NCBI GenBank assembly: GCA_025062325.1
Contig: JANXAL010000080.1
Coordinates: forward strand, 1 to 64,000
DNA: 64,000 bases
Source of the DNA: Roseiflexus sp.
Lineage (GTDB): Bacteria > Chloroflexota > Chloroflexia > Chloroflexales > Roseiflexaceae
Direction of reading: 5' to 3'
Shown: positions 1 to 64,000 of the stretch, piece by piece
Numbering within the stretch: position 1 is the stretch's first letter
How the letters are laid out: every line of letters begins with the position of its first letter
Made by a program: the position numbers and the translations under genes
Notes under the pieces: model-generated
Told to the model about the DNA's origin: nothing
Databases searched by the model: none
Seen by the model: only the letters and a program-made list of their open reading frames with translations

Positions 1-210
1 TCCCCCCTGCCCCCTTCTCCCACCAGGGGAGAAGGGGGAGGTAGGGCGTCCGAATGCCCAGAGCGGGCGATACGACGTGAGGGCTTGCCGAAAAACTCTA
101 CCCTTGTGAGCTGCCCCCTTCTCCCACCAGGGGAGAAGGGGAAGATAGAAGGTTCTGATGCCTCAAACGGACAATCTAACGTGAGGGCTTGCCGGAAAAC
201 TCTACCCCTG
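1..210. repeat. Intergenic hairpin repeat, two tandem units
   Basis: Two units of about 110 bases, each with a strong hairpin (arms near CCCCTTCTCCC and GGGAGAAGGGG), then a linker ending in a T/A-rich tail like AAAACTCTACCC. The same family recurs at 9170-9910, about 14860-15140 and, degraded, at 29165-29260. The sequence is non-coding in all frames. No mobile-element protein is nearby, so it is a passive interspersed repeat of unknown role. Confidence 0.85.
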
Positions 211-238
211 TGGGATCGGTTGTCCACCATCATCGGCA

Positions 239-280
239 GATCCGTGTGAATCTGTCGCATCCGCGTAAATCCGTGTTCCC
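239..280 (+). repeat. Short interspersed repeat, ATCCGT family
   Basis: A roughly 42-base element built of TCCGTG and AATCYGT words. Similar copies lie at 9993-10034 (opposite orientation) and 38647-38690. It sits between the hairpin repeat and the PspC-like gene. Confidence 0.6.
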
Positions 281-356
281 TTACGAACCGCAACCTTCGG
301 CGGCGCGCATTCGTCTCACATAGCAGGAAGAGGCAGAACAGAAAGGACAGTATCGA

Positions 357-635
357 ATGGAAGGACGGCTAGTACGCAGCAAGAGCGATCGCATGATCGC
401 TGGTGTGTGTGGCGGCCTTGCACGCTACTTTAACATCGATCCGGTCATCGTTCGGTTAGTGTTCGTTCTGGCAGTGCTGTTTGGCGGAGTCAGCCCACTG
501 ATCTATGTCGTGCTGTGGATTGTTATGCCGGAGGAAGGAACGGTCCCGGCGCCGCCGCAGTTGAACCATCCTCGCCCTATGGAGGAATGGAAATACGACC
601 CGTATACCGGTGAACCAATTCGGCGGGAACCGTGA
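357..635 (+). CDS. PspC domain membrane protein
   Basis: A 92-residue protein made almost entirely of a PspC domain (residues 5-65): a short basic N-terminus, the family signature GVCGGLARYF near residues 18-27, then a hydrophobic segment ending in VMPEE. PspC proteins sit in the inner membrane and in some bacteria take part in envelope-stress sensing, but small stand-alone versions like this have no settled role. The ATG has AAAGGA upstream. The gene converges on the acyltransferase at 735-2147, with a 55-base hairpin between them. No other psp gene is visible. Family assignment is sure; function is inferred from the family only. Confidence 0.93.
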   Translation: MEGRLVRSKSDRMIAGVCGGLARYFNIDPVIVRLVFVLAVLFGGVSPLIYVVLWIVMPEEGTVPAPPQLNHPRPMEEWKYDPYTGEPIRREP

Positions 636-654
636 TGACAATGGCGCCCAACGA

Positions 655-709
655 CGCCGTCGCCGCCGTAGAGCCGTAGCAGCGCTACGACTCTACGGCG
701 GCGACGGCG
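655..709. terminator. Long perfect hairpin between convergent genes
   Basis: Two 19-base arms (655-673 and 691-709), one C/A mismatch, then a 6-base inner stem and a 3-base AGC loop. It lies between the stop codons of the PspC-like gene (+) and the acyltransferase (-), so it could end transcription both ways. There is only a weak T-run on the plus side (GTTATTT), so termination may not be the textbook intrinsic type. Confidence 0.6.
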
Positions 710-734
710 CAATGTTATTTCCCTATCAACACCT

Positions 735-2147
735 CTATGCCGACGATGCAACCTCTCCCTTCTTCACAATCGCATCGTACAGCACGTGGAATTCGTTCTC
801 GAACGCCTGCGTAATGGTCTGCGGATCGGGAACTAGCCCGGCGTCGGTGATCACGCCGAGCGTCACCTGACCGCAGTAACTCATGATGCTAACCCCCATT
901 CCCAGTCGCCCGGACTGCGGCACCCAGAACATCATGTTCCTGATTCGGTTGCCCGCCAGGTACAGTTGCTCTGTCGGACCGCGCACGTTCGTCATGACCG
1001 CAGTCGCCTTGCTGCCGAACAGGTTGACCGCCTGTTCCTCCACCTGCGCTGGCGTGCGCCCGAAGAAATTGAGCAACCCGTAGAAGACATACGCCTCAGG
1101 GGAGCGTTTGAGCGCTTCCATGCGCTGCTTGACTTCAGCCAGGCGCATCACCGGGCTCGGCGTACCGAGCGGCAACGAGAGGAAGACCAGCCCGAACTCA
1201 TTCCCCAGTTCGTGGGCGCGGGACGGTGGCCGCAGATCGACCGGGATGACGGCGCGGATCTCCAGACCATCAACGCTTGCGCCCCGTCCGATCAGGTAGT
1301 CGCGCAGCGCCCCTGCCACTGCCGCCAGCAATACGTCATTGACCTTCGCGCCCGCCGTCTTCCCGATCTGCTTCACCTGATCCAGCGGCGTCGGCGACGA
1401 CCAGGCGACCCGCTTCCGCACGCCCAGCGGACCTTTGAACAGCGTTTTCGCTTCGGTCGGCAGCAGCAGCACCCGGCTCAACGCCATTGCACCGCTGGCT
1501 GCCTGCATGGGCAACTCAAGCAGATGCTCGGGATGCCGCAGGAATTCCATCCCTTCGTGCACCAGTTCATCAGCCAGTTTGATCGAACCTTCGATAGTTG
1601 ATACAATCGGCTCTAGCAGCGGACCAAGCGAGTGTTTGTGGTTGGAATGCGACGTCGGAAGCTCGATCGGCGCATCGGGCGTTGTGTCCATCAGTCGATG
1701 CATGACCGTCTTCATCGCCGTGCCATCGCCGATGCAGTGGTGGAATCGCATAACCACAGCGGAACCGCCAAGGACATTCTCGACCAGGTGTACCTGCCAG
1801 AGCGGCTTGGTATAGTCGAGCGGGGTGCTCGCAAGGTCGCCGAGGAATTCCTGGAACGTCGCCATGTCGCCGGGAGACGGCAGCGCCACCCGATGGATAT
1901 GGGAATAAAGCGAAAAGTATGGATCAGGCTCCCATCGGGGAGCGCTTAACGGACTACGGTGATCGGTCACCCGCATGCGGAAACGTTCAAAAGATAACAA
2001 TCGCGATTCAAACGTCTTGTAGCAGCGCTCAACATCAATCGGCCCGTCGAGCAGCGCTACGCCGGTCACCATCATCAGATTGGTTGGATCGTCCATGTGC
2101 AGCCAGGCGCTGTCAACGGCGCTGAGAGGATGGGAAGCCTGAGCCAT
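735..2147 (-). CDS. Wax ester synthase/diacylglycerol acyltransferase (WS/DGAT)
   Basis: A 470-residue member of the WS/DGAT family, which joins acyl-CoA to fatty alcohols or diacylglycerol to make wax esters or triacylglycerol. The catalytic motif HHCIGDG is at residues 136-142, and the N-terminus carries the family-typical LSAVDSAWLHMDD. A second conserved block, the N-V-R-G-P of MTNVRGP, is present in the C-terminal domain. The start at 2147 was chosen over an ATG 51 bases upstream because GGAGGG stands just before it and because the family begins near this point. Wax esters are known from Chloroflexus and Roseiflexus mats. The acyl-reductase-like gene at 36038-38224 could supply the alcohol precursor; that link is inferred. 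Confidence 0.93.
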   Translation of the reverse strand: MAQASHPLSAVDSAWLHMDDPTNLMMVTGVALLDGPIDVERCYKTFESRLLSFERFRMRVTDHRSPLSAPRWEPDPYFSLYSHIHRVALPSPGDMATFQEFLGDLASTPLDYTKPLWQVHLVENVLGGSAVVMRFHHCIGDGTAMKTVMHRLMDTTPDAPIELPTSHSNHKHSLGPLLEPIVSTIEGSIKLADELVHEGMEFLRHPEHLLELPMQAASGAMALSRVLLLPTEAKTLFKGPLGVRKRVAWSSPTPLDQVKQIGKTAGAKVNDVLLAAVAGALRDYLIGRGASVDGLEIRAVIPVDLRPPSRAHELGNEFGLVFLSLPLGTPSPVMRLAEVKQRMEALKRSPEAYVFYGLLNFFGRTPAQVEEQAVNLFGSKATAVMTNVRGPTEQLYLAGNRIRNMMFWVPQSGRLGMGVSIMSYCGQVTLGVITDAGLVPDPQTITQAFENEFHVLYDAIVKKGEVASSA

Positions 2148-2305
2148 CGTCCGCCCTCCGTTCTTCACCAGAACCGCTTCGGTGCGCTCATCGTACACGA
2201 CTGCCGGTAGCAGCAGAGGTGAGAAGTTGCCACAGAGCGATAAAAGTTGACCATTCTTGAGTAGGAACGTTCTGCTCTAAGCGGCGCATACCTGTGAGGA
2301 GGCGT

Positions 2306-2944
2306 ATGACCCTGTTTGGCATCGTTTCTATCCTGATGGGCGTGATTAGCATTGGCTTAGGCATAAGTGGACTCATCACTGTCCGCCGCGCTCGTAGAGC
2401 GTTGCGTCGTTTCAGGCGTCTCCCGGTGCTGACAGTGCAAGGCATTGCAGCGGCGCCTGCTGGCGCCGAGGCAGTTATCGAAGGCATTGTCAGTGCGAGC
2501 AATCCCGCGCAACTGTACAACCTCGTCGTTTACGCGAACCAGATCAGTGAGAGCGAATCAACGTTCTCAGGGGGAGATGGCAGGGAATTGAAGACATCAC
2601 CGTTGTTACTGGAGACCCCCGATGGCGCGGTGCAGATTGCAAATAGCGGCTACGCTCTGGTGCGCCCGCTGGTGCGCTGGGAACAGTTACAATCCTCGCG
2701 CTCGAAGCAGTATGTCGGCTTCGTGCCAGGTAATCAAGTGACTGTTCTTGGACGTATTGTTGAAACCGGCTCAGGACGAGCGATTGAAGCCGAGTTCCTC
2801 TCTGGCGGCGCCCCTGCCGACTATGTGGCCTATCAGCGCGGGAATGTCATTGATGGGTGGTTCAGGGGTCTCGTGGGCTGCCTCGGAGGGGCGTTCTTTC
2901 TCTTCGTGGGCGTCGGAATATTGCTCTTTCCTCTTCCCGAGTAG
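2306..2944 (+). CDS. Membrane protein with two terminal TM segments
   Basis: A 212-residue protein with an N-terminal hydrophobic segment (residues 4-24), a roughly 130-residue soluble middle part and a C-terminal hydrophobic segment (about 185-208). The middle contains ETPDGAVQIANSGY and a VPGNQVTVLGRIVE stretch resembling the OB-like fold of GIDE-type membrane proteins, but the similarity is too weak for a firm name. ATG 2306 was preferred to GTG 2294 because AGGAGG lies between them. It transcribes toward the nucleoside phosphorylase 27 bases downstream and may be co-transcribed with it. Confidence 0.75.
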   Translation: MTLFGIVSILMGVISIGLGISGLITVRRARRALRRFRRLPVLTVQGIAAAPAGAEAVIEGIVSASNPAQLYNLVVYANQISESESTFSGGDGRELKTSPLLLETPDGAVQIANSGYALVRPLVRWEQLQSSRSKQYVGFVPGNQVTVLGRIVETGSGRAIEAEFLSGGAPADYVAYQRGNVIDGWFRGLVGCLGGAFFLFVGVGILLFPLPE

Positions 2945-2971
2945 TTTGCTCTCAGCCTCACAGGAGAGTCT

Positions 2972-3760
2972 ATGGATGGGCAGGATCGTCTATATCACAT
3001 CGGCTTTGGGCGCAGCGACCTGGGCGACAACCCGCCACGCATTGCGCTGTTGAGCGGCGACCCGGAACGCGCTCGTCTGATCGCGCAGACGGCGCTCCGC
3101 GATGCGCGTCTTCTTTCAGAGAACCGCGGGTTGCACAGTTATGTCGGAGCGCTGCCAAACGGTGCGCCAATCCTTTCGGCGACCAGCGGCATGGGTGCGC
3201 CATCGCTCAGCATTGTGGTGAATGAACTGGTGCAGGTCGGCATCCGCACCATCATCCGCGTCGGCACCAGCGGATCGATTCAACCGCATATTCCTCCTGG
3301 CAGCATCGTCATTTCCAGCGCTGCGTTATGTCGGCAGGGCGCCGCCGACGACATCGCGCCGCGCGAGTTCCCGGCCGCTGCCGATCCGTTCGTGACGGTC
3401 GCGCTCATCGAGGCCGCGCGCGCTGAGGGAATTCAACATTTCGTCGGCGTGACCGCATCCGTGGACACTTTTTACGAAGGGCAGGAGCGCACAGAGTCCG
3501 CCAATCCGCATCTGCTGCGCTGGCTGCGTGGCATTACTGAAGAATATCGCCGTTTGAACATCCTCAACTATGAGATGGAAGCCGGCACCCTATTCAAGAT
3601 GGGGCTGGTCTACGGTTTTGCAGCCGGATGCGTCTGCGGCGTCGTTGCACAGCGCACCGCCAGCGAAGCTATCGTCGCTGAGCGTAAGGCAGTTGCTGTC
3701 GAACGCGCAATTGCTGTGGCAGTGCGCGCTGCGATGAGATTGACCGATTCGGCGACCTGA
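2972..3760 (+). CDS. Uridine phosphorylase-type nucleoside phosphorylase
   Basis: A 262-residue member of the PNP/UDP phosphorylase family (type I), which splits a nucleoside with phosphate into free base and ribose-1-phosphate in the cytosol. Family marks are ALLSGDPERA near the N-terminus (phosphate and ribose contact), TSGMGAPS, the RVGTSGS loop, and NYEMEAGTLFKMG near residues 198-210, the E-M-E motif that binds ribose hydroxyls. Length is normal for the family. The gene follows the membrane protein after 27 bases, with AGGAGA before the ATG. Pyrimidine rather than purine specificity is the better guess, since the protein looks closest to uridine phosphorylases. Confidence 0.88.
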   Translation: MDGQDRLYHIGFGRSDLGDNPPRIALLSGDPERARLIAQTALRDARLLSENRGLHSYVGALPNGAPILSATSGMGAPSLSIVVNELVQVGIRTIIRVGTSGSIQPHIPPGSIVISSAALCRQGAADDIAPREFPAAADPFVTVALIEAARAEGIQHFVGVTASVDTFYEGQERTESANPHLLRWLRGITEEYRRLNILNYEMEAGTLFKMGLVYGFAAGCVCGVVAQRTASEAIVAERKAVAVERAIAVAVRAAMRLTDSAT

Positions 3761-4081
3761 CCCCTGGTCGGCAGATGACATAACATCGGCAATTGGCGAT
3801 CCGCAGCGCCCGCAAACCCTGCCTGCAGATGACAGGTGGTACAATAGAGGCGGGCGTTTCAGCGGGCGCTGTGTCCAGCCGCACATTTTTTCCGGGAAGT
3901 CGAGCAGCACAAGCGCCCGGGAGCGCTGAGAGAGCGGTAAGGTCACGCTTGCTGGATTCGTGCGCCTGCTGTTTGTCCTGGCGGGTCTGGCGCATTTCTC
4001 ATGAAGATCAGGTATTGCTGGGATGCTTTGGGCTGACGGTTTTTGAATCATTATTTCGCTATTCGCCTACCCGCCCGGCGA

Positions 4082-4260
4082 CTGATGAACGTTCACAAAA
4101 TAATCCGGCCTTCCCAGGCGCTGCGGGCTGAAGCTCTGACTGAGGTCATGAAAGCCCCTTCGGGGCTTCCACGTCCTGAGCGAGGGCTGTAGCCCGCAGC
4201 TCAGCGGGAGCGCGACCTGATGGCAGGTGGGCGCCAGATTTATTTCTTGACGTTCATTGG
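4082..4260. mobile_element. MITE-like element with terminal inverted repeats
   Basis: The ends are imperfect inverted repeats: ATGAACGTTCACAAAATAA on the left and its near complement TTTATTTCTTGACGTTCAT on the right. The interior is a large nested palindrome centred on AAGCCCCTTCGGGGCTT, with outer arms GCTGCGGGCT and AGCCCGCAGC. It has no coding capacity. A related interior segment occurs in reverse at 29290-29365. Non-autonomous transposon origin is inferred; no target duplication was certain. The rest of the 3761-4359 spacer shows no gene. Confidence 0.5.
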
Positions 4261-4359
4261 CGGGGTTGACGCCAAGGTGCAAATCCTTGCAATCAATTGC
4301 TGTACCGTGTAAAAGGGTAAGATCCAGGGCGTAGCAATCGGGCGGGAAGGAGGCCGCAC

Positions 4360-6024
4360 ATGGCAGACAAACAGAAGACCGTCGTCGCTGCCGCGCTTGG
4401 CGAGTGCGTGCATGTCGCCGGGGTGATGAACTTCCTGCGGCTGGCGGAGGAAGCTGGCTGGCGCACTATATTCCTCGGACCGGCCACGCCGATTGAGCGT
4501 GTGCTCGAGGCAGCGCGGCGCGAGCGGGCGGATCTGGTCGGCGTGTCGTACCGCCTGACGCCGGAAACCGGCGCCCATCTGCTGGGGCGCTTTGCCGAAG
4601 CGGCAGACGACCTCCACGCTGCGGGGGTGCGCTTTGCCTTCGCGGGAACGCCACCGTTGGCGAAGCAAGCCGCCGCGCTCGGATTCTTCGAGCAGGTGTT
4701 CGATGGCAGCGAACCTGCCGATCAGGTGCTGGCGTACCTGAAAGGACAGAACTTGGCAACCGCGACCGAGACGGATTTTCCGCAACGCACCGTTGACCGC
4801 ATTCGCTGGAAAGCGCCGTTTCCGCTGATCCGTCATCACTTCGGGTTGCCAACCATGCGGGCGACGATCGAGGGCATCGCAAAAATTGCCGATGCGCGCT
4901 GCCTCGACGTCATTTCGCTTGGCACCGATCAGGATGCGCAGGAGAACTTTTTCCACCCTGAACGACAGGACCCGGCGCGCACCGGCGCTGGCGGCGTGCC
5001 GGTGCGCAGCGCCGATGACTACCGCGCCCTCTACGCCGCCAGTCGGCGCGGCAACTACCCGCTCATGCGCACCTACTCCGGCACCGACGACTTCGTGCGC
5101 CTAGCGGAGTTGTATGTCGAGACGATCAACATCGCCTGGTGCGCCATCCCGCTCTTCTGGTTCAACCGCATGGACGGACGCGGACCGTGGGACCTGGAAG
5201 GGTCGATCCGCGAGCATCAGACCATTATGCGCTGGTATGGCGAGCGCGACATTCCGGTTGAACTCAACGAACCGCACCACTGGGGCATGCGCGACGCGCC
5301 CGATACGGTCTTCGTCGCCAGCGCCTACCTCTCGGCGTACAATGCCCGCGCGTTCGGCGTGCGCGACTACATTGCGCAACTGATGTTCAACAGCCCGCCT
5401 GGCCTGTCCGACGCGATGGATCTGGCGAAGATGCTGGCAGTGATTGAGATCATCGCGCCGCTGGCAGGACCGGAGTTCCGCATCTGGAAGCAGACCCGCA
5501 CCGGCCTGCTCAGTTACCCGGTCGATCCTGCCGCATCCCGGGCGCATCTGTCGGCAAGCATCTACCTGCAGATGGCGCTTCGCCCGCACATTGTCCATGT
5601 TGTTGGGCACACCGAAGCGCACCACGCCGCCACTGCCGACGATGTGATCGAAGCCTGCGGTATGGCGCGCCGCGCTATCGAAAACGCGCTGCGCGGTCAA
5701 CCCGATATGACCGCCGATCCGGCAGTGCGCGCACGGGCAGCGCAACTGGTCGAAGAGACGCACCTTCTTCTCGATGCTATCACGCAGCTTGCACCGCCTG
5801 GCGTGACCGACCCGCTGACCGACCCAGCGACCCTGACGAAAGCAGTCGCCGTTGGACTGCTTGACGCGCCGCAGCTGCGGAATAATCCCTTCGCACCAGG
5901 GCGCGTCGTGACCCGTTTCATTAACGGCATGTGCCTGGCAGTCGACGATCAGGGGCGCCCGCTTGATGAGAAAGAACGTATCCAACGGGCGCTGAATCGC
6001 GCGGTCTCATCAACATTTACTTGA
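4360..6024 (+). CDS. Cobalamin-binding-fold protein with mutase-like region
   Basis: A 554-residue protein whose first 130 residues look like the B12-binding Rossmann fold of coenzyme-B12 mutases. GECVHVAG (residues 14-21) keeps the H-x-x-G of the lower-ligand motif, although the usual Asp two before the His is Cys. The remaining 420 residues are rich in short alternating helices and strands and resemble the TIM-barrel part of glutamate- or aminomutase-type enzymes; this is a weak match. The B12 domain being N-terminal is unusual. AAGGAGG precedes the ATG. It forms a tight operon with the opine-dehydrogenase-like gene 20 bases downstream, which suggests amino-acid chemistry. The reaction is unknown. 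Confidence 0.72.
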   Translation: MADKQKTVVAAALGECVHVAGVMNFLRLAEEAGWRTIFLGPATPIERVLEAARRERADLVGVSYRLTPETGAHLLGRFAEAADDLHAAGVRFAFAGTPPLAKQAAALGFFEQVFDGSEPADQVLAYLKGQNLATATETDFPQRTVDRIRWKAPFPLIRHHFGLPTMRATIEGIAKIADARCLDVISLGTDQDAQENFFHPERQDPARTGAGGVPVRSADDYRALYAASRRGNYPLMRTYSGTDDFVRLAELYVETINIAWCAIPLFWFNRMDGRGPWDLEGSIREHQTIMRWYGERDIPVELNEPHHWGMRDAPDTVFVASAYLSAYNARAFGVRDYIAQLMFNSPPGLSDAMDLAKMLAVIEIIAPLAGPEFRIWKQTRTGLLSYPVDPAASRAHLSASIYLQMALRPHIVHVVGHTEAHHAATADDVIEACGMARRAIENALRGQPDMTADPAVRARAAQLVEETHLLLDAITQLAPPGVTDPLTDPATLTKAVAVGLLDAPQLRNNPFAPGRVVTRFINGMCLAVDDQGRPLDEKERIQRALNRAVSSTFT

Positions 6025-6044
6025 CATAAGAAGGAGAAACGATC

Positions 6045-7151
6045 ATGGCACCCTCAACCCGCTACACCGTCATTGGCGCCGGTAATGGCGGGAAGGCGAT
6101 GGCAGCGCATCTGGCCCTCATGGGTTTTGAGACGACGCTCTACAATCGCACTCCCGCTCACATCGAAGCCATCCGGCAGCGTCGCGGAATCGAACTGGAC
6201 TCGGGCGAAACGGGTCCACGCGGCTTTGGCCAGCTTGCGCTGGTAACATCGGACATGAAAGAGGCGCTCGACCGTTGCGACGTGGCAATGGTCGTCGTTC
6301 CCTCGACTGCGCATGCAGACGTGGCGCGCGCCATGGCGCCGTACCTGCGCGACGGACAGATTATCATTCTTCACCCCGGACGCACCTGTGGCGCTATTGA
6401 GGTCGCCAAAGTGCTGCGTGATGAACGTTGCCGGGCGGACGTCACGATTGCTGAAGCCGAAACGTTCATTTACGCCAGCCGCTCGGACGGACCAGCGCAG
6501 GCGCGTATTTTCCGCATTAAGGAAGCGGTTCCGCTGGCAGCGCTGCCAGCCTATCGCACCGGTGACGTGCTTGGCGTGATCCGCGATGCATTTCCGCAGT
6601 ACATTGACGGCGGCAATGTATTGCGCACCGGCCTCAACAACATGGGCGCGATCTTCCATCCGGCGTTGACCCTGCTGAATGCCGGACGCATCGAGTCGAC
6701 CCGCGGCGATTTTCAGTTCTACATTGATGGCGTCACGCCGTCGGTGGCGCGGGTGCTCGAAGTGCTCGACCGCGAGCGGGTCACTGTAGCTGCCGCCCTC
6801 GGCATTCGCGCCCGCACGGCGCAGGAGTGGCTGGCGCTGGCCTATAACGCCACCGGCGACTCACTCTACGAAGCTATCCAGAACCAGCCGGGGTACTACG
6901 GCATCAAAGCGCCGCCGACCCTCAACCATCGGTACATTTTTGAGGACGTACCGATGAGCCTGGTGCCGATCGCGGCGCTTGGTCAGCGGTATGGAGTCGC
7001 GGTCGCCGGGATCGACAGCATCATTCGCCTGGCATGCATTATTCACCGCACCGACTACTGGCGTCGCGGACGCACGCTCGACAAACTTGGCATTGCCAAT
7101 CTCAGCGTCAGCGAACTGACGCGCTACGTCGAGGAGGGAACGCTGGAGTAG
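6045..7151 (+). CDS. Opine (octopine/nopaline) dehydrogenase family protein
   Basis: A 368-residue NAD(P)-dependent enzyme of the octopine/nopaline dehydrogenase family, which reversibly joins an amino acid and a 2-keto acid, with reduction, to give an N-(carboxyalkyl) amino acid. The dinucleotide-binding loop is VIGAGNGGKAMA (residues 9-20). The C-terminal catalytic domain contains GLNNMGAIFHP, which carries the conserved N and H residues of the active site. An AGAAGGAGA ribosome site sits before ATG 6045, only 20 bases after the B12-domain gene, so the two are almost surely one transcript. The substrates cannot be read from sequence. Confidence 0.87.
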   Translation: MAPSTRYTVIGAGNGGKAMAAHLALMGFETTLYNRTPAHIEAIRQRRGIELDSGETGPRGFGQLALVTSDMKEALDRCDVAMVVVPSTAHADVARAMAPYLRDGQIIILHPGRTCGAIEVAKVLRDERCRADVTIAEAETFIYASRSDGPAQARIFRIKEAVPLAALPAYRTGDVLGVIRDAFPQYIDGGNVLRTGLNNMGAIFHPALTLLNAGRIESTRGDFQFYIDGVTPSVARVLEVLDRERVTVAAALGIRARTAQEWLALAYNATGDSLYEAIQNQPGYYGIKAPPTLNHRYIFEDVPMSLVPIAALGQRYGVAVAGIDSIIRLACIIHRTDYWRRGRTLDKLGIANLSVSELTRYVEEGTLE

Positions 7152-7480
7152 GTTAAGAGGCGAGAGGAGTGAGGCGAGGGGCGAGAGAGTTGAAGGTTGC
7201 AGGTAGCAGGTAGGGGCGCGCCCGCGGCAGGGATTCGCCCGCATTTGGGGGCATGCCATCGGCGATGGCGCGCCTGCGCCCGTGTGCCGCTAGACGAAGG
7301 AGCGTTGTACGGGGAAGGCATGAACAACAAGGAGAGCCGTGAAGGATGCAACGGGAAGTTAGTTCCTGGTTCTCGGTTCCCGAAGCACCTAACCCTTAAC
7401 TCTGAATGAACAGATCGTTACTTGCGAAGATCCTCCAGATTATGCTATTCTTGTTACGACTATCACAAGAAAGGTGACCG
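7152..7480. other. Intergenic spacer with low-complexity sequence and a weak promoter
   Basis: No convincing gene. The first part holds GAGGCGAGAGGAGTGAGG-like low-complexity sequence and a GC-rich stretch with GCGCGCC words. Near the end, TTGCGA (7422-7427), an 18-base spacer and TATTCT (7446-7451) form a plausible sigma-70 promoter for the gene at 7481. Confidence 0.45.
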
Positions 7481-7882
7481 ATGGAACTGACAACAATCAC
7501 CCAGGTTGCGCCAGGGCGATTGATTGGTCTCGCGCCAGACGGCGATCTTCGCCTGGTCTGGGATTATACGACTATTCGCATTCCGCTCTTCGATCTGCCG
7601 CATCTGGCAGCGCTCCTTGATCTGTGGCTGGTGGAGGAGGAGCCGCCGCAGTTGCGCCGCGGCTACTATCGGTTGACCCACAGCCCGGAGGGCGGATATC
7701 AGTTGTGGTTGCACACTGCCGGCCTATGGTTGAGTCGCCAGGATATTCACACGCTGACGACCCTGGTCAATGCGGTCGTTGAGGAGCTTGCCCGTCCGCT
7801 CTGCCGTCAACCGAGAGCGCCGTTTGGCCTGGGATATCGGAAGCTCATCGTCTCGCCGCGCAAAGGGCACAACCAGAATTAA
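7481..7882 (+). CDS. Small protein of unknown function
   Basis: A 133-residue, likely cytosolic protein with no recognised domain. It has a beta-rich first half with phrases such as RLIGLAPDGDLRLVWDYTTI and a helical segment TLTTLVNAVVEELARP near residue 100. AAAGGTG precedes the ATG, a weak promoter lies upstream and a strong hairpin (7938-7962) follows, so it looks like a single-gene transcript. Codon use fits the neighbouring genes. No function is proposed. Confidence 0.75.
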   Translation: MELTTITQVAPGRLIGLAPDGDLRLVWDYTTIRIPLFDLPHLAALLDLWLVEEEPPQLRRGYYRLTHSPEGGYQLWLHTAGLWLSRQDIHTLTTLVNAVVEELARPLCRQPRAPFGLGYRKLIVSPRKGHNQN

Positions 7883-7937
7883 CAGACACGCTGCGTAAGG
7901 GCGGGTCTGAGCTGCGGAAGGCGAGTCGGAACTATGA

Positions 7938-7962
7938 AAGGGCGGGTCTCAGACCCGCCCTT
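7938..7962. terminator. Perfect hairpin of the GGGCGGGTCT repeat family
   Basis: Arms AAGGGCGGGTCT and AGACCCGCCCTT with a single-base loop, 55 bases past the stop of the gene at 7481. The same palindrome occurs at 14750-14775, so it is also a dispersed repeat. It may serve as a terminator for the upstream gene. The following 100 bases hold ACTCGTCACTCATC-like low-complexity sequence. Confidence 0.55.
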
Positions 7963-8087
7963 ATGTTCTGCTATCACCTGTTTCTTGTCACTCGTCACCG
8001 AACATCGTGATGCCCGCCTTTTCCGCTTATGGCACAGGGACAGCGGGCGCCCCGCCACTCCTCACTCGTCACTCATCACTAAAGACC

Positions 8088-8615
8088 TCATCCCTGATTG
8101 CGCTCCTCGATGTGCGCACGCAACAGCCACGCCATCTTCTCGTGTTTCTCCATCAACGTCGTGAGGAAGTCACTCGTGCCCATATCATTGTACTGCTCAT
8201 CGCAGGCGCGCAAGTCCTGGCGCAGATGGCGAATGATCGCTTCGTGATCGGCGACCAACTGCCGGATCATGCCGCGTTCGTCGGGCAGCTCGCCAGGGTG
8301 CTCGGCAAGCGTCGCCAGCTGGAGAAACTCGGTCATTGTGCCGGGCGCTGCCGGTCCCAGCATCCGAATGCGCTCGGCGATGTCGTCGATCTCATCAGCA
8401 AGCGCCTCGTACTGCTGTCGGAACAGCGCATGGAGCGGACCGAACGCCATCCCGACCAGGTTCCAATGATAGTTGCGCAACCGCATGTAAAGCACATGCT
8501 CATCCGCCAGCAGGCGGCTCAGAATGGCAGTAACGCCCTGAACACTCGTGTCGCTTAAGCCAATATCGGGCTTCGGGGTCGTTGTAATGCGTCCCGTTCC
8601 AATTTCGGCGCTCAT
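8088..8615 (-). CDS. dps: Dps-family DNA-binding ferritin-like protein
   Basis: A 175-residue protein of the Dps/ferritin-like family. Dps dodecamers oxidise and store iron, consume hydrogen peroxide and often coat DNA in starved or stressed cells. The inter-subunit ferroxidase motif is present: NYHWNLVG followed by LHALFRQQYEALADEIDDIA, supplying the His, Asp and Glu ligands. Length is typical. The start at 8615 was chosen because GGAAAGGAG precedes it; a longer frame adds 30 unlikely residues. The LapA-like gene upstream (8712-9053) is on the same strand, 96 bases away. Confidence 0.93.
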   Translation of the reverse strand: MSAEIGTGRITTTPKPDIGLSDTSVQGVTAILSRLLADEHVLYMRLRNYHWNLVGMAFGPLHALFRQQYEALADEIDDIAERIRMLGPAAPGTMTEFLQLATLAEHPGELPDERGMIRQLVADHEAIIRHLRQDLRACDEQYNDMGTSDFLTTLMEKHEKMAWLLRAHIEERNQG

Positions 8616-8711
8616 ACGGACTCCTTTCCTATGGCACTGCTTACACAAATAACGCTGTGATATGGTGATCTCTATAACGGTACCAGAAATCAAGACCGGA
8701 AGCAAGTGTTG

Positions 8712-9053
8712 TCAGCCATTGCCGCTCTTTTGCCCGACCGGTTCCTGTCTGGACGACGCCTTCGCGCGCAGTTGTTCGTTCTCTTTCTCAAGCTGCACGA
8801 TCCGCCGCTCCAGTTCCGCCTGCAACTTGCTCAGCCGTCGTTCACGCAATGAATGGCGAATGCCGCTGTACCCGGTGAACAAGGCAACCAGCGTCGCACC
8901 GGCGATCACCGCCAGAATCATCACCAGTGAAAGCGAAATCGGACCGGACGTGAACATCAGAAACCGCACTTCGACCGGCTGCGGATTTTGTACGCCGAAC
9001 AGTACCAGCATCACTGCGAGCACGGTCATCAGAACGAACATTAACACTCGCAT
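8712..9053 (-). CDS. LapA-like two-TM membrane protein
   Basis: A 113-residue protein with the LapA (DUF1049) architecture: two closely spaced transmembrane helices (about residues 2-20 and 36-58) joined by QNPQPVEVRFLMF, followed by a charged coiled-coil tail (65-100) with heptad-like leucines. In proteobacteria LapA helps lipopolysaccharide assembly, but Chloroflexota lack typical LPS, so the role here is open. ATG 9053 was chosen because AGGGG lies 6 bases upstream; a GTG 18 bases further up lacks a site. Confidence 0.8.
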   Translation of the reverse strand: MRVLMFVLMTVLAVMLVLFGVQNPQPVEVRFLMFTSGPISLSLVMILAVIAGATLVALFTGYSGIRHSLRERRLSKLQAELERRIVQLEKENEQLRAKASSRQEPVGQKSGNG

Positions 9054-9169
9054 GGGCAACCCCTGCACCACTCTCTGCGTCGTTCATGCATGAGGCTATC
9101 ATAACATAACTGGCGAACGGAGACGCGTACAGAGGGAGGTTTCCCGGCGCTCTTCCGCGTTGCATCGCC

Positions 9170-9910
9170 TGTTTCGGGCGCCATAACGCCCACATGCCTC
9201 CTTCTCCTCTTGGGAGAAGGAGGCAGCTCGCAAGTGTGGCTTTTTTGGCAAGCCCTCGTGGTGCATCGCTCGTTTTGAGCGTCAGGATGCGCAAACGCCC
9301 CCTTCTCCCCCACTCACGAGGGTGGATTTTTTCGGGTGAGCCCTCACAGTAGATTGTTGGCAAGCCCTTATGGTGCATCGCTCGTCTTGAGCGTTGGGAT
9401 GCGCAAACGCCCCCCTCTCCCCTGGCTCACAGGTGTAGATTTTTTGCAAGCCTCTTGGTTGCATTGCTGATTTCAGGCATCGGAATGCCTCGACTCCCCC
9501 TTCTCCCCTGGTGGGAGAAGGGGGCAGGGGGGGATGAGGGGAAAAAGGGCGTCTGGACGCAGCAAACATCTATCGCGCTCCAAAAACGCTACACTTGTGA
9601 GCTCTCCCCCGGTGGGAGAAGGGGGCAGGGGGGGATGAGGGGAAAAAGGGCGTCTGGACGCGGCAAACATCTATCGCGCTCCAAAAACGCTACACTTGTG
9701 AGCTCTCCCCTGGTGGGAGAAGGGGGCAGGGGAGATGAGGGGGAAAAGGGCGTCGAGATGCGGCAAACCCGCTTCGCACCCTAAAAAGCCTCCACTTGCG
9801 AGGAAGGGGGTAGGGGGGATGAGGGGAAAACCAGGCGTTGGGACGCCGAAACTGCCCCTCGCGCCTGAAGAACGCTACCCTTGAGAGCCGGGGCGATGAG
9901 GGAAACAAGG
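9170..9910. repeat. Array of hairpin repeats, orientation switch in the middle
   Basis: At least six units of the same family as 1-210. Units in 9170-9490 run in one direction (CTTCTCCC then a GTAGATTTTTT tail), and those from about 9540 to 9910 run in the other (AAAACGCTACACTTGTGAG tails). The switch coincides with the hairpin at about 9496-9525 (CCCCCTTCTCCC paired with GGGAGAAGGGGG). Three units repeat with an exact 101-base period: the word GTGGGAGAAG begins at 9511, 9612 and 9713. A 101-base period cannot keep a reading frame, so open frames here are artefacts. Confidence 0.9.
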
Positions 9911-9992
9911 GTGGGACATGGAAAATCTGCGTCGCACAGCCGGGATAAGTACGCTGATCGCGGGTGCAGTCATCGGTAAGCATGGGTGGTGA

Positions 9993-10034
9993 TGGGACAC
10001 GGATACGCACAGATTGAGACGGGATTCTTACGGA
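9993..10034 (-). repeat. Short interspersed repeat, ATCCGT family
   Basis: Read on the minus strand it begins ATCCGTAAGAATC and ends ATCCGTGTCCC, nearly matching the copy at 38647-38690. The match continues for about 25 further bases (CATCACC, ATGCT). The spacer from here to 10264 has no supported gene. Confidence 0.65.
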
Positions 10035-10264
10035 TTGCCTTTATCCGCTTCCACTCCCTGCTTCCCCCAGGTGCACCGCCTGCCATCTCGGAAGCGGCGC
10101 GAAAAGCGACGGGCGGGCGCTCGTCACTCGTCCCTATCGGGACAGGCGCGCCGCCTGCACTTCCAAAAGGCAAGAATATCACGGGACAATGGCAGAAAGA
10201 GAGCAGGGGCGAGACCGTTCATCCCACCCCTGCGTCCCGTCCGTATTGGGGAGAAACCAGGATG

Positions 10265-11041
10265 TTACGCCATACGGCGGCGCAGCAGCAAGCCCGCGCC
10301 GATCAGAGCTGCAGCCGCAACCAGCGCCCACATTACACTGCCGGTCTCACCGCCGGTGCGTGGCAATGCAGCCGGAGCGGGAGGCGTCGTCACTGCAACT
10401 TCGACCTTGATCTTTGCCAGCTCGCCGACGGCGAACACGTCATAGATCTTGCCAGCCTCCAGGCGGGTGCCCTTCAGGTCCAGCACAACGGTGGTGGCGC
10501 CAGCCGGAGTCACCTGCAGATCGTAGGAACCGGCATCAACCGGGATGTAGTTGCTGGCCTTCGGGAATGCCAGGTTCGAGATCAGCGTCGGTCCGCCAGC
10601 AACCTTGATGTCCACCGCCGGGGCATCCGGCGAGAAGTGGATCACGCGCACATGCGCCTTGCCCGTCGCTGGCGCCGACAGATCATCAATCAGAATGGTC
10701 GGCTTGATCTCCGCCAGCTTGCCCGTTGCAGCGATAGTGTACGCCTTGCCAGCTTCAATCTTAACGCCCTTGGCATCAATGACGACTGGCGAGGTGGCGC
10801 CTGTTGGAACAACCTGGATGTCATAGCTGCCTGCTGGCAAATCCAGATAGGCGCTGGCGGTGAAGAACGGAACGTTAGTGAGTGCCTTGTTGCCGTTGAC
10901 AATCACGTCAACTGCGGGAGCGTCTGGCGAGGCGTGAACGACACGTACCTTGGCCGTGCCGGTTTGGGCGAATGCCGCCGGTGCAATGGCTAGCGCCAGC
11001 AGCGCGCCGAGTAGGAAAAGGATCCACGACTTGCTATGCAT
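10265..11041 (-). CDS. DUF4397 surface protein with LPXTG-type C-terminus
   Basis: A 258-residue exported protein with a signal peptide (residues 1-25, cleavage after AFA) and two DUF4397 repeats (about 28-120 and 133-222). Each repeat starts with VRVVHASPDAPAVDV or VRVIHFSPDAPAVDI and holds a YDLQVTPAGAT-like strand. The C-terminus has LPRTG at 226-230, then a hydrophobic segment and LRRRMA: a complete cell-wall sorting signal layout as handled by sortases in Gram-positives. AAGGAGG lies before the ATG. A surface or envelope role is inferred. No sortase gene is in the window, so anchoring by the hydrophobic tail alone is possible. Confidence 0.88.
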   Translation of the reverse strand: MHSKSWILFLLGALLALAIAPAAFAQTGTAKVRVVHASPDAPAVDVIVNGNKALTNVPFFTASAYLDLPAGSYDIQVVPTGATSPVVIDAKGVKIEAGKAYTIAATGKLAEIKPTILIDDLSAPATGKAHVRVIHFSPDAPAVDIKVAGGPTLISNLAFPKASNYIPVDAGSYDLQVTPAGATTVVLDLKGTRLEAGKIYDVFAVGELAKIKVEVAVTTPPAPAALPRTGGETGSVMWALVAAAALIGAGLLLRRRMA

Positions 11042-11158
11042 ATAGACCTATCCTCCTTCGATACATCGTGCTGCCAGATCTATTGCTGCGCAGCTGCTTA
11101 TCACATTCACAAAAAGAAACGCACGATGTACGAAATCGGATCTCTTCTCAGCGAATTC

Positions 11159-12196
11159 TCATCGGAGCAGGCGATCATAGAGCTCCAGGAATCCGCGCCC
11201 CAGTTGCTCGAACCCAAAGGAACGAACGACCTTCTCGCGGCCGTATTCGCCAAAGCGCCGCCGCAGCGCTTCGTCCTCGCCGAGCCGACGCACGGCCGCC
11301 GCATAGGCGGCAATGTCATCGCGCGGGCAAAGAAAGCCGGACAGTTCGTGATCAACAACTTCCGGCAGGGCTGAGATGCGCGTTGTCACCACTGGTCGGC
11401 CGCACGCCAGCGCTTCGGCCTGCACGATTCCGAACCCTTCGAGACGCGACGGCGCAAGCAGGATGTCGCACGACTGATACGCCGCCACCAGCCCATTGCG
11501 GTCCGGTGCGCCGATCGGAACCATGCGCGGGTGCGGCGGACCTTCATCGACGCCCTGGAAGCCACTGGTGTAGTACAAGACGTACTCTTCCGGCAATAGA
11601 TTTAGGATGCGCGGCAGCAGATCGAACCCCTTGCGCCGCGTCCGGTTGCCGACGAACAGCAGTCGGATTCGTCCGCCTCTGTCGGGCAGGCCATCATCGC
11701 GCCGTTTCAGATCAGGGGTCGGCACGAACACGTCGGTGTCGATGCCGTCGTAGATGACGGTAGTATTAGTGTAACCGTAGATACGGGCAACCTGTTGTTG
11801 CGTGTAGCGCGACACGCACACCACGGCGTCGGCGGAGCTGATCGACCACCAGTCGTAACGCGCTTCGACCAGGCGATAGAACAGGCGCTGCGCCAGGGTG
11901 CTGTAGGGCTGAAGGTCAGGGTCGGTCGTCAGGTGGTGAACAGTGGTAACGAGCGGACGACCTGGCGCCCGCAGCGCAAACGCTACTCGCGAACGTCCCT
12001 GAACAAGGTCGAACCCCTGCCACCAACCGCGCGGCAGTCCGCGCGGGATCAGCAGAGGTAGAAAGTTGTAGATCTCTGGCAGGCGCAGTAGTTCGGCGTG
12101 CGGCGCGCCATACCGCCGGACGGCGCGAGTGATGTTCTGGATGCCGAAATCGACGCCGCCGCGACCGATCGGCGAAATATACAGCGGACGAACCAT
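11159..12196 (-). CDS. GT4-type glycosyltransferase
   Basis: A 345-residue retaining GT-B glycosyltransferase (group 1). The C-terminal nucleotide-sugar domain shows LLFVGNRTRRKGFDLLP (start of the domain, about residue 177) and the signature APSRLEGFGIVQAEALACGRPVV (E-x7-E pattern, about 250-272). The N-terminal domain is shorter than in many relatives. It probably moves a sugar onto an envelope glycolipid or exopolysaccharide; acceptor and donor are unknown. The SAM methyltransferase gene at 12302-13399, on the same strand, lies 105 bases upstream and may belong to the same pathway. Confidence 0.88.
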   Translation of the reverse strand: MVRPLYISPIGRGGVDFGIQNITRAVRRYGAPHAELLRLPEIYNFLPLLIPRGLPRGWWQGFDLVQGRSRVAFALRAPGRPLVTTVHHLTTDPDLQPYSTLAQRLFYRLVEARYDWWSISSADAVVCVSRYTQQQVARIYGYTNTTVIYDGIDTDVFVPTPDLKRRDDGLPDRGGRIRLLFVGNRTRRKGFDLLPRILNLLPEEYVLYYTSGFQGVDEGPPHPRMVPIGAPDRNGLVAAYQSCDILLAPSRLEGFGIVQAEALACGRPVVTTRISALPEVVDHELSGFLCPRDDIAAYAAAVRRLGEDEALRRRFGEYGREKVVRSFGFEQLGRGFLELYDRLLR

Positions 12197-12301
12197 ATGT
12201 TGCGATCAGAAACGGTCCGAAGCATAAGGTAGTACATGGAAGCAGGCAAATTCGCATCTCCTGCCATCACAAGCAGGACTGGGGAATCTGCTGCATCCGC
12301 A

Positions 12302-13399
12302 TCAACACTGCGCCCCCTTCTCGACCACGACGAAGTAACTGCCAGAACGCAGCCGACCGAAGAGCCACAGGTCGAGTTCCATGACGAGCGTCACTGCCAG
12401 GAGTGCGTGGTAGACCAGCCCGCGGCGCCGGAGGCGTGCGCGTATTCGCTGCCGCGCCCGGATCTCGCGCGCTACGCCTTCACCTATTGGCAGACTGGCG
12501 CCGGTCGGCGCGGCGCCGTTGCAACGCGTCACGTTCTTCCGGCTGCGCCCCACAATGGCTTCGCCGAGTTTCATAAGCACGTGTTCGACAAAGCTGGTCA
12601 CCACGCTGTTCCAGAACACGACGCGCACCGGGCGCAATCCGGCGCGCTGCATAGCATCCAGCACATCTTCCCAGGTCGCCAGCGCCTTGATATGGTCCGA
12701 CTTGCGCCGCGCCTCGCGCTCGAAGTCGTAGAGGCCAGCGCGGACGAACTGCCTGCCGATCCAGCGGCTCGCCGCGATCAGCGGTTGCAGGCGCGACGGC
12801 TCGCGCGTATTTGAAAAGACCAGCAAGCGTCCGCCAGGTCGCAGCACGCGCGCTGTCTCGCAGAGGTACGCATCGATCACATCGCGCGGAAAATGTTCAA
12901 GCACATCGATCGAAAACGCTTTGTCGAACGTACTATCGGCAAACGGCAACCGGCGCGCGTCCCCCTGGATGAGCGCGACAGTCCTCACCGCTTCATCGGC
13001 GAACAGCGTCGCCGGATCAACGCCAACCATCAAGCGCACGCGGTCGGCGTTCCAGGCAGCGAACTTCCCATTGCCGCAGCCGCTATCGAGCACGATATCG
13101 GTCGGTCGCAGGTTGAGCAGGCGCTGCAACGTCCGGTTGCGCACCCCTGCCGCAAGCAGCGGCGGCGCCAGGTCGCGGTAGTCGAGTTCGTGCGCCAGCT
13201 CCGCTTCTTCGCTGACGTACTTCGATACGTACCCAAACTCTACGCCGCGCGGCATAAGGTCGATGTACCCGTCGCGGCGCGGGTACTCGGCGCTGCATGT
13301 CGCGCACGTTACGCCGTCGTCAGTCACGATCAGATCGCGCGAACCGCACGTCGGGCACTGGAGCAGGCGGTAGAGGTCGTAAGGAACCATATGGCGCAT
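12302..13399 (-). CDS. SAM-dependent methyltransferase with N-terminal zinc ribbon
   Basis: A 365-residue protein. Residues 10-40 form a short zinc ribbon (CPTCGSRD ... CATCSAEYP), as in Trm112-like and many class I methyltransferases. Residues about 110-215 form the SAM-binding Rossmann fold: VLDSGCGNGKFAAW (motif I), GVDPA, LPFADSTFDKAFSIDVLEH and VLRPGGRLLVFSNT. The C-terminal 90 residues hold hydrophobic stretches. Start is uncertain: ATG 13399 or 13390; the longest frame (to 13606) adds residues that do not look coding. The target is unknown; proximity to the glycosyltransferase suggests lipid or glycan modification. Confidence 0.82.
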   Translation of the reverse strand: MRHMVPYDLYRLLQCPTCGSRDLIVTDDGVTCATCSAEYPRRDGYIDLMPRGVEFGYVSKYVSEEAELAHELDYRDLAPPLLAAGVRNRTLQRLLNLRPTDIVLDSGCGNGKFAAWNADRVRLMVGVDPATLFADEAVRTVALIQGDARRLPFADSTFDKAFSIDVLEHFPRDVIDAYLCETARVLRPGGRLLVFSNTREPSRLQPLIAASRWIGRQFVRAGLYDFEREARRKSDHIKALATWEDVLDAMQRAGLRPVRVVFWNSVVTSFVEHVLMKLGEAIVGRSRKNVTRCNGAAPTGASLPIGEGVAREIRARQRIRARLRRRGLVYHALLAVTLVMELDLWLFGRLRSGSYFVVVEKGAQC

Positions 13400-13656
13400 A
13401 AAGACGACAAAACCGGCACTTGCGCGCCCCCCGCCCCTTCGGCTAGAATAGAGGTGCGCAGGCGCGCCAGAGGATACCACTAGATTGGCGCCTGCGCAAA
13501 TTGGTTTCCGGGAGACCTCTTGTTTTCTGCCCACGGCAGCGTTGACCGTGGAGACGCAGTGAATCTGCGCGACATGCCCTACTCGCAGCAGCGGTAGGGG
13601 CCCCAATCTCGCGCGGGATGGGGTGCAGGGGCAAGGGGTGTAGTAAGTGAGGTGGT

Positions 13657-14691
13657 ATGTTACATACGTGGAGGGTGGACGAAGGCGTCCGCGTCCGACC
13701 GCGAACCCGGCCGGTCAAGGGATGTATTGGGATTCGAATCCGGCCGTTCCGGCGAACGGACGACGAGTATGCCGCAGTCGCTGCGATTGTTGCGCGTGCG
13801 CCTGCTGGCGAGATTTGTGATTTCGAGTACAGTAATCCCGCAGATCTCCGTGCATTCGATGAGGTTTTCACCCCTGACGCATTGCCGCGTCGCTACGTCG
13901 CCGTGGCGCCTGATGGCGCCATTATTGGGTACGCCCACACATTCCCAACCACCTGGATTCCCGAACCAGGAGGATTCTGGGCGGCAGTCCGCGTCCTGCC
14001 TGCCTACCGGCGTCTGACAATCGGGCGACAGTTGCTTGCCCGCGCGCTCGGCGAGGCGCACGCTGCCGGAGGACTCTTCGCACTGGCGCAGGTGCGCGAA
14101 CAACTGGCAGATGCGACCGATTTCGCCGAGCAAACCGGCTTCACTGAGATGCTGCGCAGTTGGGAACTGCGTCTCGATACGCGGACTGTCGATGTGACGC
14201 CGTTCTATCGCTACGTTGAGCGCGCTTCAGCATCCGGCATTCGTCTGACGACTCTCGCTGAACTGCGCACGGTCGATCCCGACTGGCTGCCGAAGTTGCA
14301 TGCTCTGCACTACACGCTCAACCGTGATGTGCCGCTTCCTGATGCGCCCAACATTACGCTCGAATGGTTTGAGCGATTTGCGTTGACCTGTCCGGAAGCG
14401 TTCTTCGTCGCAGTTGACGGCGACCGTTATATCGGCGAGAGCGTTATGCACCCCGACAACCGGCAACCTGGCGCGCTCAACCAGCGTCTGACCGGCGTGT
14501 TGCGCGAGTATCGCGGGCGCGGCGTGGCCATGGCGCTTAAGGTGTTGACTGTTGCGTATGCTCAGACCCACGGCTACACGCAGATCAGCACTTGGGTCGA
14601 CTCGACCAACGCCAGCATGCTGGCAATCAACGAGCGCCTCGGCTTTACGCGCCATCCGGGCATGGTGGTGTATCGCCAGGACCTGACATAA
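13657..14691 (+). CDS. Tandem GNAT N-acetyltransferase
   Basis: A 344-residue protein with two GNAT folds. The first (about 28-170) has the acetyl-CoA loop region VLPAYRRLTIGRQLLARAL. The second (about 195-340) has VLREYRGRGVAMALKVLTV and ends with NASMLAINERLGF, the usual beta-4/alpha-4 part of the family. Such proteins transfer acetyl groups from acetyl-CoA to amines, but substrates cannot be told from sequence. GAGG stands 4 bases before the ATG. The first 25 residues look atypical, so the true start may be somewhat downstream. Confidence 0.82.
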   Translation: MLHTWRVDEGVRVRPRTRPVKGCIGIRIRPFRRTDDEYAAVAAIVARAPAGEICDFEYSNPADLRAFDEVFTPDALPRRYVAVAPDGAIIGYAHTFPTTWIPEPGGFWAAVRVLPAYRRLTIGRQLLARALGEAHAAGGLFALAQVREQLADATDFAEQTGFTEMLRSWELRLDTRTVDVTPFYRYVERASASGIRLTTLAELRTVDPDWLPKLHALHYTLNRDVPLPDAPNITLEWFERFALTCPEAFFVAVDGDRYIGESVMHPDNRQPGALNQRLTGVLREYRGRGVAMALKVLTVAYAQTHGYTQISTWVDSTNASMLAINERLGFTRHPGMVVYRQDLT

Positions 14692-15290
14692 CATTGCGGT
14701 TGCTCACACTCATGCCCCCTTCTTCTCGCGGACTTGGCAGGACGGCGCATAAGGGCGGGTCTCAGACCCGCCCTAGGCGGGGCGGCGCGTAAGAGCTTTC
14801 AAGGGTTTTTTCGTCAAGCCCTTACGCTGGACTGTCCGTTTTGAGCGCTGCGATGCGTAACCTTCCCCCTTCTCCCCTGGTGGGAGAAGGGGGCCTCACA
14901 AGGGTAGATTTTTCCGACACGCCCTCGTGTTGCATCGCCTGCTTGAGGCATCAGGACGCCCTAACTCTCCCTTCTCCTCTGGCGGGAGAAGGGGGCAGGG
15001 GGGATGAGGGGAAAACCAGGCGTCGGGATGCCGAAAACGCCCCTCGCACCTGAAAAACCCTACCCTTGAGAGGAAGGGGGCTGGGATGACGAAGGGGAAA
15101 AAGTGTCAGAATGCGGCAACCATCCATTGCACCAAAAACGCTCCACTTGTAAGGCGCGTAAGAGTGGGTCTCGGATCCACCCTTGTAGTCTCAGACACGC
15201 TCTTATGGCATCAAGGTGGTCGTGAATATTGCTGCCGAGCTGATCATACTTCGGCGTCGCCTCGGATGCGCCGGATTCGCGCAGATCTGT
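14692..15290. repeat. Repeat-rich spacer: palindrome plus hairpin-family units
   Basis: No gene seen. At 14750-14775 stands a second copy of the GGGCGGGTCT palindrome. From about 14860 to 15140 are at least three units of the hairpin family of 1-210, with stems such as CTTCTCCC/GGGAGAAG and tails AAAAACCCTACCCTTGAGAG. At 15150-15210 there is a degraded GGGTCTC-type palindrome. The spacer separates a plus-strand gene from the end of a minus-strand gene, so it also covers a convergent junction. Confidence 0.8.
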
Positions 15291-18182
15291 TTACCCCTGA
15301 GCGTTCTCTTGCATTCCACTGAACTGCGCCACAATCAGAGTAATGTCATCGTGTTGCGCAGCATCGCCGATAAACGCCATCACTTCGTTAATGAGGCAGT
15401 CAATCAGTGCGTCGGGCGGAAGACCGGCATGCATTGCCAGGAGCGCATCGAGGCGCTCGAAGCCGAACAACTCGCCAGCCGCATTGTGCGCTTCGACCAG
15501 TCCATCGGTAAAGAACAGCACGGTGTCACCGGGCGCCAAATCGACGGCGAGCGTCTCATACGGTATATCGGGCTGAACGCCGAGCGGCAGGGTCGGTCCC
15601 GGCGGATACAAATACTGAAGCGAGCCATCCGGATGCACCAGTACGGGGGTCAACTGCCCGGCATTCGCCACTGTCATACGTCCCGACGGATCAATCACAG
15701 CGTAGCAGAGCGCCACAAAGGTGCCACGCGGTACGTCATGCGCCATGCTTCGATTCGTTTCACGCAGCACGAGCGCCGGTTCTTCGTGATCGAACGCTTC
15801 GGCGCGCCCAACCGAGCGTGCCATGGCCATCAGCAACGCTCCTGCCACGCTCTTGCCCGATGCATCGCCAATCATCACCGCAATGGAACGGCGCTCGCCA
15901 AGAGCGAAACAGTCGAAGAAATCGCCGCCGACCTCGCGCGCGGGCAGGCAGCGCGCGGCCAGCGCAATTCCTTGGCGATGCGGCAGTTCGCGGGGAAACA
16001 GGTTCGATTGAATGCGACGAGCAATCTCTAGTTCCTGTTCGCGTCGCGCAATCGACTCGGCGTACAGACGGGCGTTTTCAATGGCTATGGCGGCGCTGTC
16101 GGCGAAAACCTGAGCCACTTCGACATCGCGCTGGGTAAAGCGCCCTTTTTCGCTCGAGTCGATGTTCAGTACGCCAAGCACTTCGCCTTTAACGACAAGT
16201 GGCGCGCCGATCCATGATCGGATGTCGCTAATCCGCGGTTCAGGCGACCAGATAGGCGATACGCTGACGTCCTCGATCAGCAGCGGCTGTTTATGCTTCA
16301 CCACCCAGACGGCTGCGCCCGGTTCGTTCAACGGCCGATTCATCGCATCCAGGCGCGTGGCAATATGCTCCGGAGCGACGGCGGCAGCCCGCAGGATACG
16401 TCCCTCCCGCAGCATAATCGACGCGCTATCGTAGGGAATGACCTTTTTCAGTTCACGCAGGATCACCTTCAGCACTTCGCCTGAACTGAATGCTGCGCTC
16501 AGCACACGCGCCACTTCACGCAGCGTGTCAGCCGTCCGCCGCGCTTCCTGCTCTGCAGCAAACAGCATGACGTTCTGCACATGCAATGCCACCTGGCGCG
16601 CCACTGCCGCCAGAAACCGCTCGTCGCGATCATCGAACGCATAGGGAGAGTATGCCTGGACGGTCAACACGCCAATGGGCTGCCCCTCGCGTCCAATCAG
16701 CGGCATCCCAAGCCACGACAACGCGATGCGCTCCGTGCCGATCACGTGCAAGCGCAGTTCCGGGTGCCGCCCGATCTCTTCAAGCAGGTTGCCGAACCGC
16801 AGGGCGCGTCGGTGACGCAGCACCCATGCAGTCAGCGAATCCGGCGGCGGCGGCTGAAACTGCCAGAAGGAGTGTTCCTCGCCCTCGTCGATTGACAGCC
16901 CGGCGCTGATCAGGTCCCGTTCGGCATCATACACTGCCACCGAGAAGACATCAGCGCGCATGAACCGTGCCAGCGCACGCGCAATATGGCGCAGGAGCGT
17001 GCGCAGTTCCAGCGTGGTGCTCGCCGCGTGGCTGATGTCGCTCAACGCCGACAGTTCGGCGACCTGACGTTCGCGTTCAGCAAACAGGCGCGCATTCTCA
17101 ATGGCAATGGCGATCTGGTGCCCGACGGCGCGCACAAACTCAATTTCCTGATCCTGAATGGTGCGCTGGCGCGTATCAACGAGCAACAGGGACCCAAGTG
17201 CGCGATCACCGATCTGGAGCGGAACTGCAATAAGCGAGCGGTAATGCAGCCCAATACGCTGCCAGTGATCGCTCTGCGCACGATCATGCAGGATCAGCGG
17301 GCGACGCTCCTCGATGACGCTGCGCATCAGGCTGCCCGACATCGGGATACGCGCCAGTTGATCAGCGTATTCTGGCGGAAAACCGTAGGCGGCGGCCAGG
17401 ATCAGTTCGGTGCAATCAGGAGACAACAATCGCACTGCGCCGCCACTCATCGCCAGATGCTCAACCAGCAACGATAACGCCCGATTAAGCAACTCAGAGA
17501 GAGGCCGCTGCAGCGCCAGTTCCTCAGCGAGCGCTGTCAGCGTCGCTAGCTCGCGTGTACGCACGGCGACCTGGGCTGTCAGTTCTTCACTCAGCGCGCG
17601 ATGCTGTTCGACGAGCGCTGCATTCTCCAGCGCAATCGCCAGCAGGTTGCCGATGCGCTGCAGCAGGTCGAGGCTGTCCTGATCATAGACGCCAGGCCGG
17701 TAGCTCTGCACAGAGATGACGCCAACAGTTTCGTAGCCGAGCAGCAGCGGCGTTCCCATCCAGGATCGTGAACGCTTCTGCGTATTGCCAAACCGTTGGG
17801 GTTGGACCGCCAGGGCATGACGTTCATGCAACAGGTCGCGAAACAGGAGCGGTTGACGCTGCCGAACCAGCATTCCGGTGAGCGGACCGTATGGCGTATT
17901 CTCGAGATACTCGATAATACCTTCATCCACCAGCAGCGCAGCCCGAAACGTTTCCCGATTGTTGGGATCACAGACGGCAAAGTATGCTGCGTCGTATTGA
18001 AACACCGGCGCAAGCGCCTGGTGGATGGCCTCAAAGATGGCGCGTGCGCTGGGCTTTCCCAGGCAGGCTATGCTGATTGTGCGGAGCATCTCAAATGCCT
18101 GCTGGTCTCGCTCCCGATCACTGCGCAATGCGTCGAGTTCCTGATAGAGTTCGGCAATTGGATCGTTCACTGACTGTGTCAC
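15291..18182 (-). CDS. Multi-GAF PP2C phosphatase (RsbU/SpoIIE type)
   Basis: A 963-residue cytosolic regulator: four GAF sensor domains (about 40-195, 215-365, 385-545 and 560-705), a short coiled linker (about 705-735), then a PP2C phosphatase domain of the SpoIIE/RsbU kind (about 740-955). Phosphatase metal ligands are visible in VGGDFFDCF, GDASGKSVAGAL, FTDGLVEAHN and QHDDITLIVAQF. Such enzymes remove phosphate from anti-anti-sigma (STAS) proteins in partner-switching pathways, and GAF domains tune them to small ligands or redox signals. Start is GTG 18182 with AGGGA upstream. STAS partners in this window are at 27567, 48525 (broken) and 53993; pairing is inferred. Confidence 0.93.
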   Translation of the reverse strand: MTQSVNDPIAELYQELDALRSDRERDQQAFEMLRTISIACLGKPSARAIFEAIHQALAPVFQYDAAYFAVCDPNNRETFRAALLVDEGIIEYLENTPYGPLTGMLVRQRQPLLFRDLLHERHALAVQPQRFGNTQKRSRSWMGTPLLLGYETVGVISVQSYRPGVYDQDSLDLLQRIGNLLAIALENAALVEQHRALSEELTAQVAVRTRELATLTALAEELALQRPLSELLNRALSLLVEHLAMSGGAVRLLSPDCTELILAAAYGFPPEYADQLARIPMSGSLMRSVIEERRPLILHDRAQSDHWQRIGLHYRSLIAVPLQIGDRALGSLLLVDTRQRTIQDQEIEFVRAVGHQIAIAIENARLFAERERQVAELSALSDISHAASTTLELRTLLRHIARALARFMRADVFSVAVYDAERDLISAGLSIDEGEEHSFWQFQPPPPDSLTAWVLRHRRALRFGNLLEEIGRHPELRLHVIGTERIALSWLGMPLIGREGQPIGVLTVQAYSPYAFDDRDERFLAAVARQVALHVQNVMLFAAEQEARRTADTLREVARVLSAAFSSGEVLKVILRELKKVIPYDSASIMLREGRILRAAAVAPEHIATRLDAMNRPLNEPGAAVWVVKHKQPLLIEDVSVSPIWSPEPRISDIRSWIGAPLVVKGEVLGVLNIDSSEKGRFTQRDVEVAQVFADSAAIAIENARLYAESIARREQELEIARRIQSNLFPRELPHRQGIALAARCLPAREVGGDFFDCFALGERRSIAVMIGDASGKSVAGALLMAMARSVGRAEAFDHEEPALVLRETNRSMAHDVPRGTFVALCYAVIDPSGRMTVANAGQLTPVLVHPDGSLQYLYPPGPTLPLGVQPDIPYETLAVDLAPGDTVLFFTDGLVEAHNAAGELFGFERLDALLAMHAGLPPDALIDCLINEVMAFIGDAAQHDDITLIVAQFSGMQENAQG

Positions 18183-18351
18183 TGCGTGTGTCCCTGATGG
18201 ATGAGAGCGTATTTGCCCAAGTGTAGCGGTTCACACAAGTTTAATAGTCGTAACAGATTTGTGCAAGCGCACAAGATTGTTGTCAATCTGAGACGCACGT
18301 GCTACGATTCGTGGGGAACCGCTTTTCTCACTGAAGAAAACGGCGTCTGCG

Positions 18352-19203
18352 ATGAAATTGAAGCACCTGATCGAACCGGGTGATCCGGAGCGGATCGCTG
18401 GCGGCTTCGCGTTTACCGAAGGTCCGGTCTGGCATCCTGACGGGTTCCTGATCTTCTCAGACATCCCTGCCAACCGCCAATATCGCTGGCATCCCACGGA
18501 AGGCGTCTCCATCTGGCGTGAGCCAAGCGGTTATTCAAACGGCCTCACGCTCGACCAGCAGGGACGGATCATTGCTTGTGAACACGGCGGTCGGCGCGTC
18601 TCGCGGGCCGAACCCGGCGCCGAACCGGTCACTTTAGCAGACAGATATAATGGAAAGCGTCTCAATAGTCCTAACGATGTGGTGATTAAATCGGATGGCG
18701 CAATCTATTTCACCGATCCGCCCTACGGCATCACGCCTGAAGAACGCGAGCAACCGTGCAATGGCATCTATCGCATTCTGCCGGACGGAAGCATCGAACT
18801 GCTTGTCGACGACTTCGACCGCCCTAATGGCCTGGCATTCTCGCCTGATGAAACGATCCTCTACATCGATGACTCGTCGCGCCGCCACGTGCGCGCCTTC
18901 GATGTCTTGCCTGACGGTCGCCTGACGAACTCGCGCATCTTCGCCGATATGGATCACCCGCAGCCCGGATCCCCCGATGGCATGAAGGTTGATGTTGAAG
19001 GGAATCTCTACGTAGCTGGCGCGACCGGGGTGTGGGTCTTCGAGCCAGACGGGACGTGGCTGGGCGTGATCGTAACTCCTGAGCGTCCGGCGAATTGCGC
19101 CTGGGGAGATGCAGATCGGCAGACTCTCTACATTACTGCACGCACGTCGCTCTACCGCATTCGCACCCGCGTGCCTGGCGCGCCGGTTCCTCCAAAGATC
19201 TGA
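18352..19203 (+). CDS. SMP-30/gluconolactonase family protein
   Basis: A 283-residue six-bladed beta-propeller of the SMP-30/gluconolaconase/LRE family, which hydrolyses sugar lactones with one divalent metal in the central tunnel. The expected ligands are visible: Glu in FTEGPVWHPDG (about residue 24), Asn in NSPNDVV and NGLAFSPDE, and Asp in GSPDGMKVDVEGNLYV. There is no signal peptide, so it is cytosolic. It is divergent from the large phosphatase gene with a 170-base promoter region. The ribosome site is weak. Substrate is not certain. Confidence 0.9.
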   Translation: MKLKHLIEPGDPERIAGGFAFTEGPVWHPDGFLIFSDIPANRQYRWHPTEGVSIWREPSGYSNGLTLDQQGRIIACEHGGRRVSRAEPGAEPVTLADRYNGKRLNSPNDVVIKSDGAIYFTDPPYGITPEEREQPCNGIYRILPDGSIELLVDDFDRPNGLAFSPDETILYIDDSSRRHVRAFDVLPDGRLTNSRIFADMDHPQPGSPDGMKVDVEGNLYVAGATGVWVFEPDGTWLGVIVTPERPANCAWGDADRQTLYITARTSLYRIRTRVPGAPVPPKI

Positions 19204-19325
19204 ACAATCAGGCGCCTGATATCTGCGGGATCTCACCCGTCTAATGCGTGACTTGCAGCGTCATTCGGGCCCAAAACAGTGACTGCGACGGCGCGGCGCT
19301 TCCCGACAGCCACGTAGAGGCGAGT

Positions 19326-19363
19326 ACGATAATAGCCCTGGCGGATGCCAGGGCTATTATCGT
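19326..19363. terminator. Perfect 17-bp inverted repeat in a convergent spacer
   Basis: Arms of 17 bases (ACGATAATAGCCCTGGC and its complement) around a GGAT loop, in the 450-base gap between the stops of the lactonase (+) and pckG (-). It could stop transcription from both sides, though there is no T-run outside the stem. Nothing else recognisable lies in 19204-19653. Confidence 0.5.
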
Positions 19364-19653
19364 CCGGCTTATGCTCAGGCTCCTGCGCTGCGTAGCAACG
19401 TACTGGCACCTGGTAAGGCGGGCTGGCGCGTGAGCACGAGATGGGCTGCGATGTTGGCTGGGTTGCTGGAGTGCGACGTGGGTAGGTGATCTCGTGAGCC
19501 TGAGCGTCCTGTCGCAGTCGGCGGGGATCATTGCGTGCGTTGATGACCGACTACGCTTTTACTATACGCGATACGCCGCGTCGCAGCAATCATACAAAGG
19601 TATCCATTCTTTCAAAACACTGGTACTATGCTCAACGCTGCCGATAGTACTAG

Positions 19654-21510
19654 TCAGTGGCCGCTATCGAGCAGATCCCAGTGCTCAGGCGAGCGCCACA
19701 GCGCCGAGAGGAGCAACTCGCGGACACATGGGAACTCCTTGGGCAGCCGGTCGTAGAGTTTCAGGAACAACTCCTCGTGCAAGAGGATCTCTTGCGACCA
19801 CTGGTCGCGATCAACCGCCATCAATTCGGTAAATTTCTCTTCGCTGAAGTCCAGACCGCGCCAGTCGATGTCGTCGTAGCGCGGCATCCAGCCGATCGGG
19901 CTTTCGATGCCGACAGCGCGACCATTGGCGCGCTCGACGATCCATTTGAGCACGCGCATATTCTCGCCAAAGCCGGGCCAGATGAAGTTCCCCTCGGCGT
20001 CCTTGCGGAACCAGTTGACGCTGAAGATGCGCGGCGGATTGGGGATGGTGCGCCCAAACTGCAGCCAGTGGTTGAAGTAATCGCCCATGTGATAGCCGCA
20101 GAACGGCAGCATCGCCATCGGGTCGCGGCGCACTTCGCCGATCTTGCCGAAGGCGGCGGCGGTCATCTCTGAACCCATCGTTGCCGCCATGTAGACGCCA
20201 AAGGTCCAGTTGAACGCCTGATAGACGAGTGGCACCACGCTGCTGCGGCGCCCGCCGAAGATGAAGGCGCGAATGGGAACACCCTGCGGATTCTCCCACT
20301 CCGGGTCGATGGCTGGATTCTGCCAGGCTGGCGCAGTGAAGCGCGCATTCGGATGCGCCGCTTTCCTGCCGGAGTCTGGCGTCCAGTGTTTCCCCTGCCA
20401 GTCAATCGCCTCAGGCGGCGGCTCTTTCGTCATCCCTTCCCACCAGACGCCGCCATCAGGCGTCAGCGCAACGTTGGTGAAGATGGAATTGCGCGACAGG
20501 GCGGCCATAGCGTTCGGGTTGGTCTCATACGATGTACCAGGCGCGACGCCGAAGTAGCCCCGCTCCGGGTTGATGGCATACAGGCGTCCGTCGGGTCCTG
20601 GCTTGATCCAGGCAATATCATCGCCGACAGTCGTCACTTCCCAGCCTTCGTCCAGGAACGGCTTGGGCGGGATGAGCATAGCAAAGTTGGTCTTGCCACA
20701 GGCGCTGGGAAGGGCGGCGGCCACATACGTCTTGCGTCCCTGCGGATCTTTGACGCCCAGAATGAGCATGTGCTCGGCGAGCCATCCTTCGTCGCGCGCA
20801 ATCACCGAGGCGATGCGGAGCGCCAGGCATTTCTTGCCCAGCAGTGCGTTGCCGCCGTAGCCGCTGCCATACGACCAGATCATCCGCTCTTCGGGGAAGT
20901 GGACGATGTATTTGACCGTCGGATTGCAAGGCCACGGAACATCTTTCTGCCCCGGCGCCAGCGGCGCGCCGACTGAGTGCAGACAGGGAACGAAATCGCC
21001 ATTCCCAAGCGCTTCGAGCACCTGCTTGCCGATGCGCGTCATAATCCACATGTTGACGACCACATACGCCGAGTCGGTCAATTGAACGCCGATCTGCGCC
21101 AGCGGCGAACCAATCGGTCCCATGCAGAACGGAATAACGTACATGGTGCGTCCGCGCATTGAACCGTCGAACAACGGGATGAGCGTCTCCTTCATTTCTT
21201 TGGGCGCCACCCAGTTGTTGGTTGGTCCTGCATCGCTGCGGCTGACGCTGCAGATAAAGGTGCGATCCTCGACACGCGCCACATCGCTGGGGTCGGAGCG
21301 CGCCAGGAAGCAGCCGGGCCACTTCTCCTGGTTCAGGCGAATGAACGTCCCTGCCTGGACAAGTTGCTCGCAGAGCGCATCATACTCTGCACTCGAGCCG
21401 TCGCACCAGTGCACGCGATCTGGTTTGCACAGTTCGACCATCTCCTGAACCCAGCGGATGAGTTTCTCATTCGTCACATACGCTGGCACTTCCACGACAG
21501 GCGTCTCCAT
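19654..21510 (-). CDS. pckG: Phosphoenolpyruvate carboxykinase (GTP)
   Basis: A 618-residue GTP-dependent PEP carboxykinase, the cytosolic enzyme that makes phosphoenolpyruvate from oxaloacetate and GTP (gluconeogenesis, or the reverse as an anaplerotic step). The nucleotide P-loop appears as [14 protein letters not shown] (about residues 277-290). Other family blocks are [12 protein letters not shown] near the N-terminus, [35 protein letters not shown] and the C-terminal [12 protein letters not shown]. The length is that of the family. GAGGAGGAG precedes the ATG at 21510. Confidence 0.97.
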
Positions 21511-21642
21511 GGGCTGACTCCTCCTCTTGCAATCCCGTGAAACACATCACGATACGGCTCTACGCAACTTTACCTTAACCGTCGAGACAAAGCGGTAATG
21601 GTTGAGCAACGTGTAGAGAAGGATCGGTAACGCTAACCGGTC

Positions 21643-23322
21643 TCATCCGCGCGTCAGACGACGATATACTGTGCGGTGCGGTTGATCGGCTGCCTTGCCA
21701 AGGCGACGGCGGCGGTCCTCCTCATACTCACTGTAGGTTCCAGGAAACCAGACTACGTTCGACTCGTTCTCGAACGCCAGGATGTGGGTCGCAACCCGGT
21801 CGAGGAACCAGCGGTCGTGCGAGATGATGAGGGCGCATCCGGCGAAGTTGATCAGTGCGTCCTCAAGGGCGCGCAGGGTATGGACATCGAGATCGTTTGT
21901 GGGTTCGTCGAGTAGTAGCACATTCGCGCCCGAACGTAGCACTTTTGCCAGATGCACCCGGTTGCGCTCGCCACCGGACAAAGTTCCGACTTTCTTTTGT
22001 TGATCGGCGCCAGTGAAGTTGAAGCGCGCGACATACGATCGCGAGTTGACCTGGCGGTTGCCGAGCACGATCACCTCGTCGCCGCCGGAGATCTCCTCCC
22101 AGACCGTGCAGTCCGGGTTCAACGTCTCGCGGCTCTGATCGACATATCCTAGTTTCACCGAGGGACCAACGATCAATGTGCCGCTATCGGGCTGTTCCTG
22201 CCCGGTGATCAGGCGGAAGAGGGTCGTCTTGCCAGCGCCATTCGGTCCGATCACGCCGACGATCGCGCCCGGCGGCACATCAAAGGTCAGGTCCTCGAAG
22301 AGCAGTTTGTCGCCGTATGCTTTCGTCACATGCTCGGCGCGAATCACCAGGTCGCCGAGGCGAGGGCCAGGCGGGATGTAGATTTCCAGGTCGCGCTCGG
22401 CGCGCTCGGCGCTCTGGCTGAGGAGCTGTTCATAGGCGGCGATGCGCGCTTTGCTTTTTGCCTGCCGGGCGCGCGGCGTAGCGTTGATCCACTCTAGCTC
22501 GCGCGCCAGGGTTTTCTGCCGCTGACTCTCGGCTTTTTCGGCAGCAGCGAGCTGTTGCTGTTTCTGCACCAGCCACGACGAGTAGTTGCCGCGCCAGGGG
22601 ATGCCCATACCGCGATCCAGTTCCAGGATCCACTCTGCGACATTGTTCAAAAACCTGCGGTCGTGCGTCACGCAGATGACGGTGCCCGGATAGTTTTGCA
22701 GGTGTCGTTCGAGCCAGGCGACCGACTCGGCGTCGAGATGATTGGTCGGCTCATCGAGGAGCAGGATGTCCGGCTGTTGCAGCAGCAGACGGCAGAGTGC
22801 AACGCGTCGGCGTTCGCCGCCCGACAACACGGCAACTGGCGTATCGCCCGGCGGACAACGCAGCGCTTCCATCGCCAGCTCCAGACGACTGTCAAGGTCC
22901 CAGGCATTCAGATGGTCGAGTTGCTCCTGCAACGCCGCCTGCTCGGCGATCAGCACGTCCACATCGGCGTTCGGGTCGTTGAATCGTTCATTAACAGCAT
23001 CGTAGCGCCGGAGCAGATCGACAATGTGCTGCACCCCCTGCTCAACCGTTTGCCGGACCGTGAGCGTGTCGTCGAGGCGTGGCTCCTGTTCCAAGAAGCC
23101 AATCGTATATCCCGGCGCAAGGATGGTTTCGCCGAAGAAATCGCGATCTACGCCTGCCATAATGCGCAACAGGGTTGATTTACCCGAGCCGTTGAGACCA
23201 ATGACGCCGATTTTGGCGCCGTAGAAGTATGAGAGCGAAATATCCTTGAGCACCTGCCGGTTCGGCGGCACAATCTTACCGACCCGGATCATGGAATAGA
23301 TGATTTTGCGGGCGTCGGTCAT
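21643..23322 (-). CDS. ettA: Energy-dependent translational throttle protein EttA
   Basis: A 559-residue ABC-F protein with two ATP-binding cassettes and no membrane part. Cassette 1 has GLNGSGKSTLLR (Walker A), LSGGERRRVAL (signature) and LLLDEPTNHLDA. Cassette 2 has GPNGAGKTTLFR, LSGGERNRVHLAK and LLLDEPTNDLD. The linker with TPRARQAKSKARIAAYE is the tRNA-interacting P-site motif region of EttA. EttA binds the ribosomal E site and gates the first elongation step according to the ATP/ADP ratio. Length and domain order match the family exactly. It lies 132 bases upstream of pckG and faces the same way. Confidence 0.96.
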   Translation of the reverse strand: MTDARKIIYSMIRVGKIVPPNRQVLKDISLSYFYGAKIGVIGLNGSGKSTLLRIMAGVDRDFFGETILAPGYTIGFLEQEPRLDDTLTVRQTVEQGVQHIVDLLRRYDAVNERFNDPNADVDVLIAEQAALQEQLDHLNAWDLDSRLELAMEALRCPPGDTPVAVLSGGERRRVALCRLLLQQPDILLLDEPTNHLDAESVAWLERHLQNYPGTVICVTHDRRFLNNVAEWILELDRGMGIPWRGNYSSWLVQKQQQLAAAEKAESQRQKTLARELEWINATPRARQAKSKARIAAYEQLLSQSAERAERDLEIYIPPGPRLGDLVIRAEHVTKAYGDKLLFEDLTFDVPPGAIVGVIGPNGAGKTTLFRLITGQEQPDSGTLIVGPSVKLGYVDQSRETLNPDCTVWEEISGGDEVIVLGNRQVNSRSYVARFNFTGADQQKKVGTLSGGERNRVHLAKVLRSGANVLLLDEPTNDLDVHTLRALEDALINFAGCALIISHDRWFLDRVATHILAFENESNVVWFPGTYSEYEEDRRRRLGKAADQPHRTVYRRLTRG

Positions 23323-23537
23323 AGTGCGATCTCACATCCATGCACGCATCTAGCGTGCGCCGGGCGCAGACGCAGCGTTTGGAAAGAATAACAGAATGTC
23401 GCTTCGACTGAAGCGGCGGCGTGCGCTCTGGACGAAAGCGGAGACGAATACTGCGATGTGCACAGCAAGGGTTCTACTGCTGCAATAGTTTAGCACAGGT
23501 TGCGGGGTTTGGAAAAGGGTTGATTACAGTGTAAACG

Positions 23538-24824
23538 TCATGTACTCCGGCTCAGCGCCGCAAGCACTCCAGCACGCCCGACCATCCCGACGAAGCGCCC
23601 ATCGGCGCCAACGATCGGGATGCGCTTGATCTTGTGCGTCATCATTAGTCGAACGGCCTCCGTGATCGGTGCGTCGGTCGGCAGGGTGATCACCGGACTA
23701 GTCATCACGTCGGCAGCGGTGCGTCCTTCGGCGGCGACTTCGAGACCTGGCGGGCGGGCGCCGCCGCCAAACCAGGCTGCCAGGGCGCGCAGCGCGCCGG
23801 GGCGCACCCGCTTCGCTGCGCGCCGCAGAACGTCGCCGTCGGTGATGATTCCGACAACGCGCTGATTCTCATCGACCACAACAACGCGCCGTTTGTCAGT
23901 TTCGATCAGGCGGTCGAGGGTTTCCGCCAGCGGCGTCTCCGGGCGAACGGTGGGAATGTCGGTGATCATGATTTCGCCAACGGTCTGCGGTGCAGCAGCG
24001 GGCGCCGCAATCTCCGAGGCGGGGCGCTGCCGTAACCCTTCGGCAACGGTGGCAAGCAGATCGGAGCGGCTGACCATGCCGACCAGCCGATGCTGCTCAT
24101 CGACCACCGGGATGCGTTTCAAGCCGCGATCCGCCATGATCGCCGCCGCTTCCGCCAGCGGCGTCGTCATTGGCAGCGTCACCGGATTGGGGGTCATCAG
24201 GTCGGCAGCGATATGTGGACGCTCCGCCAGCCTCTCGACGGTTGCAGCGCGTTCCGCCAGCGATAATTCTCGCTGCAGCGCAAGCGGCAGTTCGGTCGCG
24301 CCACGGGTGAGCAGATCGCCGTCGGTAATGATGCCTACCACGCGATTCTCCTCATCAACGACCGGCGCTGATCGTACCGCGCGATTGATCAACAGCTCTA
24401 CGATCTCAGCAATCGACGTGTCAGGGCGTACACTGACCACCTGACGGGTCATGATGTCAGCAACCGTCAGGTGCGCTGGGAAAGGACCGACGGCGCGCGA
24501 GGTGTATTTGAGCACCTCAACCGGCATAGTGGTGATCAACCCTTCGCGCACCATGCTCATAATTTCGGGTATCACCCGCGCCACACGGTCGGGGCGATCC
24601 ACGAACGTCACGATGATCGGCAGATCGCTGCTCAGTTCGACGAGTGACGCGGTATGGATGAAACTGTGCGCGCCATACCCGGCGATGCCGCGCAGCACCG
24701 TGCCGCCAGCGACGCCGTTGCGCTTGAGCATCTCGAGGAGCGCGAGCGAGAGCGGGCGCCCATGCCACTGGTCGCTCTCGCCCAGAAAAATCCAGACCTG
24801 CTGGGCATTGCCGCTCAGATCCAC
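23538..24824 (-). CDS. DUF190 domain fused to four CBS domains
   Basis: A 428-residue protein: a DUF190 domain (about 8-105, a PII-like ferredoxin fold) and four CBS domains (about 118-175, 205-265, 282-340 and 370-425), each with an IMT or DLMTPNP-like start. CBS pairs bind adenine nucleotides. DUF190 proteins are commonly found beside CrcB-type fluoride channels. Here it starts 15 bases after crcB stops, with AAGGAGG before its GTG start, so both genes should be under the fluoride riboswitch at 25312-25360. A regulatory or channel-modulating role tied to energy state is inferred; none is demonstrated. Confidence 0.9.
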   Translation of the reverse strand: MDLSGNAQQVWIFLGESDQWHGRPLSLALLEMLKRNGVAGGTVLRGIAGYGAHSFIHTASLVELSSDLPIIVTFVDRPDRVARVIPEIMSMVREGLITTMPVEVLKYTSRAVGPFPAHLTVADIMTRQVVSVRPDTSIAEIVELLINRAVRSAPVVDEENRVVGIITDGDLLTRGATELPLALQRELSLAERAATVERLAERPHIAADLMTPNPVTLPMTTPLAEAAAIMADRGLKRIPVVDEQHRLVGMVSRSDLLATVAEGLRQRPASEIAAPAAAPQTVGEIMITDIPTVRPETPLAETLDRLIETDKRRVVVVDENQRVVGIITDGDVLRRAAKRVRPGALRALAAWFGGGARPPGLEVAAEGRTAADVMTSPVITLPTDAPITEAVRLMMTHKIKRIPIVGADGRFVGMVGRAGVLAALSRST

Positions 24825-24839
24825 CGGTGATCCTCCTTG

Positions 24840-25232
24840 CTACGGCAGCAGCCGTGCGACGCCGACGCCGAGAAATACGCTGGCCATACCAAGCCCGAAA
24901 CTGCTCGCTAAATAGATGCCTGCCGCCCGCCAGCTTCCGCTCATGATCAGCGAATAGGCTTCGAAACTCAGGCTAGAGAACGTTGTGAAGCCGCCAAGCA
25001 GCCCGGTGACAATCAGCAGGCGCACCGGATCGCTCAGACTCAGGCGTGTGGTCGCCAGCGTCAGCACCAGTCCGATGAGAAAACTGCCAACCACGTTGAC
25101 GATCAGTGTACCATACGGAAATGAGGCGCCCCAGCGCTGCGCCGCCCAGAGCGACAGACCGTAACGCAGGTTAGCGCCGATCGCCGCTCCCACGGCAATG
25201 GCGATAATGTTGATGAGGGCGCTATTCAGCAC
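24840..25232 (-). CDS. crcB: CrcB/Fluc fluoride channel
   Basis: A 130-residue, four-helix membrane protein of the CrcB/Fluc family, which exports fluoride as a dual-topology dimer. Visible marks: GAAIGANLRYGLSLW, PYGTLIVNVVGSFLIG (with the conserved N) and GLLGGFTTFSSLSFEA (with the T-F-S-S-F track). Start is GTG 25232 because CAGGAG lies upstream and the length then matches the family; the longer frame from 25271 would begin inside the riboswitch terminator region. A fluoride riboswitch precedes the gene and the DUF190/CBS gene follows it. Confidence 0.96.
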   Translation of the reverse strand: MLNSALINIIAIAVGAAIGANLRYGLSLWAAQRWGASFPYGTLIVNVVGSFLIGLVLTLATTRLSLSDPVRLLIVTGLLGGFTTFSSLSFEAYSLIMSGSWRAAGIYLASSFGLGMASVFLGVGVARLLP

Positions 25233-25275
25233 GATGCGTCTCCTGACCAGTTTCACAGGCGACTCTCCCATTCAA

Positions 25276-25320
25276 ACAAAAAACCTCTACGGCAGACCGA
25301 AACGGTCGTTTCCGTAGAGG
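25276..25320 (-). terminator. Intrinsic terminator of the fluoride riboswitch
   Basis: On the minus strand CCTCTACGG (25312-25320) pairs with CCGTAGAGG (25284-25292), followed by a run of six T. The 5' arm overlaps the 3' side of the aptamer, so aptamer folding and terminator folding exclude each other. Confidence 0.92.
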
Positions 25321-25360
25321 CTATCAGCCGATGCACGGCGTTCTGCGAGCCTCATCGCAT
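25312..25360 (-). promoter_or_regulatory. Fluoride (crcB-type) riboswitch aptamer
   Basis: Minus-strand sequence begins GCGATGAGGCTCGC, then AGAACGCC, a short loop, and CGGCTGATAGCCTCTACGG. This matches the fluoride aptamer consensus (GCGAUGAGGC...CGCC...GCUGAUGGCCUCUAC of the Thermotoga example) almost base for base. Fluoride binding should protect the GCCTCTAC strand and release the terminator, switching on crcB and the DUF190/CBS gene. The name and mechanism come from the known family. Confidence 0.95.
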
Positions 25361-25405
25361 ACTCTGTATCAGTATACTGCTGAGTTGCGGTGGCGTCAAG
25401 CGGTG

Positions 25406-25595
25406 TTATGACATTAATGGGAGCCGACGGACCCCAAGAGTGACGACACGCCGCTCATTCCGGGCAAGCTGCACAATGGTCGCATCCTCGGCTGTGGCAT
25501 ATTCAATGTCACCAACGTGGATGGCATCGATGCCGGCAGCACGGAGCAGGGTCCGCCGCTGTGCGCGGCAGACCCTGATCAAGGAGCAGTTTTAT
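25406..25595 (-). pseudogene. DUF5615 PIN-like toxin remnant
   Basis: Conceptual translation gives KLLLDQGLPRTAAD, then a one-base frameshift (near GGACCCTG), then LLRAAGIDAIHVGDIEYAT and EDATIVQLARNERRVVTL. That is the standard start and core of DUF5615 PIN-like toxins. The start codon position reads ATA, and the C-terminus after VVTL is unlike the family and ends early at 25406. Thus start, frame and end are all damaged. It overlaps the tail of a DUF433 antitoxin fragment, the usual pair order. Confidence 0.7.
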
Positions 25596-25680
25596 ACGTT
25601 ACCGGCAGCTCGACAACCCGATCATCGAGGCACGCGGCAGCATAGAGCAAAGCCTGGCGAATATCCTCACTATGGATCAC
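25579..25680 (-). pseudogene. DUF433 antitoxin C-terminal remnant
   Basis: About 33 codons, reading HSEDIRQALLYAAACL then DDRVVELPV, which is the C-terminal helix and tail of DUF433 antitoxins. The N-terminal two-thirds is missing: the sequence directly upstream is the end of the lipoprotein gene (stop at 25683). It ends in TGA just inside the DUF5615 remnant. Confidence 0.65.
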
Positions 25681-25682
25681 CG

Positions 25683-26954
25683 CTACTTCGCCTCCGGCGC
25701 GTAGACGACGGCGTAGCTTCCTTCACTGGCTGGCAGTCGAACCTCGGTTACGCTCCCCGCCGCATCGCCGGTGAGCGCGATAATGCGCAGTGCGGCGTCT
25801 GGTTCATTGCGCGTGACCAGTAACGCTCGATCATCAGCCGTCAGGCGGAACGACTCCACCGCTGGCGCCGATGGGCGCGAGACCTGCCCGACTACGGCGC
25901 CGCCGGGCGTCAGCAGGAGCAGCTGCGACGACGTGATGACCAGTAACCGTGCGCTGTCAGGCGACCATGCCCATCCGACTTGGCCACGCATCGACATGAA
26001 GGGAGAATCTATCCGCATCGCCTGAGCGATCGGAGCTGGAGGTCTTTTCTTGATGTCGAAAAAGAGCAATTCGCAACATCCGCTCGATCCGCGCTCTTGC
26101 AGCAGCGCCAGAGTTGCACTGTCCGGCGAGATGAGCGGCGCCACATACGCATACGGATCGTCCCGAAGAACATAATCGACACCAGTGTCGAGATCGCGCA
26201 GATACAACGGACGACCGCTGTAACTCCAGACAAGAGCAGTGCCATTCGGCGCCATCGCCCATGGTCCGGTATGCCCCACGAGCAGGAATTCTTGCGGTTG
26301 CGGCGCCTGTGCCGCAACATCGGTGCGCCAGAAGGAACTGGTTGCGCTGCTTTGCGTATGGGTGAAAAGCTGGCGCCCGCGCCAGGCGAGCGGTGTCGGA
26401 GGATCGTCGCCTGTTCCGCTGATACGTGCGCGAACTGCGCCCGTGGCGCTATTGACGATGAATACGAGGAATCGATCAGTCTGTGACCACGCAGGGATCG
26501 CAAGATGCCCGCCATCCGGCGCCAGCAACGCGCCGCCTTGCACCATCAGACCGTCTGGCAGCGCAAGAGGGAGATCGGTCCACGTCTGAGTATTCCGCAG
26601 TGCATAGCCGCTGGTGTCGGGATGGACAATGATCACCGGTGAACCGTCAGGAGCGATGATCACATCGCTGACGGGAACGTCGAGTTGCGTGATCATCCCA
26701 TCGTCGCGCACCGCAACGAGCGTTTCGCCGATCAGGACCCACGGCTGGTCGAGAGGAAGCTGATGAGATTGCGTCACGGTCAGGGCAGGCGCTGGCGCTG
26801 ATACGGACGGCGGAACATCGAGAGGCGCGTCGGTTGCATGCGGGGCAGGGCTTGTCGGCGCGGAGGCGTCACGAGTCGGTGTGTCGGATGGGGCAGGCGG
26901 TGAACCGCAAGCGCTTATGAGCAGGACTGTCAGGATTATGATCAGCTTCGACAT
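25683..26954 (-). CDS. Lipoprotein with predicted beta-propeller
   Basis: A 423-residue exported protein with a lipoprotein signal peptide (residues 1-17, lipobox LLISACG, Cys16) followed by a Pro/Thr/Ser/Ala-rich linker (18-60). The rest shows repeated beta-strand blocks of the WD40/TolB-like kind, for example MITQLDVPVSDVIIAPDGSPVIIV, MAPNGTALVWSYSG and WAWSPDSARLLVITSSQLLLL, about six or seven blades. It is probably anchored on the outside of the membrane; the role is unknown. Its 5' end overlaps the nucleotidyltransferase gene by 86 bases, and the toxin-antitoxin remnants begin right after its stop. Confidence 0.82.
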   Translation of the reverse strand: MSKLIIILTVLLISACGSPPAPSDTPTRDASAPTSPAPHATDAPLDVPPSVSAPAPALTVTQSHQLPLDQPWVLIGETLVAVRDDGMITQLDVPVSDVIIAPDGSPVIIVHPDTSGYALRNTQTWTDLPLALPDGLMVQGGALLAPDGGHLAIPAWSQTDRFLVFIVNSATGAVRARISGTGDDPPTPLAWRGRQLFTHTQSSATSSFWRTDVAAQAPQPQEFLLVGHTGPWAMAPNGTALVWSYSGRPLYLRDLDTGVDYVLRDDPYAYVAPLISPDSATLALLQERGSSGCCELLFFDIKKRPPAPIAQAMRIDSPFMSMRGQVGWAWSPDSARLLVITSSQLLLLTPGGAVVGQVSRPSAPAVESFRLTADDRALLVTRNEPDAALRIIALTGDAAGSVTEVRLPASEGSYAVVYAPEAK

Positions 26955-27249
26955 AAATGACGCTTTCCTCTATCTCTGCCGCCACCCACGGCAATCGAAT
27001 TCCCCGAATGCCTTCGGGCGTCAATATATCCACCTCCCGACCCAATACATCTTCCAGATATTCCGCTAATTCCACGAAGCGAAACCCTATCGGGCGCTCA
27101 AACTCAACAACGAGATCAATATCACTCGCCGCATCAGGACTCCCCCGAGCATACAAGCCGAATAACCCTACCCGTTTGACGCCGTATTCGGCGGCAAGAG
27201 AGGAATAATGCTGCCGTAGCAATGCTAGAATCGCTTCACGACTCAACAA
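26869..27249 (-). CDS. MNT-type minimal nucleotidyltransferase
   Basis: A 126-residue protein of the minimal nucleotidyltransferase family, some of which are antitoxins for HEPN toxins. The active-site region reads LFGLYARGSPDAASDIDLVV: the two Asp residues (43 and 45) are kept, but the Gly-Ser pair is Gly-Leu (31-32), which may lower activity. The last 25 residues (after SVIYVE) are unlike the family and run into the lipoprotein gene, as if an earlier stop was lost. Start is TTG 27249 with AAAGAGG before it; the longer frame begins inside the promoter. No HEPN partner is adjacent. Confidence 0.75.
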   Translation of the reverse strand: MLSREAILALLRQHYSSLAAEYGVKRVGLFGLYARGSPDAASDIDLVVEFERPIGFRFVELAEYLEDVLGREVDILTPEGIRGIRLPWVAAEIEESVIYVEADHNPDSPAHKRLRFTACPIRHTDS

Positions 27250-27292
27250 GCGATCCTCTTTTTCCCAGTCTCTCTGTTCGGCTTGCAAGTGA

Positions 27293-27321
27293 ATTGTATC
27301 ATACTGCCGACTGACCGTCAA
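27293..27321 (-). promoter_or_regulatory. Sigma-70-type promoter
   Basis: TTGACG (27316-27321), a 17-base spacer and TACAAT (27293-27298) on the minus strand. It should drive the nucleotidyltransferase and the overlapping lipoprotein gene. It also excludes the upstream TTG as the start codon. Confidence 0.75.
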
Positions 27322-27566
27322 TGAAGATTGCTCCCTTGGGTCAGCAACCGCGCAATATGCTGCGTGTGGTCACGTTCGTGCCAGAGGGCGCGCTGGGTCG
27401 CCACCTAGCTCACACGACCGATTCGCAATTATTGCGGAATAGTTGAGAAACGGTTATACATTTGTCATCGAACCCCTGCTGCTTTCTGAAAGACGCTACG
27501 ATACACTAGAGGCAGTGAGGCGTGATTGCACCTTCTGGCCCTGGCGTGACTCGACGAGGTGGCCTT

Positions 27567-28841
27567 ATGTCGCTCATTACAGCCAATCACGAAACTGAAG
27601 CCGAACTGACGCGCCTGCGCCAGCGCGTCGCCGAACTGGAGGAGCGGTTGGCGCGCTTCGAGGCATCTCCTGGGGCATCAACAACGCATTTTGAGGTGCA
27701 TCGCGTGCTTGATGCGCTGACCGTGCCAATTTTCTACAAGGATGCCGAGGGGCGCTATGTCGGGTGCAATGAGGCGTTCGCCGCATTCCTGGGGCGCACG
27801 CGCGCCGAAATTATCGGCAAAACCGCCTACGACGTGGCGCCGCCGCACCTGGCAGAGGTATATCACCAGGCGGATCTCGCCCTCATGCGCCAGCGGGCCA
27901 CGCAAGTCTACGAAGCTGAAGTGAGGTCTGCTGGCGGTGAAAGCCGGTTCGTCCAGTTCTCGAAGGCGCCAATCTTCGACGCCGCCGGGAATGTGGTCGG
28001 TCTAGTCGGCGCTATTCAGGACATCACCGAGCGCAAGAGGGCGGAACAAGAGATGGCGCGCCTGATGGAAATCCTGGAGAGCACGCCCGACGTGATCAGT
28101 ATGGCAGATGCGCAGGGGCAGGTAGTCTACATGAACAAAGCTGGTCGGCGGCTGCGCGGTCTTCCGTCTGGCGCCGATCTCGCCGGGATGCGGATCGTCG
28201 ATCTTCATCCTGCCTGGGCGGCGAAGATCATCTCTGACGAAGCCATTCCGACAGCAGATCGCAACGGGTACTGGAGCGGCGATGTGGCGATGGTCAACGC
28301 CAGCGGTGAGGAGATTCCGGTCTCGCAGGTGCTGCTGGCGCATCATGATGCAGATGGGAAACTGACCTACGTCACCAGCATCATGCGCGATATTTCTGAG
28401 CGACAGAGGATCGAACGCGCACTCCGCGAACGCGAGATCCAAGAGCAGGTGATTGAGGCGCAACGCGCAGCGCTGCGCGAACTGTCCACCCCGCTCCTGC
28501 CGATCTCGTCCGACGTGGTGGTTATGCCGATCATTGGCACGGTCGACAGCGCTCGTGCGCAACAGATTATGGACTCGTTGCTCCAGGGCGTCAGTGAACA
28601 CAATGCCTCGCTGGCGATCCTGGACATTACCGGCGTCAAAGTAATGGACACACAGGTCGCCGGAGCGCTGCTCCACGCGGCGCACGCCGTGCGGCTGCTC
28701 GGCGCGCAGGTGGTGCTAAGCGGCATCCGCCCTGAGATTGCGCAAACGCTGGTGCACATCGGCATTGACATGCGCGATATCGTCACGCGAGGCACCCTGC
28801 AGCAGGCCATCGCATTCGCCCTGGAACGGTTTCGGCAGTAG
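27567..28841 (+). CDS. PAS-PAS-STAS regulator (RsbR-like)
   Basis: A 424-residue cytosolic protein: N-terminal coiled coil (8-38), PAS domain 1 (about 45-165, with TVPIFYKDAEGRYVGCNEAF), PAS domain 2 (about 170-290, with TPDVISMADAQGQVVYMNKA), a linker helix, and a C-terminal STAS domain (about 308-420). The STAS part has ILDITGVKVMDTQVAGALL and LSGIRPEIAQTL, the RsbR/stressosome pattern with phosphorylatable Thr/Ser positions. It would switch an anti-sigma kinase or a stressosome in response to a PAS ligand. ATG 27567 was chosen with GAGG upstream. The downstream 600 bases carry no supported gene. Confidence 0.9.
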   Translation: MSLITANHETEAELTRLRQRVAELEERLARFEASPGASTTHFEVHRVLDALTVPIFYKDAEGRYVGCNEAFAAFLGRTRAEIIGKTAYDVAPPHLAEVYHQADLALMRQRATQVYEAEVRSAGGESRFVQFSKAPIFDAAGNVVGLVGAIQDITERKRAEQEMARLMEILESTPDVISMADAQGQVVYMNKAGRRLRGLPSGADLAGMRIVDLHPAWAAKIISDEAIPTADRNGYWSGDVAMVNASGEEIPVSQVLLAHHDADGKLTYVTSIMRDISERQRIERALREREIQEQVIEAQRAALRELSTPLLPISSDVVVMPIIGTVDSARAQQIMDSLLQGVSEHNASLAILDITGVKVMDTQVAGALLHAAHAVRLLGAQVVLSGIRPEIAQTLVHIGIDMRDIVTRGTLQQAIAFALERFRQ

Positions 28842-29445
28842 ATGGCGTCGCAGGAGGACTGCACACCAGTTGCCTGCGACAATGCAGGGCGCAAGGAACG
28901 TAGTGGCGGCGCTCGTCTTCGAGTGCACGTACAACCAGGGAAACTGTGACCTGGTTTGCGCCCCGCTGCGCTGCGCGCCGTTGGATGCGCCCGAGTTCGT
29001 CGCGCTCGACGGCGCACTGCACGACAGGAACGGCGGCGGCGTGGAAGCGTTCGTCGGGCGTGCGCGCCTCGATGGGATTCTGCAGCGCGCCGCCTTGCCC
29101 CCGCTGTCTTTAGACGCGACCGCCTCCGGCGGCAGTACGGCGGAGCGCATGACGGACGGTTGCCCAACCTCACAAGCGTAGATTTTTCGGCAAGCCCTCA
29201 TAGCGTAGATTTTTCGACAAGCCCCTCTAGCATATCGCCCGTTTGAGGCGCTGCGATGACGCTCCCGCTTCCGCGCTGCAACGAATGAGAGAAAGCCTGC
29301 GCTCAAGACGTGGAAACCCCAGAGGGGCTTTGACGACCTCGGCGAGGAGTTCAGACCACAGCGCCCCGGAATGCCGGATTGCAGATTCCAGATTTCAGGT
29401 ATACTGCGAGCGTCTACGTTGCCTGTCTCGCAGAGAACATCGCCT
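28842..29445. other. Gene-poor spacer with repeat remnants
   Basis: Open frames here lack ribosome sites and family signals. At 29165-29260 are two degraded tails of the hairpin family (GCGTAGATTTTTC twice, 38 bases apart). At 29290-29365 there is a reverse copy of the MITE interior of 4118-4190. Just upstream of the next gene, TATACT (29400-29405) may be a -10 box. Confidence 0.6.
29290..29365 (-). repeat. Second copy of the MITE-interior repeat
   Basis: On the minus strand it reads GGCGCTG, CTGAACTC, GAGGTC, AAAGCCCCTCTGGGGTTT and CCACGTCTTGAGCG in the same order and spacing as the copy at 4118-4190. No terminal inverted repeats like those of the first copy were found, so this one is truncated. 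Confidence 0.6.
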
Positions 29446-30990
29446 ATGATCCCTGCTCACCGCGCCCACCAGTTGCTCCTGGCTATTCCGGCTCTGATCC
29501 TGACGCTTGCCGGGAGCGTGGCATGGTTCATCATACACCCGACTGGCGCATTCGCGCAGACGGTGACGAGCAACCCGCCGTCGCTGACGGTCGCCGGGAC
29601 GCTCGGCGATCCGCCACAGGAGCGGATTCTCTTCATCAGTGCGGCGACGCCCATCTCTGGCGCAGAGGCGCTGGTCTCCGATTTTGTGCGAGTGGATAAT
29701 GCGGCGACGATCACTGGTCTGGTCACGGTCGCGCCGCTGCCAGCGCGCGTCGAGGCGGGCAGACCGCTGACGCTGACAGTGACGGTATCGTTCGCCAATG
29801 CGCGCAGCGGCGCCTACAACGGCACGATCTGGCTGAACTACGACGCTGATGGCGTCCCGTCGTCGCTCCAGATTCCGGTCACCGTTACGATCAAGGACCC
29901 GCCGGGTCCGCCGTTTGTTGCGTTGATCAGCGGCGTGGCGATTGCAGCGTTGATTTCCACCTACTTGGGAGGCGGACGGCAACGCGATGACCTCGCGGTG
30001 CGGATCGAACGCCTGACGGCGCAGGCGACTGCCGCGTCCGGTCTGCCCGACGCGGTTCGCCGCACATTGCGCCAGTATCTCGATCTGGCGGATGCCTGGA
30101 TTCGAGCGGGCAAACTCGCAGAAGCGCAGCAAGAGTATGAACGGGCGGAACAGTTGCTGACCCGCTGGCTCGGCTGGCTGGAGCCGTGGCGAGCGCTTCA
30201 GGCGCAGATCAACCAGGCGCGTACCATGCTGCAACCCGATGCCCAGGGTCGCCCGGCATACGCAGCGGAGATCCAGCGTCGCATCACGCAGATCGAAGAG
30301 TCGGCGCCGACCACGAGTGATTTGAACGATATTCAGAACCGTCTGAATGAGGTGATTGCGCAGATCAACGCCTTCCTCCATCTAACAACTCGACATAAAA
30401 ATCTACAAAAGATTCTCGATGCCACGGCGTTGGCGCCAGAAGACAAAAGTCTCTACCAGGCGCGGATTGATCAATTGGCGCGCCAGCTTGACGCTTTGCT
30501 GCCGGAGCCGGCGAACGAACGCCCGAATTACCAGGCGCTCAGTGATGCCATCGCTGACCTCGATGCTGACCTTAAGAAATTACTGCCGAAAGGCGCGCCG
30601 GAGTCGATGCTGCTTGGCAGTCGACCAGGGCAGGCGGCAGGACGGGCGACAGCAGTGATCGAAGAGGTTGCGCCACAGTTTCCGCAGATTGCGCTTGACC
30701 TCCCGCGCTTGGAACGGGCTGCAACGCGGCGACCAGCCGCAGCCGGTTTTTTAGCAGGCTTGCCCTGGGCGCGGATCCGGCTGTACAGCTTCCGCGCGGC
30801 GCAATTCCTCATCCTGATCACCCTCTGGGGGTGGACGGGGTACAACGAGTTGTACATCCAGAATCCGACCTTTGGCAGCGACTGGCTGTCGAACTACTTC
30901 ACCCTAGTCGCCTGGGGCTTTACCTCGGAAGCAGCGCGCGCCACTTTTATGAACCTTGCCGGTCGGGTAGGACTGTCGGTTGAGCGGTGA
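29446..30990 (+). CDS. Exported membrane protein with coiled-coil middle
   Basis: A 514-residue protein of unknown function. It begins with a signal peptide or anchor (about 8-35, ending GAFAQ), then a roughly 95-residue beta-rich domain like BACON/Ig folds (SNPPSLTVAGTLGDPP... PVTVTIKD), a transmembrane helix (about 155-175, VALISGVAIAALISTYLGG), a long charged helical stretch (180-420) with tetratricopeptide-like AEAQQEYERAEQLL, and one or two C-terminal helices (about 440-490). ATG 29446 was chosen because a signal sequence follows it. The layout suggests an external sensor joined to a cytosolic helical scaffold. Confidence 0.75.
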   Translation: MIPAHRAHQLLLAIPALILTLAGSVAWFIIHPTGAFAQTVTSNPPSLTVAGTLGDPPQERILFISAATPISGAEALVSDFVRVDNAATITGLVTVAPLPARVEAGRPLTLTVTVSFANARSGAYNGTIWLNYDADGVPSSLQIPVTVTIKDPPGPPFVALISGVAIAALISTYLGGGRQRDDLAVRIERLTAQATAASGLPDAVRRTLRQYLDLADAWIRAGKLAEAQQEYERAEQLLTRWLGWLEPWRALQAQINQARTMLQPDAQGRPAYAAEIQRRITQIEESAPTTSDLNDIQNRLNEVIAQINAFLHLTTRHKNLQKILDATALAPEDKSLYQARIDQLARQLDALLPEPANERPNYQALSDAIADLDADLKKLLPKGAPESMLLGSRPGQAAGRATAVIEEVAPQFPQIALDLPRLERAATRRPAAAGFLAGLPWARIRLYSFRAAQFLILITLWGWTGYNELYIQNPTFGSDWLSNYFTLVAWGFTSEAARATFMNLAGRVGLSVER

Positions 30991-30996
30991 CTACTA

Positions 30997-31425
30997 TCAC
31001 CGCTCGCCGCTGTCGACGCCTGCCATTGCCAGCAACCGCTGCCACTGCGCTTCAGTCACCGGCGCCACCGAGAGGCGCGACTGGCGCACCAGCGCACAGT
31101 CGGCGAACGCCGGGTCTGCCTTAATGTCCGCCAGCGTCACCGGACGCGGCAACGGCGCCAGCGGGCGCACATTGACGACGACCATGCGCGGGTCGTTTTG
31201 TTGCGGGTCGGGATAGGGCGCGCTGATCACTTCCGCCCGCCCGACAGCGCGCCGCTCATCGCCGGTGTGATAGATCAGCGCCTCGTCTCCCGGTTGCATC
31301 TCACGCAGATACTTGAGTGCGACATTGTTTGTCACGCCGTCCCATACCGTCCAGCCGTCGCGCACCAGGTCGCTCCAGGCGTAGCAGTCCGGTTCGGTTT
31401 TCAGCAGCCAGAAACGTTTGCTCAT
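30997..31425 (-). CDS. EVE domain protein
   Basis: A 142-residue protein that is all EVE domain (PUA-like fold), related to human THYN1. Marks are WLLKTEPDCYAWSDL at the N-terminus, VWDGVTNNVALKYLREM, GDEALIYHTGDERRAVG and PVTLADIKADPAF. EVE domains bind modified bases such as 5-methylcytosine and often partner with restriction or RNA-modification systems. The start codon overlaps the stop of the FHA gene in ATGA, so translation is probably coupled. Confidence 0.93.
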   Translation of the reverse strand: MSKRFWLLKTEPDCYAWSDLVRDGWTVWDGVTNNVALKYLREMQPGDEALIYHTGDERRAVGRAEVISAPYPDPQQNDPRMVVVNVRPLAPLPRPVTLADIKADPAFADCALVRQSRLSVAPVTEAQWQRLLAMAGVDSGER

Positions 31426-32405
31426 ACGCGCTCCAGGATCATGTCGGTCATCCCCAGTCGCAGGCGCGCGCCCGCGGGAATAACGCGCTCCCTATTCCGA
31501 ATATACTCCACCTGACCGTCAGGAAGCGTCACCCATGTGCCGTTCTTGCTCATATCGCGGATGATCACGCTGTCCAGTCTGTCGCCGCAGAGGATACGCA
31601 GATGGTCGCTCGACACCAGTTCATCATCACTGATCGAAACGCGGCGCTCGCATCCCTGCGGCGACTTCCTGCGCCCCACAATCGTCTCTCCCTCGTAAAG
31701 CGGAACCGACAATGGCGCCTTTCCCGGCGCACGAACCGACAACTGAAACCGTGGCGGCGCCAGTTCAAAGAGGAAGCGGTTATCGTCGTACCACAACCGG
31801 CCGCCGAACAGATGCGCGGCGATGGTCGAGATCGCCTCGTCCGAGAGGGTCACGCCGCTGTGCGACATGGATGCGACTCCCGGGAGTTCGTCAAAACTGC
31901 ACACCTTTAGGCGATCACGGTGGTCGTCCACGTCGAGCGAGATGCGTGAGTCGGCGGGTAACGTCGGCACGCCGATGAGTAAGCCAATCACGCGCTTGAA
32001 GGGATGCGGGTCGGTGGTTGCGACGCCGAGTCGCAGAGCAGCGGCGTTAAGGCTCATCTGCACCGCATTGCGTTGCTGGCGCAACCGATGCAGAGGATGC
32101 GCGCCATCCTCTTCGAGAATTGGCTGACCGGTGGCGCGGTCGCGCCAGACTCTTCCCGGCAGTGCGTCGATGGGACCGGCATAGGTTCGCAGCGCTCCGA
32201 CGATCACCGCCGTCGCGCGCAGCACAAGCAGGTCGATCTGCGCCAGCGGCGGATCGGCGCCCGCTGCGATGTTGAAGACAATTGCACACAACCCTTCGGT
32301 AGGCGACTGCTGCATGGCGTGTGCCAGCGTCAGGGCGCGCTCGCGGAGCGCCACTCGTTCGTGCGCCGTGTCCGGCGTTCGTCCGATGTAGATCTGCGGC
32401 TGCAT
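31422..32405 (-). CDS. FHA domain protein
   Basis: A 327-residue protein. Residues about 235-320 form a forkhead-associated domain that binds phosphothreonine: TIVGRRKSP, SSDHLRILCGD and IIRDMSKNGTWV hold the conserved G-R, S-x-x-H and N-G residues. The first 220 residues resemble a nuclease-related (NERD-like) fold, with ALRERALTLAHAM and AQIDLLVL, but this is tentative. It is coupled to the EVE gene by a 4-base overlap. Start ATG 32405 is uncertain (32438 is an alternative), and no strong ribosome site is visible. Confidence 0.83.
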   Translation of the reverse strand: MQPQIYIGRTPDTAHERVALRERALTLAHAMQQSPTEGLCAIVFNIAAGADPPLAQIDLLVLRATAVIVGALRTYAGPIDALPGRVWRDRATGQPILEEDGAHPLHRLRQQRNAVQMSLNAAALRLGVATTDPHPFKRVIGLLIGVPTLPADSRISLDVDDHRDRLKVCSFDELPGVASMSHSGVTLSDEAISTIAAHLFGGRLWYDDNRFLFELAPPRFQLSVRAPGKAPLSVPLYEGETIVGRRKSPQGCERRVSISDDELVSSDHLRILCGDRLDSVIIRDMSKNGTWVTLPDGQVEYIRNRERVIPAGARLRLGMTDMILERV

Positions 32406-32996
32406 GAGCGTGGTTCTATCCGCCTGCCTCCCGAACATCCGCCGGGGAGATTGTAGCACAGGTCGCCGATCATGCCGCTCCTGCGAGCAGTGACGAGTGA
32501 CAAGTGACAGGTGACGAGCGTACTGTACGCCTTTGCGCCCTTGCGCCTTCATGCGAGGTCAGTGGCGAGCAGCGAGTGATGAGTGACGAGTTGGCTGCCC
32601 ATCACGCTGTCTATTGCTGTTTCAAGGGCTACCTGAATCTCAGACCCGGAAAGCGTAAGCGGGTCTGAAATCCGTCCTGAGGTCATCAGGCGCCAGCGGG
32701 ATGGGCATGGCGCCGTCTCATAGCACGCTTCACATACGGGGCGAGACCTGCCCTTACATTTTGTTGGGCGCCAGCCAGACCGGTCAAGCGGCTGAGGGCG
32801 CAACGCCGCTCGAGTTCCGTTTGTGCGGCACAGTGCGGTGCGGCATTGCCGCCGCACCGCACCTCCTTGATCCGGGAACGCCTCACTGCTGCGGACTGCG
32901 GTTGCGGAGCCACAACGCGCGCCGCTATGCACATCCTGTATAATGAGCCGCGTGATCGGTCGCGTGTGACATACGTCCCTTGTGACAGGAAACAGA
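32406..32996. other. Divergent intergenic region with hairpins
   Basis: No gene seen. It contains GAGTGACGAGTGACAAGTG-like low-complexity DNA (about 32480-32590), a 9-bp hairpin of TCAGACCCG with CGGGTCTGA (32640-32668), a 12-bp GC-rich hairpin (32833-32862) and a TATAAT box (32939-32944) that probably belongs to the flavin reductase promoter. Confidence 0.6.
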
Positions 32997-33608
32997 ATGA
33001 ACACGATCTCCTTCGTTACCGAAGCCATGCCGCCGCGCGACGCCTATCGCCTGCTGATCAGCAGCGTTGTGCCGCGCCCGATTGGTTGGGCTTCGACCGT
33101 TGGCGCCGACGGGTCAATCAATCTGGCGCCGTTTTCGTTCTTCAACGCAGTTGGCGGACCAATCCCATTCGTGATGATCTCGGTCAGTCGTCGTGCGGGC
33201 GCGATCAAGGACACCCTGCGCAATGTCACTGAGACCGGCGAGATGGTGCTGAACATCGTCAGCGAGGAGCTGGCGCCGCAGATGAACATCACATCCGGCG
33301 ACTGGGCGTATGGCGAGAACGAGTTTGAGCGCGCCGGCCTGGAAGCGGCGCCATCGGTGGATGTACGTCCGCCGCGCGTCGCGGCGGCGCCGGTGGCGAT
33401 GGAGGTGAAAGTGACCCAGATAGTGCCGGTTGAGGGAAGCAGCTACACCATGATTATCGGGCGCGTCGTGCGGTTCCATGTGCGCCGCGATCTCCTGCGG
33501 CCTGATGGGACGGTCGATCCGGTGCGACTGAACCCGGTGGCGCGGCTAGGCGGCGACGAGTACGCCCGACTCGGCGAGGTCTTTACTCTGCCGCGACCAA
33601 AGGTGTGA
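32997..33608 (+). CDS. Flavin reductase-like FMN-binding protein
   Basis: A 203-residue split-barrel flavoprotein of the flavin reductase-like family, which uses FMN and NAD(P)H to supply reduced flavin or carries out related redox steps in the cytosol. Visible blocks: VVPRPIGWASTVGADGSINL, APFSFFNAVGGPIPFVMISV (FMN site), KDTLRNVTETGEMVLNIVS and RLGGDEYARLGEVFTLPRP at the C-terminus, typical of the family. ATG 32997 has AGGA 6 bases before it; the longer GTG start is weaker. A monooxygenase partner is not nearby. Confidence 0.9.
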   Translation: MNTISFVTEAMPPRDAYRLLISSVVPRPIGWASTVGADGSINLAPFSFFNAVGGPIPFVMISVSRRAGAIKDTLRNVTETGEMVLNIVSEELAPQMNITSGDWAYGENEFERAGLEAAPSVDVRPPRVAAAPVAMEVKVTQIVPVEGSSYTMIIGRVVRFHVRRDLLRPDGTVDPVRLNPVARLGGDEYARLGEVFTLPRPKV

Positions 33609-33635
33609 CGCAGTGCGCCGCGAACGTGCTATAAT
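33606..33635 (+). promoter_or_regulatory. Promoter of the ParA gene
   Basis: TATAAT at 33630-33635 with a weak TGACGC (33606-33611) 18 bases upstream, giving a 5' leader of about 55 bases before ATG 33698. Confidence 0.6.
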
Positions 33636-33697
33636 AGCGACAGAAACCTGGTAGCCGCACCGGAGCCTCCCTTTTCTTTTATTAGGTCGCATAGTCT

Positions 33698-34468
33698 ATG
33701 GGATCCGTCATCGCGCTGGCAATGCAGAAAGGCGGGGTCGGCAAAACCACGACCGCGCTCAGTCTCGGCGTGGCGCTCGCGGCGCGCGGGCGGCGCGTGC
33801 TGCTGATCGACATCGATCCGCAGGCGAACCTGACGCAGGGACTCGGCATTGATCCGTCGCAGTTGGAGTATAGCGTTTACGAAGTGCTGCTCAACCCGGA
33901 GCGCGGCAGTGCGTTTGCGACGATCGCTACGGATGACGGCGTCGATCTGATCCCCTCATCGCTGCTGCTGGCGGGTGCGGAACTTGAGCTGGCAGGGCGT
34001 GTCGGGCGTGAGTTGTTGCTGCGCAAGGCACTGCGTGGAGCGCGCGAAACCTACGACTATATTTTGATCGATCCGCCGCCCTCGCTGGGGCTGTTCTCGC
34101 TCAATGCGCTCGCTGCAGCGCGATATGTGCTCGTGCCGCTGCAGTTGCACGCTTATGCGCTCAAAGCCATGCCGCAACTTGAGCAAACAATCGACCTGGT
34201 GCGCGAGATCAATCCAGAGCTTGCCATTGGCGGCGTGCTCTGCACCCTTGCCGACCGCCGCACCAATCTAAGCCATGAAATCGAGCGGCAGGTGCGTGAG
34301 CGGTACGGCGCCCTCGTGTTTCAGACCGTTATTCCGATGAACGTCAAACTGGCGGAAGCGCCCGCCGCTGGCATGCCGATCCACCGCTACGCGCCCGGAA
34401 GCGCCGGTGCGCAGGCGTACAGCGCGCTGGCCGACGAACTTGAATCACGATTGACCCAGTTGAGGTGA
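33698..34468 (+). CDS. ParA family ATPase
   Basis: A 256-residue deviant-Walker ATPase of the ParA/Soj/MinD class. Residues 9-19 carry QKGGVGKTTTA (deviant Walker A with both Lys), followed by LLIDIDPQANLTQGLG (A') and ILIDPPPSLGLFSLNAL (Walker B). ParA proteins dimerise with ATP on DNA and move chromosomes, plasmids or protein clusters. There is no parB gene beside it; instead an alpha/beta-hydrolase gene starts 7 bases after its stop. It may therefore position something other than DNA, which is an inference. Confidence 0.93.
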   Translation: MGSVIALAMQKGGVGKTTTALSLGVALAARGRRVLLIDIDPQANLTQGLGIDPSQLEYSVYEVLLNPERGSAFATIATDDGVDLIPSSLLLAGAELELAGRVGRELLLRKALRGARETYDYILIDPPPSLGLFSLNALAAARYVLVPLQLHAYALKAMPQLEQTIDLVREINPELAIGGVLCTLADRRTNLSHEIERQVRERYGALVFQTVIPMNVKLAEAPAAGMPIHRYAPGSAGAQAYSALADELESRLTQLR

Positions 34469-34475
34469 AGCGAAG

Positions 34476-35555
34476 ATGAGCGCCGAACATCCCTCCGACC
34501 ATCCGACTCCAATCCGACGGGGCAAAGGGCTGCGCCTGTCGGTCACATCGTCCGACGCCGATGTTCCTACGCCCGGAGCGGGCGACGAGCCGCTGCGCCG
34601 CGGTCAGGGGCTTCGTCTATCCATCCACGACGCGGCGGCTGCATCGTCTCCTTCAAGGCTCCTGCGCGAATTGATCGGCGCTCCCCAAATCATCGAACTA
34701 TCGCACGGTCCGCTGGCATACCGCGCCGCCGGGCATGGTCCGCCGCTCATCCTGCTCCACGGCTGGGCGGCATCGTCGCGCTACTGGCTTATCACCCTGG
34801 CGGACCTGTCCGCTGATTTTCGCGTGTACGCGCTCGATCTGCCGGGCTTCGGCGACTCGCCAGCGCTGCCTGAACCGGGCACTGTCGCTCGGCAGGCGCA
34901 GGCGGTCCTCGAGTTTGCTGACGCGCTTGGCCTGACGACATTCGACATCAACGGCCACTCATACGGCGCGGCGGTGGCCGTGACGCTGGCAGCCAGCCAG
35001 CCGCAGCGGGTCAAGCGCCTGGTCATGACCTCGCTAGGCGCAATCGGGAATGAGATCGAGCGCCTGCTCTTCGCGCTTGCGCGTGCGCCGCTCGATCTGA
35101 CGCTGCAGGTTGGGTACCCATGGCTCAACCTGCTTGCGCCCTGGGTTGAGCTGTGGCGACCGTTCGCAACGGCGCTGTTGTGTGTTCCGCCGCTGCCGCA
35201 ACTGATGGCGGCGCGCTTCGTCGAAAATGGTCTGCGCGAGAAGTGGATGCTCCAGGAAGGGATTGTTGATCTGACGAAGATGGACCTGCGAGCGCACCTG
35301 ATGGCGATGGCGAGCATTGGCGATCTGCAGGTGTTCGATGCGATGCGCGCCGCGCCGCAGCCGACGTTGCTGATTGGCGGCGCCCGCGACCAGATCATGC
35401 CGCCGGAGTCGCTCCGGGCGGCGGCGCAGGCGATGCGCCAGCCGCGACTGGCCTTCATCGAGCGGTGCGGTCATGTTCCGATGATTGAACAGCCGGAGGC
35501 GTATCACGCTGCGCTGCGCGCGTTCCTGCTTGATGGGGCGTCCGAAGTGTTATAA
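34476..35555 (+). CDS. Alpha/beta hydrolase with duplicated N-terminal motif
   Basis: A 359-residue alpha/beta-hydrolase. The triad is readable: nucleophile Ser162 in GHSYG, Asp in GGARDQIMPPES and His in RCGHVPMIEQP; the oxyanion region is LILLHGWAASS. The family covers esterases, haloalkane dehalogenases and similar enzymes. The first 65 residues are unusual: RRGKGLRLSV (14-23) and RRGQGLRLSI (41-50) are two copies of one decapeptide in a Pro/Ser/Asp-rich, likely disordered stretch. The gene follows parA after 7 bases, and a hairpin terminator lies after it. The motif could be a docking tail for the ParA protein; that is only a hypothesis. Confidence 0.88.
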   Translation: MSAEHPSDHPTPIRRGKGLRLSVTSSDADVPTPGAGDEPLRRGQGLRLSIHDAAAASSPSRLLRELIGAPQIIELSHGPLAYRAAGHGPPLILLHGWAASSRYWLITLADLSADFRVYALDLPGFGDSPALPEPGTVARQAQAVLEFADALGLTTFDINGHSYGAAVAVTLAASQPQRVKRLVMTSLGAIGNEIERLLFALARAPLDLTLQVGYPWLNLLAPWVELWRPFATALLCVPPLPQLMAARFVENGLREKWMLQEGIVDLTKMDLRAHLMAMASIGDLQVFDAMRAAPQPTLLIGGARDQIMPPESLRAAAQAMRQPRLAFIERCGHVPMIEQPEAYHAALRAFLLDGASEVL

Positions 35556-35576
35556 TCCACCCAAAACCAAAACCAT

Positions 35577-35605
35577 GCAGCGCCGTTGCGATGCAACGGC
35601 GCTGC
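35577..35605. terminator. Hairpin terminator between convergent genes
   Basis: A 13-bp perfect stem (GCAGCGCCGTTGC and complement) with a GAT loop. On the minus strand it is followed by TGGTTTTGGTTTT, so it most likely ends the minus-strand cytochrome operon; it also follows the hydrolase stop by 21 bases. Confidence 0.7.
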
Positions 35606-35616
35606 GTGATCGACAA

Positions 35617-36033
35617 CTATCGCCGCAGCGTGCGCAGATATGCGATCAGGTCCGCCATCTGCTGGTCGCTCAGGGCGCTTCCCGGCATCACACCGATCTT
35701 CCCCTGGTTGGTCGTCCGAATGAAGGCGGCGACATTCTCCTCGGTGCGCGGCGCGCCGTTGGGCAGCATGCCGCCATAGTCAACGCCCGGCGGGTAGACT
35801 GGTCCTTCCGGTTGCAGCACGCCCGCCATCCCCGTTCCAACCCGAAACTCAGTGGTGGTGGCATGGCAGGCGCTGCACCCGGCGCGCTCGAAGACGATCT
35901 GGCCGCGCGCCGCATCGCCGACGATGGGTTCGCCAGCAGGCGCTTCAGGAGGCCTGCCGAGCGTATTCGCCGCCAGCACCACCACCCCCAGCGCCAGCGC
36001 CACGCCGATTGCCGTCCGAATCAAGGGTTGCAT
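35617..36033 (-). CDS. Membrane-anchored c-type cytochrome
   Basis: A 138-residue monoheme cytochrome c. An N-terminal hydrophobic helix (4-24) anchors or exports it, then CSACH (Cys53, Cys56, His57) binds heme covalently. The likely axial Met is in KIGVMPGSALSD, typical of small class I cytochromes. It would carry electrons on the outer face of the membrane. ATG 36033 starts 4 bases after the stop of the large acyl-reductase-like gene, so both are probably one transcript. The longer frame adds 12 unlikely residues. Confidence 0.92.
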   Translation of the reverse strand: MQPLIRTAIGVALALGVVVLAANTLGRPPEAPAGEPIVGDAARGQIVFERAGCSACHATTTEFRVGTGMAGVLQPEGPVYPPGVDYGGMLPNGAPRTEENVAAFIRTTNQGKIGVMPGSALSDQQMADLIAYLRTLRR

Positions 36034-36037
36034 TGCT

Positions 36038-38224
36038 CTACTGCACCCGCGCCTGCCGTCGCAGCGCAATCAGGCTCAGCGCAACCGCGCCGACGCCCGC
36101 CCATCCCCATGCGGCGGAGTGTTTGTTGCGCCGCGCGGCGCGCACCCCTTTCGCCATCTCCGGGATCGACTTCAACCGCTCCTTCGCCTCCGCCTTGCGC
36201 CGCGCGAACAATTCAGGATCGGCGCGCAGCTCCTCCGCCAGTTTGCGTTTGTGCATAATCTGCTCTTCGGTGATATATTCCCCGAAGGAGCGCAGCGGCG
36301 CGAGCCGATACCCATGCTTGCGGAAGAGGCGGTAAATCTCCTTGACCCGCTCGGGCGAAATGTTGCGCCCCAGCGTATAATCCTCGAAACGCCCCTCCAT
36401 CGCCAGCAGCGACGTCTCCGCCAGGCAGGCGTAGACTGTCTTGGGCGGCAGACCGATATCGTAGCCGATCTCGACATCGCCGGGGATGATCACCTCGCCG
36501 CTTTCAATCACCAGGATATCAGGGCGGAGCGCCGCTTCCGCCGCATTAATGTCCGGCGGGCGCGCAACGTCGCAGATGATGGCGCCCGGTTTGCACTCCG
36601 TCACGTCCAGCACCCGCTGACCGAACGCGGACGTGGCTGTGATGATCAGATCACACTCGCCTGCCAGACTGTTCGCGTGGGTCGAGATGACGACGCGCGC
36701 ACCCGGCGTTTCGCGCTCGATCAGGCGCTTCAGATCGATCAGTTTCTCCGGTTCGATCGAGACCAGCACGACATCCTTCGTCGCCTGCGCCGCCAACCGT
36801 GCGCAGGCGGAGCCAATCGATCCGGTTGCGCCGATGACCATAATTCTACCACGGCTCAGATCGCGATGCCCCATCATGCGGGCGGCGATCTTGGCCGTCT
36901 CCAGCGTCGCGGCGACGGTCAGGCTATTGCCGCTGGTGATGGCGATGTCGGCTTCATTGGCGACGGTGATGCCTGCATCGCCGACCACGCTGGTGAAGGC
37001 GCCCAGGCCCATGATGCGCGCGCCGAGCCGTTCGGCGAGGTGGGCCGCCTGGTTGAGCAGATTGTAGGTGAAACGCGGACTGTGCTTCATCATCTGGCGC
37101 GGCGTCGCGCCGAGCGAGATCAGGTACCCCTCGATGCGCTGCCCGGTGGCCAGCGAGCGTCCGCCGGTGATCTTGCCGACGTAGACCGGCGGCACGTAAG
37201 CGGCGGCGGCTTCAACAATCGCATCAGGAATGTAGCGCGTCCAGTAGAACGGCGGATACTCGTGAATGAATTTGACGCTCAACGGATGGATCACAAACGC
37301 GAACTTGTTGATGCCAGCCGCTTCCGGTTGCAGCGTCACGACGGCTGGCGCCCAATCCAGGTCCGCTAGCAGATCGAGGTATGTATCCTCAGTGAGCGGG
37401 GCCTGCGGATCAGGGCGTAGCGCCGCCAGCAGCGCCTCGATGGTCGCTGCGGAGTAACGGGCAATCTCGCCTTTGCCATGGAGGGATGGCATGAGCGTGA
37501 CCAGGGTTTCAACGCCGCGCGCGCGCAGGTCGGCGATATCGTCGTCGCTCGCCGCTTCGACAATGACCATCTTCCGCTCCAGCCGCTCAGGCGCAAACCG
37601 ACGAATGGCGGCGATATTCCCCGCCAGAATGTCCGCCCAGACGAAACTGCCTTTATGGTGCGGCGCACCGGTGATGCCAGCAATCGTCTCGAACGACGCT
37701 TCCTTGAGCGCCTCAAGCGTCGGCGCCGCCGCCTGATCGAGGGTTTGTGCGCTCCCGACGCCCGGTGCGTCGGGCAGACCGAAGAAAATTTGCGGATCGG
37801 CGAAGCGCAGCGCCGGACTGCGTCGCGCCAGCGCCTGCGCCAGCCCTTCGTGATTGACGCCGGGGACGAACAACACGCGCTTCTGGTTGAAGATCAGCGG
37901 ATGGGCGCGCTCAGCAAGAATGATGCCCCAGCGTTCAAGTTCCGGGCGCACGCCGCTGCCATCGACGACCGGCGTCACTCGCGCGGCGGCATGGAGATCG
38001 GCGCCAATCACATGACGCACCTGGGCGTTGCCTAGGCGCAGCACAGCGGGCATGCCTTCCAGCCCGATCGCGTCGACGACGCCGTCAAACTCGGCAATCA
38101 AGGCGCGGGCGCGGGCAATGTCGCCGCCGCACCCAATGCGGCGCATCTCAACTTCCTGGTTTAAAAAGGTGACTGGCGAGACCATGTCGCCTTCGCCAAG
38201 GTGAATGATAAGGACACGTTTCAT
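36038..38224 (-). CDS. Long acyl-ACP-reductase-like protein with N-terminal extension
   Basis: A 728-residue protein. The C-terminal part (about 330-640) closely matches cyanobacterial acyl-ACP reductase (AAR), which makes fatty aldehydes: GLGAFTSVV, the NADPH loop [20 protein letters not shown], and [14 protein letters not shown] with the catalytic Cys at position 600, followed by [13 protein letters not shown] itself is about 340 residues. The first 330 residues have no domain I recognise. The C-terminus ends in a hydrophobic helix ([18 protein letters not shown]) that could anchor it in the membrane. GAGGAGG precedes ATG 38224. A cytochrome c gene follows 4 bases later. Fatty aldehyde or alcohol supply for wax esters is inferred. 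Confidence 0.8.
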
Positions 38225-38415
38225 ACGTTTCCGCCTCCTCGCAGCGCCATACCCCATGGCGCCGACGACCGCACTTTGCTGTCAGGGTAGCACGGCGTCG
38301 CATCCTGGCGCGGAAACAAATGGCGACGCGGGGTTTACAACCTGCTACTGTTTGGGCCGTAGGGAATGGGGAGCAGGGAGGAGCGGGCGGCGAAATTCGT
38401 TGCCCCATTCGCTGA

Positions 38416-38457
38416 CCTTTCAAAACAACATAAGAAATGTTATGTTGTTTTGAAAGG
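38416..38457. promoter_or_regulatory. AT-rich 18-bp palindrome in a divergent promoter region
   Basis: Perfect arms CCTTTCAAAACAACATAA (38416-38433) and complement (38440-38457) with a GAAATG loop, much richer in A+T than its surroundings. It lies between the divergently transcribed acyl-reductase-like (-) and serine-hydrolase (+) genes, so an operator or a small insertion remnant are both possible. The rest of 38225-38728 shows no gene. Confidence 0.5.
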
Positions 38458-38646
38458 CGCGCGACCCCCTCCCATCCCTCAACCGCAGCCATGGTACCAT
38501 GACTGCAGGCGCCTGCCATCGGACCCCGCTCAGAGCAAGGAGGCTGGAGATGGAGATTGCCGACCTGAGTAAACTAACGCCAATGCCCTCGAACTGGTTG
38601 CTCGTCTCCATGGCGCAGAGACGCCATATGCGGAGGGCTGAGCCCG

Positions 38647-38690
38647 ATCCGTAAGAATCCGTCGCAGTCCGTCCCGTATCCGTGTTCCAT
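38647..38690 (+). repeat. Short interspersed repeat, ATCCGT family
   Basis: Begins ATCCGTAAGAATCCGTC and ends ATCCGTGTTCCATC, close to the copies at 239-280 and 9993-10034. Confidence 0.65.
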
Positions 38691-38728
38691 CACAAGCCTA
38701 TGCTCACAACTGCCGGAGAAGACCATCG

Positions 38729-39964
38729 ATGAGTCATGTGACTGCAACCCCAGAAAGCGTCGGCATCAGCTCCGATCGGCTGGCGCGCATTCGCCCGGCG
38801 ATGCAGCGCTGGATCGACCGCGGAACGATTGCGGGCGCAAGCATGATGCTGGCGCGCCGCGGCAAGATCGTCTATGCCGAGCAGGTCGGACGTATGAGCA
38901 AAGAGACCGATGAAGCGCTGCGCAGCGATGCGATCTTCCGCATCTACTCCATGACCAAGCCGATCGTCTGCACTGCGCTGATGACCCTCTATGAAGAAGG
39001 ACACTTCCAGTTGATCACGCCGCTGGCGACGTTCATTCCGGCGTTTGCGAACGTCAAAGTGCTGCAGCAGGATAAAGAAGTCGCACCACAGCGCCCGATC
39101 ACCATCGGCGACCTGATGACTCATCTTGGCGGGTTCACCTACGACTTTCTGATCGATTCGCCAGTAGGCGAGTTGTACCGTCAGCACGCGCTTATGCACG
39201 ACGCCAGCCGGACGCTGGAGCAGTTCGTGATGGAGCTGGCCCGCCTGCCGCTGGCGTTCCATCCGGGCACGAAATGGCACTATAGCGTCTCGATCGACGT
39301 TGCGGCGCACGTGATCGAAATCATCGCCAACCAGCCGCTGCGCCAGTTCCTGCGCGAGCGGATCTTCGACCCGCTTGGCATGGTCGATACCGACTTCTTC
39401 GTCCCGCCGGAGAAGCGTCACCGCTTGGCGGCCATGTACGGCGTCGGCGATCTGGGAGCGCGCGGTATGACGCTGTTGCAGATGTTCGTCAACTGGCAGC
39501 AGGGCATTCTGCAACGGATCGATCCGCAGGAGAGCTACCCGGTGGATCGGCCGGAAACCTTCGCCCGCGGCGGGCATGGTCTCTTCTCAACGACGCAGGA
39601 CTATATGCGCTTCGCGCTCATGCTGGCGAACGGCGGCGAACTCGACGGGGTGCGCATCCTGGGACGGAAGACGCTTGAACTCATGCACGTCAATCACATT
39701 CCCGCCGCACTGCTCCCCTGGGAGATCGCTGGCATCACCTACCCTGGCTACGGGTTTGGACTGGGTTCGCGGGTGCTTATGGATGTCGGGCTGTCGGGCA
39801 TGCCGGGGACGGTCGGCGAATTCGGGTGGGCTGGCGCCGCAAAGACCTACTACTGGGTCGATCCGGCGGAGTCGTTCGTTGGCGTCTTTATGACGCAGTA
39901 CCAGGGCATTGACGAACCGCAGCGCGATTTTCGCGTCCTGGCGTACCAGGCGATCGTGGAGTAA
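38729..39964 (+). CDS. Class C-type serine hydrolase (beta-lactamase/esterase fold)
   Basis: A 411-residue enzyme of the serine beta-lactamase/penicillin-binding fold, most like EstB-type esterases. The nucleophile motif S-x-x-K is SMTK in IYSMTKPIV (about 75-78), the Y-x-N position reads YSV in KWHYSVSID, and the third box is near FGWAGAAKTYYW. The family splits esters or beta-lactams; a cell-wall or antibiotic role cannot be told apart. There is no clear signal peptide, so it is probably cytosolic. GGAGA lies 9 bases before the ATG. Confidence 0.9.
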   Translation: MSHVTATPESVGISSDRLARIRPAMQRWIDRGTIAGASMMLARRGKIVYAEQVGRMSKETDEALRSDAIFRIYSMTKPIVCTALMTLYEEGHFQLITPLATFIPAFANVKVLQQDKEVAPQRPITIGDLMTHLGGFTYDFLIDSPVGELYRQHALMHDASRTLEQFVMELARLPLAFHPGTKWHYSVSIDVAAHVIEIIANQPLRQFLRERIFDPLGMVDTDFFVPPEKRHRLAAMYGVGDLGARGMTLLQMFVNWQQGILQRIDPQESYPVDRPETFARGGHGLFSTTQDYMRFALMLANGGELDGVRILGRKTLELMHVNHIPAALLPWEIAGITYPGYGFGLGSRVLMDVGLSGMPGTVGEFGWAGAAKTYYWVDPAESFVGVFMTQYQGIDEPQRDFRVLAYQAIVE

Positions 39965-40442
39965 TGCGGCGGTCTGGTCGATTCACCATTCATGCTTCTT
40001 ATGTCAAATCAGATCGGGAACCGACGGCGCTGATCGACGGCGGGCAGGCGCGCGCCGGGCTTAGTCGTACCGCTGGAGTACGGACGAACCGTCACTGCCG
40101 GCAGGATGCCGCGGCAACGATGCCCAGCGCGCCGCAGGTGCGTGAGCGCGTCCGGTATCACCCGGACATGGACACGGACAGCGCCGCGTTTGTGGCGTCG
40201 GGGCTGATCAGGCCGGCGCTCCAGCTTCAGGCGACGTCTTCCTACGACAAGACGGGAACCTCATCGCCAATTAGGAGAGCATAATCGGGCATCTGAAATC
40301 GACTGCCGGCTTTGCCTCGAGTGGAGCAGCGCTCGCCGCCGCTACACTCGCTCGACTCCTCGGTCGCCTCCGCGTGATGGGACTGGCCATCGGCTATGGG
40401 TTCCAGCATCTCAAACTCTTTGCGCCAACCTTCCCAGGAAAT
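39965..40442. other. Spacer without recognisable gene
   Basis: The largest frame (39964-40284) overlaps the upstream stop as TAATG but has no family match and arginine-rich, low-order composition. No hairpin of the known repeat families was seen. Confidence 0.45.
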
Positions 40443-41801
40443 TTAGTCCAGCGGCAGCACCCACGAGTGTTGTTTCGGAAAGAGAATATTCAGCAGCATC
40501 GCAGGTTCATCGTTCGCCCATACATCATCATGCCAGGCGCGCAGCTCCTCCAGGCTGCGCCGCCCGAACAGCAGTTGCAGGAAGACGAGCGGCGGGAAGC
40601 CAGCGCCCGCTTCATCGCCGTAGATCGGCGCCTCCCACGGTTCGATGAAGGCGATCCGCCCCTGCTCGAAGACCATGCGCAGCCCGCCTTTGTAGAAGTC
40701 AATCTTCAGTTCACCGCTGTACCCCGCCAGGAATGATCCCGCCAAGCGGCGTTCGAGCACAGCGCGAATGTGACGCAAGAAGAGCGGCACGTCTGGGACG
40801 CGCACGTACCAGCCATATGGCGGTTCGCTCCCAGCGATCAGGTCCTGCCCAAGCGCGTCGTACACCGGGTGGGATGCGCCTAGGATGAAGACCAGCGCGC
40901 GCGGCTCGCCCTCCTTCCGGGGAACCACCGGAATGGTCGGCGCAATCGTGCGCAGCGCGCGCAGCACCGGCGGTACGACGGCGGTCAGCGGCACGCCCGG
41001 CTCAACCATCATCCCCAGGATTCGCACCTTCTCGGGACTCCAGCGCACCCTTCCCGTCAGCACATACCCGACGGTTTGCCCATCGGCGCGGGCGATCATG
41101 CGGGTGTTCCACCCCTCGCCTGCTTCCGCCGTTTGCCCAGTCAGCGTCCAGCGCCAGTAGTCGTGGTCGAACGGCGCCGACACCAGGATGGGCAGGCCGC
41201 CAGCGGGACGGGAGCGCTCGCGTTCGTACAGCATCCGAATCTGCGGCAGGTCGTCGAGGGTGGCGTCGCGCAGCGTGAACGGCTCCGCCTGCCCCTCTTT
41301 AGCGTCGGGGATGGCAGCCAGCAGGACCGTGCGCGAGCCGCCGAGATCGACGGCGAACTCATAGCCAAACTGGCGATAGAAATAGGGGATGCCAGTGATG
41401 CACTGCGCCAGATCGCCCTGTTCGGCGCTCCGCGCATGCATGAGGTCGAACGTCGCCCGCACCAGACCGCGGTTGCGGTACTCCTCGTGCGCGGCGACCG
41501 GCTCGGCGCGGCTGAGGGTGAACGGGATGCCAGCATACTCCCAACGCTGGCGCATCACCGCCGTTGCTGCCACAACCATCCCGCTCCGCGTATCCTCGAC
41601 CAGCGCCACGTCGTTCGGACCAATCAACGGGTGCTGGCCGCTCATCAGGTGGCGGGTGTAGGCGATCATCCGCTCATTTGGCGGGTCATCCGCGCTGCGG
41701 CGGAAGACGTGACTGAACAATTTGGCGATACGCTCCTGATCCGTCGCCGTCGACCAGCGCGCGACCAGACCGTTGCCGAGGTCGTTGAGAACTGTAGCCA
41801 T
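40443..41801 (-). CDS. Eis-like GNAT acetyltransferase with SCP2-like tail
   Basis: A 452-residue protein. Two GNAT-type lobes (about 5-140 and 170-300) contain AHEEYRNRGLVRATFDLMH, the acetyl-CoA loop pattern. The last part (about 335-430), with SGELKIDFYKGGLRMVFEQG and FPPLVFLQLLFGRRSLEEL, resembles the sterol-carrier-like domain of Eis aminoglycoside acetyltransferases. Eis proteins acetylate several amines of aminoglycosides or other substrates. GGAAGGAGA precedes ATG 41801. Whether it confers resistance is not known. Confidence 0.85.
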   Translation of the reverse strand: MATVLNDLGNGLVARWSTATDQERIAKLFSHVFRRSADDPPNERMIAYTRHLMSGQHPLIGPNDVALVEDTRSGMVVAATAVMRQRWEYAGIPFTLSRAEPVAAHEEYRNRGLVRATFDLMHARSAEQGDLAQCITGIPYFYRQFGYEFAVDLGGSRTVLLAAIPDAKEGQAEPFTLRDATLDDLPQIRMLYERERSRPAGGLPILVSAPFDHDYWRWTLTGQTAEAGEGWNTRMIARADGQTVGYVLTGRVRWSPEKVRILGMMVEPGVPLTAVVPPVLRALRTIAPTIPVVPRKEGEPRALVFILGASHPVYDALGQDLIAGSEPPYGWYVRVPDVPLFLRHIRAVLERRLAGSFLAGYSGELKIDFYKGGLRMVFEQGRIAFIEPWEAPIYGDEAGAGFPPLVFLQLLFGRRSLEELRAWHDDVWANDEPAMLLNILFPKQHSWVLPLD

Positions 41802-42142
41802 AGGCTCTCCTTCCTTGGGCAGACGCACAGGCGCGCAGACGCCAGGATGGGTTGCGTCGCTCGTGAGACCTGGCGCCCCTGCGTGACTCCGCGCTCAACT
41901 TTCGAGAAATGCCAACGACGCCTCTTCCTCAAATGCATCCCCGCTCGCAGGGACAGGCCGCAGGCGTTGCACGGCGCTGCGAGACGCACTGCAATGCATC
42001 CCCGCGCCTGCCCGCGTTTGAGCGCCCACAAGGGGCGCCCCGACGACCCACGCCATCACATGCGTCGGGGCAGGCCCAGGGGCCTGCCCGCTAAGGTCTG
42101 CCCGCGGCGGGCGCCCACGGGGGACGCCCTTAGCATTACCCC
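41802..42142. other. GC-rich spacer with inverted GCGCCC words
   Basis: No gene. It contains clustered inverted words such as GCGCCCACAAGGGGCGCC and GGGCGCCCACGGGGGACGCCC-like segments (about 42020-42130), consistent with a small repeat or terminator cluster between two minus-strand genes. Confidence 0.5.
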
Positions 42143-43003
42143 TCACCCATTCCTCTTAAGCCGCCCTGTCGCCTTAGCGTAGCGCTCAGCGCGCATGAAC
42201 GCCAGCAGTCCGGCTGGTATCGTCAGTAGCCCGGTCAGCAGCAACGGCAGAATGCGCCCTGGCCAGAGCGCCTCAATGCTCGCGCCGTCGAGCAGCGCCG
42301 CGCGAATCCCGTCGAGCATGTAGGTTGCCGATGAGATGTACGCCAGCGGCTGCAACCATTCCGGCAGCACGCTGATCGGGTAGTAGACGCCGCTGACGAG
42401 CAGCACCATCGCCTTGATGATATTCGTCGTCTGCAACCCCTTTTCCGGCGACAGGAGCGGCAGAATGGCGGCGAACATGCCTAGCCCGATGAAACTGGCG
42501 CTGCCAGCGATCAGGACGACCAGCATCGCGCCGAAGTCTGCGCGGGTCAGATCGATGCGGAAGAAGGCCGTCACGACCGCCAGGACGATTGCTGTGTGAA
42601 GCACCGCGAACAGAACAGCAAATGCCGCCTGCCCGAACAGGTGGGTCAGGCGCGAGATCGGCGCCATGAAGGTGTATTCGATCGTTCCTTCCCAGCGCTC
42701 CCACTGGATCGACTCGCTGATCAGATCGAACACCACCGACAGATAGTGCCACACCAGGGTTCCAACGAGCAGAAACAGGACGAAAGTGTTCACCTGCTCC
42801 GGTGCGATGGCGACCCCCGTGATCTCGCCCGACGCCTGTCCGATAAACGTAATCGACAGGGCATTGACAATTGAGTAGACTAGCCAGACCAGTTCCCACG
42901 CCCAGTAGCGTTTGATCAGGTTGGCGTTCCGTTCGATGAAGGCGTAGGCGCCGCGCAATTCGCGCCCAAGCGCGCTGCCGCGGCGCTCCGAGAATGTCGT
43001 CAT
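42143..43003 (-). CDS. ABC-2 type transporter permease
   Basis: A 286-residue inner-membrane protein with about six helices (near 40-60, 75-95, 125-150, 160-185, 190-215 and 250-270) and the ABC-2 exporter pattern, including GTLVWHYLSVVFDLISESIQW and NIIKAMVLLVSGVYYPISVLP. It pairs with the ATP-binding protein at 44274-45179; rsgA lies between them on the same strand. Drug, lipid or polysaccharide export is possible and the substrate is unknown. Confidence 0.9.
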   Translation of the reverse strand: MTTFSERRGSALGRELRGAYAFIERNANLIKRYWAWELVWLVYSIVNALSITFIGQASGEITGVAIAPEQVNTFVLFLLVGTLVWHYLSVVFDLISESIQWERWEGTIEYTFMAPISRLTHLFGQAAFAVLFAVLHTAIVLAVVTAFFRIDLTRADFGAMLVVLIAGSASFIGLGMFAAILPLLSPEKGLQTTNIIKAMVLLVSGVYYPISVLPEWLQPLAYISSATYMLDGIRAALLDGASIEALWPGRILPLLLTGLLTIPAGLLAFMRAERYAKATGRLKRNG

Positions 43004-43074
43004 AGGTCAACTCGCTAGCTGCTGAACCAAATGAATCAGGTTCGCTGGACCGAACCCATCGCGGGTGGTTTCCG

Positions 43075-44049
43075 TCACTCTCCCTCAAACAAGCGCACAT
43101 AACTGTCGTAGCGCTCCGGGGTGATCGCGCCGCGCGCCAGCGCCGCGCGCACGGCGCAGTCCGGCTCGTGAATATGGGTGCACCCCGCGAAGTAGCACTC
43201 CCCCAGGTACGGTCGAAATTCGCGGAAGCAGCGCGCCAGTTCGTCCTTGGGGAAACGCCAAAGCCCCAGTTCGCGGATGCCCGGCGTATCCGCCAGGTAT
43301 CCGCCGCCCGGCAGATCGAGCGGGATCAGTTCGGCGACGCGCGTTGTGTGCCGTCCTTTGTTCAGCGCGGCGCTGACAGCGCCGACCTTCAGCCCCAATC
43401 CCGGCTGCACGGCGTTGAACAGGCTGCTCTTCCCAACGCCCGATCGCCCGGTGACGACGCTAATGCGCCCCGCTAAGCGCTCGCGCAGCGCTTCGATGCC
43501 GAACCCAGTCACTGCGCTGGTGTAGAGCACCGGATACTCCAGCCGCTCATACGGTGCGAACATGCGGCGGGCTTCTTCTTCACCCACGAGATCGACCTTA
43601 TTAGCGACGATCACAGCGTCTAGATCGCTCGCCTCGGTCAGCACCAGGTAACGGTCGAGCATGCGCGGCGAGAACTCTGGGCTAGCGCAAGAAAAGACGA
43701 GCAACGCCTGATCGATGTTCGCCGCCAGCACGTCTTCTTTCCAGATCCCCTTCGAGGCGGGAGCGCGCCGCGCCAATTTCGTGCGGCGCGGCAGCACTGC
43801 CTCGATGACGCCGTGCCCCGGCATCGTCGGCGTGACCTCAACGAGATCGCCGATGACAGCGAGATCAGTCGATTGCCGCTCCTTCTTCAGGCGACCGCGC
43901 AAGGTGCAGACCAGGATGCCCTGGTCGGTCTCAACACGGAAGAAGCCGCTCTGCGCACGCAGCACTCTGCCGATGAGTCGTCCAGTCTCCGGCCGCTCAT
44001 CATGCGCCTGATCGGGAGCTATCGCTGCTGCCTGTCGCTTCGTTCCCAT
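43075..44049 (-). CDS. rsgA: Ribosome small-subunit GTPase RsgA
   Basis: A 324-residue circularly permuted GTPase that helps mature the 30S subunit. Order of parts: OB-fold N-terminus (about 20-100), G4 VANKVDLV, G1 GRSGVGKSSLFN, G3 LADTPGIRELG and a C-terminal zinc knuckle (CYFAGCTHIHEPDC). Length is typical with the start at ATG 44049; the longer frame up to 44217 crosses a decayed copy of the gene's own 5' end (44064-44177). The gene is embedded between ABC ATPase and permease genes, 72 bases before the permease start. The ribosome site is weak. Confidence 0.94.
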   Translation of the reverse strand: MGTKRQAAAIAPDQAHDERPETGRLIGRVLRAQSGFFRVETDQGILVCTLRGRLKKERQSTDLAVIGDLVEVTPTMPGHGVIEAVLPRRTKLARRAPASKGIWKEDVLAANIDQALLVFSCASPEFSPRMLDRYLVLTEASDLDAVIVANKVDLVGEEEARRMFAPYERLEYPVLYTSAVTGFGIEALRERLAGRISVVTGRSGVGKSSLFNAVQPGLGLKVGAVSAALNKGRHTTRVAELIPLDLPGGGYLADTPGIRELGLWRFPKDELARCFREFRPYLGECYFAGCTHIHEPDCAVRAALARGAITPERYDSYVRLFEGE

Positions 44050-44063
44050 ACCTGCTTTCAGTT

Positions 44064-44177
44064 GTCCGGCGACTCTACGCAGAAGGAGCTGACCTGCGCA
44101 CACCACATCCGGCCCAGCAGTCGCCTGGTCTCTGGCTGTTCGTCGTGTGCCTGATTCGAGAGCAATCGCTGCCGTCT
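44064..44177 (-). pseudogene. Decayed duplicate of the rsgA 5' end
   Basis: In one frame this reads QAHDEQPETRRLLGRMWCAQ followed by VSSFCVESPDN and a stop. RsgA residues 14-43 read QAHDERPETGRLIGRVLRAQ followed by SGFFRVETDQ. The displacement is 143 bases, and the upstream copy has a frame change before QAHDE. It is thus a tandem duplication of the N-terminal coding part, now non-functional. Confidence 0.75.
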
Positions 44178-44273
44178 GCCACTGAACACACTGCTCAGGA
44201 GTCACGCGCCGCTGCAAACGTGCAAAGACTGAGCACCCTTCGCCCTCGCAGCTTCGCGTCTGTGCGCCAGCCT

Positions 44274-45179
44274 CTACCCGATCTCAAAATCTGACGACTC
44301 GAAGTCGTCATCAAGACTCTTGCCAGTTAGCGCCAAGAAGACGTCCTCCATCGTCGTGGCGCCATTTTTACCAATACGCGCGCCGATGGCGTCCTTCAAT
44401 CCTTGCGGCGTATCGAGCGCCACGATCCGCCCGTTGTCAATAATCGCAATCCGGTCGCACAGCCGGTCGGCTTCATCCATGTCGTGCGTGGTAAGGAACA
44501 CGGTGGTGTCGTGCTCCTCGCGCATGCGCAGGATGAAGCGCTGCACGTCGTGCTTCGAGCGCGGGTCGAGCCCGGTAGTCGGCTCGTCGAGCAGCAGCAG
44601 CACCGGCGAGGTGAGCAGACCGCGCGCAATGGCGACTTTCTGCTGCATCCCGCGCGACATATGTTCGAGCGGCTCGTGAAGCCGTTTTTCGCTCAGGCCA
44701 AGGCTGCGCAGAATCTCGACCGAACGCTGGCGCGCGTAGGCGCCGGGCAGATCGTAGAGGCGCGCGGCGTACATCAGGTTCTCCAGCGCCGACAGTTTCT
44801 TGAAGAACGACGCCTCAACGCTGACCCGATTGATCAAGCGGCGCACCGTGCGTTCCTCGCGTTGCACATCATACCCGAAGACGCGGATCGTGCCGCCGTC
44901 GGGGACGAGCAGCGTCGAGATCAGCCGAATAAGCGTTGACTTGCCCGATCCATTCGCACCGAGCAGACCGAAAATCTCGCCGCGCCGCACTGTCAGCGAA
45001 ATGCGGTCCACTGCCACCGTCGTCTCCGACGGTTTGCGCGCGCCGCGTCTCCAGAACGGTTGTATCTGCGCCGCTTCGCGTCCAAAGCGCTTCAATGCAT
45101 CGCGCACTTCAAGCGCGACTTCAGTATGCGCAGCGATGCGCTGAGTCTCCGGCGACGATATGGTTTGCCCTGCAACCAC
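44274..45179 (-). CDS. ABC exporter ATP-binding protein
   Basis: A 301-residue ATPase of the ABC-2 (DrrA/CcmA-like) export class. Walker A is GANGSGKSTL (about 74-83), the signature is MSRGMQQKVAIARG, Walker B is LLLLDEPTTGLD, and the H-loop sits in TTHDMDEADRLCD. It would energise the permease at 42143-43003. Start is GTG 45179 with TGGAG 7 bases upstream. The preceding gene (45198-45515) ends 18 bases upstream. A sigma-70 promoter and terminator-bearing leader further upstream probably control the whole set. Confidence 0.94.
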   Translation of the reverse strand: MVAGQTISSPETQRIAAHTEVALEVRDALKRFGREAAQIQPFWRRGARKPSETTVAVDRISLTVRRGEIFGLLGANGSGKSTLIRLISTLLVPDGGTIRVFGYDVQREERTVRRLINRVSVEASFFKKLSALENLMYAARLYDLPGAYARQRSVEILRSLGLSEKRLHEPLEHMSRGMQQKVAIARGLLTSPVLLLLDEPTTGLDPRSKHDVQRFILRMREEHDTTVFLTTHDMDEADRLCDRIAIIDNGRIVALDTPQGLKDAIGARIGKNGATTMEDVFLALTGKSLDDDFESSDFEIG

Positions 45180-45197
45180 GGTTTTGCTCCAGATCTA

Positions 45198-45515
45198 TTA
45201 TTCATTGCCTGTTGGAACGCGCGCTTTCAGGAAGCGCGCTCCCAGCATCGTCGACGCATCCTCGATCAGTTGATTGAACAGGCTTCCCTCCTGTTCCCCA
45301 TCGTCAGGCGCGACGTCCGCCTGAACCGTGTCCCTTTCGGTATCTGACGGCAGTGACAGCAGGCGGATGATTGTCTCGTCTCGTTCCTGGATCAACACCG
45401 CCTTCCTCCCTTCCTTAACGACCGTTTCTCCGGTATAGCGCACGGGTTCGACGTGCGCGGTCACGTCTGGTCGGCGGCGCTGCTGAATCGAACCGGCAAC
45501 AGGTCGCGGGCGCAA
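45198..45515 (-). CDS. Small protein of unknown function
   Basis: At most 105 residues, with no recognised domain; the C-terminal 75 residues (VRYTGETVVKEGRKAVLIQE ... MLGARFLKARVP) look like a real folded protein with an acidic patch near DVAPDDGEQEG. The start is uncertain: the TTG at 45515 falls inside the T-run of a terminator, so a downstream GTG (near residue 18 or 23) is likelier. It stands between that leader terminator and the ABC ATPase gene, 18 bases before the latter. Confidence 0.5.
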   Translation of the reverse strand: MRPRPVAGSIQQRRRPDVTAHVEPVRYTGETVVKEGRKAVLIQERDETIIRLLSLPSDTERDTVQADVAPDDGEQEGSLFNQLIEDASTMLGARFLKARVPTGNE

Positions 45516-45547
45516 AAAGACCGCGGGTTTGATTGAGACGCCCGCGG
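45513..45547 (-). terminator. Leader terminator upstream of the ABC/rsgA operon
   Basis: On the minus strand CCGCGGG, a 13-base loop, CCCGCGG and then TCTTTTTG. A second hairpin (GCCGTGG/CCACGGC, 45569-45600) lies just upstream. This position, after the promoter at 45778-45806 and before the first gene, fits attenuation; the trigger is unknown. Confidence 0.6.
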
Positions 45548-45625
45548 CATGATTGCGAGAATCAAAGAGCCGTGGACGTCGTTTGTCGGTCGCCCACGGC
45601 CCGGTTGCTCACATTATCTGGCGTT

Positions 45626-45739
45626 TCAACGCTTGAGCCTCCGGAAAGTGGGCGCATGGCGACTATCAACGGCGTACTGCGGGATACCGCACACGCAAGC
45701 ACTCATTATGAGCTTGTGAATACTGAGTGTCATCGTCAT
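45626..45739 (-). CDS. Possible leader peptide
   Basis: A 37-residue frame starting at ATG 45739 with AAAAAAGG four bases upstream and ending in TGA at 45626. It lies in the untranslated leader between the sigma-70 promoter and the terminator. The sequence includes KLIMSACVCGIPQYAV and a basic end FRRLKR. Position and ribosome site are the only support, and no repeated regulatory codons stand out. Confidence 0.3.
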   Translation of the reverse strand: MTMTLSIHKLIMSACVCGIPQYAVDSRHAPTFRRLKR

Positions 45740-45777
45740 GTCGCCTTTTTTCCGGTTAATACGTGTGTTGCAGGGAG

Positions 45778-45806
45778 AGCATAGCACGAACCAACAGGGT
45801 TGTCAA
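45778..45806 (-). promoter_or_regulatory. Strong sigma-70-type promoter
   Basis: TTGACA (45801-45806), a 17-base spacer and TATGCT (45778-45783) on the minus strand. Transcription would start near 45770 and run through a leader of about 250 bases into 45515 and the ABC/rsgA genes. Confidence 0.75.
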
Positions 45807-45869
45807 GCGGGGATCGGGGCGTGTCGGGGCGATGGCATCTTCCATGCCGCCATGCACGCGCGTGAGATA

Positions 45870-46445
45870 TCACCCATTGTACACGACGCCGCCGCTGCGC
45901 AGATACCAGTCGAGCACTTCGGCGGCTTCAGCGCGCAGCACGTGGTGAACGACCGTGATGCCGCGCCGTTCCAGATAGGCATACGACTCGGGGAACACCG
46001 GTCCTTCATCGAAGCCGATGCGCTCGGCGTCGCTGCGCGCAGCGCCGCAAACCAGGCGCCGCACACCGCTCCAGAGGATTGCGCCAAGGCACATAGCACA
46101 CGGTTCGCACGAGGTCACCAGTTCATACGATGCATCGGCAACACGCAGCGTATAGGAGCCCACACGCGCCTGAGCAAACATCAGCGCCACAACTTCAGCG
46201 TGCAGCACCGCGCTGTTGAGGCGCATGACACTATTGACTCCGGCAGACACGCACCTGCCGTCGTCGGAGCGAAACACTGCGGCGGCAAAAGGTCCGCCCG
46301 TTCTGCGCGCCACATTCTCATGCGCCAGGTCGATGACAAACCGCATACGGGCTTCATCGCCCTGAATCCAGATCGGCGCCGCCAGTCGTTCGTTCAGCCA
46401 GTCGGGCAGACTAATCGTTAGCGTAGTCACAACGTCTGGATTCAT
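45870..46445 (-). CDS. CMP/dCMP-type nucleoside or guanine deaminase
   Basis: A 191-residue zinc deaminase of the cytidine-deaminase-like superfamily, closest in pattern to guanine deaminases and TadA relatives. Zinc ligands and catalytic Glu are in LHAEVVAL (His, Glu) and SCEPCAMCLGAILWSGV (two Cys). Start ATG 46445 has a TATAAT box (46457-46462) ending only 11 bases upstream, so the transcript leader may be a few bases long. The base acted on cannot be decided, but it is cytosolic and not likely tRNA-specific given the surrounding residues. Confidence 0.88.
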   Translation of the reverse strand: MNPDVVTTLTISLPDWLNERLAAPIWIQGDEARMRFVIDLAHENVARRTGGPFAAAVFRSDDGRCVSAGVNSVMRLNSAVLHAEVVALMFAQARVGSYTLRVADASYELVTSCEPCAMCLGAILWSGVRRLVCGAARSDAERIGFDEGPVFPESYAYLERRGITVVHHVLRAEAAEVLDWYLRSGGVVYNG

Positions 46446-46563
46446 AGCACCATGGTATTATACGCGTTCCGTTCAGACGCTGCCGAGGGCCAAAAAAAGG
46501 GGTTGATGCTCAGCGGATGCACGCCGGGTGCAGAGTATCGCATTCATCAGGCGCGCCGATGAG

Positions 46564-47319
46564 TCAGGGGGCGCCTGGCTGAAGCTGCAGCGCTAGCAGG
46601 ACGAAAACAACAATCAGCGCCGCAGCGGCGACAAGCCGTAGTGAATCGGCGACACGGCGCAGACGAACGGCGCGCGCTGCCAGAGGACCGTTCTCGTCCC
46701 ACAGGCGAGCGGCGTTTGCCTGGATGAAAGCGCGGGCATAGCCAGCGTGGCGCAGGCGGTACTCACGCCATTCCGGCTCAAATCGGCGCGCCTGTCGGTC
46801 GCCAAAATCAAACGCCGCCGTAATGGATGTTGGCGGCAATGTAAGGCTGGCGCGCCATGCATTCACTGCCTGCACAGCGAACCAGCCAGCGAAGACGGCG
46901 CAGCCAGCCGCAATGGAGGCAGCGAAGGTCAGCGAAGGACGCCACCCGCCAGCAAGCTCGTTCCAAATAAATACGCCGAAGATCAGCGCAACGGCGAGTG
47001 CAACAAGCGCAACGATGCCGTACATGGCAGCCGTTGTGCGCAAGGGAGACGGAGGCGCTTCGCTCGCTGCGCGTTCCGCCATATGCCGGGCAGCGCACGC
47101 AGTGCAGAACGGGACGTTGATCGACGCCACGTGAAACGTCGTCACACCGCGCATCGTGTCGGTCATAATGCCGCGGCGACGGCGTTCACGCGCAAAGACG
47201 CGCTCCACACGCAGCGTCACATGAGCAGCAGCGCCACAGGCAGGGCAACGCGGCGGCAGCGCAATATCGCGTAACCGTCCGCGCACTTTCACTACGGTAA
47301 TCTGTTCTGTATCTGTCAT
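46564..47319 (-). CDS. Zinc-ribbon membrane protein of unknown function
   Basis: A 251-residue protein: a cytosolic N-terminal part with CPAC (about 24-27) and CTAC (about 73-76) as likely zinc ligands, two central transmembrane helices (about 98-122 and 130-155), a charged stretch, and a C-terminal helix (about 225-245). No family name applies. Its ATG overlaps the stop of the upstream glycosyltransferase gene in ATGA, so the two are translated together. Confidence 0.75.
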   Translation of the reverse strand: MTDTEQITVVKVRGRLRDIALPPRCPACGAAAHVTLRVERVFARERRRRGIMTDTMRGVTTFHVASINVPFCTACAARHMAERAASEAPPSPLRTTAAMYGIVALVALAVALIFGVFIWNELAGGWRPSLTFAASIAAGCAVFAGWFAVQAVNAWRASLTLPPTSITAAFDFGDRQARRFEPEWREYRLRHAGYARAFIQANAARLWDENGPLAARAVRLRRVADSLRLVAAAALIVVFVLLALQLQPGAP

Positions 47320-48479
47320 ACCGGTACACGTATCAACCGCAACCGTCGCCGCACTTGCGACTGGCGATGGTAACGGATTCCCAGTTCGTAATATCCGATC
47401 AGCTGATCCATCGTCGCCTGCCAGCGGCGACTGCGGGCGTGCTCGAGCGCTCCCTGGCGCAATCGCGCATACAGTTCAGGCGAGTCGCGCAATAATCGCA
47501 CCCGTTCACGTATCTGCCGCGGATCGTTTGGATCGTAGACCAGTGCGTTGATCCCATCACGGAGCGTGTCAACAAGACCCCCGGTCAATGTCCCAATGAC
47601 GGGAAGACCGCATGCCATCGCTTCGAGCGGCGCCATGCCAAACGTTTCGCTAGTCGAAGGAAACACGAGCACATCGGCTGACGCATACGCTGCCGCCACG
47701 TCGTCGCCGCGCAGGTAGCCGGTAAACACGGTCCCCGTACCTGCGAAGTACGCCCGCATCTGATCCAGTTCCGGTCCGCCTCCGACCAGCGCCAGGCGGA
47801 CGCCCTCCATCCCGCAGATCGTGTCACGCAGCAGGTGGACATTCTTTTCGCGTGTAATGCGACCGACATAGACCGCGAGAAAATCGTTCGGATGGCCGCC
47901 GCTTAGCCGCTCACGCATTGCATCGCTGCGTCGATCAGGGCGAAATCGTTCCGTATCGACGCCACGATGCCACCAGCGCACCCGCCGATACCCGCGTTCG
48001 CGCACTTGCCGCAGCATAGCGCTCGAAGGAACCAGGTTCAGGTCGGCAAGGTTGTGACCGGTGCGAAAGAGCCACCAGGCGATAGGAACACCCCAGGCGC
48101 CGACGTAATGCGTTGTGTAACTGGTAATGTCCATATGCGCCGAGGCGACCAGCGGCAGGTTGAAGAGTTTTGCAAGTGCAATGCCGGTGGGACCGAGGAA
48201 GGCAGGATTGACCACATGGACGACATCGGGCTGAAATGCGCGCAGCTCACGCACAATCTTGCCGCTCGGCAGATTGATTCGAAGCTCGGGATACAGCCAG
48301 AACCGGGGTCCGCCAGTGCGCACTAAGCGGTGCCCGGCATATGTGTCGGGCATATCGGGAGGACCGAAGAGCAACACCTCGTGCCCTTTGTCACGCAAGT
48401 GCTGGAGCGCGAGGCAGAGCACCGAGACCACGCCGTCGATCTTGGGCAGGAAGGTCTCAGTAAAAATGGCAATCCGCAT
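47316..48479 (-). CDS. GT4-type glycosyltransferase (mannosyltransferase-like)
   Basis: A 387-residue GT-B enzyme of the group seen in MgtA/PimB-type glycolipid mannosyltransferases. The N-terminus FTETFLPKIDGVVSVL is the acceptor-side signature. The C-terminal domain starts at LAVYVGRITREKNVHLL and contains SADVLVFPSTSETFGMAPLEAMACGLPV with the E-x7-E motif. It probably builds a glycolipid or surface polysaccharide on the cytosolic face of the membrane. It is coupled by a 4-base overlap to the zinc membrane protein. Confidence 0.9.
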   Translation of the reverse strand: MRIAIFTETFLPKIDGVVSVLCLALQHLRDKGHEVLLFGPPDMPDTYAGHRLVRTGGPRFWLYPELRINLPSGKIVRELRAFQPDVVHVVNPAFLGPTGIALAKLFNLPLVASAHMDITSYTTHYVGAWGVPIAWWLFRTGHNLADLNLVPSSAMLRQVRERGYRRVRWWHRGVDTERFRPDRRSDAMRERLSGGHPNDFLAVYVGRITREKNVHLLRDTICGMEGVRLALVGGGPELDQMRAYFAGTGTVFTGYLRGDDVAAAYASADVLVFPSTSETFGMAPLEAMACGLPVIGTLTGGLVDTLRDGINALVYDPNDPRQIRERVRLLRDSPELYARLRQGALEHARSRRWQATMDQLIGYYELGIRYHRQSQVRRRLRLIRVPV

Positions 48480-48524
48480 AAACGCATCTCACTGCAATGA
48501 GGATGACACGGATTATACCATTTT

Positions 48525-49469
48525 TCACAGATGCAATGTCAACGCTTCTTGCGGCGAGCGGCAGGTGAGAACATCGGGGAGCGTTATGTCCAGCGACGCC
48601 AGGGTCGCGGCGACGGCGGGCAAAATGCCGCTGATTGCCACCCGACATCCAACCAACTGCAGCGCTTGCGTCGTCTGAATCAGATGGCGCGCGACCGATT
48701 CATCCACATACGAGACGCCAGCGATATCGAGGATAACGAGGCGCGCGCGCTAACGCGCAGCGGTCTCCAGCAGACGTTGGTTCAGCGCCTGGGCGCGGCG
48801 CGCGTCGAGGCGACCGACCACTGGCGCGAGGAGCACGCCATCGGCAATCGTAATGGCCGGAGTCTCCAAGTCGGAGATCAACTGAAGCAACCGCTCCTGC
48901 TCGGCGTTCCGCTACTCCAGTTCGCGGGCGCGCTGCTGCGCAAGCGCCAGCGCGTCCGCTGTGCGCGCTCGTTCCTCCTCGGCCATCCGACGCGCCGCCT
49001 CCAGGCGTTGTGCATCGTCCACTGCCAAGCGACTGAGCGCCATGCCGCCAGCAATGACCGTATAGACGATCAGATTGATTCGGTTGGGCATAGACTCCGC
49101 TCCATCCGCTACGCGCAAGCAAAATGACCATTAGCGCGCTGCATTGATCAGCAGCCAGCGCGGACCGGTGAGCACCAACGCGACGACCATCGGGACGATG
49201 TGAACAAGATCCATTTGCTCGGAAAGGAAAGGTTCTTCAACAAAGATCGCTACCGTGAGCGTGATAGCAAGCGTCATCGTGTGGCGCGCATACTCCCATC
49301 CGCGTCTGTACGCTATCAGCAGACCGCCCGCCAATAGAGCGGCGACAGCGTATCCCAGTCGTGCGCTCAGCGGAGCATCTCGCCTGAGCACGTCGACCAG
49401 GCTCAGCAGAGCGCCGGTCAGGATCAGTATGAACAGAAGCGTGCTAATCTGTCGTTGTGTCAGTTGCAT
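48525..49469 (-). pseudogene. TM-STAS regulator broken by three in-frame stops
   Basis: A 315-codon frame that never shifts but contains TAA at 49131-49133, TAG at 48912-48914 and TAG at 48750-48752. Around them the protein is coherent: four hydrophobic helices (QISTLLFILILTGALLSLV and following, about 1-135), a coiled coil (AEEERARTADALALAQQRAR) and an RsbR-like STAS domain (IADGVLLAPVVGRLDARRAQ, then LVILDIAGVSYVDESVAR and VAISGILPAVAATL). AGAGGGG precedes ATG 49469. All three stops are one C-to-T change from Gln codons. Recent pseudogene is the simplest reading. Confidence 0.85.
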
Positions 49470-49684
49470 AAAAACCCCTCTCTTCTGCTCATCCAGCCGC
49501 TGCTAGCAAGCAGAGACTGAGCACGATGGAGCAGGGCGGGAACACGAACTCGCACCCATGCCTCAGACTCACACGAATCTGCAAGTGATAGCGATGCCTT
49601 TGCTTCTCGCTGCGCATGATACAATTGCTGGAATAGCCATTCGTGGCGCATTACCGCGTTCTTTGCGATTGCCAGGGAGCATGT

Positions 49685-51193
49685 GTGTCATCGCAGCGCA
49701 CAATTCTGATCACCGCCGGGTTGATGCTTAGTCTGTTTCTGGTGTCGATGGAGTCGACAGTCGTCAGTACCGGCATGCCGACGATTGTCAGTCAGTTGGG
49801 CGGTCTCGAAAGCTACAGTTGGGTTTTTACTGCCTTCACGCTCGCTTCTACGGCGATGGTTCCCCTGTATGGGAAACTCTCCGATCTGTTCGGTCGCCGG
49901 CCAGTGTTTCTGGCAGCAATGGCGATCTTTCTGGTCGGGTCCGCGCTCTGCGGCCTGGCAGCTACTATGCCGCAATTAATTGCATTTCGCGCTCTTCAGG
50001 GCATTGGGGCGGGCGGGCTGTTGCCGCTAGTGTTCATCATTATTGGCGATCTGTTCTCGCTCGAGCAGCGCGCCCGACTGCAAGGACTGTTTTCGGGCGT
50101 GTGGGGAGTGTCGTCGATCATCGGTCCGCTGCTCGGCGGTTTTATTGTTGATCGGGTGTCGTGGCAGTGGATTTTCTGGATCAATATCGTCCCTGGGCTA
50201 GTCGCAACTGCCATTGTCTGGTTCGCCTGGATTGATCGCGCGCGCGCCCACGACGCGCCAAAACGTCCCATCGACTATGCCGGGTCAGCGCTGCTGACTG
50301 CCGGATCGGTTGCGTTACTCTTGAGCCTGACCGACCTAAGCGCGTCGTGGGCGCTGCCGACGCTGCTTGGCGCGCTGGCAATCTTCGGCGCGCTGATCTG
50401 GGTCGAGCGGCGCGCTAGCGATCCTATCCTGCCCATCGGTCTATTCCGCGATCGGATGTTCGTGGTCGCCTGCGGGCACGGCATCCTTGCCGGGTGCGCC
50501 GTCTTCGGCGGGGCGACGTTTGTGCCGCTCTATGTGCAGGGAGTGCTCGGGACGAGCGCCACCGAGGCGGGCGCAGCGCTCATGCCGATGCTACTCGCGT
50601 GGGTCTTTTCCAGCATCATCGGGACGCGCATGCTGCTGCGGGCGGGATACCGCACGATCGCGCTCGCAGGGATGGCAGCGCTGGTCATCGGCTCGTTTCC
50701 GCTCATGTTCGTCAATACACAGACCAATCGCCTGCTGCTAATGATCTACCTAGGTCTGATGGGATTCGGCATGGGGTTCTCAATACCGGCCTTTCTGATC
50801 GCCGTACAGAGTTCAGTCGAGCGCAGCAAACTGGGGACTGCCACCTCGACCCTGCAATTCAGCCGGAGCATTGGCGGCGCGTTTGGCATTGGCATCATGG
50901 GCGCGGTCTTGAGTGCGACAGTGACCAGCCGTCTGACTGCAGCGGGAGTCGATGCGTCCGTGTCGCTCAACAGCCTGCTCGATCCGCTGGGAGAGGATAT
51001 GGCCGTGAACGATGCGCTACGCACTGCGCTCGGCGCCGGGATCAGCGGCGTGTTCGTCGTTGCATTCATTGCAGCAGCGCTAGGGCTGCTGGTAACGCTC
51101 CTGGCGCCGCGCGGGTTGGTCGCGCAGGCTGCCGCCGAACGCAGGCGCGAGGAAGGAACGACGCAGCCCCCGGGCGTGAGGCATGAGGCGTGA
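49685..51193 (+). CDS. MFS drug exporter, DHA2 (14-TM) family
   Basis: A 502-residue inner-membrane antiporter of the EmrB/QacA group with about 14 helices. Motif A is GKLSDLFGRRPVF in the loop after TM2, and motif C appears in LFSGVWGVSSIIGPLLGGF. Start STVVSTGMPTIV with the D1-like helix MLSLFLVSMESTV matches the family. These pumps use the proton gradient to expel drugs or metabolites. GTG 49685 was chosen with AGGGAG five bases upstream; the longer frame starts inside the promoter region. The last 25 residues are hydrophilic. Confidence 0.93.
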   Translation: MSSQRTILITAGLMLSLFLVSMESTVVSTGMPTIVSQLGGLESYSWVFTAFTLASTAMVPLYGKLSDLFGRRPVFLAAMAIFLVGSALCGLAATMPQLIAFRALQGIGAGGLLPLVFIIIGDLFSLEQRARLQGLFSGVWGVSSIIGPLLGGFIVDRVSWQWIFWINIVPGLVATAIVWFAWIDRARAHDAPKRPIDYAGSALLTAGSVALLLSLTDLSASWALPTLLGALAIFGALIWVERRASDPILPIGLFRDRMFVVACGHGILAGCAVFGGATFVPLYVQGVLGTSATEAGAALMPMLLAWVFSSIIGTRMLLRAGYRTIALAGMAALVIGSFPLMFVNTQTNRLLLMIYLGLMGFGMGFSIPAFLIAVQSSVERSKLGTATSTLQFSRSIGGAFGIGIMGAVLSATVTSRLTAAGVDASVSLNSLLDPLGEDMAVNDALRTALGAGISGVFVVAFIAAALGLLVTLLAPRGLVAQAAAERRREEGTTQPPGVRHEA

Positions 51194-51310
51194 GAAGCGA
51201 GGAACAAAGGGCGAGGCGAGAGGAGTGAGGAGGGACGAGTGAGGAGTGAGGAGTGAGGAGTGAGGAGTGACAAGTGAGGAGGGACGAGTGAGGAGGGACG
51301 AGTGATAAGG
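51194..51310. repeat. Low-complexity GAGGAGTGA tandem words
   Basis: Imperfect tandem copies of GAGGAGTGA and GAGGGACGAGT. Related words occur at about 8040-8082 (reverse) and 32480-32590. No gene. Confidence 0.7.
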
Positions 51311-51454
51311 AGGAGCGTGGCGGCGCCACGCCCGCAGGAGCCGCGCGATATCACGATAGGGGCAGACCTGAGACCTGCCAACGCAGCGTGCAAACCATGC
51401 TCGTCTCAGTCAGCAAAAATATCCCGTACTGCCACACTGAAGCCGGGTAGCACA

Positions 51455-53428
51455 TCATCTCAGGTGATGGCCATCTGCACCCGCGCCGACTCGCGCCTGT
51501 AGTAGCGATCCTGAGCATTCTGCGCAAAACTCATCAACCCGCCACCCATCGCGTCCGTCCTTCAGTCGCAGCCGTTCGCCGGTGCGCGGGTCGTACACGC
51601 CGATGACGAGACGGTACGTCGCTGGCGGCGCGCCTGGCGGCGCGAGGACAGCCGCACGGCTGCGGTAGGTTTCACCAGGTTGCCACGCGCTGGTTGGGAT
51701 ACGTGCCAGCGGTCCGTCGTGCTGCGCCACGATTCGATTATTTATGTCAAGTAAATGCGCAAACAGGAACAGGTCGCGCTCCGGAGACGCAACGACGCGC
51801 CAGTGCAGTTCGATCCGCACAGCGTCGCCGCCTGCGATGCGCGTCGATGAGATGGCGACGCGCTCCAGGATCAGCGTATTGCCGAAGCGCACATCGACGT
51901 TGCGCAGCGGCGCGCCAGCATTGCCGAGTTCGTAGACTGCCAGTTCGACGCCGCCGTACCAGCGGCTTTCAGCGCGAAAGGCGCGCTCAGCGAGCCAGGA
52001 ATTGACCACGCCATTAGGATCGGCCTCATAAGGAACGTAAAAGACGCCGTAGACCCGCCGGTGGCGCTGTGCTATCTGCTCAAGTTCGGCAACCGTGGCT
52101 GCCGTATCGAGCGGACGGAAGCGCGGCAGCGGATAGCGTATCTGTGAACCTTTGAAGTAGTAGTCGAACACATCGATCTGCCCTGGACCGATGAGCAGGA
52201 TGGCATCGTCGGGGCGGGCGGTCGCCGCGACTGCCCGCGCCAGCCCGCGGTAGTCGTCGCGCTGGAAGGCGGGATTGAACCACTCGTTGCGCAACGGCGT
52301 CGCTGCGGCTGCCACGAGCCACGCAGCCGTGAGAACGCCAACGCCGATGCCTCTGCGCACACCGAACCGCTGCGTCGCGCTGTGCACCAGCGCGGCGGCG
52401 CCAAAGCCGAGGAGCAGGTGGAAGGCAGGCAGCGCGGGCAACAGGAAGCGCGGCTTGTAGTAAGGCTGATTGAGCGAGAGGACGATGATGGTTGCGAGCG
52501 GCACAACCAGCCACGCCAGCGCCTTACCGGTCGCTGCTGGCGACGCGCGCCAGGATGCCAGCGCCGCCGCGAGCAGCGCCGTAAAGCCGATGATCCAGAT
52601 CCAGGACGCTGAGGGCGCCGCCGGACCGAGACAGAATACGCGCAGCGTATCGGAGAGAATGAAGAGCGGCTCAGTCGGCTGCTTGGCGAACGTCCAGACC
52701 GCTAGGCGTTCGCGGCTGTTCCAGACGAGCGCTAGGAAAAACCCGACGAGCGCCAGGTGCCCCGCGATCCATGCTAGCTGCGCGCGGCGGCGCAGGAGGA
52801 TCGCGCCGGTGAGCGCGGTTGTCGCCACGAACGCGACCATGAAATAGTGCGTCGAGAGCGCCGCTAGCGCCGCCGCGCCGTAGATCAGCATCCATCGCCA
52901 GGGAAATCGCGCTGCATGCGACAAATCGACCGCGCGATCGCTCATTCTTTTCCAGCCGATTGCCTCGAGCGCCAGCCAGAGGCACGTTGCCAGGAGCATG
53001 GCTAGGGCGTACATGCGGGTTTCCTGGCTATAATGTATGGCAAACGGCGACACAGCGGCGGCGATGCCAGCGAGCCATCCAGCGGCAGCGCCGAACCAGC
53101 GCCAACCAAGGATTGCGGTCAGGACGACCGTCATGGCGCCGCAGACGGCGCTGAACGCGCGCGCCGCCGCCTCGCCGGTTCCGGTGAGGCGCAGCCAGCC
53201 GTGGAGAAGCCAGTAATAGAGCGGCGGATGGACATCGGCGGCGGCGGCGCGCGCGATGTCGTCGAGCGGTCGAACTGCAAGTGCGACTGTTAATCCCTCG
53301 TCGTACCAGAAGCTCTGTGCGTCGATGCGGTAGAGGCGCAGCGCCAGCGCCAGTGCGAAGAGCGCCGCGAGACTGAAGGCGGGAATGATTCGGCGTGTGT
53401 TCGGATGTAGGCGTATGGTGCATCGCAT
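51455..53428 (-). CDS. GT39/ArnT-like membrane glycosyltransferase
   Basis: A 657-residue polytopic protein with about 11 helices and a C-terminal extracytosolic domain of about 200 residues. The first loop carries FWYDEGLTVALA, the catalytic acidic motif of GT-C enzymes such as ArnT and PMT, and HPPLYYWLLHGW follows, as in that family. Enzymes of this type move a sugar from a polyprenyl-phosphate donor to a lipid or protein outside the membrane. Start ATG 53428 was chosen because the open frame upstream of it is a diguanylate-cyclase remnant (GRWGGEEFAILLP). No ribosome site is clear. Confidence 0.87.
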   Translation of the reverse strand: MRCTIRLHPNTRRIIPAFSLAALFALALALRLYRIDAQSFWYDEGLTVALAVRPLDDIARAAAADVHPPLYYWLLHGWLRLTGTGEAAARAFSAVCGAMTVVLTAILGWRWFGAAAGWLAGIAAAVSPFAIHYSQETRMYALAMLLATCLWLALEAIGWKRMSDRAVDLSHAARFPWRWMLIYGAAALAALSTHYFMVAFVATTALTGAILLRRRAQLAWIAGHLALVGFFLALVWNSRERLAVWTFAKQPTEPLFILSDTLRVFCLGPAAPSASWIWIIGFTALLAAALASWRASPAATGKALAWLVVPLATIIVLSLNQPYYKPRFLLPALPAFHLLLGFGAAALVHSATQRFGVRRGIGVGVLTAAWLVAAAATPLRNEWFNPAFQRDDYRGLARAVAATARPDDAILLIGPGQIDVFDYYFKGSQIRYPLPRFRPLDTAATVAELEQIAQRHRRVYGVFYVPYEADPNGVVNSWLAERAFRAESRWYGGVELAVYELGNAGAPLRNVDVRFGNTLILERVAISSTRIAGGDAVRIELHWRVVASPERDLFLFAHLLDINNRIVAQHDGPLARIPTSAWQPGETYRSRAAVLAPPGAPPATYRLVIGVYDPRTGERLRLKDGRDGWRVDEFCAECSGSLLQARVGAGADGHHLR

Positions 53429-53814
53429 ACCGATGATTGGGAAACGCGGCAGCAGGATGGCAAACTCTTCGCCGCCCCAGCGCCCGAAATGATCGACAGC
53501 GCGCAGGTGCAGCGGCACAACGCGCGCCGCTGCACAGAGCGCCTGATCGCCGAGCAGATGCTCATCCATGGTGACCGTTCACTGGTTTGGAGCGATCCAG
53601 ATCGCACAGACAGACGCAAAAACCCTGATCATGCTGCTCCGCCATTCCGAATCAATCGGCACAACTCCTCGTACAGGCAGCGACGATTGGGCAGCCCGGC
53701 AAGTGCGTCGGTGTAGGCGACATCCCGCATTAATTCATACTCTGCCCGCAGGCGCTCGGCGTGCGACCGATAGGCTGACAGAACGCTTAGAAACCCCAGG
53801 AGCGCGCCAGCCAT
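53429..53814 (-). pseudogene. Decayed GGDEF (diguanylate cyclase) gene
   Basis: Three reading-frame pieces in order give VAYTDALAGLPNRRCLYEEL (start of a GGDEF domain), QGFCVCLCDLDRSKPVNG, then HLLGDQALCAAARVV and FGRWGGEEFAILLP. Two frameshifts separate them. The domain is cut off just after GGEEF, where the GT39 gene begins. Upstream MAGALLGFLSVLSAYRSHAE may be its last membrane helix. A functional enzyme would make cyclic di-GMP; this one cannot. Confidence 0.8.
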
Positions 53815-53992
53815 TAGATGCTCACGACCCGCCTGCTGTTTGCAGCATTGACGTTCTACGGGACATTGTAAAGGATCAAATGTTGCGTGTTCGTTATGCA
53901 GTCGCTTCAAATCCGAGTCAGTTTTGCTATCTTCGCTGTGATACCATATGAGCGCGCCTGGTTCATGATCGGTTGCGGAATGGAGGATCCCA

Positions 53993-55066
53993 ATGTCGAA
54001 CGAGGTCTTCACCGATCACTACTCGCTTGTTCTCAATCGTGCTCCATTCGAGTGGTCTATCGATAAAGGGCGGTTGCGCTTCTTTGGCATACCATCGGCG
54101 CTTTTGTGGTTGAATCCATCGTTGTTGAAGATCCTCCGTCCGCTAGCGGATGAAATCGGCATTCCGCTCTTCCGGTTGCTGGTGGCGCACAGCGGGAGTT
54201 TTGGCACAGCGGAGGACTATCACAATATTGTGCTGGCGCTCGGATCAACCTTCGAGGAAGGGTTGCTGGCGTGGGGCGAGGTCATCAGCACGATCGGGTG
54301 GGGACGCTTGGAACTCCCCTTCTGTGATTTGCAGCAGCGGAAGGCGATTGTGCGCATCCGCAACCCGTGGGAACTCGATATGCAGCGCGGGCAGCCGGTC
54401 AACTGGGGATGCCCATTTCTCCAGGGCAAAATTATTGGTCTGTTCACCCACGCCTTCGGCGTGCCATGCTGGGCTGATGAGAAGAATCTCGTGATCGACG
54501 GTGAAGAAACATCGGTCGAGTTTCACGTGTATGAGTCGAACCGCACAATCGAGAACGAGATTGCTATCCTGCGCGAAGCGCGTGAACGTGAGCGCCAGCA
54601 GCGCCTGCTTGACGAAATCGCCGCCAAAACGCTCGAACTCCAGCAGGCGAATGAGGAGCGTCTGCGTCTGCAGGAACAGGTGATCGAAATGCAGGCGCGC
54701 ACCCTGGCGGAACTTTCGACGCCGCTCATTCCGCTCAATAAGCGCGTGCTCCTCATGCCGCTGATCGGCGCTTTCGATTCGCAACGCACGCAACTGACCG
54801 TTGATCGCCTGCTCCACGGGGTTGCTGAATACCGTGCGTCGGTCGTCATTCTCGACATTACCGGCGTGCCGATTGTCGATACGCACGTCGCCAGTGCGCT
54901 AATGCAGGCGGCGCAGGCGGTGCGGCTGCTGGGCGCCGAGGTGGTGCTCACCGGCATTCGCCCGGAAGTGGCGCAGACGCTCGTCGGTATGGGGGTGAGC
55001 CTGCAGGGGATTGTCACCCGCGGCACGCTTCAGAGCGGCATCGAGTATGCCAGCAGCATTCAGTGA
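53993..55066 (+). CDS. V4R-STAS regulator (RsbR-like)
   Basis: A 357-residue cytosolic protein: a V4R-like sensor domain (about 15-180), ending in GCPFLQGKIIGLFTHAFG with the family-typical C-x-F-x-x-G turn, a coiled coil (185-235, RERERQQRLLDEIAAKTLEL), and a STAS domain (about 240-355) with VVILDITGVPIVDTHVAS and LTGIRPEVAQTL. V4R domains bind small hydrophobic or metal ligands. STAS would carry the signal to a kinase-sigma switch. GGAGG lies 5 bases before the ATG. It is a likely partner of the RsbU-like phosphatase at 15291-18182. Confidence 0.87.
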   Translation: MSNEVFTDHYSLVLNRAPFEWSIDKGRLRFFGIPSALLWLNPSLLKILRPLADEIGIPLFRLLVAHSGSFGTAEDYHNIVLALGSTFEEGLLAWGEVISTIGWGRLELPFCDLQQRKAIVRIRNPWELDMQRGQPVNWGCPFLQGKIIGLFTHAFGVPCWADEKNLVIDGEETSVEFHVYESNRTIENEIAILREARERERQQRLLDEIAAKTLELQQANEERLRLQEQVIEMQARTLAELSTPLIPLNKRVLLMPLIGAFDSQRTQLTVDRLLHGVAEYRASVVILDITGVPIVDTHVASALMQAAQAVRLLGAEVVLTGIRPEVAQTLVGMGVSLQGIVTRGTLQSGIEYASSIQ

Positions 55067-55079
55067 TTGTTTTTTCGGG

Positions 55080-55091
55080 TATACTGAACGC
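55080..55091 (+). promoter_or_regulatory. -10 box giving a leaderless transcript
   Basis: TATACT (55080-55085) ends 6 bases before ATG 55092, so initiation would fall at or next to the start codon; no ribosome site is visible. Confidence 0.5.
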
Positions 55092-56132
55092 ATGCCTCAG
55101 CGCATCCTAATCTGTACGGCACAAGTGCCATTTGCGCGCGGCGGCGCTGAATTGCTGGTCGAGGGATTGCGCGACGCACTGCGCGAACGCGGTCACATAG
55201 TCGATATTGTGGCGCTGCCTTACGCCTGGCAGCCCCACGACCGTCTGATGCCCTCGGCGCTGGCTTGGCGCCTTCTCGACTTGGAGCGCGTCAATGGCGC
55301 GCCGGTCGATCAGATTATCTGCACCAAATTCCCCTCGTATGCCGCGCGTCATGCGCGCAAGGTCGTCTGGCTGGTGCATCAGCATCGCCAGGCGTATGAC
55401 TGGTATGGCACGCCGCTGTCGGATTTCGTCAACACCCCAGAAGATCGCGCAATACGCGATCAACTGCTGCGGATGGACCGTACGACCCTCAGCGAAGCGC
55501 AGCGGTTGTTTGCCATTTCGCGCAATGTCGCGGCGCGTCTCAAGCGATTCGTTGGCTTAGAGGCACAACCGCTCTATCCGCCGAGCCGCTACGCTGGACG
55601 GCTGCGCGCCGGGCCTTACGGCGACTATCTCCTCTCCGACGCGCGCCTGGATGCCGCCAAACGACTCGATCTGCTGCTGCACGCGCTTGCCCGCACTCGA
55701 CAGCCGGTGCGCTGCATCTTCATCGGCGCCGGCGATGATCGCGCGCGGCTGGAACGCCTAGCAGCCGACCTGAACCTCGGCGCACGCGTTGTGTTCCGCG
55801 GATTTGTGCCCGACGACGAACTGATCGACCTCTACGCCGCAGCGCGGGCTGTCTACTACGCGCCGTTCGATGAAGATTACGGGTTCACGTCCGTGCAGGC
55901 GCTGGCTGCTGCGCGTCCGGTCATCACCACGACCGACTCTGGCGGCGTGCTGGAGTTTGTCGAGCACGGCGTCAGCGGGCTGGTTGCGCCCCCGGAACCT
56001 GATGCGATTGCTGCTCACATTGACGCGCTGTTTGACGATGCGGCCTTGGCAGCGCGCCTCGGCGCGGCCGGACCGGCGCGGGTGGCGAATATCACATGGG
56101 ATCGCGTCGTCCGGTCGTTGTTGCTCGAGTGA
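55092..56132 (+). CDS. GT4-type glycosyltransferase
   Basis: A 346-residue GT-B enzyme. The N-terminus ICTAQVPFARGGAELLVEGL is the acceptor-side signature. The C-terminal lobe has LLHALARTRQPVRCIFIGAG and YAPFDEDYGFTSVQALAAAR, where the E-x7-E motif of many GT4 enzymes is D/G-rich instead, as in a subset of the family. ATG 55092 was chosen from the promoter spacing and because the longer frame overlaps the V4R-STAS gene. An FG-GAP lipoprotein gene begins 13 bases downstream and is probably co-transcribed. Confidence 0.87.
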   Translation: MPQRILICTAQVPFARGGAELLVEGLRDALRERGHIVDIVALPYAWQPHDRLMPSALAWRLLDLERVNGAPVDQIICTKFPSYAARHARKVVWLVHQHRQAYDWYGTPLSDFVNTPEDRAIRDQLLRMDRTTLSEAQRLFAISRNVAARLKRFVGLEAQPLYPPSRYAGRLRAGPYGDYLLSDARLDAAKRLDLLLHALARTRQPVRCIFIGAGDDRARLERLAADLNLGARVVFRGFVPDDELIDLYAAARAVYYAPFDEDYGFTSVQALAAARPVITTTDSGGVLEFVEHGVSGLVAPPEPDAIAAHIDALFDDAALAARLGAAGPARVANITWDRVVRSLLLE

Positions 56133-56145
56133 AGAGGAGGCGTCG

Positions 56146-58668
56146 TTGGTACGTCTGATTGCGAATGTGCTGCTGCTCACTGTGCTAGTCGGTTCATGCG
56201 CCGCCCCTGCTGTCACGCCTGAACCACTTTCATCCGCCTCCTCGATCCCGCTGGTTCAGTGGAAGTATCTGGCAGATACTGCCGCTCCGCCAATGGCGGG
56301 TCCTGTTGAACAGACTATGATGCTGTCGTTCGACATCGATTGCGATGGACGCAACGATATTGTCGTCGGCGGACGCGGCAAGGCGCCTGCGCTCGTCTGG
56401 CTGCGGTTCACCGCAGCCGGATGGCAGCGATGGGTGATCGAGCCTTCGCAGGTAAGCATCGAAGCCGGCGGCGCGTTTGCCGACATTGACGGCGACGGCG
56501 ATCTCGATATTGTCGCCGGGGAGGATTACAGCGGCAACCGGGTGTTCTGGTGGGAAAACCCCCATCCGAACCACAATCCAGACATCGGATGGACGAGACG
56601 CCTGATCAAGAGCGGCGGGCAGAACCGTCACCATGACCAGGTCCTCGGCGATTTCAACAGCGATGGTCGGACGGACCTCGCGTTCTGGAACCAGGGCAAC
56701 CGCAGTCAACCGTCGATCCTGTACGTCGCCACTGTTCCGCCTGATCCGCGCAATGCCGGTCTCTGGGCGCCGACTGCCATTTTTACATCCACAGCTTATG
56801 CCGAAGGGCTGACCGCTGCTGATGTCAATGGCGACGGGACAACCGACCTGGTTGGAGGCGGCTACTGGTTTCGTTTTGCAAACGGCAGGTATGTCGCCGA
56901 AGCAATCGACGCCCAAAATCGTGGCATCCGCGTTGTCGCCGGACAGATCATTCCCGGCGGACGGCTCGAAGTGGTCACGAGCACCAGCCACGGCAGGGGA
57001 ACGATTAACCTCTATCGCTGGACAGGCGCTGCTTGGGAGCGACAAATACTCGTGGATCGAACCGAGGATGCGCATAGTCTGGCGCTCGCCGATCTCAACC
57101 TCGACGGCGCGCTCGACATCTTTTGCGGCGAGATGCGTCTCGATGGCGGCAATCCTGATTCGCGCACGATCCTGCTCTATGGAAACGGCGCAGGCGCGTT
57201 TCACCTGACGGAAGGCCCGGCGGGCGTCGACCATCACGAGTCACGCCTGGGCGATATTGATGGCGACGGCGATCTCGACATTCTTGGCAAACCGTACAAC
57301 TTTGAAACGCCGCGCCTCCACATCTGGCTGAACGAGACCAACCATCCGACGAAACTCAGCCTGTCGCGCTGGCGACGGCACGTGATCGATGCGGCGCGCC
57401 CCGACCGCGCCATCTTTGTGCTTCATGGCGACATTAACGGCGACAATCTGCCGGACATCGTCAGCGGCGCATGGTGGTATCGCAATCCAGGGCGCGCCGA
57501 TGGCCAATGGGTGCGCACACCAATCGGCGAACCGCTGCGAAATGCGGCAATCCTGGCAGATGTTGACAACGACGGCGATCTGGATATCTTCGGAACGCAG
57601 GGACGTGGTTCGGAACGCAACGGTCGCTTCGCGTGGGCGCGCAACGACGGCAGTGCGTTGACTGTGTTGACCAATCTGGCTGCCAGCGATGGCGACTTTC
57701 TCCAGGGCGCCGTCAGTGCGCGCTTCACGCCTGATGGTCCGCTCGAAATTGCGCTCTCGTGGCACGAAGCCGGGCATGGCATTCAACAATTGCGCATCCC
57801 GGACGATCCCGCTGTTACGATGTGGAACCTGCGCACTATTTCGTCGCTGTCGCAGGACGAAGAACTCAGCGTTGGCGACATCGACCGGGATGGCGATCTC
57901 GACCTGCTCACAGGCACCCGCTGGCTGCGCAATGATGACGGCGGCTGGACATCGCTGACAATTTTCGACAGTTCAGGCGCCCCGGACCGCAATCGTCTGG
58001 CGGACATCAACCGCGACGGTCGGCTGGATGCTGTGGTAGGGTTCGAAGCCATTGGCGCGCCCGGAAAACTGGCGTGGTACGAACAGGGCGAGGACCCGAT
58101 GGCGCCATGGATTGAGCATAGTATCGCCGTCGATGTTATCGGACCGATGAGCCTGGATGTCGGTGATCTCGACGGCGATGGCGACCTCGATATTGTGCTA
58201 GGCGAGCACGATCCTTCGCACCCGGAGCGAGCACGTCTGTTGATCTTCGAGAACGACGACGGCTACGGAGTGCGCTGGCGCCGCTGGATCGTCTTTACGG
58301 GAGACGAGCACCACGACGGCGCGCAACTCGTCGATATCGACAACGATAGTGACCTCGATATCATTTCGATTGGTTGGTCACACAGCCGCGTGCTGGTGTA
58401 CGAGAACCTGGCGGCGCCAATTCCGTCCGCGTCGCTGCCGGGGACTCCCACGCCGCCAGGATCCTCCGAACTGCCCGATCAACGTCGCGTGTATCTCCTA
58501 ATGATCGTCGGGATTGACTGGTCGCAAACCACGCGGGCTGACACATGGCTGGGGGCGCCGAAACGTTCTTCGGTGTGCTTCCAGATGCTGCGCAAACGTG
58601 TGATGAGCGTGCCGAATCGCTGGCGCGTCGAACGTCTTGTCAAGACTCGGGCTTTTTCCCCTGCTTGA
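56146..58668 (+). CDS. FG-GAP/VCBS-repeat lipoprotein
   Basis: An 840-residue exported protein. The start is TTG 56146 with AAGAGGAGG 5 bases upstream. A lipoprotein signal peptide (residues 1-18, lipobox VGSC) is followed by many FG-GAP/VCBS repeats with Ca-binding DxDxDG cores, for example DIDGDGDLDIVAG, DFNSDGRTDLAFW, DVNGDGTTDLVGG and DLDGDGDLDIVLG, making a beta-propeller. It is probably held on the outer face. The normal Chloroflexota tail seems altered: RRVYLLMIVG is followed by about 43 unrelated residues, as if a stop codon was lost. Confidence 0.88.
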   Translation: MVRLIANVLLLTVLVGSCAAPAVTPEPLSSASSIPLVQWKYLADTAAPPMAGPVEQTMMLSFDIDCDGRNDIVVGGRGKAPALVWLRFTAAGWQRWVIEPSQVSIEAGGAFADIDGDGDLDIVAGEDYSGNRVFWWENPHPNHNPDIGWTRRLIKSGGQNRHHDQVLGDFNSDGRTDLAFWNQGNRSQPSILYVATVPPDPRNAGLWAPTAIFTSTAYAEGLTAADVNGDGTTDLVGGGYWFRFANGRYVAEAIDAQNRGIRVVAGQIIPGGRLEVVTSTSHGRGTINLYRWTGAAWERQILVDRTEDAHSLALADLNLDGALDIFCGEMRLDGGNPDSRTILLYGNGAGAFHLTEGPAGVDHHESRLGDIDGDGDLDILGKPYNFETPRLHIWLNETNHPTKLSLSRWRRHVIDAARPDRAIFVLHGDINGDNLPDIVSGAWWYRNPGRADGQWVRTPIGEPLRNAAILADVDNDGDLDIFGTQGRGSERNGRFAWARNDGSALTVLTNLAASDGDFLQGAVSARFTPDGPLEIALSWHEAGHGIQQLRIPDDPAVTMWNLRTISSLSQDEELSVGDIDRDGDLDLLTGTRWLRNDDGGWTSLTIFDSSGAPDRNRLADINRDGRLDAVVGFEAIGAPGKLAWYEQGEDPMAPWIEHSIAVDVIGPMSLDVGDLDGDGDLDIVLGEHDPSHPERARLLIFENDDGYGVRWRRWIVFTGDEHHDGAQLVDIDNDSDLDIISIGWSHSRVLVYENLAAPIPSASLPGTPTPPGSSELPDQRRVYLLMIVGIDWSQTTRADTWLGAPKRSSVCFQMLRKRVMSVPNRWRVERLVKTRAFSPA

Positions 58669-58722
58669 CAGCCCTACCCTGATGCGCTAGCATCACCCTA
58701 TCGGAACATCATATGAAAGACG

Positions 58723-59700
58723 ATGAACGTCTATCTGGGCATTGATCTAGGCAGGACCAAGATAGCCGCTGCCGCCGTTGATGTTCGCACTGGCGAACGT
58801 CTCCTGCGACTGGCAGTTCCCACCGAAGCGCACGAAGGTCCAGCGGCGGTCATTGAGCGCATGGCTGCACTTGCCGGGCAGGTCTGCGCGCAGATCAACA
58901 CACCGCTTGACCAGATTCCTGCAATCGGCGTGAGCGCGCCCGGTCTGATTGATCTTGAGCAGGGCGTAACGATTCTGCTGCCGAGTCTGCCCTCTGGCTG
59001 GCGGAATGTGCCGCTCGCTGCCAATATGACCGGCCTCACCAGTCGTCCGACGGTGATCATCAACGATGCGCGCGCCTTCACGCTAGCGGAGGCGACCTTC
59101 GGCGCCGGACGCACTGCACGCAGCGTGATCGGCATCACCCTCGGCGCTGGTATCGGCGGCGGAATTGCTATCGATGGGCGATTGTACCTGGGCGTCGACG
59201 GAACTGCTGGTGAAGTTGGACATATGACGATTGACCCGTATGGACCGCGCTGCGGCTGCGGCAACCGCGGATGCCTGGAAACGTTCGCCAGCGGTCCATC
59301 GATCACGGCGATGGCGCTGCGTGTGGTCGCGCAGGGGATGACGACGCAGATCGGCGCCCTAGTGGACTACGACCTGAACAAGATTACGCCGGGAGTCATT
59401 GCACGCGCTGCCGAACAGGGCGACACCATCGCGCGCGAGATTCTGCAGCGTGCTGGAAGTTGCCTTGGTATTGGCATTGCTAACCTGGTTACGATCTTCA
59501 GCCCCGAGCGGATTGTGATCGGCGGGGGAGTGTCGCGCCTCGGCGAGTGGATCCTGGAACCTGCACGCGCTGAAGTCGTGGCGCGCTGTCATCTGAAGCC
59601 ACTCAATCAGGTGCAGATCACCCTGGCGCAACTTGGCGGCGACGCCGAGGTCATCGGCGCTGCGCTATGGGCTGCGCAACGGTTGGCTGCGAGAGGGTGA
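58723..59700 (+). CDS. ROK family sugar kinase
   Basis: A 325-residue ROK kinase, most like bacterial glucokinases. The ATP-phosphate motif is GIDLGRTKIAAA, the substrate site is in INDARAFTLAEA (catalytic Asp), and the zinc motif is HMTIDPYGPRCGCGNRGCLE, marking a kinase rather than a repressor. It phosphorylates glucose or a related hexose in the cytosol. The ribosome site is weak. A hairpin terminator lies 33 bases after its stop. Confidence 0.92.
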   Translation: MNVYLGIDLGRTKIAAAAVDVRTGERLLRLAVPTEAHEGPAAVIERMAALAGQVCAQINTPLDQIPAIGVSAPGLIDLEQGVTILLPSLPSGWRNVPLAANMTGLTSRPTVIINDARAFTLAEATFGAGRTARSVIGITLGAGIGGGIAIDGRLYLGVDGTAGEVGHMTIDPYGPRCGCGNRGCLETFASGPSITAMALRVVAQGMTTQIGALVDYDLNKITPGVIARAAEQGDTIAREILQRAGSCLGIGIANLVTIFSPERIVIGGGVSRLGEWILEPARAEVVARCHLKPLNQVQITLAQLGGDAEVIGAALWAAQRLAARG

Positions 59701-59732
59701 CGCCTCCGTGCGCGTGACCGGAGAAGCAAGAA

Positions 59733-59754
59733 GAGCCGCTCGATGGAGCGGCTC
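59733..59754. terminator. Hairpin terminator between convergent genes
   Basis: A 9-bp stem (GAGCCGCTC and complement) with a GATG loop. On the minus strand it is followed by TTCTTGCTTCT, fitting termination of the 54-residue gene; it also follows the ROK gene stop. Confidence 0.65.
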
Positions 59755-59778
59755 CTCTCAACCGACCGGTATGGTTGC

Positions 59779-59943
59779 TTATGCTGATACGCCAACGAGC
59801 TCCAGCAACCGATCTTCGGCATATTCCGTCTCAGCAGCCTCCACGCCCAACAGTTCTGCAGTGATGAATGCAGCCAGCGCTGGCGAGATCCGACCGTTCT
59901 CGACGCCCTCTTCGATGAGCGCCAGGAGATCTTCGTTCGTCAT
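59779..59943 (-). CDS. 54-residue protein of unknown function
   Basis: A short gene starting at ATG 59943 with GGGGGG four bases upstream and ending at TAA 59779. The product (MTNEDLLALIEEGVENGR ... LLELVGVSA) is acidic and almost fully helical, 54 residues, with no known family. Support comes from the ribosome site, a -10 box TATAAT (60002-60007) and its duplicate, codon use and a terminator downstream. It may be a small regulatory or adaptor protein. Confidence 0.7.
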   Translation of the reverse strand: MTNEDLLALIEEGVENGRISPALAAFITAELLGVEAAETEYAEDRLLELVGVSA

Positions 59944-59994
59944 CGTGCCCCCCTTTCTATTCGCAAACTAAACAGACGCGCCCTCGCGTCATCC

Positions 59995-60080
59995 TGTGCG
60001 GATTATACCCGAAAAGATCAAAAAAAGATAGAGAGAAGTCGCACAGATTATACCCCAAATCAGAAAAAAAAGAACAGGGG
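59995..60080 (-). promoter_or_regulatory. Tandemly duplicated promoter segment
   Basis: Two direct copies of a roughly 35-base segment 45 bases apart (GATTATACCC at 60001 and 60046). On the minus strand each contains GGGTATAATC, an extended -10 box (TATAAT at 60002-60007 and 60047-60052), directed to the 54-residue gene. No good -35 was found for either. A third TATAAT on the plus strand (60097-60102) may serve the lipid kinase. Confidence 0.5.
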
Positions 60081-60147
60081 AACTTTCCACATCCGGTATA
60101 ATCGCTCGTGTGGCACAGATGCGCTGTCGGTACGGTGAGCAACAGCC

Positions 60148-61062
60148 ATGGATAAGGCGCTGATCATTCTCAACCCCTGGGCTGGCCGCGGTCTCGCGGG
60201 CGAGCGGCGGCATGACCTCGATCTGGCGCTCGAACGCGCTGGCATCGACTATGATATGGTTATGACCCACACGCGCGGCGGTGCGATCGAGATAGCCCGG
60301 CAGGCGGTTGAGCGCGGCTACGGTGCGATTGTGGCGGCGGGCGGCGATGGCACACTCAACGAAGCGGTCAATGGCATCAAGCAAGCCGAAGCCAGCCTGG
60401 GGCGCCGCGTACCGCTGGGTATCATCCCGCTCGGCACTGGCTGCGATTTCATCAAAATGCTCGACGGCTTTCTGGCCAACGATATCTACGGCAGTGTACA
60501 ACGTATCGCGCGCCAACAGAAACGTACTATCGATCTCGGGCTGGTGCGTGTTGACGGTGAGCAGGAACGCTGGTTCATCAATGCGCTCGGATCCGGTTTC
60601 GATGCGCAGACGGCGGCTGAGGCGCTTAAGATCACCCGGCTGAAAGGGTTCGCCGTGTATCTACTGGCGATTATTCGGGCGATGGCGAACTACAAAGCAC
60701 ATCCGATGACGGTCGAGTTTGATGGACGCCGCATACAGCGTCGTCTACTCTTCGCCAGCATCGCCAATGGTCGCTATCAGGCAGGCGGTTTCCTGCTCAC
60801 GCCCGACGCTCGCATCGATGATGGATACTTTGATGCATGCCTGGTCGATAATCTGCGCATCGATGAGATTATCCGTCATATTCCGAAGGTGCTTGAAGGC
60901 ACGCATACGAAGCTTCGTCAGGTGACCATGGCGCGGGTGCGGCACGTCACGATCAGCAGTTCAGCGCCGATACCGGTAGCGACCGATGGCGAAGTCCTTT
61001 CGACCAGAGCGCGCATGGTGACGGCTGAGCTGATCCCCGGAGCAATCGATATTCTGGCATAG
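60148..61062 (+). CDS. YegS/DagK-type lipid kinase
   Basis: A 304-residue diacylglycerol/sphingosine-kinase-fold enzyme. Visible: NPWAGRG (residues 9-15), AAGGDGTLNEAVNG with the ATP-binding GGDGT motif (about 66-70), PLGTGCDFIKML and a C-terminal VATDGEVLSTRARMVT strand region. It phosphorylates diacylglycerol or a related lipid at the membrane. GGTGAG precedes the ATG. The length is normal for the family. Confidence 0.92.
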   Translation: MDKALIILNPWAGRGLAGERRHDLDLALERAGIDYDMVMTHTRGGAIEIARQAVERGYGAIVAAGGDGTLNEAVNGIKQAEASLGRRVPLGIIPLGTGCDFIKMLDGFLANDIYGSVQRIARQQKRTIDLGLVRVDGEQERWFINALGSGFDAQTAAEALKITRLKGFAVYLLAIIRAMANYKAHPMTVEFDGRRIQRRLLFASIANGRYQAGGFLLTPDARIDDGYFDACLVDNLRIDEIIRHIPKVLEGTHTKLRQVTMARVRHVTISSSAPIPVATDGEVLSTRARMVTAELIPGAIDILA

Positions 61063-61150
61063 GCGATCCTGCAAGACAAGTTTGACGCAGAGGCGCAAAG
61101 CATTGCACGTTTCCTCGCTTTTGCGTCAGCCTCTGCGCCATTGAGAGGCT

Positions 61151-62101
61151 CTATTCGCCGCTACGTTCCCCGCGCGCTGCAACCGCGATACCAAGGAGGA
61201 GCAACACGAAGCCCGCCAGTTGCAACGGCGCAAACCACTCGCCAAAAAAGATCAGCGCCAGCAGCGCCGACCCGATCGGCTCCCCTAGCAAGGCGACTGT
61301 CACAAATGTGGCAGAGAGATAGCGCAGCGACCAGTTGAAGGCGGTATGCCCTAGCAATTGCGGTCCGACGGCAAGACCAAGGAGCAACAGATATGCCATG
61401 GGCGGGTATCCGCCGAAGAGTTCCAGCGGATTGGCGGTTCCGGCAAAGACCATGGCAGTGATCAGTAGCGCGACTGCAGCGCTGGTGTAGACTAGCCAGA
61501 TATATGCCAGCACTGAGACGTGGCGGCGCAGGCTGCGTCCGACGAGGAAGTAGATCGATCCTCCGAAGGCGCCTAGAAGCGCCAGCGCGTTGCCCAGCAG
61601 CGCGTTGCCGCCGTCGGGTCCGCTGCTGTCGCTAATGCCAATCAGAATGCTGCCAGCAATTGTCAGCGCCACCCCTGCCATGGTCGGCGCCGAGGGTCGT
61701 TCGCGCAGCAATACCGCCGACAGGAGCGCCACCCACAGCGGGTTGGTCGAAACCAGTGCGACTGAGGAAGCGACGGAGGTATATGCCAGCGACGAGATCC
61801 AGGCAGCAAAGTGAACCGCTAGAAACGCGCCAGACACAATCCCGAGCAGAATGTCGCGCCGCGACAGGCGGCGTAACTCATCCCCGGCGCGCGTCCAGGC
61901 AATCGGGAGCAGGATGAGCGCTGCCAGCCCCAAGCGACCAGCGGCAATGGTGGTTGAGGGCATCTCCATGCCCTGCGCGTAGCGGATCATGATCGATGCG
62001 GCAGCGGCGACCATAACGCCACCGAACAGCACTAGATACGGCAGTGCACGGATCCGACGGGTGACCGGGCGGTCAATAGCCTGTTCGAGTGTGTCTGACA
62101 T
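61151..62101 (-). CDS. EamA/DMT superfamily transporter
   Basis: A 316-residue membrane protein with ten helices in two EamA repeats (about 20-150 and 165-305). The first repeat contains AAGRLGLAALILLPIAW and ALVSTNPLWVALLSAVLLRE, the second LGLAVGPQLLGHTAFNWSLR and ALLGEPIGSALLALIFFGE, both typical of the family. Such carriers move metabolites, often amino acids, across the inner membrane; the cargo is unknown. AGAGG lies before ATG 62101. Confidence 0.92.
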   Translation of the reverse strand: MSDTLEQAIDRPVTRRIRALPYLVLFGGVMVAAAASIMIRYAQGMEMPSTTIAAGRLGLAALILLPIAWTRAGDELRRLSRRDILLGIVSGAFLAVHFAAWISSLAYTSVASSVALVSTNPLWVALLSAVLLRERPSAPTMAGVALTIAGSILIGISDSSGPDGGNALLGNALALLGAFGGSIYFLVGRSLRRHVSVLAYIWLVYTSAAVALLITAMVFAGTANPLELFGGYPPMAYLLLLGLAVGPQLLGHTAFNWSLRYLSATFVTVALLGEPIGSALLALIFFGEWFAPLQLAGFVLLLLGIAVAARGERSGE

Positions 62102-62417
62102 GCATTCGACCTCTTGCGAACCAAGAACTGAGAACCGAGACGTTTAGGGGTTGAGGGTTAGGGGTGAGGACATTCAACCTCCCACCTTCCGCCTTCCACC
62201 TTCAACTTCAATGCGTACGCCCCGCCTTTCACCTACACCTGGGGCTCCGGTGCGCCAGCGGCGCGAGCGCGCATCCGGCGCACCCCACACACCGCCTTCT
62301 TATGTCAACCTCTTGCACCTTTCCCTAGGTTCAACGTTCAATGCCCACCCTCGCGCTTTATGCCTCGCACCTCACGCCTCACACTTCCGCCTCGCGCCTC
62401 ATAGTATAATGTATCCT
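62102..62417. other. Spacer with low-complexity sequence and a -10 box
   Basis: No gene. CACCTTCCGCCTTCCACC-like words (about 62180-62215) and CCTCACGCCTCACAC-like words (about 62370-62400) make it low-complexity. TATAAT at 62405-62410 ends 7 bases before ATG 62418, which would make a leaderless transcript. Confidence 0.6.
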
Positions 62418-63767
62418 ATGCCAACGCTGACACTCTCCACCAGTCCTAGTCCGCTGATTCTGGAAGCGCGCCGTGAGCCGCAGGTTTGCTACGTGTTGCT
62501 GACGGTGCAGGCGTCGGTGAGCGGCGCCGTGCCGCCGCGCCCGGTCAACTGGGCGCTGGTGGCGGATGTCAGCCGTTCTATGCGCATTCCCATCGTTGAC
62601 GAGACGCAGTTTCGCTCATTGCTGCGCAACGGTTCAGCGCAGGAGATGCTGGTCGACGGCGTACCAGTGTGGCAGTTGAGCGGTTCTGTTCCCCAGGAGG
62701 TGCACGAGGCGGCTGCGAGTGCGCTTGATCACGTGGTGCGCGCGCTCCACACGATTGTCGAACGTCTCGACCGCAATGATCGCCTGGCGCTGGTGGTGTT
62801 CGCCGACCACGCGCTGCTGCTGATACCAGGTATGATTGGCGCGGATCGAGTGACGCTGGTGCGCGCCATCGAGCGACTGCCGGGACTCAATCTTGGCGAT
62901 GGCACCAATCTGGCGGATGGCATTGCGCTGGCAATTAACCAGATCCGCGCCAACCGCGATGGTCGCTGCGCTGACCGGATCATTCTGCTGACCGATGGAT
63001 TCACCCGCGACTCTGCAGCATGTCTGGCGCTGGCAGACCAGGCGGCCAGCGAACATATCGCCATCACGACCATCGGACTCGGCGGCGAGTTTCAGGATGA
63101 CCTGCTGACAGCAATTGCCGACCGTAGCGGCGGACACGCGCTGTTCCTGAAGCGCGCATCCGCTATTCCGCGCGCTGTCAGTGCTGAACTCGAGACTGTC
63201 CGTGCCGCCGCCGTTTCTGCTGTAACTATCGCTATCGCACCAATGCGCGGGGTGCACGTGCGGCGGGTGACACGTATGCGGCCAGCGCTGGCGCTGCTTG
63301 CCGAGCCGACCGGTGCGGCGGCAGCGGATGTTGTGCAGGTGTCGCTGGGAGACCTGGCAGCGGGAACGCCGGTGACGTTGCTGCTGGAGTTTCTCGTCCC
63401 GGCAGCGAACCCTGGACCGCTGTGGATTGCCGGGGTAGTGGCGCTGTCGGCTGGAGTGCGCCTGACGGATGCCAATATTCAGGCAACAGTGGCACACCGG
63501 GCGCCTCCTCTAAGCGATGACGTGCGCGCGGCGGCGGCGCGGGCGATGGCAGCGCGCCTGATGCGTCGCGCCGCCACGACGTCCGACCCGGCTGAAGCGG
63601 CGCGGTTGATGCGCGCCGCCGCCGCGCGCTTCGATGAACTCGGCGAGCAGGCGCTGGCTGCCGCTGCCCGCGAGCAGGCAACAGCGTTCGAGCAGGGGGT
63701 GCGTGTTGCTGGGCTTGCCACACGCGAATTGACGTATGCGACCCGTCGACTCGGCGACGTTTCCTGA
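62418..63767 (+). CDS. VWA domain protein
   Basis: A 449-residue protein with a von Willebrand factor A domain (about 40-245). The metal site (MIDAS) is DVSRSMR, later DGTNLADGI and ILLTDGFTRDS. A beta-rich domain (about 250-360) and a C-terminal helical bundle (about 365-445, AAARAMAARLMRRAA) follow. It lacks a signal peptide and is probably cytosolic; VWA proteins of this build often work in protein complexes. ATG 62418 follows a -10 box directly; ATG 62409 is an alternative start. trpB follows 18 bases after the stop. Confidence 0.88.
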   Translation: MPTLTLSTSPSPLILEARREPQVCYVLLTVQASVSGAVPPRPVNWALVADVSRSMRIPIVDETQFRSLLRNGSAQEMLVDGVPVWQLSGSVPQEVHEAAASALDHVVRALHTIVERLDRNDRLALVVFADHALLLIPGMIGADRVTLVRAIERLPGLNLGDGTNLADGIALAINQIRANRDGRCADRIILLTDGFTRDSAACLALADQAASEHIAITTIGLGGEFQDDLLTAIADRSGGHALFLKRASAIPRAVSAELETVRAAAVSAVTIAIAPMRGVHVRRVTRMRPALALLAEPTGAAAADVVQVSLGDLAAGTPVTLLLEFLVPAANPGPLWIAGVVALSAGVRLTDANIQATVAHRAPPLSDDVRAAAARAMAARLMRRAATTSDPAEAARLMRAAAARFDELGEQALAAAAREQATAFEQGVRVAGLATRELTYATRRLGDVS

Positions 63768-63785
63768 AATCTGCTGAGGAGAAGC

Positions 63786-64000
63786 ATGACATTCAACTTG
63801 CATCAGGCCCTGAGCCTCGAAGTTGCACGCGCTGGTCGCTTCGGTCCTTACGGCGGCGCGTACATTCCCGAAACGCTGGCGCCAGCGGTCGCGGCGCTCG
63901 AGCAGGCATATGCTGATGCCCGGCAGGATCCGGCGTTTTGGGCGGAACTGGACCGGCTGCACCGCAGTTACACCGGCAGGCCTACGCCGCTGACCTTTGC
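63786..64000 (+). CDS. trpB: Tryptophan synthase beta subunit (partial, cut by window end)
   Basis: The first 71 residues are visible. RFGPYGGAYIPETLAPAV (about 18-35) and the later YTGRPTPLTFA are the N-terminal signature of TrpB, the PLP enzyme that joins indole and serine to tryptophan. GAGGAG stands five bases before the ATG. The PLP lysine lies beyond the window. Confidence 0.95.
   Translation, partial: MTFNLHQALSLEVARAGRFGPYGGAYIPETLAPAVAALEQAYADARQDPAFWAELDRLHRSYTGRPTPLTF

Follow-up and report, generated by a model that had tools for sequence, protein, structure and literature searches.

The locus lies in a window of 64,000 nucleotides from the genome of a Roseiflexus sp. (Chloroflexota), which comprises 4.73 Mb and is 96.8% complete. 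Two neighbouring genes on the forward strand encode a predicted one-chain mutase and an opine dehydrogenase, and the features by which they were characterised are collected in Table 1. The gap between the genes was searched for promoter- or terminator-like sites and none was found, nor was there any Rfam match at positions 3500-7700. Spacing is similarly short in relatives, with a median of 23 bp (92 rows, duplicate loci included). In the preliminary description co-transcription of the two genes was called clear. The short gap here and in relatives and the lack of a site within it agree with that statement, which nevertheless is better worded as probable co-transcription, judged from spacing.

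Table 1. Features of the mutase-dehydrogenase locus, with positions in the window.
Feature	Position	Strand	Basis
Fused S-E mutase, 554 aa	4360..6024	+	ORF; PF02310; AlphaFold model; best PDB match glutamate mutase E
B12-binding domain match	4378..4683	+	PF02310, E 1.1e-10, whole-genome search
CxHxxG motif (Cys16, His18, Gly21), variant of DxHxxG	4405..4422	+	Invariant, 77/77
Glutamate-mutase-E-like barrel and C-terminal region, residues 137-543	4768..5988	+	Alignment with 1cb7_B; hhalign to MutE
Intergenic gap, 20 bp	6025..6044	+	ORF coordinates
Opine dehydrogenase, 368 aa	6045..7151	+	PF02317, 166.7 bits; 1bg6, E 2.9e-78
Arg35 codon, predicted NADPH indicator	6147..6149	+	80/80 linked dehydrogenases; meaning from PMC10787698
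Arg113 codon (ArODH position 111), predicted acidic-substrate determinant	6381..6383	+	Linked 80/80, unlinked 0/18; mutagenesis in PMC10787698
Gly201 codon (ArODH position 198), partner of Arg113	6645..6647	+	Linked 79/80 (one truncated), unlinked 0/18

The first protein begins with a B12-binding domain. Residues 7-105 match PF02310, scoring 40.1 bits where the cut-off is 32.1, and when the mutase profile was compared with sequences of known structure, the S subunit of glutamate mutase matched best (1be1_A, E 1.8e-5). The cobalamin motif reads G-E-C-V-H-V-A-G, so that, relative to the DxHxxG motif of base-off/His-on domains, the aspartate is replaced by Cys16 and both His18 and Gly21 are kept. 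This holds for 77/77 aligned mutases and also for the distant loci L106, L175, L176 and L177 described below. The alignment consists of the window protein and the proteins of 76 of the 80 loci analysed, with L026, L032, L033 and L099 left out (one partial sequence, one stop due to start choice and two long starts). Among the other B12 domains of the same genome, two carry DxHxxG (L001, L003) and two ExHxxG (L004, L006). Since cysteine stands in place of the motif aspartate in every mutase, base-off/His-on binding is an assumption here, under which cobalamin would be bound through His18. A B12 fold at the N-terminus, with HVAG retained and the preceding aspartate replaced, had been proposed from the letters of the sequence, and the domain match and the residues at the motif bear this out. 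The N-terminal placement had also been regarded as unusual; the placement itself stands, but it is not without precedent, since IcmF also has an N-terminal B12 domain, with which the IcmF rows of the structural comparison are compatible.

The body that follows has no Pfam match, PF02310 being the sole Pfam domain of the protein. An AlphaFold model based on the 77 aligned sequences reached a mean pLDDT of 86.6 and a pTM of 0.88, with residues 191-211 below 50. Foldseek ranked glutamate mutase E first for this model (1cb7_B, E 1.1e-15), followed by the ornithine/lysine aminomutases and then the CoA mutases. With VIA-align, superposition on 1cb7_B gave Z = 32.9 over 374 residues (within 137-543, rmsd 3.5), against 30.3 for lysine 5,6-aminomutase, 27.2 for ornithine 4,5-aminomutase and 21.2 for methylmalonyl-CoA mutase. 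Moreover, hhalign related the body to three Chloroflexota MutE-family proteins with E 1.9e-7 and a probability of 94%. No match of the window protein to PF06368 was obtained at E <= 1, and that family exceeds its cut-off in 4/301 Chloroflexota genomes and in 0/16 of those that carry the mutase. As modelled, the body belongs to the glutamate-mutase branch and not to the CoA-mutase branch, as is consistent with the mutase-like body of the preliminary description. A MutE-like barrel preceded by a B12 domain implies a one-chain S-E fusion with S first. With such a barrel and such a domain, the protein represents a previously undescribed mutase family within the known adenosylcobalamin mutase superfamily. 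It shares the barrel, the C-terminal region and a MutS-kind cobalamin domain with glutamate mutase (MutS and MutE, with MutL; Clostridium cochlearium, 1cb7), and differs from it in having S and E in one chain, in the CxHxxG motif, in the substrate pocket and in its opine dehydrogenase partner. IcmF and methylmalonyl-CoA mutase have the adenosylcobalamin mutase barrel in common with it, but methylmalonyl-CoA mutase scores lower in fold and the new mutase contains no G-protein domain.

In glutamate mutase, an arginine claw holds both carboxylates of glutamate. Ten MutE residues were placed on the hhalign alignment, with spacings that all agree with the Chloroflexota MutE L118; for the pocket anchors (Arg66, Arg100, Arg149, Glu171 and others) we assume the residue numbers of the C. 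cochlearium enzyme. The three arginines correspond to His160, Gln194 and Tyr239 in the new mutase, each invariant in 77/77 sequences, the placement of Arg66 on His160 coming from the global alignment only. Furthermore, Glu171 falls at a variable position, Lys326 corresponds to Val415, and Glu330 is kept as the invariant Glu419; Tyr177, Tyr181 and His291 could not be placed reliably. It should be noted that pocket changes of this kind have precedents inside PF06368, as Glu171 is likewise not kept in L120 and L121, two of the three MutE-family proteins used, nor is Arg149 in L120. The claw expected of glutamate mutase (EC 5.4.99.1) was absent from 77/77 sequences. The pocket, as read from the aligned residues, is rebuilt relative to glutamate mutase, and loss of the claw implies that the substrate may be a compound other than glutamate.

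The second gene had been assigned to the opine dehydrogenase family, and this assignment is confirmed. The protein belongs to PF02317, the octopine-dehydrogenase family, and its nearest solved relative is N-(1-D-carboxyethyl)-L-norvaline dehydrogenase from Arthrobacter 1C (ArODH or CENDH, 1bg6), to which it is homologous over its whole length. Both residues of the His-Asp dyad, a feature shared with ArODH, are present, His205 in 79/79 sequences with a residue at that position and Asp301 in 71/77, the other six having Glu. According to a published study of hot-spring metagenomic enzymes (mODHs) about 40% identical to ArODH, these favour L-aspartate, followed by L-glutamate, with pyruvate as the second substrate, and most use NADPH (Telek 2024, PMC10787698). 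The same work attributes substrate choice to Arg111 and Gly198 (ArODH numbers), exchange of both residues turning a preference for L-Phe into one for L-Asp or the reverse, and takes Arg35 as a mark of NADPH use (PMC10787698). ArODH differs in preferring neutral amino acids and NADH, and has Ala111 and Asn198. In the dehydrogenases linked to the mutase (the window and 79 loci, four of them partial or of odd length; L080 is cut by the contig end), Arg111 occurs in 80/80, Gly198 in 79/80, with one protein ending before the site, and Arg35 in 80/80, so that the Arg/Gly pair is found in 79/79 complete sequences. The pair was found in 0/18 unlinked Chloroflexota dehydrogenases, a set chosen by the analyst from 18 of 37 genomes; 17 of these proteins have Asn at position 198, and the remaining one has Ala. 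These residues would make the linked enzyme a member of the acidic-amino-acid (L-Asp) subclass, whose signature it carries, and NADPH use and a preference for L-Asp are to be expected from them. The mODHs have the nearest template ArODH, Arg111/Gly198 and Arg35 in common with it, a likeness based on the published description (PMC10787698).

Conservation of the pair was assessed from a scan of one genome per species across 84,980 species, which yielded 232 relatives; the best 80 of these, which were analysed further, belong to Chloroflexota groups. The dehydrogenase is present in 79/80 of these best loci, and in L080 the contig ends 469 bp past the mutase gene. It lies downstream within 300 bp in 76/79 (L058 is counted by its true stop, the genes being separate there) and upstream in L045 and L049, and in L030 an asparagine-synthetase-like gene stands between the two. 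Any other gene family occurs in at most 20 of the same best 80 of 232. The mutase was found in 16/301 Chloroflexota genomes, namely 15 of the main clade and G184, and a dehydrogenase homologue of 64-100% identity accompanies it in 15/15 of the former; no homologue above 40% identity was found in the other 286. Any match at 1e-20 was obtained in 52 genomes, and in 37 of these, outside the main clade, none exceeds 40%. One mutase genome (G192) contains a second dehydrogenase copy, 48% identical, in which Arg and Gly are both present. Plasmids searched with both types of mutase and viral contigs searched with the fusion-clade mutase gave no match. Neither of the outcomes that the preliminary description named as refuting it, a missing B12 fold and an unconserved partner, was observed. 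Whether the neighbours stay together in other genomes had been raised there as a point to check, and pairing was found in 79/79 testable relatives, well outside this genus, as well as in a distant clade with a changed gene order. Pairing so consistent suggests that the two enzymes probably act on consecutive steps of one pathway.

In the distant clade, the mutase is fused further. The G184 locus L106 encodes a protein of 1264 residues in which a B12 domain and a mutase body, about 32% identical throughout its length to the protein of the window, are followed by a MutL domain (270 bits). MutL is the reactivase of glutamate mutase, and a single chain thereby unites all three components of that system, S, E and L. 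An RpiR-type regulator and an octopine dehydrogenase lie upstream, and a peptide-type ABC transporter and an AAT-family protein downstream. Matches occur in 9/20 genomes of the family of G184. The regulator is present in 4/4 fusion loci with complete upstream DNA (L106, L175, L176, L177) and the dehydrogenase directly upstream in 3/4, the gene order being reversed with respect to the main clade; in L176 no dehydrogenase was found within the 19 kb read. L180 and L181 are further fusion loci cut off upstream, and L178 and L179 show the main-clade arrangement, with the dehydrogenase typical of it. Identity between the dehydrogenases of the fusion clade and that of the window is no more than 23-26%, and the former carry Arg and Gly at the specificity positions in 3/3, without Arg35. 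The predicted substrate class of the partner thus tracks linkage to the mutase in two dehydrogenase lineages. An intermediate is provided by L151, with a mutase of 60% identity and an adjacent dehydrogenase. Both G184 and L151 keep 93/141 residues invariant in the mutase family, including Cys16, His18, Gly21, Arg158, His160, Gln194, Arg237, Tyr239, Asn269, Asp272, Arg274, Glu301, His306, Arg311 and Glu419.

Several further genes recur near the pair in relatives, none of them beside it in this window. An asparagine-synthetase-like gene of the AsnB family starts at most 2.5 kb past the dehydrogenase in 17/62 loci having at least 2 kb of DNA there; elsewhere it lies closer to the end of a contig, separates the two genes (L030) or precedes them (L093). 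A DUF5698/DUF2179 membrane protein was found in 18 loci and a D-Ala-D-Ala-ligase-like ATP-grasp gene in 4. The asparagine-synthetase-like neighbours that were inspected keep an SGEG-type or TGEG-type motif followed by DE, and the glutaminase cysteine is absent from 7/21 members of the cluster and from one in G440. Beta-lactam synthetases also lack this cysteine. Identity with them was considered and dropped, as the three neighbours compared score far better to asparagine synthetase B: 151.6 bits against 73.5 for beta-lactam synthetase and 57.4 for CarA in L067 and 179.6 against 59.5 and 72.2 in L030, both without the cysteine, and 291.7 against 91.8 and 74.6 in L026, which has it.

From these results a pathway is proposed, with moderate confidence, in which an adenosylcobalamin mutase acting on an acidic amino acid or its opine and an NADPH-dependent opine dehydrogenase would catalyse neighbouring steps. 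The first gene would encode an adenosylcobalamin-dependent carbon-skeleton mutase with S and E in one chain. The dehydrogenase would form or split a secondary amine between an acidic L-amino acid of the aspartate or glutamate type and pyruvate, using NADPH. By means of the adenosylcobalamin radical, the mutase would rearrange either the amino acid that enters this step or the opine that results from it. We infer the mutase substrate, the radical chemistry, the order and direction of the steps and the cofactor; the dehydrogenase acting before the mutase, or a catabolic direction, fits as well as the mutase acting first. The aspartate preference expected of the partner and the recurrent asparagine-synthetase genes point to aspartate-like compounds, and the latter neighbours also indicate that the main-clade product may be amidated. 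In the main clade, the ligase neighbours and the NADPH mark suggest biosynthesis, and in the fusion clade the peptide-type ABC transporter and the RpiR regulator suggest uptake and breakdown. A more specific version, tentative and on balance doubtful, is that the opine itself serves as substrate of the mutase: N-(1-carboxyethyl)-L-aspartate or -glutamate would be made by the dehydrogenase, a B12 radical rearrangement of its carbon skeleton would follow, for example to the N-(2-carboxyethyl) isomer, and asparagine-synthetase-like enzymes would amidate or couple the product. We know of no case of radical B12 chemistry on opines.

Other explanations of the pair were weighed against this pathway. 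The protein could be an ordinary one-chain glutamate mutase that converts glutamate to 3-methylaspartate, which the dehydrogenase then uses. Glutamate mutase is indeed the closest fold, the linked dehydrogenase has the acidic-substrate pair, and MutE Glu330 survives as Glu419; yet the claw has become His160, Gln194 and Tyr239, invariant in 77 sequences, Glu171 corresponds to a variable position and PF06368 fails to recognise the protein, which together make this account unlikely. An aminomutase dependent on both PLP and B12, like ornithine 4,5- or lysine 5,6-aminomutase, would share the barrel (Z 27-30, the next-best folds) and a B12 domain, but the B12 domain here is N-terminal and none of the lysines is invariant in 77 sequences (Lys6 in 73, Lys151 in 75 and Lys357 in 76, the rest being Arg), which speaks against a PLP enzyme. 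Presumably, none of these near-invariant lysines stands at the PLP-lysine site in the B12 domain of the aminomutases, and this explanation is considered the least probable.

It is also conceivable that the B12 domain is a sensor or a remnant and that the barrel is a non-radical enzyme. Replacement of the motif aspartate would suit such a role, as would the variation (Glu) at this position in two sensor-like B12 domains encoded elsewhere in the genome. Against this stand the invariance of His18, Gly21 and numerous barrel residues and, in the fusion-clade protein, the presence of MutL, which is associated with glutamate mutase, so that a sensor or remnant is very unlikely. That the two genes are merely co-regulated and serve different pathways would accommodate the fusion-clade locus L176, which lacks a dehydrogenase, but it is improbable in view of the 79/79 pairing, the exact co-occurrence in genomes, the partnership retained despite a changed gene order, and the same specificity pair in a second dehydrogenase lineage of 23-26% identity. 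Neighbouring steps catalysed by a mutase and an opine dehydrogenase remain the preferred reading.

The mutase family spans several Chloroflexota groups; its fold is that of glutamate mutase, its substrate pocket is remodelled and its partner enzyme is constant. To our knowledge, few substrates of adenosylcobalamin mutases have been established, and a new substrate usually opens a pathway. Here, the search for a substrate is small and testable because the likely substrate class of the partner can be predicted. Should the mutase act on an opine, the radical chemistry of B12 would extend to opines, and Chloroflexota would contain a class of metabolites not known before. Neither a description of the putative pathway nor a link between an enzyme of the glutamate-mutase type and opine metabolism was found in the open-licence literature. 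If true, the pathway would give a natural function to the opine dehydrogenases of the acidic-amino-acid subclass, which have been characterised as biocatalysts (PMC10787698).

A separate MutL-like gene was also considered as a dedicated reactivase of the main clade and rejected, because it has its own conserved operon and many genomes possess it without the mutase. A MutL-like gene exceeds the cut-off in 122/301 genomes, including 15/16 of those with the mutase (G283 is without one), and in four genomes its distance from the mutase is approximately 21-29 kb. In relatives, the MutL-like gene of the present genome forms part of a conserved operon of membrane proteins.

Through alignment with glutamate mutase (C. 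cochlearium MutE numbering), it can be observed that Glu171 is replaced in two PF06368 MutE-family proteins, L120 (genome G089) and L121 (G178), and that in L120 Arg149 is replaced as well. Judged from their sequences, both are probably other non-glutamate mutases. Beside the main-clade mutase of genome G440 lies an RpiR-like regulator gene, paralleling the RpiR genes that accompany the distant, MutL-fused fusion clade.

The dehydrogenase gene is directly followed by a D-Ala-D-Ala-ligase-like ATP-grasp gene at four loci (L034, L036, L067, and L084). In the near relative L026, an asparagine synthase B gene separates the dehydrogenase gene from the counterpart of the window's 133-aa ORF. The window lacks this gene (corresponding place 7151-7481), and its genome, G000, has only distant homologues (≤52% identity per matched piece).

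A MutL-like protein that is common in Chloroflexota, and is encoded in G000 as well, has its gene within a conserved operon (L155, L158, L159, L162, L163, and L164) that also codes for zinc-ribbon-like and membrane proteins.

Coordinates of the genes discussed
Feature	Location	Remark
MutL-like gene	G000:C66:2599-4011	
133-aa ORF	window 7481-7882	homologue in L026
Asparagine synthase B gene	L026 3208-4704	
RpiR-like regulator gene	L178 4456-5352	genome G440; divergent from main-clade mutase

Follow-up and report, generated by a model that had tools for sequence, protein, structure and literature searches.

Which gene provides the fatty alcohol of wax esters in Roseiflexus-type phototrophs? Roseiflexus makes wax esters (PMC4400912, PMC12542760), these are its lipid biomarkers in hot-spring mats, and the papers that we found on these phototrophs do not assign a gene to the fatty-alcohol step. 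We addressed the question with a double-length gene of Roseiflexus sp. that lies in a window of 64,000 nucleotides (contig JANXAL010000080.1, positions 1 to 64,000). Its product probably reduces acyl thioesters (acyl-ACP or acyl-CoA) to provide the aldehyde for wax-ester synthesis by WS/DGAT, with its N-terminal half (N-half) as an inactive partner resembling acyl-ACP reductase (AAR). This reading was reached by computation, from the domain architecture, fold matches, conservation of a Cys and a loop, the overlap with WS/DGAT genes in relatives and the co-occurrence with them. The relevant features of the window are the following:

36038..38224, minus strand: gene of the double-length putative acyl-thioester reductase (728 aa; stop codon 36038-36040; start shared by homologues)
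37316..38224, minus strand: N-half, residues 1-303 (no Pfam or NCBIfam model; best structural matches AAR and carmabin TAD; no Cys, no GxxGxxG)
36218..37315, minus strand: C-terminal half (C-half), residues 304-669, AAR/PigE-type thioester reductase domain
36812..36832, minus strand: dinucleotide-binding loop GATGSIG, residues 465-471 (assigned from sequence; core invariant in homologues)
36425..36427, minus strand: codon of the putative catalytic Cys600 (aligned with SeAAR C294 and PigE C296)
36062..36112, minus strand: C-terminal hydrophobic segment, residues 705-721, predicted membrane anchor
35617..36033, minus strand: small c-type cytochrome gene (CSACH), 4 bases downstream of the reductase gene
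735..2198, minus strand: WS/DGAT wax-ester synthase gene (PF03007, HHCIGDG motif), 34 kb from the reductase gene

The double-length gene, for which the initial annotation gave no strand, is real and reads from a conserved start Met at 38224 to 36041, followed by the stop codon. A longer alternative would begin with the ATG at 38257, a start that is less likely because the homologues begin at the same MK. The architecture is not a chance product, because at least 561 confirmed relatives of the double-length protein were found among genome contigs. The extra N-terminal part, previously put at about 330 residues, is present but shorter: we measured about 303 residues, because free-standing C-half proteins start at the equivalent of residue ~306. 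The terminal hydrophobic helix was also recovered (residues 705-721; mean Kyte-Doolittle 1.74), and 65 of the 77 long homologues have a comparable tail (mean Kyte-Doolittle of 1.0 or more), as against 0 of the 35 short (B-type) ones. The c-type cytochrome gene was found as described, with its ATG at 36033; we found this adjacency in just two genera, Roseiflexus and a sister genus, and for that reason a functional link between cytochrome and reductase was set aside.

By sequence, the C-half is nearer to the thioester-reductase domain of PigE than to cyanobacterial AAR, as the homology search proposed with the initial annotation made clear. Residues 343-669 matched the PigE TR profile (NF053554) with 192 bits (E 1.6e-56) and the cyanobacterial AAR profile (TIGR04058) with 68 bits (E 8.5e-19), both below the curated NCBI family cut-offs of 850 bits for PigE, which in practice requires an aminotransferase domain, and 449.7 bits for AAR. 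The best matches of the C-half in a PDB sequence search were PigE (4ppm, 1.2e-32) and AAR (6jzq, 3e-15). The AlphaFold model of the full reductase had a mean pLDDT of 77, with low-confidence loops near the active site (residues 408-417 and 614-620). Foldseek placed AAR and the carmabin TAD domain on top for the C-half model, and VIA-align matched that predicted model (residues ~304-670) to AAR 6jzq with Z 31.6 (326 residues, rmsd 3.0) and to carmabin TAD with Z 31.3, the next matches being unrelated proteins (dehydrogenases) at Z 13.7.

Cys600, within a ten-residue segment singled out earlier, aligned with C294 of SeAAR and C296 of PigE, and both this Cys and the GATGSIG core were invariant in 23 aligned homologues. 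The AAR hallmarks that had been seen in the C-terminal half are thus borne out by the predicted fold and by the catalytic Cys, but membership in the cyanobacterial AAR family is not. Similarly, the ten-residue Gly-rich loop that had been assigned to NADPH is present, but NADPH use as such cannot be assumed, because among the NADPH-phosphate residues of SeAAR (R189, R193 and R314, corresponding to I490, K494 and R620 in the reductase) only R314 is kept as Arg. As a prediction from sequence and fold, the C-half looks like a working fatty-acyl reductase. The AAR fold and the catalytic Cys would also suit a cyanobacterial-type AAR feeding alkane synthesis; the score below the AAR equivalog cut-off speaks against this, as does ADO, which was found in 0 of 60 genomes in a search that detected the Synechococcus elongatus control. 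We rejected the alkane pathway on the ADO result and find this role for the protein hardly credible.

The N-half (residues 1-303) gave no significant match in Pfam, NCBIfam or PDB sequence searches. It has no dehydrogenase family match, no GxxGxxG loop and no conserved Cys, and its conserved polar residues are D88, D143, K218 and E263. Modelled alone from 29 sequences, it yielded a confident structure (pLDDT 92, pTM 0.91) for which VIA-align gave AAR as the best match (Z 12.8 over 250 residues, close to the Z at which the C-half matches unrelated dehydrogenases), followed by carmabin TAD (Z 12.7) and, as the next group, periplasmic binding proteins (9.5 or less). Both leading matches are remote (rmsd 4.7-4.8), and Foldseek, unlike VIA-align, ranked other folds first. 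The structure prediction corrects the description of this part as of unknown fold, in that AAR itself is the best structural match of the predicted model. An hhalign comparison of the N and C profiles was not significant (P 0.1, a value that shuffles reach), also in global mode and with rotations; by its weak register, the N-half position matching the catalytic Cys is Ala. Because of this lack of significant profile similarity, a duplication is a claim made from the structure models. We consider it rather likely, from those models, that the N-half is a strongly diverged AAR-fold copy without Cys or dinucleotide loop; the models suggest that the whole reductase is a tandem, half-degenerate AAR, a homology that the sequence profiles do not confirm.

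In Anaerolineae and certain other Chloroflexota, a gene of ~300 codons encodes the N-half on its own. Among 35 unfused genomes with either half as a separate gene, 25 had both, 4 only the N gene and 6 only the C gene; this co-occurrence does not amount to many independent events, because most of these genomes belong to one family, and the Anaerolineae label of the separate-N families is one that we infer. When a tree was built for each half, a single branch divided the fused from the separate forms, which agrees with a single fusion or fission event. The possibility that standalone N genes adjoin standalone C genes was rejected, the two being unlinked in the Anaerolineae loci that we read. Standalone N genes (L172:7106-7972, L175:8093-8878, L176:5515-6297 and L179:6937-7839) often adjoin a gene for a MobA-like NTP transferase, an assignment Pfam-checked in L172 only. 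N-like proteins presumably carry the annotation "quinate 5-dehydrogenase", which we did not use.

Separate N and C genes in the same genomes might also be expected if the N-half were a second active site that takes aldehyde to alcohol, so that the reductase alone would make fatty alcohol, as AcrB and FarA do. The two-domain architecture recalls AcrB, and the four conserved polar residues could serve such a site. Yet the N-half has none of the features of a dehydrogenase that we looked for (GxxGxxG loop, conserved Cys, family match), and its best structural match is a thioester reductase; we regard a second active site as improbable. The N-half is a common bacterial domain for which Pfam and NCBIfam hold no model, and it may be a pseudo-enzyme partner of the reductase; if so, it would offer an instructive example of the way in which cells deal with reactive aldehydes.

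Reductase matches were detected in 38 of the 60 relatives searched. The 80 relatives kept of the at least 561 include MAGs labelled Chloroflexota, Myxococcota, Acidobacteriota, Calditrichota and Pseudomonadota, labels that may be wrong. The double-length form is not unusual for the organism, being common in Chloroflexales and other Chloroflexota. Our literature search, which was weighted to freely accessible papers, returned none on a double-length reductase in Chloroflexota and no member with measured activity. Chloroflexales carry two paralogues, the tailed A-type (the window gene) and the tail-less B-type. The B-type paralogue of the same genome (G000:C140:6051-8075; L031:6051-8105) is 52% identical and has a NUDIX gene directly downstream; in Chloroflexaceae, an alpha/beta hydrolase gene takes the place of NUDIX downstream of the B-type. 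Finally, a gene of another Chloroflexota genome (G189; L190:3991-6567) fuses a PLP aminotransferase to an AAR/PigE-type reductase, which is the domain order of TamH.

We then considered the pairing of reductase and WS/DGAT that the initial annotation had proposed from their presence in the same window, where the WS/DGAT gene does occur, although its distance of 34 kb counts against the pairing. In relatives the two genes are closer: WS/DGAT lies directly downstream of the A-type reductase, on the same strand, in g17 (G043, G049, G053, G396), g24 (G401), Viridilinea (L122) and L087, although G401 and L122 may be one and the same genome. At three loci (L010, L090 and L092) the two genes share four bases (ATGA) where the reductase stop meets the WS/DGAT start, and such an overlap is a usual sign of one operon. 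Among the genomes of the phylum sample (taken as the same 400 throughout, with A- and B-type assigned by score), WS/DGAT was present in 15 of the 18 genomes with the A-type vs 0 of the 19 with only the B-type (Fisher 9e-8, uncorrected for kinship). Gene overlap and co-occurrence together back the pairing.

The three A-type genomes without WS/DGAT are all Chloroploca-type. Only one genome among the 60 relatives (G014, 71% complete) has WS/DGAT but no A-type; it carries an extra HMGR that is class-I-like, the type to which FcrA belongs, an enzyme with demonstrated fatty acyl-CoA reductase activity (PMC11948995). The genus g16, taken as Chloroflexus, appears to have only the B-type reductase and no PF03007 match. 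Chloroflexus is reported to make wax esters, so the link between A-type and wax esters is not one-to-one. As a separate observation, a nitronate-monooxygenase-family gene is convergent with the tailed reductase in a Chloroploca-type genome that has no WS/DGAT (L042:5901-7352).

Elsewhere in Chloroflexota, the neighbourhood of the fused relatives is a lipid setting, not a WS/DGAT one: the reductase is followed by SDR, PF01553 acyltransferase and SCP2 genes, and genes for Fe-ADH, patatin and a PHB regulator lie close by. Fatty aldehyde or fatty alcohol made by the C-half might instead be destined for a lipid other than wax (ether lipids or other esters), or serve in aldehyde signalling or repair, the adjacency to WS/DGAT being a secondary recruitment. 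Such a role would agree with the SDR, PlsC-type acyltransferase, SCP2 and Fe-ADH genes beside these relatives, with no WS/DGAT in the loci examined, and with the Chloroploca-type genomes that hold the tailed paralogue and lack WS/DGAT; moreover, fatty-alcohol-forming reductases beside PlsC-like genes serve ether lipids (PMC11948995). In the window's own order, however, the tailed paralogue tracks WS/DGAT, with the four-base overlap in some relatives, and Roseiflexus does make wax esters; we judge another lipid role unlikely, though it deserves weight. In Anaerolineae-type genomes, a recurrent block of fused reductase, SDR, PF01553 acyltransferase and SCP2 genes with a PHB regulator opposite (L111:8215-11008, L116:8233-11056, L104:8312-11310) looks like an undescribed lipid gene cluster.

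The wax alcohol of Roseiflexus could also come from another enzyme (AcrB, FcrA or an Acr1-type SDR), the double-length reductase being unrelated to wax. The genome contains several SDR and NAD_binding_4-like genes, among which an Acr1-type SDR is possible by sequence. A search of the Roseiflexus genome for the alternatives AcrB, FcrA and LuxC found none of them. In particular, the AcrB profile (PRK07201 / NF005539, cut-off 549 bits) gave no match over the cut-off in any of 60 genomes including Roseiflexus (0/60), LuxC was absent from the Roseiflexus genome, and so was an FcrA-type class-I HMGR, the single HMGR being class II by TIGR00532. These results and the operon linkage of reductase and WS/DGAT in relatives argue against a different source of the alcohol, which we take to be quite improbable. 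Three Chloroflexales genomes hold a class-I-like HMGR below the HMGR cut-off, possibly an FcrA-type fatty acyl-CoA reductase (L211:1501-2610, L212:1501-2613 and L210:1501-2607).

Returning to the acyl-thioester reductase that we favour, the mechanism would be that of AAR, in which an acyl chain attached to the Cys is reduced to aldehyde by NADPH (PMC7089970). We infer its substrate, cofactor and product, and likewise its membrane anchoring, the role of the N-half and the alcohol-making enzyme. In the C-half, the acyl chain would be transferred to Cys600, forming a thioester from which a nicotinamide cofactor in the GATGSIG loop would release it as aldehyde; a second reduction would convert the fatty aldehyde to fatty alcohol for WS/DGAT, while the C-terminal segment would hold the reductase at the membrane. 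The N-half would be a catalytically dead AAR-fold copy partnering the active half, fused to it in Roseiflexus and encoded by a separate gene in Anaerolineae; it might help to form a pseudo-dimer, dock the carrier protein or guard the product. What stands of the earlier reading is the thioester reductase fold of the C-half and the pairing with WS/DGAT, but not the cyanobacterial AAR membership or the N-half of unknown fold.

A 2025 survey of WS/DGAT-bearing bacteria, which looked for three alcohol-forming reductases, reported FarA in 1%, AcrB in 31% and FcrA in 26% (PMC11948995), so in a part of these bacteria only. Beside FarA, AcrB, Acr1 and FcrA, the protein might represent one more class of wax-ester acyl reductase that has yet to be described, a tandem AAR-fold protein with one inactive and one active half; in many Chloroflexota the halves are fused, in Anaerolineae they are two genes. 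We hold this broader proposal tentatively, at slightly less than even weight. In any case, the double-length family gives the search for the fatty-alcohol gene of Roseiflexus-type phototrophs a concrete candidate that experiments can test.

We finally compared the reductase with known systems. PigE and TamH, of the prodigiosin and tambjamine pathways, have thioester-reductase activity (PMC8341465, PMC9594044) and provide the closest profile, a homologous TR domain with the same Cys (PigE C296) and likewise a two-domain protein, but their partner domain is a PLP aminotransferase where the reductase has its ~303-aa N-half, and the score of the C-half is far below the PigE cut-off. Cyanobacterial AAR shares with the C-half the fold, the Cys (C294), the Gly-rich loop and the equivalent of R314; the reductase differs from it in profile score, double length, membrane tail, the absence of an ADO partner and I490/K494 in place of R189/R193. 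Carmabin TAD (PDB 9e4s/9e4u/9e50) matches the predicted structures of both halves, whereas it lies within an assembly-line protein annotated for amino-acid adenylation, and its crystals hold NADH/NAD. FarA, AcrB, Acr1 and FcrA resemble the reductase in the step proposed for it, which turns an acyl thioester into aldehyde or alcohol to be used by WS/DGAT (PMC11948995). They differ in type, Acr1 being SDR-type and FcrA HMGR-type, with FarA and AcrB searched with other profiles (PMC11948995), whereas the Roseiflexus reductase combines a predicted AAR fold with a putative catalytic Cys.
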